Below are positions 1 to 48,936 of a stretch of 48,936 nucleotides of DNA, one piece after another. The number at the start of each line of letters is the position of its first letter. Within the stretch, counting starts at the first letter, position 1. This DNA comes from an uncultured Bryobacteraceae bacterium (GTDB lineage: Bacteria; Acidobacteriota; Terriglobia; Bryobacterales; Bryobacteraceae). The notes below the pieces were generated by a model that was given only the letters and a program-made list of their open reading frames with translations, searched no databases and was not told the origin of the DNA. The DNA lies in the NCBI GenBank assembly GCA_955652915.1, contig CATPCJ010000123.1, forward strand, positions 1-48,936, given 5' to 3'. The translations under genes and the position numbers were made by a program.

Positions 1-1928
<1,928 letters not shown>

Positions 1929-1976
1929 TCATTCACTCCACACCCCGATTGGAAACGAGACTCACTATATTGGACG

Positions 1977-3386
1977 TCACAACCCCCGCGGTGGATACCC
2001 GTTTTCCTTGGAAAATGAGTCGGCCACCTGAAGAACGACCCGCGTTGACGGTCCGGCCGCGAATTCGGCCGATGCTCCGAATCGCCTGCTCCACACAATC
2101 GCTTCATTATAGGTGATAATCGGCCAAATCCAGCGGTCCCACAAGGGTACCCGGGCTTCCTGGAACAAAAGCTTGATTTTCCGTTCGAGCGATTGACCCA
2201 CTCTCCGGTACCGGTCACCTGGTCTCCAGTTACGCAACTCCAAACTGGGGAGCGCTCCATTTTGCGTCGTCAGCCGCTGCCAGTCCAGTTCATTCACCAC
2301 TGTAGCATAGGGTTGCCCAGTTTCCGGTTTCTCCAGTAACTGCAACGTAATACGAGCCGAGCCGTCGGGTAGTTCCACCAAACCGGGGGCCGGGAGCGGC
2401 AGCGAGAAATCGGCTCTCTTGTCAATATTGGGTCCCGGACGGGCCAAGCGGATCCAGTCAAAGGATCTGAAAATTTCGAGGCCGGGGATCCGGATGCGGT
2501 CGTGCCCCTGTTTACGGTGGGCCATATTCAGGATGCGCTCCACGTGCTGGAAATCGATTTGGCGCAGATCTCCTTTGACGCCTTCGATGGCCCGGCGGAT
2601 TACCCGGCGGGCTGCGGCGGTCGGCAGTTTGGCGAGATCGGGGACGCTTAGGAGCTTCGGGGCTTGGGCCTCGGGGTTGAGGACTGGGGGATCGAGGCGG
2701 TCCAATTCGGCCTTCCAGTAGGATTCTTCGTCGCGCGCCAGGGTCGCCATGTTGGATAGGGCTTCGTCCAAGCGTGGATTGAATGCTTCGCGCAATTGAG
2801 GAAGGATATCGTGGCGGAGACGGTTGCGCGCATAAGTGAGGTCGAGATTGGTTTCGTCGGTGCGCCATTGGATAGCGCGCTGGCGGAGCCAGCATTCGAT
2901 TTCGGCGCGGTCAGTTTCCAGGAGCGGACGCACCAGGCCCTCTTTCGTGACGGGCAGTATTCCGGCCAGTCCCGTCAGACTGGCGCCGCGGAGCATTCGA
3001 TAGAGGACGGTTTCGGCTTGATCGTTGCGCGTATGCGCGGTTGCGATTCGATCGACGGTTCCCGAAGTTACCAGTTGTCTAAAAAATGCACGGCGAACAT
3101 CGCGGGCCGACTCCTCAAGGTTGCCGGCCGTCACGGATAAGTTCGCATTCAGAAGATGGAAAGGCAGTCCGAACTTCGCGGCCAAGTCTCGCACGAAACC
3201 GGCATCGTCGTGAGATGCCTTGCCCCGGATGCCGTGATCTACGTGAACCACACTCAGATCGGCCAGCTCGCGGAGCGCGTGCAACAGGAAGACAGAATCG
3301 GCGCCTCCGGATACAGCTACACCTACGCGGTCTCCCGGAGAAAACATTTCGTGACGCGCGATGAAATCTGCAATCCTATCGAGCAT
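1977..3386 (-). CDS. tilS: tRNA(Ile)-lysidine synthetase TilS
   Basis: Attaches lysine to C34 of the CAU-anticodon tRNA-Ile so that it reads AUA codons; cytoplasmic and normally essential. The N-terminal PP-loop ATPase carries SGGADS (residues 26-31) followed by VVHVDHGIRG and the HTRNDQAET region. The C-terminal TilS domain is visible as NWRPGDRYRR and KIKLLFQEARVPLWDR. Length is about 469 aa, usual for the long TilS form. The start MLDRIADFIARH fits the family; the reading frame is open for 22 codons further upstream, but that would overlap the GH28 stop. It sits 13 bp after the GH28 gene and 48 bp before ftsH, so the three may be co-transcribed. Confidence 0.96.
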   Translation of the reverse strand: MLDRIADFIARHEMFSPGDRVGVAVSGGADSVFLLHALRELADLSVVHVDHGIRGKASHDDAGFVRDLAAKFGLPFHLLNANLSVTAGNLEESARDVRRAFFRQLVTSGTVDRIATAHTRNDQAETVLYRMLRGASLTGLAGILPVTKEGLVRPLLETDRAEIECWLRQRAIQWRTDETNLDLTYARNRLRHDILPQLREAFNPRLDEALSNMATLARDEESYWKAELDRLDPPVLNPEAQAPKLLSVPDLAKLPTAAARRVIRRAIEGVKGDLRQIDFQHVERILNMAHRKQGHDRIRIPGLEIFRSFDWIRLARPGPNIDKRADFSLPLPAPGLVELPDGSARITLQLLEKPETGQPYATVVNELDWQRLTTQNGALPSLELRNWRPGDRYRRVGQSLERKIKLLFQEARVPLWDRWIWPIITYNEAIVWSRRFGASAEFAAGPSTRVVLQVADSFSKENGYPPRGL

Positions 3387-3399
3387 TCCATATCCGGAA

Positions 3400-4749
3400 T
3401 CATTCCACGGGCATCGGCACAAATTTATCCTTGCACGAGTTGGGAGCGCCATTGCCGCCGGTCCCGGTCACCGTAACGTCGTTGCCCCCAGGCTGGAAGT
3501 TCACCGGCCCTGGGCCCAGGGTGAAATCGGCGTAAGTAGCCGAAACCTTCGACGCCAGCGGCGGATCCAGATAGACGTTGTCGAATTGCATGCCTAAGCG
3601 ATGCCTGGCGTCGTAGCCGTCCAGCGTGATCTTGCCGCCGCTGAGCACGCGCACGTTGCGCAGGACGATCCCCGTGAACGTCGGAATTTTATCGCCCGCG
3701 TGCCCATAGTGCGCATAGTCGGACTCCATGACGATCGGATTCTTCGTCTCCCGGATACAGATGTCGTCGTAAACCACATCGCGCACCAGACCGCCGCGGC
3801 CCGAGTTCGATTTGATCCGAATTCCGTTGTCGGCGCCGTCGATGGACAAATCGGAAACACGAATCGTATCGGCCCCGCCATTGGTCTCGCTGCCGATGGA
3901 GATGCCGTGTCCGGTGTAGAAATGATTGTGCGCGATGGTCATGTGCGAAGCATGACCGCTGGCTTTGACCACCACATTGTCGTCGCCGGTATGGATGTAG
4001 CAGCGCGTGATGGTTACGTTCGTCGACGATCCCGGATCGATGCCATCGCTGTTGCGCGCGCTTTTGGGCGTGTTGATGATTACGCCCCAAGCTGTAAATC
4101 CGTTCCCGTTGCCATAATAAACGTGGAAGTTCGGGGAGTTCCTGAGTCTGATCCGGTACAGCGTGAAATTATCGCAGTGCGATAACACGATCAGGCGCGG
4201 GTTGTTCTGGTTGCCGCCGGCCCGCGCTTTTTCGGCGAGATCCCACCAGGTGAAGTTTTGCCCGGTCAGTTTGGCCCAACCACGTCCATCGATGACGCCA
4301 TCGCCCATCACGGCCGCATTGGCAACATGGTCGCCGCCAATCAGCGGTTTGCACCCGTGGCCGCTTTCGTTGACGATGCCGCAACTGCCGGCCGAGAGAT
4401 CGTAATCGCGCGGGTTGCGTGAGGCGAAGAGAATTGTCTTGGCGGCAACCAGTAGCGTAATTCCCGGCCGCAACGCCAGGGGTCCTGATAAGAATGCATC
4501 GTGCGCGCCATCGGCCTTCAGCTCCACCGCCTGCCCCGGCTTGCAGCCATCGATCGCGCGCTGAATTCGCTCCGTATCCAGCTTGGCTTCGTCCGCGTCG
4601 GCCAGATTGTGCCCTTCGACCGAAGTAAGACTGGCCCGCAGCACTGAGCAGGTGGGCGGAATCTTTGGTTCCACGACAGTACGCGTATCCTGGGCGCGCG
4701 CCGCAGCCACGAAAATCAAGGCGGTCCCAACGACACTAGGAATGCTCAT
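3400..4749 (-). CDS. exported GH28 polygalacturonase-type pectinase
   Basis: Predicted to cut the galacturonan backbone of pectin. The right-handed beta-helix family signature is complete: NSDGIDPGSSTN, GDDNVVVK, the GHGISIGS histidine motif and IRIKS. These hold the two catalytic aspartates, the third aspartate and the substrate-binding Arg-Lys. An N-terminal hydrophobic stretch ending in AARAQ looks like a Sec signal. The start is uncertain: MSIPSVVG at 4749 gives a normal-length leader without a positive charge, while upstream starts at 4803 or 4815 would add an n-region with a lysine. About 449 aa from 4749. It is apart from the main cell-wall cluster and shows no copy of the operator palindrome found there. 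Confidence 0.9.
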   Translation of the reverse strand: MSIPSVVGTALIFVAAARAQDTRTVVEPKIPPTCSVLRASLTSVEGHNLADADEAKLDTERIQRAIDGCKPGQAVELKADGAHDAFLSGPLALRPGITLLVAAKTILFASRNPRDYDLSAGSCGIVNESGHGCKPLIGGDHVANAAVMGDGVIDGRGWAKLTGQNFTWWDLAEKARAGGNQNNPRLIVLSHCDNFTLYRIRLRNSPNFHVYYGNGNGFTAWGVIINTPKSARNSDGIDPGSSTNVTITRCYIHTGDDNVVVKASGHASHMTIAHNHFYTGHGISIGSETNGGADTIRVSDLSIDGADNGIRIKSNSGRGGLVRDVVYDDICIRETKNPIVMESDYAHYGHAGDKIPTFTGIVLRNVRVLSGGKITLDGYDARHRLGMQFDNVYLDPPLASKVSATYADFTLGPGPVNFQPGGNDVTVTGTGGNGAPNSCKDKFVPMPVE

Positions 4750-4799
4750 TGCAATTAGTGTAGGACAACGGCCAAGGTCTAGATTGTCGTGGGCTAGTT

Positions 4800-4828
4800 T
4801 CATAACAGGTGCCAATCATCGGTAGAAT
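4800..4828 (+). promoter_or_regulatory. possible promoter of the AAA ATPase gene
   Basis: TTCATA (4799-4804) and TAGAAT (4823-4828) are 18 bp apart and end only eight bases before the ATG at 4837, which has no convincing Shine-Dalgarno sequence. If used, the transcript would be nearly leaderless. The match is modest. Confidence 0.3.
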
Positions 4829-4836
4829 GGCTGTGC

Positions 4837-5981
4837 ATGCATAGGTTGATCCGCCAAATTACGCTCCAAGACCTTCTGTCCTTTAAGAACACGACGGTCG
4901 AGCTTCGGGGGTTAAACGTACTCATCGAAGAGAACGCTGTCGGTAAAAGCAACCTCCTAGAAGCAATCAGCCTTCTGCAAGCGGCCCCGGTGGATTTGAA
5001 TAGGGCCATTCAGCTTCAGGGGGGGTACGCACTTTTTGTTCGCTTGCCGGCCCCAAGGTTTCGCCCGTTGCTGCGATAGAATGCAACTACATCAACGGGA
5101 TGCCGCTCCAATATCGGTTGGAGTTCTCCGAACACGCTCAGGGATTCTTAATCACGGGTGAGCGACTCAATACGATCCGGCTTGATCCGGACGAAGGCCC
5201 TGCTGAAATCTATTTTGACCGGACAGCAGGGAGTGTCGGGCTAGGCTCAGGTTCGATTTCCCCGATCCCCGTGACGCAGTCGGTTTTGGCCCTGTATAAG
5301 AATCCCGCCGACTCGACTCCCATAACTGAGGTTGGGCGCGAGTTCGAAAAGATTCGAATCTACCGGGAATTCCGAACAACGGGCAGTTCCGAGGCCAGAA
5401 GGGGGGCTTCAGTCTCCGCACGTAAGAACTCGTTGGACGATAGCGGAGACAACTTGGCCGTAGTCCTATTGGACATGGATTTCAAAGGTTCCCACGATCG
5501 AGTTCGCGCATATCTTCATCGATTCTGTGACCGCTTCAAGGACGTGAAGGTTCGACTGGATGGCCCCATCGCCCGGACATACATTGAAGAAACCGGCCTG
5601 CTGGAGCCTCTGGTATCGATGCGTCTATCTGACGGCACACTGAAGTTTCTCTGCCTCTTGGCCGTCCTTCTTGACGAAGATATCGCGCCATTGATCTGCA
5701 TCGAGGAGCCGGAAGTCGGACTACATCCTGAAGCCATTCAGATCGTCGCGGAAGTTTTGGTGGAGGCGTCTAAACGTACACAACTGGTGATCACGACCCA
5801 CTCCGAAGCACTCGTGGACGCACTGTCCGATCGACCCGAAGATGTAATCGTAACCGAGAGAGACTTTGACAATGGCACACAGTTCAAGCGGCTCGACAGG
5901 CAACAGCTCTCCGTTTGGCTGGAGCGATACAGTCTGGGCGCACTCTGGCGAAAAGGGGAAATTGGCGGAACTCGATGGTGA
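4837..5981 (+). pseudogene. AAA (OLD/RecF-like) ATPase, frameshifted
   Basis: ABC/SMC-like ATPase of the kind found in OLD, Septu and PARIS-type defence systems. The first 62 codons read in one frame (LQDLLSFKNTTVELRGLNVL, then a P-loop-like EENAVGKSN). After seven G at 5019-5025 the coding frame steps back one base and continues without a stop (VRTFCSLAGPKVSPVAA...) to Walker B CIEEPEVGLHP and the VITTHSEAL switch. The second frame alone gives 293 aa from the ATG at 5100, without a P-loop. The P-loop departs from GPNGSGKSN by G-to-E and G-to-A changes. The end overlaps the DUF4276 start by 7 bp (ATGGTGA), implying translational coupling. The G run could also be a sequencing error, a phase-variable tract or a -1 slippery site; with the TGA next door, decay is the simplest view. 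Confidence 0.75.
5019..5025 (+). other. G7 homopolymer at the frameshift point
   Basis: Seven consecutive G. In the upstream reading frame they form the heptamer G-GGG-GGG, which fits the X-XXY-YYZ pattern for -1 slippage. The downstream coding frame is exactly the -1 frame. Confidence 0.6.
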
Positions 5982-6556
5982 AGGAGCTTCGAGTTTACTT
6001 CGAAGGCGACAGTCAGCTAAGGCGCGGATTTCACCAGTTCTTGGGTGAAATCTTCCACGCAGCAAAAATCAAACGATGTCGTTTTACTCTCATCGCAACG
6101 AACGGCCGACCAGTCCAGGATTTTCTTCGTGCCCTTAAAGCTCATCCAGATGCCTGGAACATACTCCTGCTTGACAGCGACGCGGCTATTGATGATTCGT
6201 TCGAGGATATTCTCCTCGACAAAGGTCTAAAGCGTTCCCATGAGGATTCCGTCTTCTGGATGGTCCAGATCATGGAAACTTGGTATCTTGCCGATGTCGC
6301 CGCCTTGGGCGGCTATTATGGTAGTGGTTTTCAGGAGAACTGTCTGCAAGGAAATCCGGAAATTGAGCGGATACGCAAGGATGATGTTCTGTCGCGATTG
6401 AAGAGAGCAACGAAGGACACGGGACGCGGTGAGTACCACAAGACAAAACATGCGGTCGAACTTCTCGCCTGAATCGATCCAGCACGAGTGAGAAATGTGG
6501 CGCCTAACCGCGAACGTATGTTCCGTCTCGTTTTAAAGGAACTATCCGACTGCTAA
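5975..6556 (+). pseudogene. DUF4276 family protein with in-frame TGA
   Basis: Partner of the upstream ATPase. The ATG at 5975 starts VKELRVYFEGDS, the E-G motif typical of DUF4276/TOPRIM-like proteins, followed by LLLDSDA (DxD-like) and FWMVQIMETWYLADVAAL. A TGA at 6470-6472 stops it at 165 aa after KHAVELLA. Beyond the TGA the same frame continues with IDPARVRNVAPNRERMF to a TAA at 6554-6556, and this looks like the usual DUF4276 C-terminus. One base change (for example from CGA) would restore about 193 aa. The truncated protein could still be made. Function is unproven; ATPase plus DUF4276 pairs recur in bacterial genomes and are treated as candidate antiphage modules. Confidence 0.75.
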
Positions 6557-6793
6557 GAAACAAAGCAGTCACGTGACTAATCTGAACCCCAACCCCGAGT
6601 GTGCAAATATCGGGATTCGCGTCATCTTTAGCGATCACGGGCGCATATGTAGTACCTCCCGCCCGCTACCCACTAAATATTGTTATCAACCCGCTTTACT
6701 TTCCTGATCCAGAGGTTTACCATGGATGCCAGATACATCTCCCCCGAGATGTCAGCCATCCCCCCGAGATGATAATAGGAAGGGGCACTCATT
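6557..6793. other. intergenic region before smc
   Basis: No gene seen. It holds two copies of CCCCCGAGATG (within 6738-6770) and the ribosome-binding sequence AGGAAGGGG just before the TTG start of smc. No clear promoter could be chosen. Confidence 0.5.
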
Positions 6794-9700
6794 TTGCTCA
6801 AACTGAAGCGGGTCGAGATTCAGGGCTTCAAGTCCTTCGTTGAAAAAACCGAAATGCGATTCACCGGATCGGGGATCGCCGCCATCGTTGGACCCAACGG
6901 CTGTGGAAAATCCAACCTGAGCGACGCCATTAGCTGGGTGCTGGGCGAGCAATCGGCTAAATCCTTGCGCGGCTCCAGGATGGAAGATGTGATCTTCGCC
7001 GGCACTCGAGATCGTAAGCCATTGAGCATGGCGTCAGTCACGATGACGCTGATGGATCCGAACGGTTCACATGGGCACTCTAACGGGAATGGTAATGGAG
7101 ACCACACACATCCGAGCGAGGTCACCATTACACGCCGGCTCTACCGCTCTGGGGAGAGCGAGTATCTCATTGATGGAAAGACTGGACGGCTGCGCGACAT
7201 CCAGGATCTATTTATCGGCACCGGCCTGGGTCCGGAAAGTTACGCCATCATCGAGCAAGGCCGCATCGGCCAGATTCTGAGCAACAAGCCACAGGATCGG
7301 CGCGCCATCATCGAAGAGGCGGCCGGCGTGGGCAAGTTCAAAACAAAAAAACGGCTGGCGGAAGCGAAGCTGGAGGGCGCCAAGCAGAACCTGGCGCGCG
7401 TCTTCGACATTCTGGAAGAGGTCGGCCGGCAGGTGAATTCCCTGAAGCGGCAGGCGTCGAAGGCTCGCCGCTATGAAGAGCTCAAAACCGAGATGATCGC
7501 CCAGTTGCGCAAGTCTCTCACCGGCCGCTACCGCATGCTGGAGCGGGAGGCCGCCAAGACGGCGATCGAGCTCAATTTCGCAAACACTGAGTTTCAGAAT
7601 CTCTCGAATCAAGTGGGTGAGCGCGAGAAGGAACACGGGCTGCTGCAGGAAACTTGCTATCGAACCGAAGCGGAGCTGCGGGACTCGCGCCAGCGCTTGG
7701 CGGGGCTGCAGTTAGAACAGGAGCGCACTCGAGGCAAGCTGGATTATCAGGCCCAGCAGATCGGGGCTATCGAAGTGCGCTTGACCAGCGGCGATTCCGA
7801 GGCCCAGGACCTCGAGAAACGGCAGTCGGATCTGCAGCAGCAGTTGGAACTCCACTTGGCATCGCTGGCCGAATTGGAAAAACAAACCGAATCCGTGCGC
7901 GAACTTCTGGCCGTAAAATCCGCCGAGCGCGAGCGGCTGCAGCAGGATTTGCAAAAACGAAGCCAAACGCTCGAAACCGGCCGCCAGAACGTGTTGCGAT
8001 TGCTGGGCGAGGCCTCGGCACTCAAGAACCAACTGGTAAAGATTTCCGAATTTCTGTCGGCGATCGATCGCGATTCTACCCGGCTTCAGCGGGAAGAGCA
8101 GAATGCGTCGGCCGATATGGAGCGCCTGCAGGCTGTCAAAATCGATCTGTCGCAAAAAATGTCAGCCCGCCAAATGGAGCTGGAATCCATTGTGGATCGT
8201 CGACACCGGTTGGAGGCCGAGCTGAATGATCGGAAGACCAAAGCCGGCGAAGCGCGGCACTGCCTGGATCATCTTCGAACCGAGGCATCGCGGCTGAAAG
8301 CGCGTAAGGATTCGCTTGAGGAAATCCTTTCGCACCGCGCATATACGACCGAGAGTGTTAAGCGTTTGTTTACCGCCGTCGAGCGCGGCGAGGCAGACGG
8401 TTTCCGTCCAGCCGGCGTCCTGGCTGACTTCGTCGAAGTAGATCCGGCGCACGAAAAAGCCACCGAAGACTTCCTGCACGAAGAGCTGGAATACGTTGTT
8501 GTCCAGAATTGGAACGAGGCTGAGCGCGGCATCGATATCATGCGCACGGATCTGGACGGCCGCGCGACATTCCTGGTTCATCCCCAGCCGGACGAGCGGG
8601 TCAGCGCGCGAAATGAGCCGGTGCATGAAGCAGGCGTTGTCGGCCGCTTGAGCGATCACCTTCGGTTTACCAACGGTTTTGCGTCGGCGCCCGCGCATCT
8701 ATTGCAGAGATTGGCGAGCGGCTATATCGCCCAGGATCGCGCCGCCGCCCAGCGTTTGGCCATCCAATATCCCGATGCATTTTTCCTGCTGCCGGACGGC
8801 GTGAGCTACCACGGTCATGCCGTGAGCGGCGGCAAGAATACCGGCAGCGGACCGCTGGCCCTCAAACGTGAATTGCGCGAGTTGAATGGCGAGGTGGTGG
8901 TGAAGCATCGGCTGGTGGATGAGACCGCCGCGCTGTTGGAAAAGGTCGAGCGCGAGATCGCGACGCTCAGCCAAGATTTGGAAAGCCTTCGAACCTTGCA
9001 GCAGAGTCAGGAAAAAGAAGCGCTGGCGCTGGATCACGAGCATCGCAAACTCGCCGAGGAATTCGCCCGGGCGTCGTCCCAATTGTCGGTGGCGCGTTTG
9101 GAGCTGGAGCGTTTGAAGCGCGAAGGCGACAAGGCTCGCGAACAGCAGGAGCGGGACCAGCGTCTGCTGGAAGAAAAAGAAGCCGCCTGCGGGGTGGAAG
9201 AGCAGGTGCTGGAGCAATCGCGCGCCGATTTCGAAGAACTGCAGGCCGACGCTCAAAAACTGGGCGAAGAACATGGCGAGCTGCGCGCCGTGCTAGCCGG
9301 TTTCGAGGAACGGCGGCGCTCGGAGCGTGCGACGCAGGAGCGATTCGAGGCGCAGATCGCACAGATTGACGCGCGGAGGCAGGAGATCGCCGGCGAACTG
9401 GAAAGGCTTGGCGTGGAACGCGCGCGTCTGCTTTCCGACAATATTGAGCTGGACCGCCGCGCCGGCGAGCTGCTCGAAGAGATTCGCTCGGTGGAGCAGT
9501 ATGTGGCGCGTCTCGCCGGCCAGGAAACTTCCGAGCGAGCGACTTTGGCCGCTATCGAAGAGACATTGCGGCAACTGCGAATCGATGTCCAGGCCGCGCA
9601 GGAGAAGCGCTCGCAAATCGAGCTGGAGCTGGTGAAGAAGCAGGCTGAGCTGAAGTATCTGGACGAAACCTGCCGCAAGGAGCTGAACGCGCCGCTCGAA

Positions 9701-10444
9701 GAATTGGCGGCATCCGAAGAAGGGGTTCTGGACGACGCGGGGCTGGAAGATGCTGAGCAAAAATATCAGGAGATCAAGGCGCGGATAGAGGCGCTGGGTC
9801 CGGTGAATGCGCAGGCGCTGGAAGAATTTCAAGAAGCTCAGCAACGCTATGACTTTCTGAATGCCCAGCGGCAGGATCTGCTGGATTCGATCCGGGATAC
9901 GGAGACCGCGATACGCGAACTGGACGTGGAATCGCGCAAGCGCTTCGGGGAAGCCTTCGAAGCCATCAATGGACATTTCCGGGAAATGTTCCGGACTCTG
10001 TTCGGCGGCGGCATCGGTGAGATGCGCCTCACGGATGAAACCAACATTGCCGAATCCGGCATCGACATCGTGGCGTCGCCCCCCGGCAAACGTCTACAGA
10101 ATGTCTTGCTGCTCTCCGGCGGCGAAAAATCGCTGACCGCGATGGCGCTGTTGATGGCCATTTTCCACTATCAGCCCAGCCCGTTTTGCATACTGGACGA
10201 AGTGGACGCGCCACTGGATGAACCCAACATCGAGCGCCTCACGCGCCTGATCAAGGACATGGCGGATCAGACGCAGTTCATTGTGATCACGCACGCCAAG
10301 CGCACCATGGAAGCGGCGCAATCGCTGTACGGCGTCACGATGCAGGAGCCGGGAGTATCGAAATTGGTGTCGGTGAAATTCGACCGGGCGAACGTACTGC
10401 CGCCACCACCAACGCCGATGAAGTTCCACGGGGCTTCCGTCTAA
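6794..10444 (+). CDS. smc: chromosome segregation protein SMC
   Basis: Condensin ATPase that loads on DNA and organises the chromosome with ScpA/ScpB. Walker A GPNGCGKSN is at residues 33-41, followed by the conserved IIEQGRIGQIL segment. Two long coiled-coil arms flank a hinge at about residues 520-650 (VLADFVEVDPAHEKATEDFL). The signature LLSGGEKSLTAMALLMAI and Walker B CILDEVDAPLDEPN close the molecule. Length 1216 aa is normal to slightly long. The TTG start is supported by AGGAAGGGG upstream. An Asn/Gly/His-rich insert (NGSHGHSNGNGNGDHTH) at about residues 93-110 interrupts the N-terminal head where relatives have a short acidic loop. Confidence 0.98.
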   Translation: MLKLKRVEIQGFKSFVEKTEMRFTGSGIAAIVGPNGCGKSNLSDAISWVLGEQSAKSLRGSRMEDVIFAGTRDRKPLSMASVTMTLMDPNGSHGHSNGNGNGDHTHPSEVTITRRLYRSGESEYLIDGKTGRLRDIQDLFIGTGLGPESYAIIEQGRIGQILSNKPQDRRAIIEEAAGVGKFKTKKRLAEAKLEGAKQNLARVFDILEEVGRQVNSLKRQASKARRYEELKTEMIAQLRKSLTGRYRMLEREAAKTAIELNFANTEFQNLSNQVGEREKEHGLLQETCYRTEAELRDSRQRLAGLQLEQERTRGKLDYQAQQIGAIEVRLTSGDSEAQDLEKRQSDLQQQLELHLASLAELEKQTESVRELLAVKSAERERLQQDLQKRSQTLETGRQNVLRLLGEASALKNQLVKISEFLSAIDRDSTRLQREEQNASADMERLQAVKIDLSQKMSARQMELESIVDRRHRLEAELNDRKTKAGEARHCLDHLRTEASRLKARKDSLEEILSHRAYTTESVKRLFTAVERGEADGFRPAGVLADFVEVDPAHEKATEDFLHEELEYVVVQNWNEAERGIDIMRTDLDGRATFLVHPQPDERVSARNEPVHEAGVVGRLSDHLRFTNGFASAPAHLLQRLASGYIAQDRAAAQRLAIQYPDAFFLLPDGVSYHGHAVSGGKNTGSGPLALKRELRELNGEVVVKHRLVDETAALLEKVEREIATLSQDLESLRTLQQSQEKEALALDHEHRKLAEEFARASSQLSVARLELERLKREGDKAREQQERDQRLLEEKEAACGVEEQVLEQSRADFEELQADAQKLGEEHGELRAVLAGFEERRRSERATQERFEAQIAQIDARRQEIAGELERLGVERARLLSDNIELDRRAGELLEEIRSVEQYVARLAGQETSERATLAAIEETLRQLRIDVQAAQEKRSQIELELVKKQAELKYLDETCRKELNAPLEELAASEEGVLDDAGLEDAEQKYQEIKARIEALGPVNAQALEEFQEAQQRYDFLNAQRQDLLDSIRDTETAIRELDVESRKRFGEAFEAINGHFREMFRTLFGGGIGEMRLTDETNIAESGIDIVASPPGKRLQNVLLLSGGEKSLTAMALLMAIFHYQPSPFCILDEVDAPLDEPNIERLTRLIKDMADQTQFIVITHAKRTMEAAQSLYGVTMQEPGVSKLVSVKFDRANVLPPPPTPMKFHGASV

Positions 10445-10450
10445 CGTAGT

Positions 10451-11170
10451 ATGGGCGTGCTGCTGAAGCTGCTTGGCATGAGCGCCGCCGCGCTGGTTTC
10501 CGTGACGGGATTGTGCGCTCAAGCGCCGGCCGTCGATACGCTGAAACAAGTTCTCAATCAGAGACTCCAAAAGCTGCGGCCGGATGGCTCGACGGAACGC
10601 AATGTTCTGTTCGAGGATGTGCGTCCGGGCAAATCTTCCGGCGGCGATTACCCATTCCAGGTCACCGCGCTGATTCGCGATTACGGCCCTGGATATCCGG
10701 CGAACCGATTCTACGGCGAGACGTGCGTCGGCCGCATGGACAAACGGGTCTTCCGCATGTCCCGAGACGATTTTGGGCAATGGCAGGTGGAAGGCGCGAT
10801 GACCGTCACCAGTAGCGATGGCCGTCAATGTAAGCCGAACCCGTCAGCGGGCGTGTCCAGCATACCGCTGTCAAGTTTGCAGGGGACAGCCGCCCCGGCC
10901 GGTACTCCGCCACCTGCGCCCCAGCCGGCGGCAGGGGACGCTTCGTCCCCGCTACCCACCGGAGAATACGCGTGCTACGGAAGCGGAGGCCGTCTCTTGA
11001 TTGGTTTGGGATTCCGCAGCCTGGGAAATGGAAAGTACACAGACCTCGACCGCAAAAGCACCGGCGCCTACACAATCCAAGGCGGCACAATCGCTTTTCA
11101 CGGCGGCCATTTGGACGGGCAGACCGGCCGGAAGTTTCGAGGCAACAAGTTTGTGTTGGTTCGATGGTAA
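10451..11170 (+). CDS. exported protein of unknown function
   Basis: Not recognised. 239 aa with a Sec-type leader ending near GLCAQA, a first globular part with two cysteines (ETCVGRM and RQCKPNP), a Pro/Ala-rich linker (about residues 150-170) and a second part starting GEYACYGSGG that resembles a small beta-barrel. It starts 6 bp after the smc stop, so it could be transcribed with smc, although a functional link is not evident. Confidence 0.7.
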   Translation: MGVLLKLLGMSAAALVSVTGLCAQAPAVDTLKQVLNQRLQKLRPDGSTERNVLFEDVRPGKSSGGDYPFQVTALIRDYGPGYPANRFYGETCVGRMDKRVFRMSRDDFGQWQVEGAMTVTSSDGRQCKPNPSAGVSSIPLSSLQGTAAPAGTPPPAPQPAAGDASSPLPTGEYACYGSGGRLLIGLGFRSLGNGKYTDLDRKSTGAYTIQGGTIAFHGGHLDGQTGRKFRGNKFVLVRW

Positions 11171-11248
11171 GCTGCGAACCCTTCCACTAAGCCAGCCACG
11201 CGGCCTGCTGTTGTCATCTCGGACGAGACCCCACTCTTGTGATTTCTA

Positions 11249-11262
11249 TGTAATCGCTTTCA
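11249..11262. promoter_or_regulatory. LacI/GalR-type operator, distal site before GH51
   Basis: TGTAATCGCTTTCA matches TGnAAnCGnTTnCA at every fixed position. It lies 93 bp, nearly nine helical turns, upstream of a second copy at 11342, so a looped repressor complex is possible. Confidence 0.65.
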
Positions 11263-11301
11263 GAGCAAGGATGAGCCTGCTGAGAAGAACAATCGAAAGT
11301 A

Positions 11302-11355
11302 TTGGCGCAAGCTGATAATTTCCTGTATTGTACCTGTAGCATGGAAACGCTTGCA
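11302..11355 (+). promoter_or_regulatory. candidate promoter and proximal operator before GH51
   Basis: TTGGCG (11302-11307) and TATTGT (11326-11331), 18 bp apart, are followed by the palindrome TGGAAACGCTTGCA (11342-11355), a full match to TGnAAnCGnTTnCA. The operator would cover about +4 to +18 of the transcript. The GH51 start lies about 100 bp further on. The operator is more certain than the promoter hexamers. Confidence 0.55.
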
Positions 11356-11455
11356 GTGACTCCGTCCCGCGTCTTGGGCCTTGCTTCAGAAGCGTTGGGC
11401 CCGATGAAAGCGGCGGGCCGTCCGCCGGCATAAAATCAACCTCAGCGAGGCAAAA

Positions 11456-13015
11456 GTGAAGAAAGCCAAAATGCTCTCCCGGCGCACCTTTTCGGCGGCA
11501 TTGGCCGCGTCCCCGTTCGTGGCGCTCTCCCAGCAGAGTTCCCTTCACGCGCGAATAAAGATCGACACGGAACGCGTGATTGGCGATATCGACCCAAAGA
11601 TTTATGGCAATTTCATCGAGCATCTCGGCCGGTGTATCGAGGGCGGAGTCTTTGATGAGAAATCGCCCCTCTCCGACTCCAACGGGTTCCGGCGCGATGT
11701 CTTCGACGCGGTCAAGAACCTGAACGTCACGCAACTGCGCTGGCCGGGAGGCAATTTCTCGTCCAATTACAACTGGAAGGACGGCATCGGCGCGCGGGAC
11801 CAGCGGCCGCCGCGGCTCGAGATGGCGTGGGGGACCGTGGAGAGCAATCGCTTCGGAACGCACGAGTTTCTTCAGTACGCGGAAATGATGAAGACCGAGC
11901 CATATATCTGCACGAACCTGGGCACCGGAAGCTGGGTGGATGCGCAACAGTGGGTGGAATACTGCAACTCTCTGCAGGACACGGCCATGACCAGGCTGCG
12001 GAAACAGAATGGCCGCCAAGATCCTTGGAAAGTGACTTATTGGGGACTTGGCAATGAGATGGACGGGCCTTGGCAGATGGGCCACCGCACGGCCGAGGAT
12101 TACGGCAAGTTCGCGCTGGAAGCGGCGAAGCTTATGAAATTTACGGATCCGAGCGTCAAGCTGGTCGCGGCGGGATCATCCAACTTCGGAACCGGCATCG
12201 ACTGGATCGGCTGGAATCGCACGGTGCTGGAGTATCTGAAGAACCACGCCGACTATCTGGCGATCCACATGTATGTGGGAAACCGGGATAACGATTTCGG
12301 CGACTTTCTGGCCAGCTCGGTTGGCCTCGACGAGCGGATCAAGACGACCGAGGGCGTGATCAACCAGGCACTATCCGGCGAACCTCGAAGCAAGCGCATC
12401 TACATCGCCTGGGATGAGTGGAACGTGTGGTATCGCGCTAGAGGACCGCAGCAGCGCGGGCGGCGCATTCTGGAAGAGCACTACAATCTGGAAGACGCGC
12501 TGGTGGTGGCGACCTTCCTGAACTCTTTCGTGAACCACGCGCACATCGTGAAGATGGCCAATATGGCCCAACTGGTAAACGTGATCGCGCCGATCTTCAC
12601 CAACGAAAAGGGGCTTTTCCTGCAGACCATTTACTACCCTCTGCAACTGTTCGCGAACAACAGCAAGGGCAAGGCGCTGGAGCTTTTTGTGGACAGCCCG
12701 AAATATCCTAATAAGCGCTTCGATGAAGTGCGGTACGTGGACGCGTCCGCCGCCTACGATAACGGCGTAGTGGTGTTGAATGTGGTCAACCGCCATCGCG
12801 ATCAGGCCATTGAAACGGAACTCGAGGTGGAAGACAAGCAGTTCGCCGGCCCGGTCGACATTTCCGAAGTCAACGGACCGGATATCAAATCGGAGAACAA
12901 TTTCGATTCGACTACCGTGAAGACGACTTCGCGCTCCGCCAGGGCCGACGGGCGCAAATTACGCTACAGCTTTCCGCCGCATTCCTTCACGATGTTGAAG
13001 GCGAAAGTCGGCTGA
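11456..13015 (+). CDS. exported GH51 alpha-L-arabinofuranosidase
   Basis: Predicted to release alpha-L-arabinofuranose from arabinan, arabinoxylan or arabinogalactan side chains. The clan-A TIM barrel shows the acid/base glutamate in GLGNEMDG (Glu201) and the nucleophile in IAWDEWNVWY (Glu321). A C-terminal beta-sandwich follows. The N-terminus reads LSRRTFSAALAASPFVALSQ, a twin-arginine-type signal, so export after folding is likely. The GTG start follows AGCGAGG. 519 aa, usual for the family. It heads a tight operon with a TonB receptor (16 bp) and a GH39 enzyme, preceded by two operator palindromes. Confidence 0.95.
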   Translation: MKKAKMLSRRTFSAALAASPFVALSQQSSLHARIKIDTERVIGDIDPKIYGNFIEHLGRCIEGGVFDEKSPLSDSNGFRRDVFDAVKNLNVTQLRWPGGNFSSNYNWKDGIGARDQRPPRLEMAWGTVESNRFGTHEFLQYAEMMKTEPYICTNLGTGSWVDAQQWVEYCNSLQDTAMTRLRKQNGRQDPWKVTYWGLGNEMDGPWQMGHRTAEDYGKFALEAAKLMKFTDPSVKLVAAGSSNFGTGIDWIGWNRTVLEYLKNHADYLAIHMYVGNRDNDFGDFLASSVGLDERIKTTEGVINQALSGEPRSKRIYIAWDEWNVWYRARGPQQRGRRILEEHYNLEDALVVATFLNSFVNHAHIVKMANMAQLVNVIAPIFTNEKGLFLQTIYYPLQLFANNSKGKALELFVDSPKYPNKRFDEVRYVDASAAYDNGVVVLNVVNRHRDQAIETELEVEDKQFAGPVDISEVNGPDIKSENNFDSTTVKTTSRSARADGRKLRYSFPPHSFTMLKAKVG

Positions 13016-13031
13016 TTGAAAGGAGCTAGCA

Positions 13032-16000
13032 ATGAAAACCTTACCGCTTTTGATCGTCTTTGGTTTGTCGGCTTGCGTTGCCTTCGCTCAGGTCCAAGCA
13101 GGCAGAATCGTTGGCACCGTCACGGATCCCAACAATGCAGTCATTCCAGGCGCGAAGGTGGCGATCACCAATACGGGGACCAACCAAACGCAGACTCTCC
13201 TGACTAATGGAGCGGGCGACTTTGCGCTGACGCCGGTTCACCCCGGAACTTATCGCGTAGAGGTCACCGCCAGCGGCTTCAGTGCGGCCGAAATCAACCA
13301 ACTGGAAGTGATCATAGGCCAGTCGGCCCGCGCGGATGTGATGCTGCGACTAGGCGAGACTTCCACGAAAATAGAAGTGCTGGCCACGGCCCCGCTCTTG
13401 AATACCGAGTCCGGCACCCTGGGGCAGGAAATCAGCAACAAGCAGATTACCGATCTACCTTTGAACGGACGCAGCTTTTACGAACTCGCACGGCTGACTC
13501 CCGGCGCTACGCTTCTGCCTGGGTCGGGTAATTTACTTCGGATCCGGGCGAACTTCGAATCCGGCACGTCGATCAGCGGCGTCGCGGGCAATCAGACCTC
13601 GTTTTATCTGGACGGCGTGGACACCACGGACCACCACCAGGGCGGCACGCTGATTCAAACCTCTATCGACGCTCTGGATGAATTCCAGATTCAGCAAAGT
13701 GAATACAGTGCCGAGTTCCGCAATGCCGGCGGACTGTTGAATGGAACCACCAAATCGGGGACGAATGCTTTCCATGGAGTTCTGTTTGAATTCCTCAGGA
13801 ATGACAAGCTGGACGCCCGTAACTTCTTTGCACTGACGCGCGACGTGCTCAAGCGCAACCAGTTCGGTGGCGGCATCGGCGGGCCGTTCTCCATTCCCAA
13901 ACTGTATAGCGGCAAAAACCGGACCTTCTTCTTCGTGAACTACGAAGCAATGCGGCAGCGCGCGGGCCAGGTTTTCAATGGCCTGGTTCCGTCGCCTGCG
14001 CAGAAAGCCGGCGATTTCAGCGCGCCGGGGCTGAATACCATCTATGATCCGGCGACCAAGTTGCCGTTTTCCGGAAACAAGATTCCTGCTGACCGAATTT
14101 CGGCGCAATCGAAGTTCTTCGCGAAGTACATACCAGACCCCAATTCCGGGAACCGCGCCATCTTCGCGCCCTCGGCGGCGCTGGATCAGGACCAGTTTAC
14201 AATTCGCGGGGACCAGACTGTCACCGCCAAGCACCGCGCATTTGTGCGTTGGAGCTTTATCAATTATCAGGAGCACGATCCCAACGCTTTTCCCGCTCTC
14301 GGATATGCCTCTCTGAATACTCGCGGGCAGAACGTGGTGGGGGCGTTGATCAGCAGTTTGACTCCAGCTCTCATCAATGAGGCCCGGTTTAGCTACCTGC
14401 CGAACGCGATCGACTTGCAGGCCTTCCAACAAGGCACTAACTTTTATGGACTCGCCGGAATTCCCGGGTTTGAAGAGACGGGTCATCGGCCGGGCGTGGC
14501 CGGATCGTTTCCCGATTTCTCCTGGAGCGGATACGCTTCGCTGAACGGATCGACGTTCGATCAGCGGCCCAAGACACAGGACCTTAAGGTAACGGAGTTC
14601 AACGACAGCCTTACCTGGGTGAAGGGCCGGCACATTTGGAAATTCGGCATGCAGTTTCGACACTGGGTTCCCTTGTTCACCGACAGCGGCGTTTATGAAG
14701 GGCAGTGGACCTTCAACGGCAGCATCACGCAAAATGCCGCCAAGCCGGGCGGAACGGGCGACGCGTTCGCGGATTTCATTCTCGGGATCCCATTCTCGGT
14801 TGGCCGCAACTTTCCGGCCGACACGTTCGGAGGGTACGCGAACTACTGGCACTTCTACGCTCAGGATGACTTCAAGGTCAACAGTCATCTGACACTGAAT
14901 CTGGGCCTCCGCTACGAGTACTCTCCTTGGCTCAATGGCTACAAAGGTCAGGTAGGAACCTTTCTGCCGAATTCTCCAAAGCCGATCGCGGTACAGGCTA
15001 TCGATCTAAGCGCGCAGTTCGCGGCGCCCACATCGAATGCCGTGTTCGGCAACCTGATTCAGACCTGCAGTCAGGCTGGCCTCGCCGAAGATTGTACTTC
15101 CACGGACAAGGCTCAGTGGGCGCCCCGCTTTGGTTTCGCCTGGCGTCCCGTCGGCGAAAAGACCGTAATCCGCGGCGGCTACGGCATCTTTTACGAGGTC
15201 GAGGGTAGCACAAACCGCGTGAACCACAACATGGTTCCTTATCAGCTCAATGAAACCGTCTTCAATGACGGGCTGCGTACAATGGCGAACTTTTTTGTGG
15301 GCCGGCCGATTGGAGGCGCAACAACCGCTCCGAGTCTGGCTGGAGGCTACCCACACATGCCGATGGGATACGATCAGCACTGGAGCTTCGGCGTGCAACG
15401 GCAACTCCCATTCAATAGCGTACTGGAAGTGGATTACGTGGGGAACAAGGGCTCGAACCTGTATGACGCCAATCCAATTAACAATCCTCCCGCGGGTGCC
15501 GGCGCCATTCAGCCAAGACGACCTTACCCGCTATTTGGAGGCATCACTTACAACGGGCAAGATACTTCCACTCACTACCACGCGCTCCAAGCTAAATTCC
15601 AGAAGCGTTTTTCGGACGGTGTGTGGTATCTCGTCTCCTACACTTGGTCAAAGAACATCAATGTTGGGAATGCACCCGCGGTGGGCGGCAATTACGCTTA
15701 CGAGAAAGCGCTGTCGGGGTTCGATATTCCGCAGAATCTGACCGCCAGCGGCGGGTTCGAACTCCCTTTCGGCAGGAGCAAAAGGTTCCTTTCAAACGCA
15801 AACCGGCTCACGGCCGGCCTGCTGGGCGGGTGGCAGTTGCAGGGCATTGCGGTTCTACGCAGCGGGCGTCCGTTCACGCCAACGATTTCACGCGATGTCT
15901 CGAACACCGGCATCGGCGGCCAGCGGCCTAATCGCCTGAGCTCCGGCAAATTAGATCATCCTACTATCGCCAATTGGTTCGACAAGAGTGCGTTTAACCT

Positions 16001-16262
16001 CCCGGCGAATTTCACATACGGTAACTCCGGCGCGAACATACTCCGTGAAGACCGCTTTAAGAATCTCGATCTCTCGTTGTTCAAGCAGTTTCAGATCAAC
16101 GAACGCGCCCGCATTCAGTTCCGCGCCGAGGCCTTCAATTTGACCAACACCGCGAGCTTTTCCGCGCCCGGCACCAACATCGACACGGCCTCGGGCGGGC
16201 TGGTCACGTCCACCATCAGCGCGCCACGAAACGTACAATTCGGATTGAAACTGAACTTCTGA
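13032..16262 (+). CDS. Oar-type TonB-dependent outer-membrane receptor
   Basis: Predicted importer of oligosaccharides across the outer membrane. Sec leader ending ACVAFAQ, then a carboxypeptidase-regulatory-like beta-sandwich (about residues 22-110: GRIVGTVTDPNNAVIPGAKV), a plug (LPLNGRSFYELARLTPGA and FYLDGVDTTD) and a long beta-barrel ending AEAFNLTNTASFSAPG and FGLKLNF, the terminal aromatic typical of outer-membrane barrels. 1076 aa. GAAAGGAG precedes the ATG. It lies between GH51 and GH39 with 16 and 2 bp gaps, so it very likely serves their products. No SusD-like partner is present, which is usual for acidobacterial receptors of this type. Confidence 0.93.
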   Translation: MKTLPLLIVFGLSACVAFAQVQAGRIVGTVTDPNNAVIPGAKVAITNTGTNQTQTLLTNGAGDFALTPVHPGTYRVEVTASGFSAAEINQLEVIIGQSARADVMLRLGETSTKIEVLATAPLLNTESGTLGQEISNKQITDLPLNGRSFYELARLTPGATLLPGSGNLLRIRANFESGTSISGVAGNQTSFYLDGVDTTDHHQGGTLIQTSIDALDEFQIQQSEYSAEFRNAGGLLNGTTKSGTNAFHGVLFEFLRNDKLDARNFFALTRDVLKRNQFGGGIGGPFSIPKLYSGKNRTFFFVNYEAMRQRAGQVFNGLVPSPAQKAGDFSAPGLNTIYDPATKLPFSGNKIPADRISAQSKFFAKYIPDPNSGNRAIFAPSAALDQDQFTIRGDQTVTAKHRAFVRWSFINYQEHDPNAFPALGYASLNTRGQNVVGALISSLTPALINEARFSYLPNAIDLQAFQQGTNFYGLAGIPGFEETGHRPGVAGSFPDFSWSGYASLNGSTFDQRPKTQDLKVTEFNDSLTWVKGRHIWKFGMQFRHWVPLFTDSGVYEGQWTFNGSITQNAAKPGGTGDAFADFILGIPFSVGRNFPADTFGGYANYWHFYAQDDFKVNSHLTLNLGLRYEYSPWLNGYKGQVGTFLPNSPKPIAVQAIDLSAQFAAPTSNAVFGNLIQTCSQAGLAEDCTSTDKAQWAPRFGFAWRPVGEKTVIRGGYGIFYEVEGSTNRVNHNMVPYQLNETVFNDGLRTMANFFVGRPIGGATTAPSLAGGYPHMPMGYDQHWSFGVQRQLPFNSVLEVDYVGNKGSNLYDANPINNPPAGAGAIQPRRPYPLFGGITYNGQDTSTHYHALQAKFQKRFSDGVWYLVSYTWSKNINVGNAPAVGGNYAYEKALSGFDIPQNLTASGGFELPFGRSKRFLSNANRLTAGLLGGWQLQGIAVLRSGRPFTPTISRDVSNTGIGGQRPNRLSSGKLDHPTIANWFDKSAFNLPANFTYGNSGANILREDRFKNLDLSLFKQFQINERARIQFRAEAFNLTNTASFSAPGTNIDTASGGLVTSTISAPRNVQFGLKLNF

Positions 16263-16264
16263 AA

Positions 16265-17935
16265 ATGCGTCACTCTATTCTTCTTCTGATAACCGCCAGT
16301 TCCGCGCTTGCGCAGAACACCGTCACCATTCGAGTCAACGCCGCGGAAACACTCGGACCCTTCAAACCGATTTATGGATATTTCGGCTACGACGAGCCGA
16401 ACTACACCTATACCCAGAACGGCCGCAAGCTAATTGGCGAGTTGGCGGGTCTGAGCGCCGTTCCGGTTTACATCCGCACTCATTTCATGCTCGCGACCGG
16501 CGACGGCACGCCAGGGTTGAAATGGGGATCGACCAATGCCTACACGGAAGATTCCTCCGGAAAGCCGGTATACGATTGGACGATCACCGACCGCATTTTC
16601 GACACGTATTTGCATGCCGGCGCAAAGCCATTCGTCGAGATCGGTTTTATGCCACAAGCTCTGTCGTCGAAACCGGAGCCGTATCGTCCCACCTGGGTTC
16701 CAGGCGCCGCCAACCGTGACTACTCCATCGGCTGGTCGTACCCGCCAAAGGATTACAGCAAGTGGGGCGAGCTCGTCTACCAGTGGGTCCGCCACAGCGT
16801 AGAGAAATACGGCAGAGAACAGGTTGAGTCCTGGTATTGGGAGGTTTGGAATGAGCCGGACATTTCTTACTGGCACGGGACGCCGGAAGAGTTCGACAAA
16901 CTTTACGATTACGCCGCGGATGCGGTAAAGCGCGCGCTGCCTTCGGCCAAGGTCGGCGGACCTGCTTCGACCGGGCCGGCTAACGCTCGCGCAGCCACGT
17001 TCCTGCGGCAGTTTCTGGAGCATTGCTACACAGGCGGGAATTCCGCGACGGGCGCGGTGGGGGCTCCGCTCGACTTCATCACTTACCACGCGAAAGGCCG
17101 GCCGGGTGTGGCCGAAGGTCACGTACGCATGGGACTCTCGAAGAACACCGAAGACGTAGACCGGGGATTTCAGATCGTGGGAGCGTTTCCGAAGTTCCGA
17201 AACCTGCCCATCGTGCTCAGCGAGTCGGATCCGGAAGGCTGCGCGGCGTGCTCGGCGCGCGTGTATCCTCAGAACGCATATCGCAACGGAACGCTTTATC
17301 CCGCATACACGGCGGTGATGCTGAAGAACATCTTGGAGCTTGCCGGCCGCGACAAGATGAACATCGCGGGCATGCTGACATGGGCCTTTGAATTCGAGGA
17401 CCAGCCGTACTTCGACGGTTTCCGGACGCTGGCCACTAACGGCGTCGACAAGCCGGTCTTAAACCTGTTCCGCATGGCTGGAATGATGGGCGCCAATCGT
17501 ATAAAGGCCGAGAGTAATAGCCGCGTGCCGTTACCGGAAATGCTAAAGGAGGGCGTGCGTGGCAACCCGGACGTGGACGCGCTCGCGGCCGCGTCGGATA
17601 GAACTATCTCGGTGCTGGCCTGGAATTATCACGACGACGATCTGCCTGGCCCGGCGGCGAATGTGCAGGTTGAGCTAGCAGGCATTCCTGCTGGCGCACG
17701 ACGCGTTTTGTTGCAGCACTACCGGATCGACGAAACACACAGCAATGCGTGGACTGCATGGAAGCGCATGGGCTCGCCACAATCGCCCAATGCGGAGCAG
17801 TACGCCACGCTCGAAGCAGCGGGGCAGTTGCAACAACTCGGTTCGCCAAGATGGATCGACATCCGGGAAGGCGCGGCGAAGCTGAACATCACGCTCCCGC
17901 GTCAAGCCGTCTCGCTTCTGCAGATCTCTTGGTAA
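16265..17935 (+). CDS. exported GH39 glycosidase (beta-xylosidase-like)
   Basis: Clan-A retaining glycosidase. The acid/base is in WEVWNEPD (Glu197) and the nucleophile in PIVLSESDPEGC (Glu320), the GH39 arrangement. Sec leader MRHSILLLITASSALAQ. A C-terminal beta-domain follows the barrel from about residue 450. 556 aa. GH39 includes beta-xylosidases, alpha-L-iduronidases and some arabinosidases; with GH51 and GH31 nearby a xylose- or arabinose-releasing role is most likely, but the substrate cannot be read from the sequence. The start lies 2 bp after the receptor stop, so this is the last gene of the operon. Confidence 0.88.
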   Translation: MRHSILLLITASSALAQNTVTIRVNAAETLGPFKPIYGYFGYDEPNYTYTQNGRKLIGELAGLSAVPVYIRTHFMLATGDGTPGLKWGSTNAYTEDSSGKPVYDWTITDRIFDTYLHAGAKPFVEIGFMPQALSSKPEPYRPTWVPGAANRDYSIGWSYPPKDYSKWGELVYQWVRHSVEKYGREQVESWYWEVWNEPDISYWHGTPEEFDKLYDYAADAVKRALPSAKVGGPASTGPANARAATFLRQFLEHCYTGGNSATGAVGAPLDFITYHAKGRPGVAEGHVRMGLSKNTEDVDRGFQIVGAFPKFRNLPIVLSESDPEGCAACSARVYPQNAYRNGTLYPAYTAVMLKNILELAGRDKMNIAGMLTWAFEFEDQPYFDGFRTLATNGVDKPVLNLFRMAGMMGANRIKAESNSRVPLPEMLKEGVRGNPDVDALAAASDRTISVLAWNYHDDDLPGPAANVQVELAGIPAGARRVLLQHYRIDETHSNAWTAWKRMGSPQSPNAEQYATLEAAGQLQQLGSPRWIDIREGAAKLNITLPRQAVSLLQISW

Positions 17936-17982
17936 ACCTTCTCCTTGCGCTGGAACATCGAGCGTTGCCCCTTGGGGAGCTA

Positions 17983-18019
17983 TGTAATCGCTTGCATCAC
18001 TGCTCTCGCGTGTCATAAT
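17983..18019 (+). promoter_or_regulatory. operator and candidate promoter before GH31
   Basis: TGTAATCGCTTGCA (17983-17996) fully matches TGnAAnCGnTTnCA. It overlaps a possible -35 TTGCAT (17992-17997), which is 16 bp from CATAAT (18014-18019). Because CATAAT covers the ATG at 18018, the GH31 start at 18033 is preferred. The operator is well supported, the promoter less so. Confidence 0.55.
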
Positions 18020-18032
18020 GACCGAAGCCCCG

Positions 18033-20252
18033 ATGCCCCTTTCACGACGTCAATGGTTACAGGCCACCAGTGCGGCTCTTCTTGCACCAGGAAGTCAACG
18101 CGCCGGCGAATCCGCGCTGACCGTCGCCGGGCAGGACGTCGAGCTCCGCATCGTCCCGGTGAGTCCCAGCACATTTCGAATTTCTGTACTTCCGATCCGC
18201 GACGGTCAGCTCATTGCCGTGCCTCTCGATGGTTCACTCGTCGAAGAATCTTGGGCGGCCCCGCTGGCCATACTGCGTGGGGACGGACGCGCGCAAACCA
18301 TCCAATCGGGCGGCGTGCGAGTCAAGATAACGCCCAACCCGCTGGCGCTCACCATCGCAACAGCGAAGGGTGAAACGATACAGCAGCTCAAGATCGACCG
18401 GGAAACGGGCGTCGTCTCCTTCGCTACCGGGAACGCGCCGCTGCTCGGATTAGGCGAGGGTGGTCCGCAATTCGACCGCCGCGGTTCCACCGACCGCATG
18501 CGCAGCGGCCAGGGTGGCTATCAACTCCGCACTCACGGCGGCCGCGTACCCATTCCATGGCTCATTGGAACCGAGGGGTGGGCCATGTTCATCCACCAGC
18601 CCTTTGGCACGTTCGATTTCACCGGACCGGAAAGCAAATTCCAGCCCACCGCACCCGCGGCGGCGCTTCCGCTCGACATTTTCTTCGTGGCCTCGCGCGA
18701 GCCGGCGACTATCATGGCCGAGTATGCGCGTATCACCGGGCGCGCGGAAATGCCGCCACTGTGGAGTTTCGGATACCAGCAGTCCCACCGGACGCTCGCC
18801 GGCCGCGAGGAAATTCTCGAAGAGGCAAGAATCTTTCGCGAGAAGAAGCTGCCCTGCGATGCGCTGATCTATTTGGGAACGGGCTTCTGTCCCTCGGGTT
18901 GGAACACGAATAACGGCGAATTCGAGTTCAACAAGAAAGTTTTCCCGGATCCTAAGCCGATCTTCGATCAGTTTCACGCCGGGCATTTCAAGGTTGTGCC
19001 GCACGTCGTGATCAAAACGCGATCGCTCCATGGCACGGTTCACGATCCGTGCGATCCAGGGCAGCCCGCCGAGGAGCAGGCCAGTTGCTACTGGAAGGCG
19101 CACAGCGAGATTTTCGCGCTGGGAGTGGATGGCTGGTGGCCGGACGAGGGTGATCCGCTCAACATAGCATCGCGCCTGGCTCGCAATCGAATGTATTGGG
19201 AGGGGCCTCAAGTCGATCGACCCAACCAGCGGCCGTACGCTCTGCACCGCAATGGATACGCGGGCATGCAGCGTTACGCGTCGTTCCTGTGGTCGGGCGA
19301 TGTCTACTCCACTTGGGAGACGCTGCGTACTCATATTCCCGTCGCCATTAACACCGGTCTCAGCGGCATTCCTTACTGGGGCACGGACATTGGCGGATTT
19401 GTCCCCACCAGGGAATTCACCGCGGAGCTGTACCTGCGCTGGTTCCAGTTTGGAGCATTTTGCACGCTGTTCCGATCGCATGGCCGTAATTGGAAGCTGC
19501 GTCTGCCGTGGGGCTGGAACACGGGCGATCCCGGACCCATCGAGATCGGCAATTATAACGGCGCGGCCATTCCCGGTGCGGATCAATTACACAACACGCA
19601 GGTGGAACCCATTTGCCGTAAATATCTGGAGCTCCGCTACCGCATGTTGCCTTACTTGTACAGCGCGGTGCGCGAGTGTGCCGTTACCGGCCTGCCGGTA
19701 ATGCGCGCGCTATGGCTACATTATCCGGACGATTCAGCCGCCGTGGCGCGCGGAGACGAATATCTTTGGGGCCGAAATGTGCTGGTGGCGCCGGTGGTAG
19801 AGCAGGGCGCCACGTCGCGCCAGCTTTATCTGCCGCGCGGCGAATGGTACGATTTTTGGACCGGTGAACGTCATGAAGGCGGCCGCGAAATCAGCCGCCA
19901 AGTGGATCTCGAAACAACTCCGCTTTATGTTCGCGCCGGATCGATCTTGCCGCTCGGTCCCGTTAAGCAGTACACCGCACAAAAGGTGGATGAGCCGCTC
20001 ACGATTTCGATTTATCCGGGCGCCGATGCTTCGTTCCTGCTGTACGAGGACGATGGCAGCTCGTTCAACTACCGCAAGGGTGAGTGGATGGGAGTGCAAA
20101 TGAACTGGAACGATACACGCCGCGTGCTGACAATTCGTCTCGCTAAAGGATCGCGATTGCTGCCTCCCTTGCGGCGCAACGTCCTGGTGAAAATGGACAA
20201 TGTGACGCGGCCGGCAGTCTTTTCCGGACATCCTTTAGAGATACGCTTGTGA
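18033..20252 (+). CDS. exported GH31 alpha-glycosidase (alpha-xylosidase/alpha-glucosidase type)
   Basis: Retaining alpha-glycosidase. The nucleophile aspartate is in GVDGWWPDEGDP (about Asp371) and the acid/base aspartate in LWSGDVYSTW (about Asp423). The N-terminal beta-sandwich, the FGYQQSHRT barrel start and C-terminal beta-domains are all present. The start MPLSRRQWLQATSAALLAPG forms a twin-arginine-type leader; an ATG 15 bp earlier is also open but falls in the likely -10 element. About 739 aa. GH31 members in cell-wall clusters often remove alpha-xylose from xyloglucan. It has its own operator-promoter region, separate from the GH51 operon. Confidence 0.92.
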   Translation: MPLSRRQWLQATSAALLAPGSQRAGESALTVAGQDVELRIVPVSPSTFRISVLPIRDGQLIAVPLDGSLVEESWAAPLAILRGDGRAQTIQSGGVRVKITPNPLALTIATAKGETIQQLKIDRETGVVSFATGNAPLLGLGEGGPQFDRRGSTDRMRSGQGGYQLRTHGGRVPIPWLIGTEGWAMFIHQPFGTFDFTGPESKFQPTAPAAALPLDIFFVASREPATIMAEYARITGRAEMPPLWSFGYQQSHRTLAGREEILEEARIFREKKLPCDALIYLGTGFCPSGWNTNNGEFEFNKKVFPDPKPIFDQFHAGHFKVVPHVVIKTRSLHGTVHDPCDPGQPAEEQASCYWKAHSEIFALGVDGWWPDEGDPLNIASRLARNRMYWEGPQVDRPNQRPYALHRNGYAGMQRYASFLWSGDVYSTWETLRTHIPVAINTGLSGIPYWGTDIGGFVPTREFTAELYLRWFQFGAFCTLFRSHGRNWKLRLPWGWNTGDPGPIEIGNYNGAAIPGADQLHNTQVEPICRKYLELRYRMLPYLYSAVRECAVTGLPVMRALWLHYPDDSAAVARGDEYLWGRNVLVAPVVEQGATSRQLYLPRGEWYDFWTGERHEGGREISRQVDLETTPLYVRAGSILPLGPVKQYTAQKVDEPLTISIYPGADASFLLYEDDGSSFNYRKGEWMGVQMNWNDTRRVLTIRLAKGSRLLPPLRRNVLVKMDNVTRPAVFSGHPLEIRL

Positions 20253-20259
20253 TTCAAGT

Positions 20260-20284
20260 GGCGGCTGTAGACGCGCAAGCCGCC
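20260..20284 (+). terminator. hairpin after GH31
   Basis: GGCGGCT and AGCCGCC form a 7-bp GC stem around an 11-base loop. No T-run follows, so it may be a weak terminator or just a stable 3' end. Confidence 0.4.
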
Positions 20285-20302
20285 GTCTTGGCCAAATGAT
20301 GC

Positions 20303-20331
20303 TTGACACGGAAATTGTGAGCGCTTACACT
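20303..20331 (+). promoter_or_regulatory. strong promoter with embedded operator before the second TonB receptor
   Basis: A perfect -35 TTGACA (20303-20308) lies 17 bp from TACACT (20326-20331). The palindrome TGTGAGCGCTTACA (20316-20329), one base off TGnAAnCGnTTnCA, covers the spacer and the -10, so a bound repressor would block RNA polymerase. The receptor starts 86 bp downstream. Confidence 0.75.
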
Positions 20332-20416
20332 ATTTCAAATACGCGAGTCAGCTCGGCCAACCGGCGCGCTGACAAGCGGTCGGCAAGCGTTTTCAGCCGA
20401 AAAGGGGCATCTAACC

Positions 20417-23400
20417 ATGAAGTCTCAACTCGGAATCTCGCTCATAGGGCTCGCTCTGGTCTGCCTGGCGTCACAAGTCTTCACGGCCTGGGCGCAGACC
20501 AGCAACGTGGGATCGGTTAGCGTCGCTGTACTGGATCCGGCCGGCGCCACCGTGCCGGGAGCTCAGTTGCAGCTTCGGGACACGGAGACGAACGACATCC
20601 GCAAGGCCGAGACGCAGGGGAACGGTACCTACTCTTTTCCCAACCTCTCGTTCGGCATCTATGAACTCACCGTGACTAAGTCCGGTTTTGAAACGCAGGT
20701 GTTTCAGTCGGTGCAGGTGCAGACCGGCCGCGTTACGACGGTGAACTTGATCCTCAAGGTTGGCGGCACCACCCAAACAGTGACGGTCTCGGACGCAGCT
20801 TCACCGCTGCTGGACACGGATTCAAGCACGCTGTCGGACACCCTGGACACTAAACAAGTAGTGAATCTTCCGGTGAGCGGCCGCAACATCATGAGCCTGG
20901 CATTTCTGGTTCCCGGCTGGTCAAGCACTGGGGGCGTGGGTTCCACAACCGGCACGTGGGACAACCTGCCGGGAGGCGCCGTGGTGAGCGCCGACTTCGA
21001 CGGCACGCCTGGCATAAGCAATCGTTTTCGAAGCGGCGGATTCGCGTACGGCACCACAGCGGTCCAGCCGCGCATCGAAGATGTAGCTGAGATGACCACG
21101 CAGACCGCGCAGGTGGATCTCAGCGGCATCGGGACCTCGGCCATGCGCATCAGCATCGTGACCAGGCGTGGTTCCAACGCATTTCACGGCCGCGTCTATG
21201 AAGACTTCCGCAACCATGTTCTCAACGCCAACTCCTGGATCAACAACGCGCGTAACCAGTCCCGTAATATTTTGAAGTTGAACGATTTCGGTGCCAGTGT
21301 GGGCGGTCCAATACTCAAGAACAAGTTGTTCTTCTTCGGCACTTGGGCCGAATCCATCCAGCCCTTCTCAGGAAACCTCACGGCCGTTGTCCTAAGCCCG
21401 GCGGCACAACAGGGATTGTTCTCGTACAAAGATTCCAGCGGTGCGCTTCAGACAATTAACCTCCTGCAGGTTGCGGGCGCGGGCAGTCTTCCATCGAAGG
21501 TGAATCCCAACGTGGCAGGCTCCTTGCAGGCTATCAGCGGCACGTACGGCATGGGGTCGCTGATTCCGACATCCGATCCCAACATATACAACTTGAGTTT
21601 CCAATATGCGCACCGGGATACAATCTATTACCCAACCGCCCGCATCGATTGGAACGCTACGGAGAAAATCAGGGTCTTCCTGTCCTACGGCCAGACAAAG
21701 ACCACCAACGATCTCACGAATGCTCCGCAATTTCCCGGCGATCTTCCCCAGGACAAGCTAACCTTCAACTCCAACGCGCATAACAATCGCATCGCGGGCT
21801 TCGGCCTGGACTGGGTATTCAGGCCCACGCTAGTGAACCAATTTCACGCGGGCTACATGCATCAATTCGACAATTTCGACATATCCAGCGTCCCCGTTGA
21901 TCTCACCAGTCTCTACCGGCAGAATTGGACGTACGGTCTTACCAGCCCGTATGGCAACGCCTATCCTCGCGTGCCGATCTCTTCGTTCTATCCTCTTCTG
22001 AACGTCGTCGACAGTTTGAATTGGCAAAAAGGTTCCCACTCGTTTGTTTTCGGCGGGAGCTATTTCCACGAGCAGGATCATTATTGGAACGGGCCGGGCG
22101 GCGAACCGAGTTACACGTTTGGTCTCGACGGCCAGGATCCAGCCTCGAACGTCATCAATGCGGCGCTGGCCTCGCAGAATACAACGATTCAGGGAAATGC
22201 GCGGTCGTTGTACGCTTTGCTCGCGGCCCGAGTCAGCCAGGTTAGCATTCAGGTCGGCCGGCCACTTGATCCAAAGACCGGCCAGTACAAACCATTCGGC
22301 GCGTACAATCTCGACGAAGTCCAACAAGCTGGTGGATTCTGGGCGCAAGACCGCTGGCGGCTCCGTCCGAATCTCACGCTGAATTATGGACTGCGGTGGG
22401 ATATCTACGGCGCCGATCACGACATCACCGGTTTTTACAGCAGCCCCAAAACGATCGCCGATCTGTGGGGACCAACTCCCATTGGAGTCATTAATTCGCC
22501 GGGGACTCTGGGTGGCGTGAGTAATCCGTCGTTCCTGGCACGACGGTACGCCTACAATGCGGAGAGGCTGAATCCATCGCCAGCGATTGCGATTGCCTGG
22601 AGTCCGAACTCGACCAGCGGTTTTCTCGCCAAGCTGGCGGGTAAAGACAAGACCGTCATACGCGCCGGTTATTCGCTGCGGCACTACGCCGAAGGCGCCC
22701 AGAACGTCTGGGCGTATGCGTCCAACTCCGGTGCGTTCTTTTTCCAGGGGGGCAGCGCGACGCCCGCCAATGGCGCATTCCAGGCCGGCTCCGTAACATT
22801 CGGCGACCCGCTTCCCAACTATGTGCTGACGCCGCCCACGTATTCCACAAACGTTCCCGCGTCGCAATTGTGGGGGAATACTTTCAGGGCGATTAACCCC
22901 AACATCGCGATGCCCTACGTCGAGCAATGGAACTTCGGCATTCAACGGCTGATCGGGTCGGGCAGCGCCCTCGAAGTCCGCTACGTTGGAAATCTTTCCC
23001 TACATCAGTGGCTGAGCTACAACATCAACGAGTTGAACATCGTCGAAAACGGCTTCCTGAAAGAATTCCAGGGCGCGCAGGGTAACCTGAAAATCAATCA
23101 GTCCAACGGCAAGGGTAATTCATTCGCCAACAACGGTCTTGCAGGCCAGGTTCCCCTGCCGATTTTCGCCGGCGCGTTTGGAAGCGCAACATCGAATTTC
23201 ACGAATAGCACCTACGTCAACAATCTGCTAAACGGCGCCGCAGGCTCCATGGCGCAGGTCTTGCTCAACACGCGGCAGTTCTATTGCAACCTGGTTGGGA
23301 CCGCCAATTTTGCTCCGTGCCAGACTCCGACTCTTGCATCCTCGGCCGGCGCCGGATATCCCATCAACTTCTGGCAGGTGAACCCGTACGCCAACGGGGG

Positions 23401-24214
23401 CGGCGGCGTGCTCTATCTCGACGCGGCCGGGCATTCCAACTATCACGGTCTCCAAGTCGCGTTCCGGCAAAGACCCACTCACGGCGCGCAGTTCAACGTG
23501 AATTACACTTTGGCACACTCACTCGGAATCGCGGCGCAAAACGGGATTCAGGGAGAGGGCAACAATATTTATTACACGCAACGGAACTTCCGCCTGAACT
23601 ACGGACCAAGCCTGTTTGATATTCGCCACGTGGTGCATGCCAGCGGCACCTACGATCTTCCGTTCGGAAAAGGGAAGCCTTACCTGAGCCAGAGCAAATT
23701 GGCTAATTACACTGTCGGCGGGTGGACGCTGGGAACCATCGTGGTAATGCAGAGTGGAAACCCCGCGCAATTGAGCAACGGGTTCAATACGTTCAACAAC
23801 ACAGACTCTGGGGTTAGCTTGAACGGCGTCACCGTCGCGGACGTCCAGAATTCCATCGGCGTGTTCCGTACTGGAAATCCCTGGATCAACACCATCGATC
23901 CAAAGTTCGTGGGAGCCAACGGGGCAGCCAATGGCGCCTTGCTAAGTCCGAACAACATCGCCGGCTCGTTTGGTTATCGCCCTTATGTTTACGGGCCGGG
24001 CTGGTACAACATCGACCTGTCGGTGAACAAGAGCATTCCGATCCGCGAGTCGCTGCGGTTTACCTTCCAGGCGGAGTTTCTGAACGCCACCAACCATCCG
24101 ACGTTCAATATTGGCAATTTGGCGATACAGAGCACCAGCTTTGGGCAGACTACCAGCGGCAACGCGTTCTCGCAGGCTCGCAGAATCGAGTTCCGGGCGA
24201 ACATCGAATTCTAA
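20417..24214 (+). CDS. Oar-type TonB-dependent outer-membrane receptor
   Basis: Second large receptor, 1265 aa. The Sec leader ends VFTAWAQ. Then a carboxypeptidase-regulatory-like domain (GSVSVAVLDPAGATVPGAQL), a plug (LPVSGRNIMSLAFLVPG and RIEDVAEMTTQTAQVDLS) and a long barrel ending AEFLNATNHPTFNIGN and FRANIEF with a terminal Phe. It is about 190 residues longer than the first receptor, and the two look only distantly alike, so they probably bind different glycans. It is a single-gene unit under the TTGACA/TACACT promoter with operator, convergent with the GH127/146 gene. Confidence 0.93.
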   Translation: MKSQLGISLIGLALVCLASQVFTAWAQTSNVGSVSVAVLDPAGATVPGAQLQLRDTETNDIRKAETQGNGTYSFPNLSFGIYELTVTKSGFETQVFQSVQVQTGRVTTVNLILKVGGTTQTVTVSDAASPLLDTDSSTLSDTLDTKQVVNLPVSGRNIMSLAFLVPGWSSTGGVGSTTGTWDNLPGGAVVSADFDGTPGISNRFRSGGFAYGTTAVQPRIEDVAEMTTQTAQVDLSGIGTSAMRISIVTRRGSNAFHGRVYEDFRNHVLNANSWINNARNQSRNILKLNDFGASVGGPILKNKLFFFGTWAESIQPFSGNLTAVVLSPAAQQGLFSYKDSSGALQTINLLQVAGAGSLPSKVNPNVAGSLQAISGTYGMGSLIPTSDPNIYNLSFQYAHRDTIYYPTARIDWNATEKIRVFLSYGQTKTTNDLTNAPQFPGDLPQDKLTFNSNAHNNRIAGFGLDWVFRPTLVNQFHAGYMHQFDNFDISSVPVDLTSLYRQNWTYGLTSPYGNAYPRVPISSFYPLLNVVDSLNWQKGSHSFVFGGSYFHEQDHYWNGPGGEPSYTFGLDGQDPASNVINAALASQNTTIQGNARSLYALLAARVSQVSIQVGRPLDPKTGQYKPFGAYNLDEVQQAGGFWAQDRWRLRPNLTLNYGLRWDIYGADHDITGFYSSPKTIADLWGPTPIGVINSPGTLGGVSNPSFLARRYAYNAERLNPSPAIAIAWSPNSTSGFLAKLAGKDKTVIRAGYSLRHYAEGAQNVWAYASNSGAFFFQGGSATPANGAFQAGSVTFGDPLPNYVLTPPTYSTNVPASQLWGNTFRAINPNIAMPYVEQWNFGIQRLIGSGSALEVRYVGNLSLHQWLSYNINELNIVENGFLKEFQGAQGNLKINQSNGKGNSFANNGLAGQVPLPIFAGAFGSATSNFTNSTYVNNLLNGAAGSMAQVLLNTRQFYCNLVGTANFAPCQTPTLASSAGAGYPINFWQVNPYANGGGGVLYLDAAGHSNYHGLQVAFRQRPTHGAQFNVNYTLAHSLGIAAQNGIQGEGNNIYYTQRNFRLNYGPSLFDIRHVVHASGTYDLPFGKGKPYLSQSKLANYTVGGWTLGTIVVMQSGNPAQLSNGFNTFNNTDSGVSLNGVTVADVQNSIGVFRTGNPWINTIDPKFVGANGAANGALLSPNNIAGSFGYRPYVYGPGWYNIDLSVNKSIPIRESLRFTFQAEFLNATNHPTFNIGNLAIQSTSFGQTTSGNAFSQARRIEFRANIEF

Positions 24215-24239
24215 CAATCCTCTCCCGGGATGTCATCCT

Positions 24240-24327
24240 GCGGCCGGTTGGCTACCGGCTCTGGTTGACCAATTTACAACTCCTCGAAAGGCGCGCTAAC
24301 AACCGGCCGCAGGTTAAGCAACCTGCG
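24240..24327. repeat. palindromic repeat cluster between convergent genes
   Basis: GCGGCCGGTTG (24240-24250) pairs perfectly with CAACCGGCCGC (24300-24310). Within the cluster CGCAGGTT (24308-24315) and AACCTGCG (24320-24327) form a short hairpin, and GCCGGTTGGCTACCGGC is nearly palindromic. It fills the space between two convergent stops, so it could end transcription from both sides. Confidence 0.7.
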
Positions 24328-24336
24328 CCACGACGT

Positions 24337-26385
24337 CTACGAGACCTGCCAGTACACCGAATAGCGCTTGTCGAAGATGCTGTTGATCGGGACCAAGGTG
24401 ACGTCCTTCTGCTGGCCCGTGGTGCGGAACGTGAGCGGCTTGTCGCCCGGCTTGATCCAGGAAGCCGGATCGGCATTGGCGGCATGGAACGTGGGAATGT
24501 CGATGGGCGGAACTCTTGGTGGAGCATCCGGCCGGGCAGGAGCACCCGAACGGCGCATCGGCGGCGCATTCGGGCCGACGATTACTCTGTCGGTCAATCC
24601 TTCGGAACCAAGATCGCCGGCCAGCACGAGCGGTCCGTATAAGAACGCCTGCGTCTTGGGATCGTCGGGCATACTCTCAACGCTCAGGTGCATCGGCAGT
24701 TCCATCTCCACGCGGTCGCCGGTTTTCCAGGTTCTCGACAGCGTCAGATAGCTTCCGGGGCTGGCCGATGCCTCTAGAGCCCGGCCATTGATCTTCACCG
24801 TTGGAGCCGATTGCAGCCAGGCTGGAACGCGCAGCCGAATCGACATTGGTGCGGGCTTGTTGGCAGTCACCACCAACACGGTACTCTGCTGCTCGGGGAA
24901 TTTGGTTTCCTGCCGCAACCGAAATCCTTTCTCGGCCCAATCCAATTCGGAGGGAATGAACAGGTTCACGAACAGGCCTTCGTTGTCGTGCCAGTAAATG
25001 CTGTCGTTGAGTTTCGAATATTCCTCGACGCCCGATCCGGTACAGCACCAGAACGATTGATCCTCCGTGTTGAAAGTCTTCCACGCGCCCGGATACAGCG
25101 ACAGATAATATTGCGTGTAGCCGGTCTTGGGTTGGATGGTTCCCAGGCGATGGTTGAGCAACACCCGCTCGTAGTAATCGAAATAGCTCGGCTCCCCGGT
25201 CCATCCATAAAGGTGGCGGGTGAGTTTCAGCATGTTATAAACGCAGCAGCACTCGGCGGTAGAGATATTCATCTTCAGCTCCGCGCCAAGCTGCCGCGCC
25301 TGCGCCGGCCAGCTTTCGCCGTTGCTGGTTCCACCGGTAACATAGCTGCGCGCGCCCACCACTTCGTACCAGAAGAAATCGGCGACGTCATGGAATCGCA
25401 TGTCGCCCGAGATCTCATATCTCCGCGCCGCGGCGATTACTTGTGGAATATGCGTGTTCACGTGCAGACCGCGGAGTTCGTCACGGCGCGAGGCCAGAGG
25501 ATTCACGAAGCGCTTCTTGGTGAAGCGGTCGCCGGTCTTGGCCCACTGGTCGTTGTTAGTTGCCGCCGAGAGGTTATAAAGCGTTTCCGCGATACCGCCG
25601 AATTCCACGTTCAGAATCTGCTGCATGTGCTCTTCGGTTTTGGACGCGGTCCATTTGTCGGCCCAGTCCGCCATGCCTTCCACTACTTTGAGCGCTTCCC
25701 GATTTCCAGCCAGCGTGTACATGTCGAACAGCCCGGCCATGATTTTGTGAATGGTGTAGAAAGGCGCCCACGGCACATTGCCCCGTTCCATGGAATCCAG
25801 GCGATCCCAGAAGGAGGTGGGGAAAGCGCTAAGATATCCGCCGCCCAGTTTCTCCTGGCACTTGGCTAATCCCGAGACGATTTCGTCGGCCTTGGCCTTC
25901 GCTTGCCGGTCGCCCATCGACGCGTACAATTGTGCGCTGGCCGAAAGGAAGTGTCCCGTGAAATGGCCGCGCAGTTCGCTGCCGCGTTGGCCGTTGGCCT
26001 TCTGCTCCCAGCCCCCGAACGGCTGCGCGGAGCCGACGGGCAGTCCGGCATTCTCGTGGAAGTTATAGAGCAGCCGGTCGGCCGGCAAGCGCTGCATGTA
26101 GCCGCGATTCCATTCGGTAACCTCGGTGTAAATGCTCGGCAGCAGCTTCACCTGCGTCATCGGGAATGGTTGAGCTTTCGCGGGGACGTCCTGCCGGGTG
26201 AATTGAATCGGCGCTTCGAATGGCGGCACCTCCGGAGCTGGTCCGCGGCGCTGCTGGCTGGTATTCGGATTCGGTGCGCCAGCCGGGGCTTGAGTGGATT
26301 GCGTGGGCTGCTGCGCGAAGAGCGTTGGAGCGGCGGTCAGCGCCACTGCGAAATTGCGCCGGCTCAGATTCTTTGCTTTGTTCAT
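24337..26385 (-). CDS. exported GH127/GH146-type beta-L-arabinofuranosidase
   Basis: Belongs to the former DUF1680 group, which removes beta-linked L-arabinofuranose with a zinc-bound cysteine nucleophile. The expected ligands are visible as STAECCCVYNMLKLTR and FWCCTGSGVEE. The alpha/alpha-barrel starts YMQRLPADRLLYNFHENAGL, which resembles GH146 more than GH127. A leader NLSRRNFAVALTAAPTLFAQ is of the twin-arginine type and is followed by a Pro/Gln-rich linker. A Pro/Arg-rich stretch occurs near residues 610-630 before the last strand. 682 aa. It starts 3 bp after the stop of the neighbouring GH127 gene, hence one operon. Confidence 0.9.
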   Translation of the reverse strand: MNKAKNLSRRNFAVALTAAPTLFAQQPTQSTQAPAGAPNPNTSQQRRGPAPEVPPFEAPIQFTRQDVPAKAQPFPMTQVKLLPSIYTEVTEWNRGYMQRLPADRLLYNFHENAGLPVGSAQPFGGWEQKANGQRGSELRGHFTGHFLSASAQLYASMGDRQAKAKADEIVSGLAKCQEKLGGGYLSAFPTSFWDRLDSMERGNVPWAPFYTIHKIMAGLFDMYTLAGNREALKVVEGMADWADKWTASKTEEHMQQILNVEFGGIAETLYNLSAATNNDQWAKTGDRFTKKRFVNPLASRRDELRGLHVNTHIPQVIAAARRYEISGDMRFHDVADFFWYEVVGARSYVTGGTSNGESWPAQARQLGAELKMNISTAECCCVYNMLKLTRHLYGWTGEPSYFDYYERVLLNHRLGTIQPKTGYTQYYLSLYPGAWKTFNTEDQSFWCCTGSGVEEYSKLNDSIYWHDNEGLFVNLFIPSELDWAEKGFRLRQETKFPEQQSTVLVVTANKPAPMSIRLRVPAWLQSAPTVKINGRALEASASPGSYLTLSRTWKTGDRVEMELPMHLSVESMPDDPKTQAFLYGPLVLAGDLGSEGLTDRVIVGPNAPPMRRSGAPARPDAPPRVPPIDIPTFHAANADPASWIKPGDKPLTFRTTGQQKDVTLVPINSIFDKRYSVYWQVS

Positions 26386-26388
26386 GGC

Positions 26389-28812
26389 TTACTTCACTTT
26401 CCATTTTTGTACACCGACGGAAAAACCGGGCTGCATTGTTACCTCCACCCGCATGCCGCCCGTCGTTATCGATTTGAAGGCCACTTTGTTGTAGCCGTCT
26501 TTTGCAACTCCATAAGGCTCCGGATTTTCCACCGGCTTCCAATCGTTGCCATCCTTATATAACAGACGCCAGGAGGCAGGCACCCGCACCTCGCCGTGAC
26601 CCGTGTCGTCGAACCAATATAGCTGGCATTCCGAAACCTGAGCCGGCTTCTCGAATGCGTATTCCACCCATTCCGTTGAGCTCTTCTTGGGCCACCAGTC
26701 GAAGTAAGAACTCGGATCGCTGGACGACGTTGGCTCCTCGCCATCGTTTATAGTGCGTGGATTCTTCCGGCCCGAAGTGGTGACCTTCGCTGTAGTCGCG
26801 ATGGTCGGGTAGGGCGCCGGTTTGGCGCTGGCTTCGTTTTCCGGAAACCATACCAGCATCTGCCCGCGTCCGCGATTTGCCCAGGCGTAATAAGGAATCG
26901 CCGTGAAATCCTGCCCGGTTTTCGTGAGCTTGCCTTGCGCGTCATAGGCGAGCGCGATGGCTCTGCTCTTGACTACCGTAACCCCGTTGAGTAAGGCAGG
27001 CTTAAATTCCGCGGTAACTGGCGCGTGGTCCGGCAGCATGAGATTGCGAACTCTTCCGTTAGGATTATCCGGCCACTCGGCGGCGTAGACGACAGGGCCG
27101 CGCTGCAGCGCCACTCGTCCGCGATCGGCGGCCACCTGATCGTTCGCCGCAACCCGCCGCACCGGCATGGGAAGATTCATCTCGACGATGTCGCCCTTTT
27201 TCCAGGTGCGATTGAGAGCCACGTAGCCTTTGTCGAGCTTGACCGGAACTGGCTTGCCGTTTACCTTGAGCGTCACCACCTCGGTGGATTTGCCGGTGAA
27301 GCGATAGAGATCCGTCGGAACCGGTTCATTGCGCGCCCAGCCGGGAATGCGCACGTTGACGGTCAGCGGAAGGCTTTGGTCCGGGTTCACGGTCATCTTC
27401 ACCGCGCCATCCCAGGGGTAGCGGGTCTCCTGCGTCATCCTCACGGTGCGCCCGTTATCCAGCTTGATATCCGCGCTATTGGCCATGTAGAGATTCACCC
27501 ACAACGCGTCGCCACGCTGCGCATAAACATAACCGGGGACAGACGCCATGAAGCGCGTTATGTTTCCGGGACAGCAGGCCACACCGAACCAGGGACTGCG
27601 TTGATCCTTTGCAGCTTGCCCGGTGGCCTCCAGCGGATTCTGGTAGAAGAACGTTTTGCCGTCGAGCGAAACGCCGGAGATCAGGCCGTTGTAAAGCGTA
27701 CGTTCCATCACGTCTATATATTTAGCGTCGGCATGCAGCAGGAACAGCCGGTGGTTCCAATAGTCGTTGCCCACGGCCGCGCAGGTTTCGTTGTACGCGG
27801 ACATGTTCGGCAATTCGTAATCGTTGCCAAAAGCTTCGCCTGCCGCTCTGGCGCCGATGCCGCCGGTGATGTGCAACTTCCTGCCCGCGACATTTTCCCA
27901 GATTTTGTCGAGAGCGTTTACATACGCGGTATCGCCGGTCAACGCGGCGACGTCGGCCATTCCCGAATACATATAGGTGGCGCGCACCGCATGCCCGCCG
28001 GATACGGCTTCGGTCTGGTCAATGACTTTCTTTTGCGCCTGGACGTAAGGATTTCCAGCGCCCTTTTCGCTACTGTCCGGACCGCGCGAATCGAGCATGA
28101 ACTTGGCCAAATTCAGATAGCGCGGATCGCCGGTCTGTCGATAGAGTTTGGCAAGTCCCATTTCAATGATCTGGTGACCGGGCCAGATGGATTGCTTTCC
28201 CGGGCCGAAAGTCTGGTCGAGTAGATTGGCGGTGCGAAGTGCGATGTCGAGCAGGGTGCGCTTACCAGTCGCTTGGTAATGCGCGACGGCCGCTTCGTAG
28301 AGATGGCCGAGATCGTATAATTCGTGACTGTTCACCCCCTCCAGAACCCAGCGCTGCGCGCCGGACCACGGGTGCGGATGCGCTGGATCGATGGTGCGGG
28401 CGGTGTAGAGATATCCATCCTTCTCCTGCGCCGCGCCGATCTTTTCGATCAGTCCGTCGATATACGCTTCGAGCTTGGGGTCGGGAGAAACGCTGAGCGT
28501 GTAGGATGCGCCCTCGATTACTTTATAAACGTCGGTGTCGTCGAATGGATACGGCGGGTATTTGTGATTTTCAAATGGCTCGCCGCGAAGCGACTTGGCG
28601 GCGCGAATGAAGTTGTCGACGCGTCCGGTCTCCTCGTCTTTTTGGAATGCGAATGGAATGGTGACCTTGCGATTGATCTCGATGCGCGGAGCCCAGAATC
28701 CATCGTTGACGTGGACGGCAGTGAAGGGAACGGGCTTTACCGGATAGTCGTTTTGCGCCCAGGAAGGGCAGCAGAGCAGGATGAAGAGCGCGCTCCCTGC
28801 AATCGCTTTCAT
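26389..28812 (-). CDS. exported GH127 beta-L-arabinofuranosidase with C-terminal accessory domain
   Basis: Predicted to act on beta-L-arabinofuranosyl linkages such as Araf-beta-1,2-Araf on hydroxyproline. Landmarks: VHVNDGFWAPRIEINRKVTI, the Glu/Cys zinc site NETCAAVGN and WFGVACCPGN with the paired cysteines that include the nucleophile. After the beta-sandwich a C-terminal segment from about residue 670 (INDGEEPTSSSDPS, VEYAFEKPAQVSECQLYW) looks like a discoidin-type carbohydrate-binding fold. The Sec leader MKAIAGSALFILLCCPSWAQ decides the start; the frame is open 26 codons further up but without a leader. About 807 aa. An operator-like palindrome overlaps the start codon. Confidence 0.92.
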   Translation of the reverse strand: MKAIAGSALFILLCCPSWAQNDYPVKPVPFTAVHVNDGFWAPRIEINRKVTIPFAFQKDEETGRVDNFIRAAKSLRGEPFENHKYPPYPFDDTDVYKVIEGASYTLSVSPDPKLEAYIDGLIEKIGAAQEKDGYLYTARTIDPAHPHPWSGAQRWVLEGVNSHELYDLGHLYEAAVAHYQATGKRTLLDIALRTANLLDQTFGPGKQSIWPGHQIIEMGLAKLYRQTGDPRYLNLAKFMLDSRGPDSSEKGAGNPYVQAQKKVIDQTEAVSGGHAVRATYMYSGMADVAALTGDTAYVNALDKIWENVAGRKLHITGGIGARAAGEAFGNDYELPNMSAYNETCAAVGNDYWNHRLFLLHADAKYIDVMERTLYNGLISGVSLDGKTFFYQNPLEATGQAAKDQRSPWFGVACCPGNITRFMASVPGYVYAQRGDALWVNLYMANSADIKLDNGRTVRMTQETRYPWDGAVKMTVNPDQSLPLTVNVRIPGWARNEPVPTDLYRFTGKSTEVVTLKVNGKPVPVKLDKGYVALNRTWKKGDIVEMNLPMPVRRVAANDQVAADRGRVALQRGPVVYAAEWPDNPNGRVRNLMLPDHAPVTAEFKPALLNGVTVVKSRAIALAYDAQGKLTKTGQDFTAIPYYAWANRGRGQMLVWFPENEASAKPAPYPTIATTAKVTTSGRKNPRTINDGEEPTSSSDPSSYFDWWPKKSSTEWVEYAFEKPAQVSECQLYWFDDTGHGEVRVPASWRLLYKDGNDWKPVENPEPYGVAKDGYNKVAFKSITTGGMRVEVTMQPGFSVGVQKWKVK
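28798..28811. promoter_or_regulatory. operator-like palindrome over the GH127 start codon
   Basis: Read on the gene strand, TGAAAGCGATTGCA matches TGnAAnCGnTTnCA fully. It is also the coding sequence of MKAIA, so coincidence cannot be ruled out, but four exact matches in the window all fall at glycan-gene promoters or starts. Confidence 0.5.
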
Positions 28813-28916
28813 AGCTCTACATTGTAGCTCTTGGCTAGGTCCTGTTGGATAATACATGGATTTCTCGGCCACTAGTTGTGGGAGTTCCATTTCATCTGGT
28901 TCTTAGAGGTGTGCAT

Positions 28917-29025
28917 GTGGGGCAGGATGGCATCCTGCCGCCGATTGGCAATCGGCTTCTTGAATTGTCACGCACCGCTGACCAGGCGGGTTGCCAACCC
29001 GCCGCAGGATGCCATCCTGCCCCAC
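28917..29025. repeat. nested palindromic repeat
   Basis: Two perfect 22-bp inverted arms (28917-28938 and 29004-29025) end the element. Each arm contains a smaller palindrome, GCAGGATGGCATCCTGC or its variant. Between them lie CCGATTGGCAATCGG (28941-28955) and GGCGGGTTGCCAACCCGCC (28985-29003). The element occupies the space between the GH127 operon start and the S9 peptidase stop, with no gene inside. It resembles REP/BIME-type dispersed units. Confidence 0.8.
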
Positions 29026-29074
29026 AAAACAGGCAAGAATGCCTGTGCCACGATTTGCATGAAAGTTCTGCAGA

Positions 29075-31417
29075 TCACTGCCCCTCATTAAAAAATCCCG
29101 CCGCCTCGTCGATATCTTCCAGCGGATCGCGAGGTATCAGGTTATCCAATAGCTCCGCGATCTTTGGATCTTTATTCCAATCCGGAGGCTCGACGCCCAA
29201 CAGATGGTGGACAAAGAAGTCGTAACGCTTTCGGTCGCCGTAGACGCCGCCGTTGGTGTGATTCGATCCGGGAATCACGAGCAGGTCGAACGTCTTCTTG
29301 TTCCTGATCAGCGCGTTCACCACCTGCAAAGTGGAAGAAGGATCCACGTTGGTGTCCATCTCGCCGACGTACAGCATCAGGCTGCCCTCCAGGCGCTTTG
29401 CGTTTTCGGTATTCGAACACGCCACGTATTCGGGACCGAGGGGCCATCCCATCCACTGCTCGTTCCACCAGATTTTGTCCATGCGATTATCGTGACAGCC
29501 GCACGACGCAACTCCGGCTTTGTAAAACTCGGGATGGAAGAGCAGACCGCCCAGCGCATTCTGTCCACCGGCCGACGTGCCGTAGATACCGGCCCGGCTG
29601 ATGTCATACCACGGATATTTGGCGGCCACGGCCTTGTGCCACAGCAATCGATCGGGGAAGCCGGCGTCCGCCAGGTTCTTCCAAGCCACGTCGTGGAAGG
29701 CCTTGGAGCGATTGGATGTGCCCATGCCGTCGATCTGAACGACGATGAAGCCCAGCTCGGCCATGGCCTGCATGGCATTGTACGCGCTGAAAGATTTTGG
29801 AACGAACGAGTCCTGCGGGCCCGCGTAGATATTCTCGATTACCGGGTATTTTTTCGAAGGATCGAAGTTCGACGGCCGAACGATCACTCCCCAAATATCC
29901 GTGTTACCGTCGCGCCCCTTGGCGGTGAATACTTCGGGAGCACGCCAGCCAATGTTTTTCAGCTCCGCGATATCGCCCCGCTCCAGCTCGGCCACTGTTT
30001 TCCGATCTTCTGTCAGGTGCAGCTCGGAGACGGGCGGCGTGTCCACGCTTGACCAGGTGTCCACGTAGTATTTCCGGTCCGGCGAAAAGCTGACGCTGTG
30101 ATTCCCGTTGCCGAGGGTGAGCGCCGTGAGTCCCGTTCCGTCGAAATTGATGCGATAGACATTGATGAAGTACGGATCTTGCCCGGGATTCATGCCGCTG
30201 GCTCGGAACCAGATCTGGCGCTTTTCGTCGTCGACACTTTCCACGCCGCGCACCACCCAATTGCCCCTGGTGACCTGACTTTTTACCTTTCCCGAAGCTC
30301 CGTCGTAAAGATATAAATGATTCCATCCATCGCGCTCCGACATCCAGAGGATTTCCTTGCCGTCGTTGAGGTCGTGGCGGTACTTCTTTCCGGAGTAGCA
30401 GAAGAATGTTTTGGCTTCTTCATCGACGATGGAGCGCGGTCTCCCGCCGGCGGCGTCCACTTCGATGACACGGTAAACCTGATGGCCCCGCTGATTGTAT
30501 TCGAAGGTGAAAGCACGGCTGTCCTTCCACCAGACCGGACGCGACAACTGGTATGGATTCGGGAACAGGCTACTGTCAATTACGATTTGCTTCTTGTCGT
30601 CAATCAGGAAAAGAACCGGCTGCTGCAGATCCAGCACGTCGCCGGGCTTGGCGTAATCGATGGTCATGTACTTCGGCTGCAGTTGATCCGCCGGAGACGA
30701 TTCGACGTACTGAAGTTTTCGACGATAGCCCGGGCGAACGCGATAAGCAGCGAGTTTCTTGGAATCCGGCGACCAGCTTATGGACCCGGCCACATAATGA
30801 TTCGCTTCCGAGCCGTCGAAACTCAGCATCGAGCCGTCCATTTTTCCCTTGGGGCGAAGGTATACGTTGAAGTTCTGAATGAGCGCTTCCCACTTCCCAT
30901 CGGGCGACGCGACAGGGCGATCTTCGGGGGGCGCCTGGAGTCCGCGATTTTGCGGTGGCGCAGCGCCGCCACGCCGTCCGAAGCCCGCGGGCGCCGGGCC
31001 CAGTTTCTGGCACGCGTAATCGGACAGAGAGCATTTCCACTTGAATTCGGCGGCGGCGACTTCGATGGCTTGATCGCGATCGACAAAGGCGATGGTGTTG
31101 AAAGGCAGAGTGACGGCGGTGTAGCCGGCGTTCGCGGCTTTGGAAAGCGACGCGGCAAGTTTCTCGTGGTCGAATGCGGGTGCTTTGGCGCCGGCGCCGG
31201 CATCTACCATTACGAATTCATGCCCGCCCACAACCGATTTCCGGTACCAGAAGCGGCCTTTGTCGACCCAGCCCGGAGTCTCCGGAATATTCAACGCGGC
31301 GGCCTGGTACCTGGCGCGCAGCGCGCCGGCGCGCTGATAGTCGGCCAGCGTCCCTTGGGCGTAGAGTGCAAGAGGCAAGAACAGCAGCGTTTTCGAAAAC
31401 AATCGGGTATGATTCAT
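29075..31417 (-). CDS. exported S9-family (DPP-IV/prolyl oligopeptidase-like) serine peptidase
   Basis: Serine peptidase with an N-terminal beta-propeller (DPP-IV type: [33 protein letters not shown]) and a C-terminal alpha/beta-hydrolase. The triad is visible as Ser in [12 protein letters not shown], Asp in [13 protein letters not shown] and His in [10 protein letters not shown]. Family members cut after proline or alanine near peptide N-termini. The start [21 protein letters not shown] has a Sec leader and a CAGGAG ribosome site; the frame is open further up but without a leader. About 780 aa. An operator palindrome lies 17 bp upstream, so it shares control with the arabinosidase genes. Confidence 0.92.
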
Positions 31418-31433
31418 ATGACTCCTGGCGCCT

Positions 31434-31447
31434 AGCAAGCGCTTACA
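31434..31447. promoter_or_regulatory. LacI/GalR-type operator before the S9 peptidase
   Basis: On the gene strand TGTAAGCGCTTGCT, one base off TGnAAnCGnTTnCA. It lies between the stop of the DUF885 gene and the peptidase ribosome site. Promoter hexamers are not clear here. Confidence 0.55.
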
Positions 31448-31469
31448 AAGTCTCCACGCGAAGCATTGC

Positions 31470-33335
31470 TTAGTTTCCGGCCGCAACGGGCCCGTAGAAT
31501 TTCCAGTTTGTTGTGAAATCCTTCGTCAGCCTTTGATTGGTGAGACTGGCACGGATCATCTCGACCGGAATACTATTCTGGCGCAAGACAGCATCGTGAA
31601 AGGCGCGGTTGGTCATCTTTCCGGAGTCGACCAATTCCTTGTGGAGCGCGTAAAGCTGCAAGCCGCCCAGCAGGTATGCCGACTGGTACAGCGGACCGTA
31701 ACTGCCGTTGAACGAGCGCCGCACTTCTCCAATCGCATTCTCGCGCTCATGGCCTACACGGTTCACCAGGAAATCGATACACTCGAGCGGCGTCATTTTA
31801 CCCAGATGAAAGCTCAACGAAAAAATGATGCGCGCACAGCGATGCATGCGCCAGAACAGCATGCCGATCCGATTCTCGGGCGACTTGGCGAAGTTCATGT
31901 CACACAGCAGGAGCTCCCAATAAAGCGACCAGCCTTCTACTAGAAAGGGCGTGCTGAACAACCGGCGGTGGGTGCGGTAACGCTGCGCGATGAAACCTTG
32001 CAGCTCATGTCCGGGAATCAGCTCATGAAATACCGTCGCGCGGGAGAAGTGAATGTTGTTGCCGCGCATGCTCATCAGCTTTTGTTCTTCCGACATGCCG
32101 CTGGTGGGATAAGAGACGCTAATCACTTCGCCGCCAGTGAAGAATGGATTCACCAGTTGCCGTTCGGGCGACATCATTTCCATGCGCCAACTTTCGCGGG
32201 CCAATTGCGGAATGGTGATCAGGTCGTGCTGATCCAGGAAAGCAATCGCTTCATTCGCAAGGTCGCGGATGAGAGTGGTCTGCTTGCCCGGCTCCACGTA
32301 CAGAGTCTTGACGTGCTCCAGCGCCTGGCGCCAATCGTCTCCATAGCCTAAATCACGCGAGGCGCGCTTCATCTGTTCCTCGCACCAAGCAAATTCTTTG
32401 TTGGCAATGGCGATCAGCTCTTCCGGCGTATACGGGATCAGCTCAAATGCGAGTTCGCTCAGGAGTCCCTCACGTCCGATGGGATTGCCGATAATGTCGT
32501 CGCTATCGCCGGCAATGACGGCGCCGCGACCGCCGCCTCCGGCAAACACACCAGCGCCCGCGCCACCACTTCGCCTTACGCCACCGGGCCCGCCCGATCC
32601 CGCCACTGGACCCGGCGCAGCACTCTCGCCGCCGGCCCGAACACCCGCCCCGCGCTCGCGCAGAAAAGTACCGTAATTTTGCAATGCTGTGTCAGCCGCT
32701 TGGAAAGGCTGAGCCGCCCACCAGGTGAAGAGAGGATCGTAGCCGTTGTAAAAGTCGAACCAATGGCGCAGGGTGTTGCGCAGTCCTTGGACTGTATCGG
32801 CTGCGCGGTTGGCTGTCGGTTTTTTTAGGTTGCCAGAGCGAAGACTGGCTTCGACGCTTTGCCGCGAGTGGTCCACTTGTTTCAGCAGATCGCTTAATAC
32901 CCCGGCCGCTTTGGGCGAATCAATTGGATCCATACGCCGGCGCGCGTCTTCCAGGCCGAGAATTGCCGCCGCGAACGGAATGAACGGCGATTCCTCCTCC
33001 TGGAATTTATTCTGCGACTCCAGTTGACGCAACTCATGCTGCAAGTGGTTGCGAAGCAGCAGATAATCGATGCGCCCTTCCGGACCCAGAGAATCGAAAC
33101 TTAACTCCGCCAGACGGCCTAGCCATTCCGCGTAGAACTGTTTCATGCGCGTCTGGCGGTTGGGGGAAATCTCGATGGGATAGGTGCGCGCGAGAGTGCC
33201 CCGATCGGCGGTATAGCGTTCGGTCAGAGCGCGCAATTCGCTTTGGGACGATTCGAGATCCGTGGTTTTGGCGGGAGGAGCTGCGTGCACAAGAGAGGCC
33301 GCAATCACAATCGATAAAGCGATTCGATAGATCAA
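31470..33335 (-). CDS. exported DUF885 putative metallopeptidase
   Basis: Member of the DUF885 family, zincin-like putative carboxypeptidases. The metal site is [11 protein letters not shown], with a downstream glutamate in [13 protein letters not shown]. Sec leader [18 protein letters not shown]. 621 aa. Residues about 232-280 are an Ala/Gly/Pro-rich stretch ([19 protein letters not shown]) that looks like a flexible insertion between the helical N-terminal part and the catalytic part. It has its own promoter with an operator and is followed by the S9 peptidase, 52 bp apart. Peptidase activity is inferred from the motif. Confidence 0.85.
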
Positions 33336-33366
33336 GGTAATGGCCCCCCTAAGAGCTGAACACCCG

Positions 33367-33403
33367 ATTGTATAAAAGAGGCGAAAGAGTGAAAGCCCTT
33401 ACA
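33367..33403 (-). promoter_or_regulatory. promoter with operator before the DUF885 gene
   Basis: On the gene strand TTTCAC (33394-33389) and TACAAT (33372-33367) are 16 bp apart. The near-palindrome TGTAAGGGCTTTCA (33403-33390) overlaps the -35. It differs from TGnAAnCGnTTnCA only by GG for the central CG. Confidence 0.55.
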
Positions 33404-33537
33404 CGCTTCGTTCATGTATCTCAGAATAGTTTACTGTGAATTGTCTTCCGTGCGCAGCACCCGACTCTCCTCGACTCTCCGGCGAGTCCGAGGCACTCGC
33501 CAGCGGTCCACTTGGAATTGGAGATCGGAGAAAATCA

Positions 33538-34074
33538 CTAAGGCTCCGCGGCGGGATCGGAACTTCTTGGCGAGGTAATCCGTATGTGTGGCGGCGGTGC
33601 GGGTGGTATCTGTTCGTGTTGGGTCTGTGAACTCAGATACACACTGAGTGTCCGTTCTTGGGATTCGGTTCGTTTTTCACTGTCTTTGTTTGCGGCGCCG
33701 GGATTCGATTCGAGGAGGTGGCGGAGACGTAGCAAAGTGTTGAGGGCACGGGTGTAAACGGTCTCGTGACGCTGCCGCCATTTGGCGTTGACATTGGCCG
33801 CAAGCAGCATCGGGACCCATGCTTCTGGGCGGACAAGCAGAGCCGTTGTGGAGTCCTCAACATTACTTAAGTCCATTTCGACGGGGCTGGGCAGGATATC
33901 TTGAATGTAGGAGTCGAGCAGGGAGGCGTACTCGTGGGCGTCTTCATTGGGCAAGACTACGGTGCGGGCATTCATGGACGGCCTGCCGCTGTGGGGCAGC
34001 CTATCCAGGCTGCAGACCCACTTTCCAGCGGGGCTAGCCGGCTGCGGGCAGGATTGCCCGTTCACAATCTGCAT
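33538..34074 (-). pseudogene. remnant of an acidobacterial hypothetical protein family, with palindromes inside
   Basis: Open for 178 codons. The part NARTVVLPNEDAHEYASLLD followed by PVEMDL resembles a family I know from acidobacterial genomes with NARKHGL...TVVLP..., then a helical arginine-rich part. Here the N-terminal part is replaced by sequence that folds into hairpins (33996-34060), and the usual middle region is shortened. The C-terminus is low in complexity (PPAPPPHIRITSPRSSDPAAEP). It may be a decayed copy or a short living variant; no function can be given. Confidence 0.45.
33996..34060. repeat. pair of palindromes
   Basis: GCAGCCT/AGGCTGC (33996-34002 and 34007-34013, 4-base loop) and CGGGCA/TGCCCG (34045-34050 and 34055-34060, 4-base loop). 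Same style as the clusters near 24.3 and 29.0 kb. Confidence 0.6.
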
Positions 34075-34666
34075 TGATGCTCCTTATGCTGTCTCATTGT
34101 AGAGCGGAGGGTGGAGGGAGCAGAGGGCGGGATCTTGGATGCTGTTGGAAATGGAGGAGATTGGGCTAAGGTGGTGACGTGACCCGCGTTCACCACCCTC
34201 CCGTGGCCAGCGATGCAGTTCGATGCCCAGGCTACTATAAAATCCTTACAGTTCAGCCACACACATTTGGCGCACTACTAAGCCAGTCCGCAAGGCGTGC
34301 CGCCAGGGGCTGTTACGAAAGCGATACATGGCGCTGGAAAAGCTCAGCCGAGTGGAGTTGCTCGAAGACGTCCGGCGGACTTCGCCCAATCATTCCCGTC
34401 CTGCATCATGCATTGTGGAAACGGAGATAGACGCCGAAGATTATTCCGAGCGCGATCCACAAAAGGGACAGTGAAAGAGTTGCCGGCAACCGTAGCGCGC
34501 GATGGTGACGCGGATCGTGGAAGTCCCGTGCGGCTACGGGATGATAATGCAAGGTTTCCGACGCGGGCTAAGGGGAAAACGGTTCCACTCGGCGAGGTTA
34601 TCCCGCAAGCGGCTGTCAGTCCCTTCCGTGAGAATCAAGTCTGATTCCCAAGCCCCTTGAACGGGC
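34075..34666. other. intergenic region with no clear gene
   Basis: Nothing recognisable. A 48-codon open frame at 34328-34474 on the plus strand (MALEKLSRVELLEDVRRTSP...) has no good ribosome site and no known relative, so it is not called as a gene. Confidence 0.4.
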
Positions 34667-34742
34667 TGGTGAGCGCGGTAGGAATCGAACCTACAACCTA
34701 GTGATTAAGAGTCACTTGCTCTGCCAATTGAGCTACGCGCCC
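34667..34742 (-). tRNA. tRNA-Lys (anticodon CTT)
   Basis: The reverse strand folds as a tRNA: acceptor GGGCGCG pairing with CGCGCTC, D-arm AGCTCAATTGGCAGAGC, anticodon loop CTCTTAA giving CTT, T-arm GTAGGTTCGATTCCTAC, and an encoded CCA at 34669-34667. All conserved positions (T8, A14, GG in the D loop, TTCGATT) are present. Confidence 0.97.
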
Positions 34743-34824
34743 GCTTATTCAAACTGGAAAGCCAGCGCGAAAAATCGTCTGCCTTCTCACGCCAACTTTC
34801 CGATTGTACCATTGGATCAGAAAT

Positions 34825-35238
34825 ATGCCCACTATCAGACGCGTGCTCGAGACGTCGCTCTATGTCGATCAATTGGACCGGGCGGCCACCTTCTACGAAC
34901 GGATCTTCGGGTTCGAAAGAATCAGGTGCGACGATCGGTTCTGTGCCTTCGATATTTCCGGTCAACAGGTATTGTTGCTCTTCGCTCGAGGCAAAGCTAC
35001 GGCGCCAATTTCGATTGCGGGCGGCGTTATTCCGCCGCATGACGGACAAGGACAATTGCATCTCGCCTTCACCATGGAGGCAGCGGACGAAGGCGCGTGG
35101 ACGGAGCGGCTGAGCGCCGCGAATGTAGCGATCGAGAGCCGCGTAAAATGGCCGCGCGGAGGACACAGCCTGTATTTTCGCGATCCGGACCGGAATCTGC
35201 TGGAGTTGGTTAGCCCAGGGTGCTGGAAGATTTATTAG
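34825..35238 (+). CDS. VOC (glyoxalase/bleomycin-resistance) superfamily protein
   Basis: Single vicinal-oxygen-chelate domain: LETSLYVDQLDRAATFYERI, FGFERI, the His of LHLAFTM and SLYFRDPDRNLLELVSPG with its metal-binding glutamate. 137 aa from MPTIRRV, the start that fits the family; the frame is open 7 codons further up from a TTG. Members act as dioxygenases, glyoxalases or resistance proteins; the substrate cannot be told. Its last 29 bp overlap the stop end of the convergent Fe-S gene. Confidence 0.88.
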   Translation: MPTIRRVLETSLYVDQLDRAATFYERIFGFERIRCDDRFCAFDISGQQVLLLFARGKATAPISIAGGVIPPHDGQGQLHLAFTMEAADEGAWTERLSAANVAIESRVKWPRGGHSLYFRDPDRNLLELVSPGCWKIY

Positions 35239-37069
35239 CGATCGCCGCCGCGGCGATTTGCGCGATGTCCAGCAGTTTCGGCGGCGTCTTTGAAATTCCC
35301 GAGAGTGCATCGCGAAACATGGTGTTGCAGAATGGGCAGGCGGCGCCCACGATGGTTGCTCCGGTGGCCACCAATTCTTCGGCGCGATTCACGCTGACGC
35401 GCTGACCCGTTTCTTCGCCGAGAAACGCCAGCCCTCCGCCAGCGCCGCAGCAGAAGGATCGCTCGCGGGCGCGGGGCGGATCGATCACATTTCCAAATCG
35501 TCCGATCACGTCGCGAGGCTCGTCGTAGACGCCGCGATAACGGCCCAGATAGCAAGGATCGTGATAGACGATCGTCTCGCCCTCGCCGGTCTTCGCGGGC
35601 ATTTGATCCAGATGCCGCGCCATGAACTCGCTGTGATGTTCAATGGGTGGCGCTTCGCCGTATTCCTTCCAATCCGTGCCTATGGTGCGGACGCAGTGCG
35701 GACAAATGGAAACGATCTTCTTCACCTTGTTCTGGCGCAGGGTTTCGAGATTGTTTTCGGCGAGCTGGCCGAACGCCAAGTCGTTGCCCAACCGCCGCGC
35801 TGGGTCGCCCGTGCATTTCTCCTTGCGCAGGACGCCGAAGCTGGCGTTCAAGTGGCGCATGACCTGCGCGAATGACGCGACGATCTCGCGGCCCTGAGGA
35901 TCGTACGCGCCCATGCAGCCCAGCCACAAGCAATATTCCTGAGTGCCGTCGAAGATCGGCAGCTCCTGCTTCTGAATGAATTTGTCGCGTTCCGTGGAAG
36001 AAAATCCGAGCGAGTTTCCGTTGCGCTCCAGGTTCAGGAATAGCTTGGTCCCGTAGTCGTCTTCCCATTTACCGGTGTTGACCGCGCCCCGCCGCAAGCC
36101 AATGATTATCGGCAAATGCTGCACGCCAACCGGACACTGGAATTCGCACGCGCCGCACGTAGTGCATTGGAAGGGGGCGATTTCCGGGATGTACTCTCCA
36201 AGCAGTGGTTTTTCGCCGGCAGGGCCAAGATCGTTCAGGTACCCGCGAACGCCGAGCGCGATTTGTTTCGGATCGAGGACCTTACCAGTGTTGTTGGCCG
36301 GACAATGCTGCGTGCAGCGGCCGCATTCCACGCACGAATACGCCTGCAGGGAAATGAGCTGCGTGATGTCTTTGCCCGTGTCGAGTCCAAAGTCTTCATC
36401 GCCCACCAGCGGAGGAATCTTGCTGAAGGAATCGCGCTTCAGGAATACGGTCAGCGGGCTCAATACCAAATGCAAATGTTTGGTATGCGGAATCAGCGGC
36501 ATGAAGATCAACAGGGCAAGCGTATGCGCCCACCACAGCGGCTTGCTCTCCTCGCCGCCCTTCAGGAACGTGGCGAGATAGGTGACCATCAAAGTGAAAA
36601 TCAGCAGCGCGATGAAACCGGACTCGTACGACACCGGGCCGAGCCACTTGGGACGAATGACCAGGCGGCGGAACGCGAGGCCGGCGATCGATACCGCAAC
36701 CGCGATTCCGAACAGCGCGGCCAGATAGAAGTAAAATTGCGCGAATACATTGTGGCGCGAGAGCAGGCGCAGTCCCACTGCCTGAGCGAAATGATTGATG
36801 GTGACCAAGGCGAAGGCGCAGAATCCCCAAAAGACGAATGCGTGCGCTATGCCGGGCAGCGGGCGCTGCTGGATTACTTTGCCTTGCAGCAGCACTTCCC
36901 ATACGAAATCGCGCACGCGGCGTCCCACCGGGTGAACGTGAAACTCCGGATCTTTCCCGGATCGCAGAACGATTCGCCAGACCTTGCCAAATCGCAGCCA
37001 AAACCCATATGCGGAGGCGGACAACAGCGCGACGAATAGAACCACTTCCGGCCACGTGAGTTGAACCAT
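35210..37069 (-). CDS. membrane-bound heterodisulfide-reductase-like (Fe-S) oxidoreductase
   Basis: Electron-transfer protein with about five membrane helices of the NarI/cytochrome-b type in the first 210 residues. These include histidines in GIAHAFVFWG and TINHFAQAV that may bind haem. Then two 4Fe-4S sites (CVECGRCTQHCP and CTTCGACEFQCP) and two CCG-type cysteine domains (CLWLGC...CTGD...CPHC; CYLGRY...CCGAGGG...CPFC). 619 aa. This architecture is known for EtfAB:menaquinone oxidoreductases, which pass electrons from beta-oxidation to quinone. No etf genes are in the window, so that role is inference. The start at 37069 lies 65 bp from a divergent epimerase gene. Confidence 0.85.
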   Translation of the reverse strand: MVQLTWPEVVLFVALLSASAYGFWLRFGKVWRIVLRSGKDPEFHVHPVGRRVRDFVWEVLLQGKVIQQRPLPGIAHAFVFWGFCAFALVTINHFAQAVGLRLLSRHNVFAQFYFYLAALFGIAVAVSIAGLAFRRLVIRPKWLGPVSYESGFIALLIFTLMVTYLATFLKGGEESKPLWWAHTLALLIFMPLIPHTKHLHLVLSPLTVFLKRDSFSKIPPLVGDEDFGLDTGKDITQLISLQAYSCVECGRCTQHCPANNTGKVLDPKQIALGVRGYLNDLGPAGEKPLLGEYIPEIAPFQCTTCGACEFQCPVGVQHLPIIIGLRRGAVNTGKWEDDYGTKLFLNLERNGNSLGFSSTERDKFIQKQELPIFDGTQEYCLWLGCMGAYDPQGREIVASFAQVMRHLNASFGVLRKEKCTGDPARRLGNDLAFGQLAENNLETLRQNKVKKIVSICPHCVRTIGTDWKEYGEAPPIEHHSEFMARHLDQMPAKTGEGETIVYHDPCYLGRYRGVYDEPRDVIGRFGNVIDPPRARERSFCCGAGGGLAFLGEETGQRVSVNRAEELVATGATIVGAACPFCNTMFRDALSGISKTPPKLLDIAQIAAAAIANKSSSTLG

Positions 37070-37134
37070 AAACAGCGAGTGTAGCGCAGGTGTGCGATAC
37101 TTCTCAGTAATCCCTAGGATGTGTTGGAGAACAT

Positions 37135-38082
37135 TTGCGATTCATTATGTCTGGTGCGGCCGGCTTCATCGGCTCGCACTTCTGCGACCGGTTAATGGCC
37201 GAAGGGCATCAAGTACTTGGCCTCGACAACTTCATGACAGGCGACGCCAGGAACCTGGAACATCTTGGCGCGAATCCATCGTTTGAATTTCGCCAGTGCG
37301 ACGTGTGTGATCCCGTCGCGGTGGATGGGCCGGTAGATGCGGTTCTCCATCTGGCTTCGTTTGCCAGCCCGAAGAATTATTTAGAGCACCCCATCGAAAC
37401 GCTCGACGTCGGGTCTGCCGGCACGCGCAATATGTTGGAACTCGCGCGCCATAAGCAGGCCCGGTTTTTGCTGACGTCGACGTCGGAGTGTTATGGCGAT
37501 CCGCTGGTGCATCCGCAGGTGGAGACGTATTGGGGCAACGTGAATCCGGTGGGAGCGCGTTCCTGTTACGACGAAAGCAAGCGCTACGCGGAAGCGCTGA
37601 CGATGGCGTACAACCGGGTATACAAGCTGCGGACGAACATCGCGCGCATCTTCAACACCTATGGACCGCGCATGCAGTTAGACGATGGACGGGTGGTTCC
37701 GGCCTTCATCGATCAGGCGCTGCAAGGCAAGCCGCTGAGCGTTTTTGGGGATGGTTCGCAGACGCGTAGTTTTTGTTACGTGCAGGATTTGGTGGACGGC
37801 CTCTATCGTCTGGTTCTATCGGAGGAACGCTATCCGGTGAATCTTGGCAATCCAGAGGAAATGACTATTCTGGAATTTGCTGAGCGGATACGGCGGCTAA
37901 TGGGGGCGAAGGCCCAACTGGAGTTCAAGCCGCTTCCCGAAGACGATCCGCAGAAACGGCAGCCGGACATTTCGAAAGCCAAAAAGCTGCTTGGATGGGA
38001 GCCGAGGGTTTCTCTTGAGGACGGGCTTCGGCAGACGATCGAGTATTTTCAGGCGGTGGGGCAGGAAGAGGTTGGGCGCTAA
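37135..38082 (+). CDS. UDP-glucuronate decarboxylase (UDP-xylose synthase), extended SDR
   Basis: Makes UDP-xylose from UDP-glucuronate for surface glycan synthesis; cytoplasmic. Rossmann motif GAAGFIGSH near the start, then [15 protein letters not shown] with YWGNVNPVG and the catalytic Tyr-Lys in [13 protein letters not shown]. This is the UXS pattern rather than that of dTDP-glucose dehydratases. The arginine residues in [10 protein letters not shown] and [12 protein letters not shown] support UDP-sugar binding. 315 aa, usual length. A TTG start is chosen because GGAG precedes it and the frame has no better start before the Rossmann motif; MSGAAGF would be too short. Confidence 0.93.
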
Positions 38083-38133
38083 ATATGGTCACAGGCACCA
38101 CTGTCCACGCGCCGGAGAGAGTATTTGCAGGCT

Positions 38134-39180
38134 TCAATATCCTGGGGGCTTGGGACAGCGGAGCCTGTCGCCATATTCGACCATTTCGCGAATCGCATCC
38201 AGTATCAGGTCCGGCTCGTCCAAGTGAATCCAGTGGCCGCTTTTCTTAGCGACAATGTGCTTGCCATGTGCAGAGTGACATGCCATCGCTTCACGTTCCG
38301 CGAGCTGAGCTGTGGTGGAATTCGAGGCAGATAGCACGACCACGGGAATGTTCGGCGATGGGTCCGGCAGCGCCGCAGCTTCGGCGGAGCTCCGAGGCAG
38401 GGACTGGAAGTACTCGCTCATTGCCAAAAAGCCTTTGGGCTGGCACCAATGCGCCCGGATCATCGGCCAGGTCTGGGGAGGCATCTTCTGAACTTCTCCC
38501 ACCAGCCGCGATAGCGTGGATTCGGCGCGGCCACTGCTCAACCGCGCGACCAATTTCGGTATGGCGCGGCCTCCAGCGGAAAGCGTAGCCAGGCTTAGGC
38601 GAACAATTCCCAATCGGGCTAGAAACGCTCCGCGCCGGGACAATCGGTTTCCCCATCGCAAAATTCCGGACTGCTCGCCGGACGGGCGCATCCACTCGCT
38701 GGCGGGCAATGGGTCCACCAATACCAAACCAGTCACTTCGTGCGGATACTTGGCCGCGTAGGCGCGCACCAGCATGCCGCCGTAGGAATGGCCTACCAGC
38801 ACGTATGGTCCGGAAATGTTCGCGGCCTGTAACAAGGCGTGGAGTTCATCGATCAGACACGACGTTACGCGCGGCGTGCTGGCGGGATCGCTCCAGCCCA
38901 GCGATGCGCGATCGTAACTGCACACTCGCGTGAAGCGGGCAACCTCCGCTTGAATGTTCGTCCAATTCAAGCAAGACGCCGCGATTCCGGATTCCAAAAC
39001 GACAACCGGGCTGCCCGCACCGGACTCGAGGAGGTGCATCCGGCGGCCGCCCACCTCCACCAGCCGTCCGGGCGGTGGATAGTTACGCCGGTCGGCTCTG
39101 CTGCCTATGCGCTGATAGAGCACAGCTCCCGCGAGGGCGCCAATCATACCGGTACAAACGAGGACTAGCAGAAGCCCCAC
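38134..39180 (-). CDS. membrane-anchored alpha/beta hydrolase
   Basis: An N-terminal helix (LLLVLVCTGMIGALAGAVLY) anchors a catalytic domain with the nucleophile elbow VGHSYGGM, an oxyanion region VLESGIAASCLNW, and the histidine in SGHWIHLDEPD. 348 aa. Substrate unknown; the family covers esterases, lipases and haloperoxidase-like enzymes. Transcribed with the upstream kinase gene (5 bp gap). Confidence 0.9.
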   Translation of the reverse strand: MGLLLVLVCTGMIGALAGAVLYQRIGSRADRRNYPPPGRLVEVGGRRMHLLESGAGSPVVVLESGIAASCLNWTNIQAEVARFTRVCSYDRASLGWSDPASTPRVTSCLIDELHALLQAANISGPYVLVGHSYGGMLVRAYAAKYPHEVTGLVLVDPLPASEWMRPSGEQSGILRWGNRLSRRGAFLARLGIVRLSLATLSAGGRAIPKLVARLSSGRAESTLSRLVGEVQKMPPQTWPMIRAHWCQPKGFLAMSEYFQSLPRSSAEAAALPDPSPNIPVVVLSASNSTTAQLAEREAMACHSAHGKHIVAKKSGHWIHLDEPDLILDAIREMVEYGDRLRCPKPPGY

Positions 39181-39185
39181 GAGGG

Positions 39186-40181
39186 TTAGACGGCCTTGCG
39201 CGGAATCGTGAACCGGACGGTAGTGCCTTGCCCGGATTCCGAAACCATCCAGATGCGTCCGCGGTGATTCTCTACAATTCGCTTGGCCATGGCAAGCCCC
39301 ATTCCCTCGCCCGGATATTCGTCACCATGCAGGCGCCGGCCGAGAGCGAAGGCCTGTTCCCAATACACCGGTATGAGGCCGATCCCGTTGTCCGCGACGG
39401 AAAAAATTAACTGGCCGGAGCGCTGTTCGGCGGAAACTCGAACGCGAAGTTGGTCGGCGCTCCTGAACTTGATGGCGTTTTCGATCAAGCGCCTGAGCAA
39501 CTCGCGTAGTTGGGACGCGTCACCCTCGATCGCCGCCGGCGGAACATCGCAGGTGATAAGGGCAGTCTCCGGCAACGCGCCGCTGAACTCTTCGATTGCA
39601 TTTACAGCCAAGCCATGGGCATCGATCGATTCAATTCGCCTTGTCCCGCCAGCCAGGGCTGAGAAATTCGCCAAACCGTGAGCCACGGATTCCAATTCCG
39701 CCGCCGGCCTATGAAGATTTTCCAACAAGGTGCGCAGAGCGTATTTCAGGTTGCTCTCCGATTCCGACAGCCGGCGGACATGATCCCGAGCTTCGATGCG
39801 CAGACGTTGCGCTTCCAGGACCGCGCTCTTCAACCGAATTGCAGTCCGGCGGCGTGATTCGCACAGCCAGCTAATCATTACGCCCAGCAGCGCGAGAGTC
39901 GCCAGATGCATTCTGTCGTCCGGTTCGGCAATCTGAAATGAATGAATCGGAGGTAACAGGAAATAGGCGGCCGCGATTGAATTCAGGGCCGTGCTCAACA
40001 GACCGGCACCCAGCCCGCCGTACCACGCACCCAGCAGAATCCAGGGCGCAAGCACGATTGGTGGAACACTCTGACCAACCCATGGCCGTAGAAGCTGCGC
40101 CGCCGAGATCGCAAGAATCACCGTGATGCCGGCGATCGAATACCGGCGTAAATCGGGTCGAAAGGATATAGAGGTTAGCAT
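39186..40181 (-). CDS. DUF4118-type sensor histidine kinase with a degenerate phosphoacceptor region
   Basis: Membrane sensor. Residues 1-110 form the four-helix KdpD-like DUF4118 module (AGITVILAISAAQLLRP, PPIVLAPWILLGAWYGGLG). A short coiled coil leads to the dimerisation region at about 140-175, which reads LLENLHRPAAELESVAHGLA and lacks a normal HE(L/F)RTPL H-box. The HATPase is complete: N box RRLIENAIKF, G1 DNGIGL, G2 GEGMGLAMAK. 331 aa. No response regulator is adjacent. It may use an atypical histidine, or act as a phosphatase or scaffold. Confidence 0.8.
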   Translation of the reverse strand: MLTSISFRPDLRRYSIAGITVILAISAAQLLRPWVGQSVPPIVLAPWILLGAWYGGLGAGLLSTALNSIAAAYFLLPPIHSFQIAEPDDRMHLATLALLGVMISWLCESRRRTAIRLKSAVLEAQRLRIEARDHVRRLSESESNLKYALRTLLENLHRPAAELESVAHGLANFSALAGGTRRIESIDAHGLAVNAIEEFSGALPETALITCDVPPAAIEGDASQLRELLRRLIENAIKFRSADQLRVRVSAEQRSGQLIFSVADNGIGLIPVYWEQAFALGRRLHGDEYPGEGMGLAMAKRIVENHRGRIWMVSESGQGTTVRFTIPRKAV

Positions 40182-40219
40182 GCTGTACTCCCGAGAACTG
40201 GAGAACCGATTCTAGCATC

Positions 40220-40246
40220 GGGGGGCTGGGGACTGGGAGCTTGGGG
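40220..40246 (+). other. potential G-quadruplex
   Basis: Four G runs of 6, 4, 3 and 4 bases separated by loops of 2, 3 and 5 bases, meeting the G3+N1-7 rule. It lies in the divergent region between the kinase and the zinc-ribbon gene, 124 bp before the latter and on its coding strand. Confidence 0.5.
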
Positions 40247-40369
40247 CTGGAACGTGGGCACCTGGCGATCCGCTGAGCCTCCGGACCCTTTAGTCCCAAG
40301 TCCCTAAGCTTCTAAAAGACTTGCTAATCAACGAGACTTCGGATAGAGTGAGTCAACGGAGGATAAGAA

Positions 40370-40840
40370 ATGGCATTTTGCCCCAGTTGTGGTTCGCAGG
40401 CCGATGGTCGATTCTGCCCAAAGTGTGGCGCTACTGTAGATGCGGGTGCAGTGCCGCCCCCCGGAGCGGCGCCCGCCGTGGGGAGTGGTGGATTGACCGA
40501 CAATGCCGCAGGCGCGTTGTGCTACCTCTTAGGTCTCATCACCGGAATCCTGTTCCTGGTGATTGCTCCTTACAACACCAACCGGAATGTGAAGTTCAAC
40601 GCCTTCCAGGCCATCTTTTTCCATGTCGGGATGATTGCGATCTACATCGTGCTGTTTATCGTCTCCCTCGGTTTGCACGTGATACCCGTCCTCGGGAGTA
40701 TCCTCGCGCTCCTGCTCACCTTGTGCGTCTGGATCGGCGGGGTTGGCCTTTGGCTGTACCTGATGTTCAAGACCTACAACGGGCAAAAAGTCGTGTTGCC
40801 GATAATCGGACCGCTGGCTGAAAAGCAAGCGAACACGTAG
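40370..40840 (+). CDS. zinc-ribbon membrane protein (DUF4870-like)
   Basis: An N-terminal zinc ribbon CPSCGSQADGRFCPKCG is joined by a Pro/Gly/Ala linker to three hydrophobic helices typical of DUF4870 (NAAGALCYLLGLITGILFLV, FNAFQAIFFHVGMIAIYIVL). 156 aa. A clear ribosome site, CGGAGGA, precedes the ATG. Function unknown; it stands alone. Confidence 0.88.
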   Translation: MAFCPSCGSQADGRFCPKCGATVDAGAVPPPGAAPAVGSGGLTDNAAGALCYLLGLITGILFLVIAPYNTNRNVKFNAFQAIFFHVGMIAIYIVLFIVSLGLHVIPVLGSILALLLTLCVWIGGVGLWLYLMFKTYNGQKVVLPIIGPLAEKQANT

Positions 40841-40934
40841 CTGAGTAGGATCGGCCTCCTGGCCTGTATTCTTCGATTGAAATAGCGGGTCCAGGGGGAA
40901 CCGCGCGGACGAGGGTGGGTGCCCTACCCGGCGG

Positions 40935-41783
40935 CTAGCGCAGTCCTTTTTTCTTTAGGAACGCAATCAAGGCTTCGGGGTCGTCGCTGATAATGGCGTC
41001 GACTCCGGCATCGATCAGCTTCTGCCAATCCTGAGGAGTATTGGCGGTCCAGGGAACAACTTCAAGCTTGGCCGCGTGGGACGCCTGCACCTGTTCGGGG
41101 GTCACCAACGGATAGTAAGGCGAGATGATTCCCGCTTCCCCTTCGCGCGCGATCTCCACGAACGGCCGCGTGTCGCCTTCCCACAATGCCACCAAGCGGA
41201 TATCGGGGGCCAGCCGCTTCATGGCGCGTAACGTCCGGAAATCGAACGACTGCACGATCACGCGCGACTCCAGCTTGTGCTTGCGAATCTCGTCCAGCAT
41301 CATTTTGGCGAAGACGTCCGGCGGCGGCGTTAACTCCGGATGGTCCGGATAACTCTTGGTTTCGATATTGAACTGAAAGGTCCCGCGGCGGGATAGATTC
41401 AGCACCTCGTCCAGCGTCGGGACACGAGTGCCCGGGACAGGCTGCTGTTTGGGAAAGCGCGGATTCTTCAAAGTCCCGCAATCGTACTCGCGCAGCTCCC
41501 GCAGAGTGATTTCGTGAATCGCGATGCCGGGATGCGGCCCGGTGCAGATTTCCGGATTCATGTGCGGATCGTGCGAAACCACCAGGACGTTGTCCTTGGT
41601 CACCGCCACGTCCATCTCCAGGAAATCGACGCCCACGTCGATGGCGTAGTTGAAGGCTGGAATGGTGTTCTCCGGCCGCATGGCGCGCGCCCCGCGGTGG
41701 CCGTGGACCAGAATGCGCGGAGCCGCGCTCAGCATCTGCAAACCGGCGGCAAGCAGCAGGCAGGTCCCAAGATGTTTGCGCAT
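40935..41783 (-). CDS. exported glycerophosphodiester phosphodiesterase
   Basis: Hydrolyses glycerophosphodiesters to glycerol-3-phosphate and an alcohol. TIM-barrel motifs: ILVHGHRGARAMRPENTIPAF, FLEMDVAVTKDNVLVVSHDP with the metal and catalytic residues, and a C-terminal AGVDAIISDDPEALI. Sec leader MRKHLGTCLLLAAGLQMLSA fixes the start; the frame is open far upstream but only through another gene. About 282 aa. Last gene of a three-gene operon, 13 bp after the cysteine-rich gene. Confidence 0.95.
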   Translation of the reverse strand: MRKHLGTCLLLAAGLQMLSAAPRILVHGHRGARAMRPENTIPAFNYAIDVGVDFLEMDVAVTKDNVLVVSHDPHMNPEICTGPHPGIAIHEITLRELREYDCGTLKNPRFPKQQPVPGTRVPTLDEVLNLSRRGTFQFNIETKSYPDHPELTPPPDVFAKMMLDEIRKHKLESRVIVQSFDFRTLRAMKRLAPDIRLVALWEGDTRPFVEIAREGEAGIISPYYPLVTPEQVQASHAAKLEVVPWTANTPQDWQKLIDAGVDAIISDDPEALIAFLKKKGLR

Positions 41784-41796
41784 ATGGACGAGCCTA

Positions 41797-42099
41797 TCAG
41801 ACGATTCCTTCTCCGGAATGAGGATCGTGTGAATAGTCTTCGGCAACGGGTTCTTCCTGAATCGGGGCGATCTCTTCCACAACGGGAGGGGCTTCCGAAA
41901 CCTCTGCCAGAGCCTCTGCCTGAACAGGCGCTTCCACTTCAGCCGCCGACAACGGCTCTTCGCACTCACAACAATCGCTGCAGCGCTTACATCGATCGCA
42001 GCGGTGATTTCGACAGGCATCCTTCGTGCAATATGCGCAGATCTCCGAGGACGGCTCGCCACAGATGCTGCACGTGAAAACTGCCGCTCCCGCCGTCAT
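41797..42099 (-). CDS. small cysteine-rich zinc-binding protein
   Basis: 100 aa. The first 47 residues hold nine cysteines and one histidine in a treble-clef or B-box-like arrangement (CSICGEPSSEICAYC, CRNHRCDRCKRCSDCCEC). The rest is acidic and Pro/Val/Glu-rich without cysteine. The start codon overlaps the previous stop as ATGA, so translation is coupled. Probably a zinc-bound protein-interaction module; no exact family recognised. Confidence 0.8.
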   Translation of the reverse strand: MTAGAAVFTCSICGEPSSEICAYCTKDACRNHRCDRCKRCSDCCECEEPLSAAEVEAPVQAEALAEVSEAPPVVEEIAPIQEEPVAEDYSHDPHSGEGIV

Positions 42100-42668
42100 T
42101 TTTTCACCGGCTTCCGTTCCTGCGGCGCGGGCGGATGGAGCAACGTCTCCCGGCAGCGCTGCGCTTCGTGATCGACCACTTTAAACTCCTGCTCTTTCTG
42201 CTCCGCCAAGTCTTGAATGTACTGGCGAAGCCTGTCCCGATTCACGCTGTTCTCGCCCATCACGGCTTGCACCAAATCCGCCAGCGCCGGATTTTGATAC
42301 TTGCGAATGCCCTCAATCACGGAGCCGAACGTGGATTCCATCGCCAGCATACGAAAGTAGGTATCCAGAGCCAATGTCAGGCGGTCGGGCTGCCTGGCCA
42401 GAGCTTCGCTGGACGACAGTAAATACCTGAGTTCCGCCTGGCCTGTTTTCCATTGCAGGGCGTAGGCCTCGGGCGCGCCGTTGGCCACCCAGGTTTCAGG
42501 CTTGATGCGCTCGATGATCGGCTTCAAATGCTGAGTTTGAAGATCCAGGCTTTCGAGTAGCTTGCGAACATCCCATTCTGACGAGACTCCTGCTCCGCGC
42601 GGCGGCGCAGGTTGCGCCAGCGCGAGACCGGAAGTGAACAAAATACCCGCCAGGAGAGTGAACTTCAT
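42096..42668 (-). CDS. exported helical protein of unknown function
   Basis: 190 aa with a Sec leader MKFTLLAGILFTSGLALAQ, then an all-helical region (VRKLLESLDLQTQHLKPIIE) rich in charged residues, with one cysteine near the end (RCRETLLHP). First gene of the operon with the cysteine-rich protein and the phosphodiesterase. No function is recognised. Confidence 0.78.
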   Translation of the reverse strand: MKFTLLAGILFTSGLALAQPAPPRGAGVSSEWDVRKLLESLDLQTQHLKPIIERIKPETWVANGAPEAYALQWKTGQAELRYLLSSSEALARQPDRLTLALDTYFRMLAMESTFGSVIEGIRKYQNPALADLVQAVMGENSVNRDRLRQYIQDLAEQKEQEFKVVDHEAQRCRETLLHPPAPQERKPVKK

Positions 42669-42731
42669 GGATTGACGTTCCTATTGGCTAGTGTGCCACA
42701 AAGCTGCGGCTGCGTACGGAATCGCGACGGT

Positions 42732-42879
42732 TGGCAAGAGGCTTCCTCCCCTGGCGACCTTGTCCGCTGACAAGCTGAGGCTTTACGAGTGCCCCTTGCC
42801 TGGCAAGAGGCGTCCTCTCCTGGCGACCTGGTCCGCTGACAAGCTGAGGCTTTACGAGTGCGCCTCGCATGGCAAGCCC
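42732..42879. repeat. 69-bp tandem repeat, two copies and a stub
   Basis: Two adjoining 69-bp units (42732-42800 and 42801-42869) share TGGCAAGAGGC, CTGGCGACCT and the 26-bp block GTCCGCTGACAA...TTTACGAGTGC with only a few differences. A third start, TGGCAAG, follows at 42870. The unit is 23 codons long, so any frame through it stays in phase. No convincing gene covers it. Confidence 0.85.
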
Positions 42880-42880
42880 T

Positions 42881-43113
42881 TCACATACCAACCGGAGGCA
42901 GAATATCGGGGAAGCGCTCGAAATTCATCTCCATTCCCTTAAACGGGGATTCGGCAAACAATTCGACTAGGTTCTTTTCGGTTTTTGCTGTCCAACTGCC
43001 TGAACACCCTCTACGATGATCTCGTCAACAGAACGGAAGTGGCCGCTTTGCATTTCCTTCTTCACCAGTTTTTCGGTCTCCGGTTTGATGCGAATGATCC
43101 TGGCAAACTACAT
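42881..43113 (-). pseudogene. type II antitoxin (ParD/CopG-like) relic
   Basis: From 43113 the reverse strand reads ATG then TAG, then in the same frame FARIIRIKPETEKLVKKEMQ and SGHFRSVDEIIVEGVQAVG, a ribbon-helix-helix antitoxin pattern. A one-base shift after about 43 codons restores the expected tail KNLVELFAESPFKGMEMNFE, ending at the TGA at 42881-42883. A stop at codon 2 plus a frameshift means the gene is dead unless translation starts elsewhere. No toxin partner was found beside it. The spaces on either side (42669-42880 and 43114-43246) hold only the tandem repeat and nothing recognisable. Confidence 0.6.
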
Positions 43114-43246
43114 GATCTCACGGGATCGGAGGGGCCGAGTGGCCAGTTTGTTCAGGAACTGTCCGGAATCGAACAGTACCTCCTGGCGAAGTGTTCTCCT
43201 TTCAGTAAATGACCCAGGGACCCCGAGTTGCAAGCATAATTAGCTT

Positions 43247-45739
43247 ATGATCAACCCGCTCGAAGATCTTCGTTATTCACTTCGCGGCCTCGGCAGAAGT
43301 CCGATGTTTACTATCGTGGCTTTGTTATCGCTGGCGCTGGGGATCGGCGCCAATACGGCGGTGTTCAGTTTGATGGACCAGGTGCTGTTGCGATCGCTGC
43401 CGGTCAAGCATCCGGGGGAACTCGTGGTGTTCAAAGCTCCCGGACCGCGGCGTGGAAGAGTCGACACCAGTTACGACGACAAACTCACGTTCTCCTATCC
43501 TATGTATCGCGATTTCCGGGATCGCAATCCGGTATTCAGCGGCGTACTGGCCAGATTTCCGATCAGCTTCAGCATGAGCCGGCACGATTCAACGGAGCGC
43601 ATTCACGGCGATCTGGTTTCTGGGAATTATTTCGAGGTGCTCGGGCTGAACGCGGCCATCGGGCGTACGCTCACGCAGCAGGATGACCAGACCCCCGGCG
43701 CGCATCCGGTGGTGGTGTTGAGTTACGGATTCTGGAAACGCCGATTCGGCGCGGACCCTGGCGTCTTAAATCAAAGCATCACGCTGAACGCGCATCCCAT
43801 GACCATCGTGGGAGTGGCGCCAGCAGGCTTCAAGAGCGTCGGTATTGGAGAGGCCGCCGACGTTTTCGTTCCCATGATGATGCGGGCCCAGATGTCGCCG
43901 GGAAGCAACGATCTCGACAATAGGCGTTCGATGTGGCTGAACATCGTAGCCCGTTTGAAGCCAGGGATCTCACGCGAGCAGGGCGAGGCCGCCATGAACA
44001 CATTCTGGAAGCCGATTCTCGAGACGGAAGTCAAGGAGATGCCCAACGCTTCACAAACCCTGCGCGGCAACTTTCTAAAACGTCATCTCTCGCTGCTGCC
44101 TGGGCGCAAGGGTGTTTCGGCGCCGCAGGACGAGCTGAGCAGCGCGATGGCGGTTCTGATGGCAATGGTGGGAGTGCTGTTGCTCATCGCTTGCGCGAAC
44201 GTCGCGAATCTTCTGATTGCGCGGGCCACCGCCCGGCAGCGTGAAATCGGGATACGGCTGGCAATGGGCGCAAGCCGTGCCCGGCTGGTGCGGCAGTTGC
44301 TGATGGAGAGCCTGCTGCTGGCCCTGGGCGGAGGTCTTCTGGGACTCCTAGCGGCCGATTGGACAGGCGACGCTCTGCTGCGGTTCCTTCCAACCGATCC
44401 ATCCATGGAAGGCTTATCCAGCCATCCCGATTCGCGTGTGTTTTTGTTCGCGCTCGCGCTTTCGATCGTTACGGGAATTATTTTCGGTATCGTACCAGCC
44501 TTGCAGGGCACCCGTAACGAATTGGCGGCCACGCTGAAGGACCAGGCCGCCGGAGTCTTGGGCGGCTTCGGGAATCTGCGTCTTCGAAAGGGCCTGGTGG
44601 TAACGCAAGTGGCGCTCTCATTGACGCTTCTGATTGGCGCGGGATTGTTCACCAGAAGCCTGTACAACGTGAAGAATATCAATTCCGGCTTCCGCACGGA
44701 TCATCTCATCTCGTTTGCGGTGCAACCTGGTTTGAACGGCTATAGTCCGCAGCGCATCCGGACGCTTACCGAGCAATTGCAGGAAAATATTTCGCGTCTG
44801 CCGGGTGTCCGCGCCGTAGCTGTGTCGCAGCTTGCGGTGTTGTCCGGAGACAACGCCATCACGACCATCACTGTGCCGGGCTATCACGCCAAAGAAGACG
44901 AGGATATGGGCGTTTGGACGAATTCCGTGAGTCCCGGCTATTTCGCGACGATGGGCATTCCGCTCCTAGCCGGCCGCGATTTCACAAAGGCCGATGGCGA
45001 CGGTGCGCCCAAGGTTGTCGTCATCAATGAGACCATGGCGAAATATTTCTTCGGGAACGAGAGCCCACTCGGGCGCCGTATCCAGCGAGGCTCGGATGGT
45101 CCGATGGAAATCATCGGCGTGGTGCGCAACGGAAAGACGTCCGATCTTCGAGAAAAGGATAATCGCTTTTACTATGCGCCCGCCGCTCAAACCACAATGG
45201 GCAGCATGACGTTCTATGCACGCACGGCGCAGGACCCCGCATCCATTACACCAATGCTGCGTGGCGCAGTCCGGAGCGAGGATCCGAACCTGCCGGTGTT
45301 CAACGTCAAGACCGTCGAAAAGCAGATCGACGAAACGATTTTCATGGACCGTCTGGTAGCGGTGCTTTCGGCGACGTTCGGCATGTTGGCGACTCTGCTG
45401 GCGGCGGTTGGATTGTACGGCGTCATGGCCTACATGGTGGTGAGAAGGACCCGCGAAATCGGGATCAGAATGGCTTTAGGCGCGGATCGAAGAAAGGTCC
45501 TGCGGCTGGTGATGAAGGAAGCGATCCTGTTGGCCGGCGTGGGAATCGCTATCGCCGTCGTGGTTTCTCTGGCGACAGGGCGGCTGATTCAATCTCAACT
45601 TTTGGGCGTGAGCGGAAGAGACCCATTGGTAATCGCATCCGCGACTGGGGTGCTGGCGCTGGTCGCATTGTTTGCCGGCTTTCTGCCGGCGATGCGCGCC
45701 ACGCGGGTGGATCCGTTGCAGGCGCTCCGTTACGAATAA
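43247..45739 (+). CDS. ADOP-type (MacB/FtsX-like) ABC transporter permease
   Basis: 830-aa permease with the tandem layout of acidobacterial duplicated orphan permeases: N-terminal helix (MFTIVALLSLALGIGANTAV), a MacB-type periplasmic domain, three helices of an FtsX module (ANLLIARATARQREIGIRLA), then a second periplasmic domain and FtsX module (RTREIGIRMALGADRRKVLR) ending PAMRATRVDPLQALRYE. No ATPase gene is adjacent, as the 'orphan' name implies. Relatives are linked to macrolide or peptide efflux and mechanotransmission; the substrate here is unknown. Confidence 0.95.
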   Translation: MINPLEDLRYSLRGLGRSPMFTIVALLSLALGIGANTAVFSLMDQVLLRSLPVKHPGELVVFKAPGPRRGRVDTSYDDKLTFSYPMYRDFRDRNPVFSGVLARFPISFSMSRHDSTERIHGDLVSGNYFEVLGLNAAIGRTLTQQDDQTPGAHPVVVLSYGFWKRRFGADPGVLNQSITLNAHPMTIVGVAPAGFKSVGIGEAADVFVPMMMRAQMSPGSNDLDNRRSMWLNIVARLKPGISREQGEAAMNTFWKPILETEVKEMPNASQTLRGNFLKRHLSLLPGRKGVSAPQDELSSAMAVLMAMVGVLLLIACANVANLLIARATARQREIGIRLAMGASRARLVRQLLMESLLLALGGGLLGLLAADWTGDALLRFLPTDPSMEGLSSHPDSRVFLFALALSIVTGIIFGIVPALQGTRNELAATLKDQAAGVLGGFGNLRLRKGLVVTQVALSLTLLIGAGLFTRSLYNVKNINSGFRTDHLISFAVQPGLNGYSPQRIRTLTEQLQENISRLPGVRAVAVSQLAVLSGDNAITTITVPGYHAKEDEDMGVWTNSVSPGYFATMGIPLLAGRDFTKADGDGAPKVVVINETMAKYFFGNESPLGRRIQRGSDGPMEIIGVVRNGKTSDLREKDNRFYYAPAAQTTMGSMTFYARTAQDPASITPMLRGAVRSEDPNLPVFNVKTVEKQIDETIFMDRLVAVLSATFGMLATLLAAVGLYGVMAYMVVRRTREIGIRMALGADRRKVLRLVMKEAILLAGVGIAIAVVVSLATGRLIQSQLLGVSGRDPLVIASATGVLALVALFAGFLPAMRATRVDPLQALRYE

Positions 45740-46149
45740 CGATGTGGCGTACATGTGCGTGCCGCGTCGAGACTCTCTCGACGCCCGCACTTGACCCGGG
45801 ATATTCAAGAGCTCGGCCCGGCGACAGACTGCCTGGAAGGTGCTCGTCACAGATAACGTTTGTGGTCCCGGGGACACAGGCGGCAAGCGTCGATGCGGAG
45901 TCATCTGGATTTAGCGCGAGGGCAGGAAAAGTGCAATCTGGCTGGAAGGACGTCGAGAAGGCAACAGTCGATCCCTGCGGGAACGTGTCAAGACATTGGT
46001 GCTCTCTGGCCGTCGAAGAGCATGGCTCCGGTTTTCATCCGATCCCTGGCATTGGTTGGCGGTTCACTGCCCTGTTCGGCGTTGGAAAGTCTTCTCTTTA
46101 CGAATCGGAACCGGGCCGAGTCCACAATTCATGAAGTCTGGAGATAGTT
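45740..46149. other. region without a clear gene upstream of the transposase relic
   Basis: An open frame of about 130 codons exists on the plus strand but has no known relative, no ribosome site and a random-looking composition. Since a decayed IS110-type transposase follows, part of this may be the element's non-coding left end. Confidence 0.4.
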
Positions 46150-46437
46150 ATGAGCAAGAAGAAGCCGGCAGGCAAACAGAAGAAGTCTGCTCCAGCGACA
46201 GTGGACTGGAAGGCACTGGAGATTTGTGCACCCAGACGCCGCAGGCATTGAGTGGGTGGTAGCGGGCATTGGCTGGCTGTGGCCCGGAGCGCGATGATAA
46301 TCCGGTGCGATGCTTCGGTTGTATTACCGCCGATCTACACGACATGGCGCGTTGGCTGCTGGAGAAGGAAGTGCGCAGCGTGGACAGGCTATCGACCGGG
46401 GTGTTCTGGATGCCGGTTTTGGAGGTAATCGAACCGA
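46150..46437 (+). pseudogene. IS110/IS1111-family transposase fragment
   Basis: Starts with ATG and a lysine-rich leader (SKKKPAGKQKKSAPATVDWK), then LEICAP. After a frameshift it reads PDAAGIEWVVAGIGWL, then after a second shift NPVRCFGCITADLHDMARWL and STGVFWMPVLEVIEP. This is the N-terminal DEDD part of IS110-family transposases (DAAGID..., FTADLHALA, ESTGVYW). It has two frameshifts and ends at about residue 95 of the usual 330-400, where the nucleoside hydrolase stop begins. Clearly non-functional. Confidence 0.85.
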
Positions 46438-47421
46438 TTACTTTTCGAAGGCTTCTCGAAAGATCTTCCGGAATGCGATTGCGTCCGCATCCAGAGCGAA
46501 GTCGACGTTTGCGCGTCCCGGCGTCTGAACCGTTCGGCCGTCCTCCGGTGGATCCTGGCGAACGTCAATGTGCATCCGGCTCGGCTTCACGACCCCAGGA
46601 TGAAGCAGCGTGACCGCCGCCAGCGGGTCCCACGCGTAGAAGTAGCCATCCTCGATGAACTTCCGGTCCGTCTCCAGGACCTGGGCCACGAACTTCGCCA
46701 GCGGCAACTTCGCCGCGGATTGAAATTCACGGAGGAACGCCGTGTCGATGGGAACCTTGTTGGTTGCATCCAGGGGAATCAGACGTATCGGAATGCCGGA
46801 GCGAAAGACGATGCGGGCGGCCAGCGGGTCGACAAAAATATTCCATTCGGCGGTCCTGTTGTTCGTTTTGAAAACGCCGCCGTCGGCGAGATTGCCGGGG
46901 ACCCGGACGGCGCCGCCCATGATTACCAGTTCCCGGATGGTTCCGGCTATGGAGGGATCGCGCTGCAGCGCCTCGGCGAGATTCGTCAGCGGACCGAGAG
47001 CGAGAATGCGCACTGGATGGGAACGATCTTTCAATCGTTGCAGGAAATATTCAGCGGCGGGTTTCGGCTCCGGCTGCCGCGCTGCTACAGGCAGTGTAAC
47101 GCCCTGGAGTTCGTCCGAAGTCTTACGCCACTGAGCCGGAAATTCAGCATGGCCGCGCAACGGAGTGCTCCGTCCAGTGAATACCGGGATATTTTTGCGC
47201 CCGCTGAGCTCTAGCAAGCGGACGAGATTGTGCGCGCCGGCATCGACATGCGCCAATCCATTGGCAATCGTGATAGCTTCGATGTGGACGGTGGGATGGG
47301 CGAGGAGAAACGCGATCGCCATTAAGTCGTCCGAACCGGCGTCGGTATCGATGATGACGGAGTTGATCTGGGCGGCCAATGCAGTGGCGAGAAAAGCGAG
47401 GATCAGTGTGCGTTTGGCCAT
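46438..47421 (-). CDS. exported inosine/uridine-preferring nucleoside hydrolase
   Basis: Cleaves the N-glycosidic bond of ribonucleosides for salvage. Calcium-site motif VIIDTDAGSDDLMAIAFLLA, then ILALGPLTNLAEAL, VIMGGAV, the substrate segment TAEWNIFVDPLAA and a C-terminal FYAWDPLAAV aspartate. Leader MAKRTLILAFLATALAAQ suggests export, as in other acidobacterial members. 327 aa, normal. Its 3' end abuts the transposase relic, which lost its own C-terminal part there. Confidence 0.93.
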   Translation of the reverse strand: MAKRTLILAFLATALAAQINSVIIDTDAGSDDLMAIAFLLAHPTVHIEAITIANGLAHVDAGAHNLVRLLELSGRKNIPVFTGRSTPLRGHAEFPAQWRKTSDELQGVTLPVAARQPEPKPAAEYFLQRLKDRSHPVRILALGPLTNLAEALQRDPSIAGTIRELVIMGGAVRVPGNLADGGVFKTNNRTAEWNIFVDPLAARIVFRSGIPIRLIPLDATNKVPIDTAFLREFQSAAKLPLAKFVAQVLETDRKFIEDGYFYAWDPLAAVTLLHPGVVKPSRMHIDVRQDPPEDGRTVQTPGRANVDFALDADAIAFRKIFREAFEK

Positions 47422-47575
47422 TCGGGAAAACTAGAATAACACTTTGTACCCTGATCACCCCTTCTGTGATTCCAAAGGGCTATTCTAGGTTAAAAATAAA
47501 TGAAGAATGGGGGGTACCGATAGACCTGAAATAGTATACAATGACAAGGATACGAATACTGAAAGGAGGCCAAAA
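47422..47575 (+). promoter_or_regulatory. structured leader and ribosome site of the small peptide gene
   Basis: Nested inverted repeat: CTAGAATA (47431-47438) with TATTCTAG (47481-47488), CTTTG with CAAAG inside, and ATCAC with GTGAT innermost. Downstream lie a possible -10, TATACAAT (about 47533), and a very strong AAAGGAGG shortly before the ATG. The repeat also sits just upstream of the divergent hydrolase gene. Confidence 0.55.
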
Positions 47576-47710
47576 ATGCGACACATTGTCAGAACCACTG
47601 TTTTGTGCTGTTGCTTAGCGATAACTACCGTGAGCCTAAGCGCTGAGGGACCGCCACCGGACCTTCCGCCACCGTCCAGCCCGATTGTTCAAGTCATGCA
47701 GATACTGTAA
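47576..47710 (+). CDS. small secreted proline-rich peptide
   Basis: 44 aa: a basic start MRHIVRTT, a hydrophobic core with three cysteines (VLCCCLAITTVSL) and a likely cleavage after SAE or LSA, leaving a mature peptide of about 20 residues (GPPPDLPPPSSPIVQVMQIL). Too short to match a family, but an almost perfect Shine-Dalgarno AAAGGAGG at ideal distance supports translation. It is followed 46 bp later by a seven-helix membrane protein. Confidence 0.65.
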   Translation: MRHIVRTTVLCCCLAITTVSLSAEGPPPDLPPPSSPIVQVMQIL

Positions 47711-47756
47711 AGTGTAATACATTGAGGTGCCCGGGAAAACTTTGTAAACTCATTGT

Positions 47757-48530
47757 GTGAATACAGAGGCGATAAAAACCTGGGAGCATTTCTTGTGGGC
47801 GATCACGCCCATCGCGCAAGTTGCCGTGGTGGCGTCTATTGTCCTCCGGGGAATCTTCCGTGAGTTTAAAGTTTTCGCCATTTACCTGATTGCGGATATA
47901 CTTCTTACGGGGATCTGGTGGTGGCTCGGACGTTCACCAGGCTCCCCGGCCTATCGAGAGGTTTGGGTTTCGACCCAACCTCTCCTCCTTGCTTTTCAAA
48001 TCCTGGTTGTCCTGGACTTTTATCGTCTCTTGTATCGCGCTTACCCCGGAATTCATGCTTTCGCCCGCGTACTCATTATAGCCGCCATCGGAGTGGCTCT
48101 GGTTGTGACATTCGGGACCGTGCAATTGGATGTTCACCGGATAATATGGCGAGTACCGGATGTCCAACGATTGTTTGTGGTGAAGAGAGTGGTGTCCTCG
48201 CTTCTCGGCGTACTGATGTTTACAACCATGGCATTCTTTCCCAGGGCGCCGTCGGCCAGAAATCTAGTCCTGCACGGCTGGCTGCTTGCGTTGCTCTTCA
48301 TCGCGGCGGCCGGTGGATTTTTTGGAATAAACTTTGGGCTCACAACGCAACGGATGGGAGCTCTATTCATGACGATTCAATTTTGCTGTTTCGTGATCTG
48401 GGCCGCTGCATTGCGCGCTCCATATGCGAAAGCAACGCCGTCGGCGGAAGCCATAGAACGAACAGATCGCTGGAACAAAGACTTGATGCTGTTCGCCAAG
48501 TGGCTAGTGCGGGATAAGCCTAAGTCTTAA
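47757..48530 (+). CDS. seven-helix integral membrane protein of unknown function
   Basis: 257 aa with seven hydrophobic segments at about residues 12-33, 37-58, 72-94, 101-123, 140-163, 170-194 and 200-221, and a charged cytoplasmic tail (AIERTDRWNKDLMLFAKWLV). No catalytic motif is visible. Similar unnamed proteins are frequent in Acidobacteriota. The GTG start is the only one before the first helix. It probably shares a transcript with the small peptide gene. Confidence 0.75.
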   Translation: MNTEAIKTWEHFLWAITPIAQVAVVASIVLRGIFREFKVFAIYLIADILLTGIWWWLGRSPGSPAYREVWVSTQPLLLAFQILVVLDFYRLLYRAYPGIHAFARVLIIAAIGVALVVTFGTVQLDVHRIIWRVPDVQRLFVVKRVVSSLLGVLMFTTMAFFPRAPSARNLVLHGWLLALLFIAAAGGFFGINFGLTTQRMGALFMTIQFCCFVIWAAALRAPYAKATPSAEAIERTDRWNKDLMLFAKWLVRDKPKS

Positions 48531-48557
48531 CGCCCCGGCTCGAGGATCGAATAGATT

Positions 48558-48936
48558 CTAAGCGCGGATCGGAATCACTTCGGCTGGTGGAAAGAGGCGG
48601 CGCAGATTCCTACAGGCATCGCTCGCCAACCATGCAGCTCCGGGAAACGATACCGCGTGTAACCAAAGCGCCATGTGTAGCCGGACGATAACCAGGCGCA
48701 CGGTCCATGCTTGCCGGAATACATCGCCATAGTTATTCCACGACTCCGCTCGATCCATATGATCCAATCGGCGTTCTTGATGCAATCGGGCTTGCGCCGC
48801 CAGATGCTTCAAGAGTTGCGCATATTTCTGGCGTTGGATCACGCGCAGCTTTCTGGCGGTCTCGCGCTCCCCCCAAGCGCATAGCTCCCGCACATAAACG
48901 TCGTTGAGCAGAAGTTTGAGTGGCGCGTAGCGCACC
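48558..48936 (-). CDS. unknown protein, partial
   Basis: C-terminal 125 codons of an open frame reaching the right edge. Arginine-, leucine- and histidine-rich and helical (ARKLRVIQRQKYAQLLKHLA), with an amphipathic segment LVIVRLHMALWLHAV. A GTG lies at the very edge but the gene may start outside. Not recognised. Confidence 0.45.
   Translation of the reverse strand, partial: VRYAPLKLLLNDVYVRELCAWGERETARKLRVIQRQKYAQLLKHLAAQARLHQERRLDHMDRAESWNNYGDVFRQAWTVRLVIVRLHMALWLHAVSFPGAAWLASDACRNLRRLFPPAEVIPIRA

What the first reader, a model, noticed from the sequence alone, without database searches (positions are those of the whole stretch)
4837..6556. Translationally coupled ATPase/DUF4276 pair with three lesions
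Seen: 7-bp ATG/TGA overlap between the genes, a frameshift in the ATPase, a TGA 28 codons before the natural end of the partner, and two changed residues in the P-loop (EENAVGKSN). Known: AAA ATPase plus TOPRIM-like partner pairs include antiphage modules. Inference: this is a recently inactivated defence module. Both frames stay open elsewhere, which argues for a young event or for conditional expression.
Basis: partly seen in the sequence, partly recalled or inferred. Interest (0 to 1): 0.6.

Follow-up and report, generated by a model that had tools for sequence, protein, structure and literature searches.

The report
Recently broken ATPase–nuclease defence pair
A soil Acidobacteriota genome carries a two-gene ATPase plus nuclease-like module of a known candidate antiphage family (HEC-01), with both genes broken by a few recent mutations; this is an ordinary case of defence-gene turnover, though this module is found broken unusually often in its relatives.

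Summary
An ABC/OLD-type ATPase (4837-5981) and a DUF4276 gene (5975-6556) overlap by 7 bp. The ATPase changes frame at the G7 run 5019-5025, and the DUF4276 gene has TGA at 6470-6472, 27 sense codons before TAA 6554-6556. In the P-loop only the first glycine (G31E) is abnormal; the rest occurs in relatives. The pair is HEC-01A/HEC-01B of PADLOC-DB, a candidate defence system without an experimental report that I could find. Read across the lesions, the ATPase departs from only 1 of 45 columns invariant in 22 intact relatives, and that column is G31. The partner departs at 0 of 12. So the damage is real, sparse and young. Assembly error is unlikely: the same 54 genomes show about 7e-5 frame lesions per SecA codon. 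In this order 22 of 67 HEC-01 loci carry lesions. Conditional expression by frameshifting is not supported: no excess RNA structure, no conserved slippery site, and two unrelated further lesions. The inferred working of an intact pair is an OLD-type ATPase sensor gating a TOPRIM-like nuclease, as in PARIS. This is a decayed member of a known kind; interest is low.

The parts
4837..5079 (+). N-terminal piece of the HEC-01A ATPase (80 aa, contains the P-loop), ending at TAG 5077-5079
   Evidence: PDLC04177 profile positions 1-67, E 4.5e-19
4921..4950 (+). P-loop 'LIEENAVGKS': first Gly of Walker A replaced by Glu (codon 31, 4927-4929)
   Evidence: Gly in all 33 distinct relatives whose P-loop was seen and in all 22 aligned intact relatives
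5019..5025 (+). G7 run where the reading frame of the ATPase changes
   Evidence: the run codes for a conserved Gly-Gly motif
5019..5981 (+). C-terminal piece of the HEC-01A ATPase (signature LSDGT, Walker B region EEPE, THS motif), TGA 5979-5981
   Evidence: PDLC04177 positions 64-393, E 1e-85
5975..6472 (+). HEC-01B / DUF4276 gene up to the premature TGA 6470-6472 (165 aa)
   Evidence: PDLC04201 E 7.8e-37; Pfam PF14103 E 7e-8
6473..6556 (+). Rest of HEC-01B: 27 open codons still similar to relatives (68% to the closest), then TAA

Best explanation
This is a HEC-01 type two-gene module: an OLD/SMC-like ABC ATPase (A) with an overlapping, probably translationally coupled TOPRIM-like DUF4276 partner (B). 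It lies next to smc and has recently been inactivated. Shown: the family assignment, the gene overlap, three lesions (frame change in A, G31E in the P-loop, premature TGA in B) and otherwise undisturbed conservation. Inferred: in intact copies the ATPase senses infection and releases or activates the nuclease, which cuts nucleic acid and stops the phage or the cell. Also inferred: here the frame change removes the full-length ATPase, coupling to B is lost or weakened, and B lacks its last helices, so the module no longer works. The likely cause is slippage at a G run plus relaxed selection, because such modules are costly or useless once phages change. The order of the three events is unknown.
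For: PADLOC profiles and Pfam. An intact same-genus pair in G004 lies between secA and uppS. Leave-one-out test: A departs at 1 of 45 invariant columns (G31E only) and B at 0 of 12, no worse than intact relatives. 22 of 67 HEC-01 loci in the order carry frameshifts, stops or deletions, 8 in both genes. In the same genomes SecA shows 3 frame changes in about 48 evaluable genes of 853 codons, an expected 0.04 lesions per pair and a chance of about 8e-4 for two or more in one pair. The genome's own SecA and the window's long ORFs are open. The predicted B fold has OLD TOPRIM domains as its two best Foldseek matches.
Against: The genome is a 506-contig assembly with no reads to check; a G7 run is a typical error site, and the contig's left end carries an odd duplicated ftsH segment. 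B keeps its whole TOPRIM-like core and lacks only 27 residues, so residual activity is possible. The AF2 model of B is of middling confidence (pLDDT 71.6). Defence function of HEC-01 is predicted only.
Confidence: 0.85

Rival explanations
1. Assembly or sequencing errors: the locus is intact in the organism and the frame change, the TGA or both are artefacts.
For: Draft assembly; homopolymer of seven G; SecA of three sister assemblies shows frame changes although it is essential; ftsH at the contig end looks chimeric.
Against: It needs two independent errors plus a false G31E in one 570-codon pair; the estimated chance of two or more frame errors is about 8e-4. This genome's SecA and the window's other long genes are open.
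Confidence: 0.08
2. Conditional expression: the G7 run is a programmed -1 frameshift or slippage/phase-variation site that makes full-length ATPase only sometimes.
For: The run sits in the register G_GGG_GGG for a -1 slip into the downstream frame (sequence); the site codes for a conserved Gly motif, and a relative has a run of eight G there in an open frame (G194, L050); several other A genes change frame in the same stretch, residues about 50-82.
Against: Most intact relatives have no such run. G242, G274 and G264 break nearby without a long homopolymer. The downstream RNA folds no better than shuffles (z 0.71 and -0.24). G31E and the TGA in B are unexplained. The clustering is inflated because the search query began at residue 64.
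Confidence: 0.05
3. The truncated products are functional as they stand (a short P-loop peptide, a 293-aa ATPase remnant from ATG 5100 and a shortened nuclease).
For: Both frames stay open outside the lesions; ATG 5100 opens a 293-aa frame; the TOPRIM-like core of B is complete.
Against: The 293-aa remnant lacks the P-loop, and the peptide that has it carries G31E at an otherwise invariant position; no intact relative is split here.
Confidence: 0.02

Closest known systems
HEC-01 (PADLOC-DB candidate system, HEC-01A + HEC-01B)
   Same: Both proteins match the system's profiles along their length (with the lesions read across), in the same order, on the same strand and with overlapping or nearly touching ends
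   Different: Both genes are broken here
PARIS (AriA ATPase + AriB TOPRIM nuclease; 'class 4' OLD in PMC10568477)
   Same: Separate genes for an OLD-type ABC ATPase and a TOPRIM-like nuclease; the ATPase C piece matches an AriA profile, E 8e-22
   Different: Partner is DUF4276 and matches no AriB model; sensing of Ocr and tRNA cutting (PMC12839542, PMC12409363) are not known for HEC-01
OLD proteins and GajA of Gabija
   Same: ATPase related by sequence to solved OLD-family ATPases such as Retron-Eco8 OLD, an OLD endonuclease (6p74) and GajA; B model closest to OLD C-terminal TOPRIM domains 6nk8 and 6njw
   Different: There ATPase and TOPRIM are one protein; no UvrD-like GajB gene here

Membership tests
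HEC-01 (PADLOC-DB) | ATPase matches HEC-01A | tested here: met
   Pieces cover profile positions 1-67 and 64-393 of 393, E 4.5e-19 and 1e-85
HEC-01 (PADLOC-DB) | Partner matches HEC-01B / DUF4276 | tested here: met
   PDLC04201 positions 1-175 of 202, E 7.8e-37; PF14103 above its cut-off
HEC-01 (PADLOC-DB) | A and B adjacent, same strand, A first | tested here: met
   7-bp overlap here; B starts within a few bases of A's end in most relatives
HEC-01 (PADLOC-DB) | Both genes intact (working system) | tested here: not met
   Frame change at 5019-5025, G31E, TGA 6470-6472
HEC-01 (PADLOC-DB) | Protects against phage | not testable with these tools
   No paper on DUF4276 or on an experimental test of HEC-01 was found
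PARIS / class 4 OLD | OLD-type ABC ATPase encoded apart from its effector | tested here: met
   AriA profile PDLC02980 E 8e-22; LSDGT, EEPE and THS motifs
PARIS / class 4 OLD | Effector is AriB | tested here: not met
   Only HEC-01-labelled models match B; no AriB model
TOPRIM nucleases of OLD type | TOPRIM fold with E and DxD/E acidic motif | tested here: inconclusive
   Invariant E10-G11 and D67, mostly E or D at 69; Foldseek 6nk8 E 9.8e-4, TM 0.43, but VIA-align Z 6.6 is in the background range and pLDDT is 71.6

The most novel reading that the evidence does not exclude
The Gly-rich stretch just behind the P-loop of HEC-01A is a slip-prone contingency site, so HEC-01 is switched off and on reversibly by run-length changes, which would explain why breaks recur at residues 50-82 and why so many loci look broken.
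Probability: 0.04. Interest if true: 0.5.

Novelty: new member of a known kind. Interest (0 to 1): 0.2.

Why it matters
It is a candidate defence module caught soon after inactivation, judged by its otherwise untouched conservation. The survey suggests that in this order about a third of HEC-01 loci carry lesions, far above the assembly error measured in the same genomes. That fits fast turnover of defence genes and suggests that the module is costly or easily dispensed with. [quoted passage not shown]

Tried and rejected
Programmed frameshift: rejected as main reading. Shared ancestral site: the stretch upstream of smc is not conserved in the four same-genus genomes, and the G004 pair lies elsewhere, so no intact copy or empty site could be compared at the same place. 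Clustering of A lesions at residues 50-82: noticed, then traced in part to the search query starting at residue 64; in loci found through B, lesions also fall near residues 290-330. Phage, plasmid and viral-contig copies: one B query (P0007) found none, which does not exclude distant ones. Sequence search of B against solved structures: no usable match. No promoter or terminator signal above shuffles. VIA-align did not separate OLD domains from common Rossmann-like folds.

Full report
Setting. The window is contig C123 of a 7.09 Mb, 506-contig draft assembly, 91.6% complete. Its same-genus relative G004 is a Bryobacterales MAG, so the organism belongs to the Acidobacteriota. The finding lies between a GH28 gene (minus strand) and smc (plus strand), with tilS and ftsH beyond. 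None of six further genes of the window matched PADLOC, so there is no sign of a defence island.

Observation. The sequence shows an ATPase gene from ATG 4837 that reads to a stop at 5077-5079, while similarity continues in another frame from the G7 run 5019-5025 to TGA 5979-5981. The partner starts at ATG 5975 inside the ATPase's end, giving a 7-bp overlap. It meets TGA at 6470-6472, and 27 more open codons follow before TAA 6554-6556. The tail after the TGA is 68% identical to the closest relative. The P-loop reads IEENAVGKSN. Comparison with relatives shows that NAVGKSN and GEN are normal variants. Only the first glycine, changed to Glu at codon 31, is abnormal: all 33 distinct relatives whose P-loop was seen have Gly there.

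Identity. Against PADLOC-DB the ATPase pieces match HEC-01A (PDLC04177, E 4.5e-19 and 1e-85) and the partner matches HEC-01B (PDLC04201, E 7.8e-37). Pfam gives AAA_21/AAA_15 and DUF4276. The frame change falls where the two profile matches meet, at profile positions 64-67. HEC-01 is a candidate. I found no paper on DUF4276 or on an experimental test of HEC-01 in the library, and the PADLOC papers do not describe it. 'Hma-embedded candidate' as the meaning of HEC is from my own memory.

Is the damage real? The closest intact pair, in G004, has one open ATPase frame and one open DUF4276 frame. I aligned 22 intact relatives with the window's proteins read across the lesions, for comparison only. 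In A, 45 columns are invariant in the relatives and the window departs at one, G31E. Intact relatives left out in turn depart at 0 to 5. In B the window departs at 0 of 12. So apart from three hits the pair still looks selected, which marks the inactivation as recent. For assembly error I used SecA in the same 54 genomes. Three genes change frame (G034, G274, G123) among about 48 that can be judged over 853 codons. That gives about 7e-5 per codon, 0.04 per HEC-01 pair, and about 8e-4 for two or more in one pair. The count of 48 and the lesion tally below were made by hand from the tables.

How common is it? Of 67 HEC-01 loci in the order, 22 carry a frameshift, stop or internal deletion, and 8 have both genes hit (G177 and G204 stops also). 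The next-closest relative by the ATPase, G242, is independently broken in both genes. The excess over the SecA error level is large (Fisher p 5e-4). SecA is essential, so the comparison controls for error, not for normal decay of accessory genes. The A lesions seem to gather behind the P-loop (residues 50-82), but part of this is search bias, since the query P0002 starts at residue 64.

Mechanism. The ATPase is related to solved OLD-family and SMC-like ABC ATPases, with Retron-Eco8 OLD on top and PtuA, an OLD endonuclease (6p74), GajA and AriA further down. B has an invariant E10-G11 and a D67-x-E/D69 motif. An AF2 model of the G004 protein (pLDDT 71.6) finds two OLD TOPRIM domains as its best Foldseek matches (E 9.8e-4 and 4.5e-3), though VIA-align does not lift them above common Rossmann-like folds. 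I therefore infer a PARIS-like logic, in which the ATPase senses infection and the TOPRIM-like partner is the effector. In PARIS the ATPase AriA detects phage Ocr and activates AriB, which cuts tRNA (PMC12839542, PMC12409363). Whether HEC-01 uses the same trigger or target is unknown. In the window, loss of full-length ATPase, loss of the P-loop glycine and a shortened B all point the same way.

Conditional expression. The G7 run is in the right register for a -1 slip, but most intact relatives have no such run at this place. Three other broken relatives break without a long homopolymer. The RNA downstream folds like shuffles, and two more lesions remain unexplained. One relative (G194) has eight G in an open frame at the same Gly motif, so a contingency site is not excluded; I give it 4%.

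Location. smc is conserved in all five same-genus genomes, but similarity stops just upstream of it (about 6756, with one 58-bp patch in G001), and the G004 pair lies between secA and uppS. The pair is thus not fixed at one site, which fits horizontal gain. No copy was found in the phage, plasmid or viral-contig collections with one query.

Verdict. It is a decayed member of a known candidate family, of low surprise. The one point worth keeping is the high rate of lesions across this module in its order.

Noticed in passing
window 3-1928 (minus): ftsH at the contig's left end runs in frame into a second, slightly different copy of its own middle part (GVERKS...[10 protein letters not shown]...PRGMA occurs twice), which looks like a chimeric join between two ftsH paralogs or a tandem copy.
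   Followed up: partly
67 HEC-01 loci of the order: About a third (22 of 67) carry frameshifts, stops or deletions, 8 of them in both genes; the rate is well above the assembly error seen in SecA of the same genomes.
   Followed up: partly
L091 (G242:C110) about 2325-2358 and 3664-3724: The next-closest relative is broken in both genes close to the window's own two break points, by different lesions.
   Followed up: partly
L050 (G194:C45), Gly motif behind the P-loop: Run of eight G in an open HEC-01A frame at the same motif where the window has seven G and a frame change.
   Followed up: no
G034, G274 and G123 SecA: SecA matches change frame in these three assemblies, probably assembly errors; the G274 HEC-01 lesions should be read with that in mind.
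   Followed up: no
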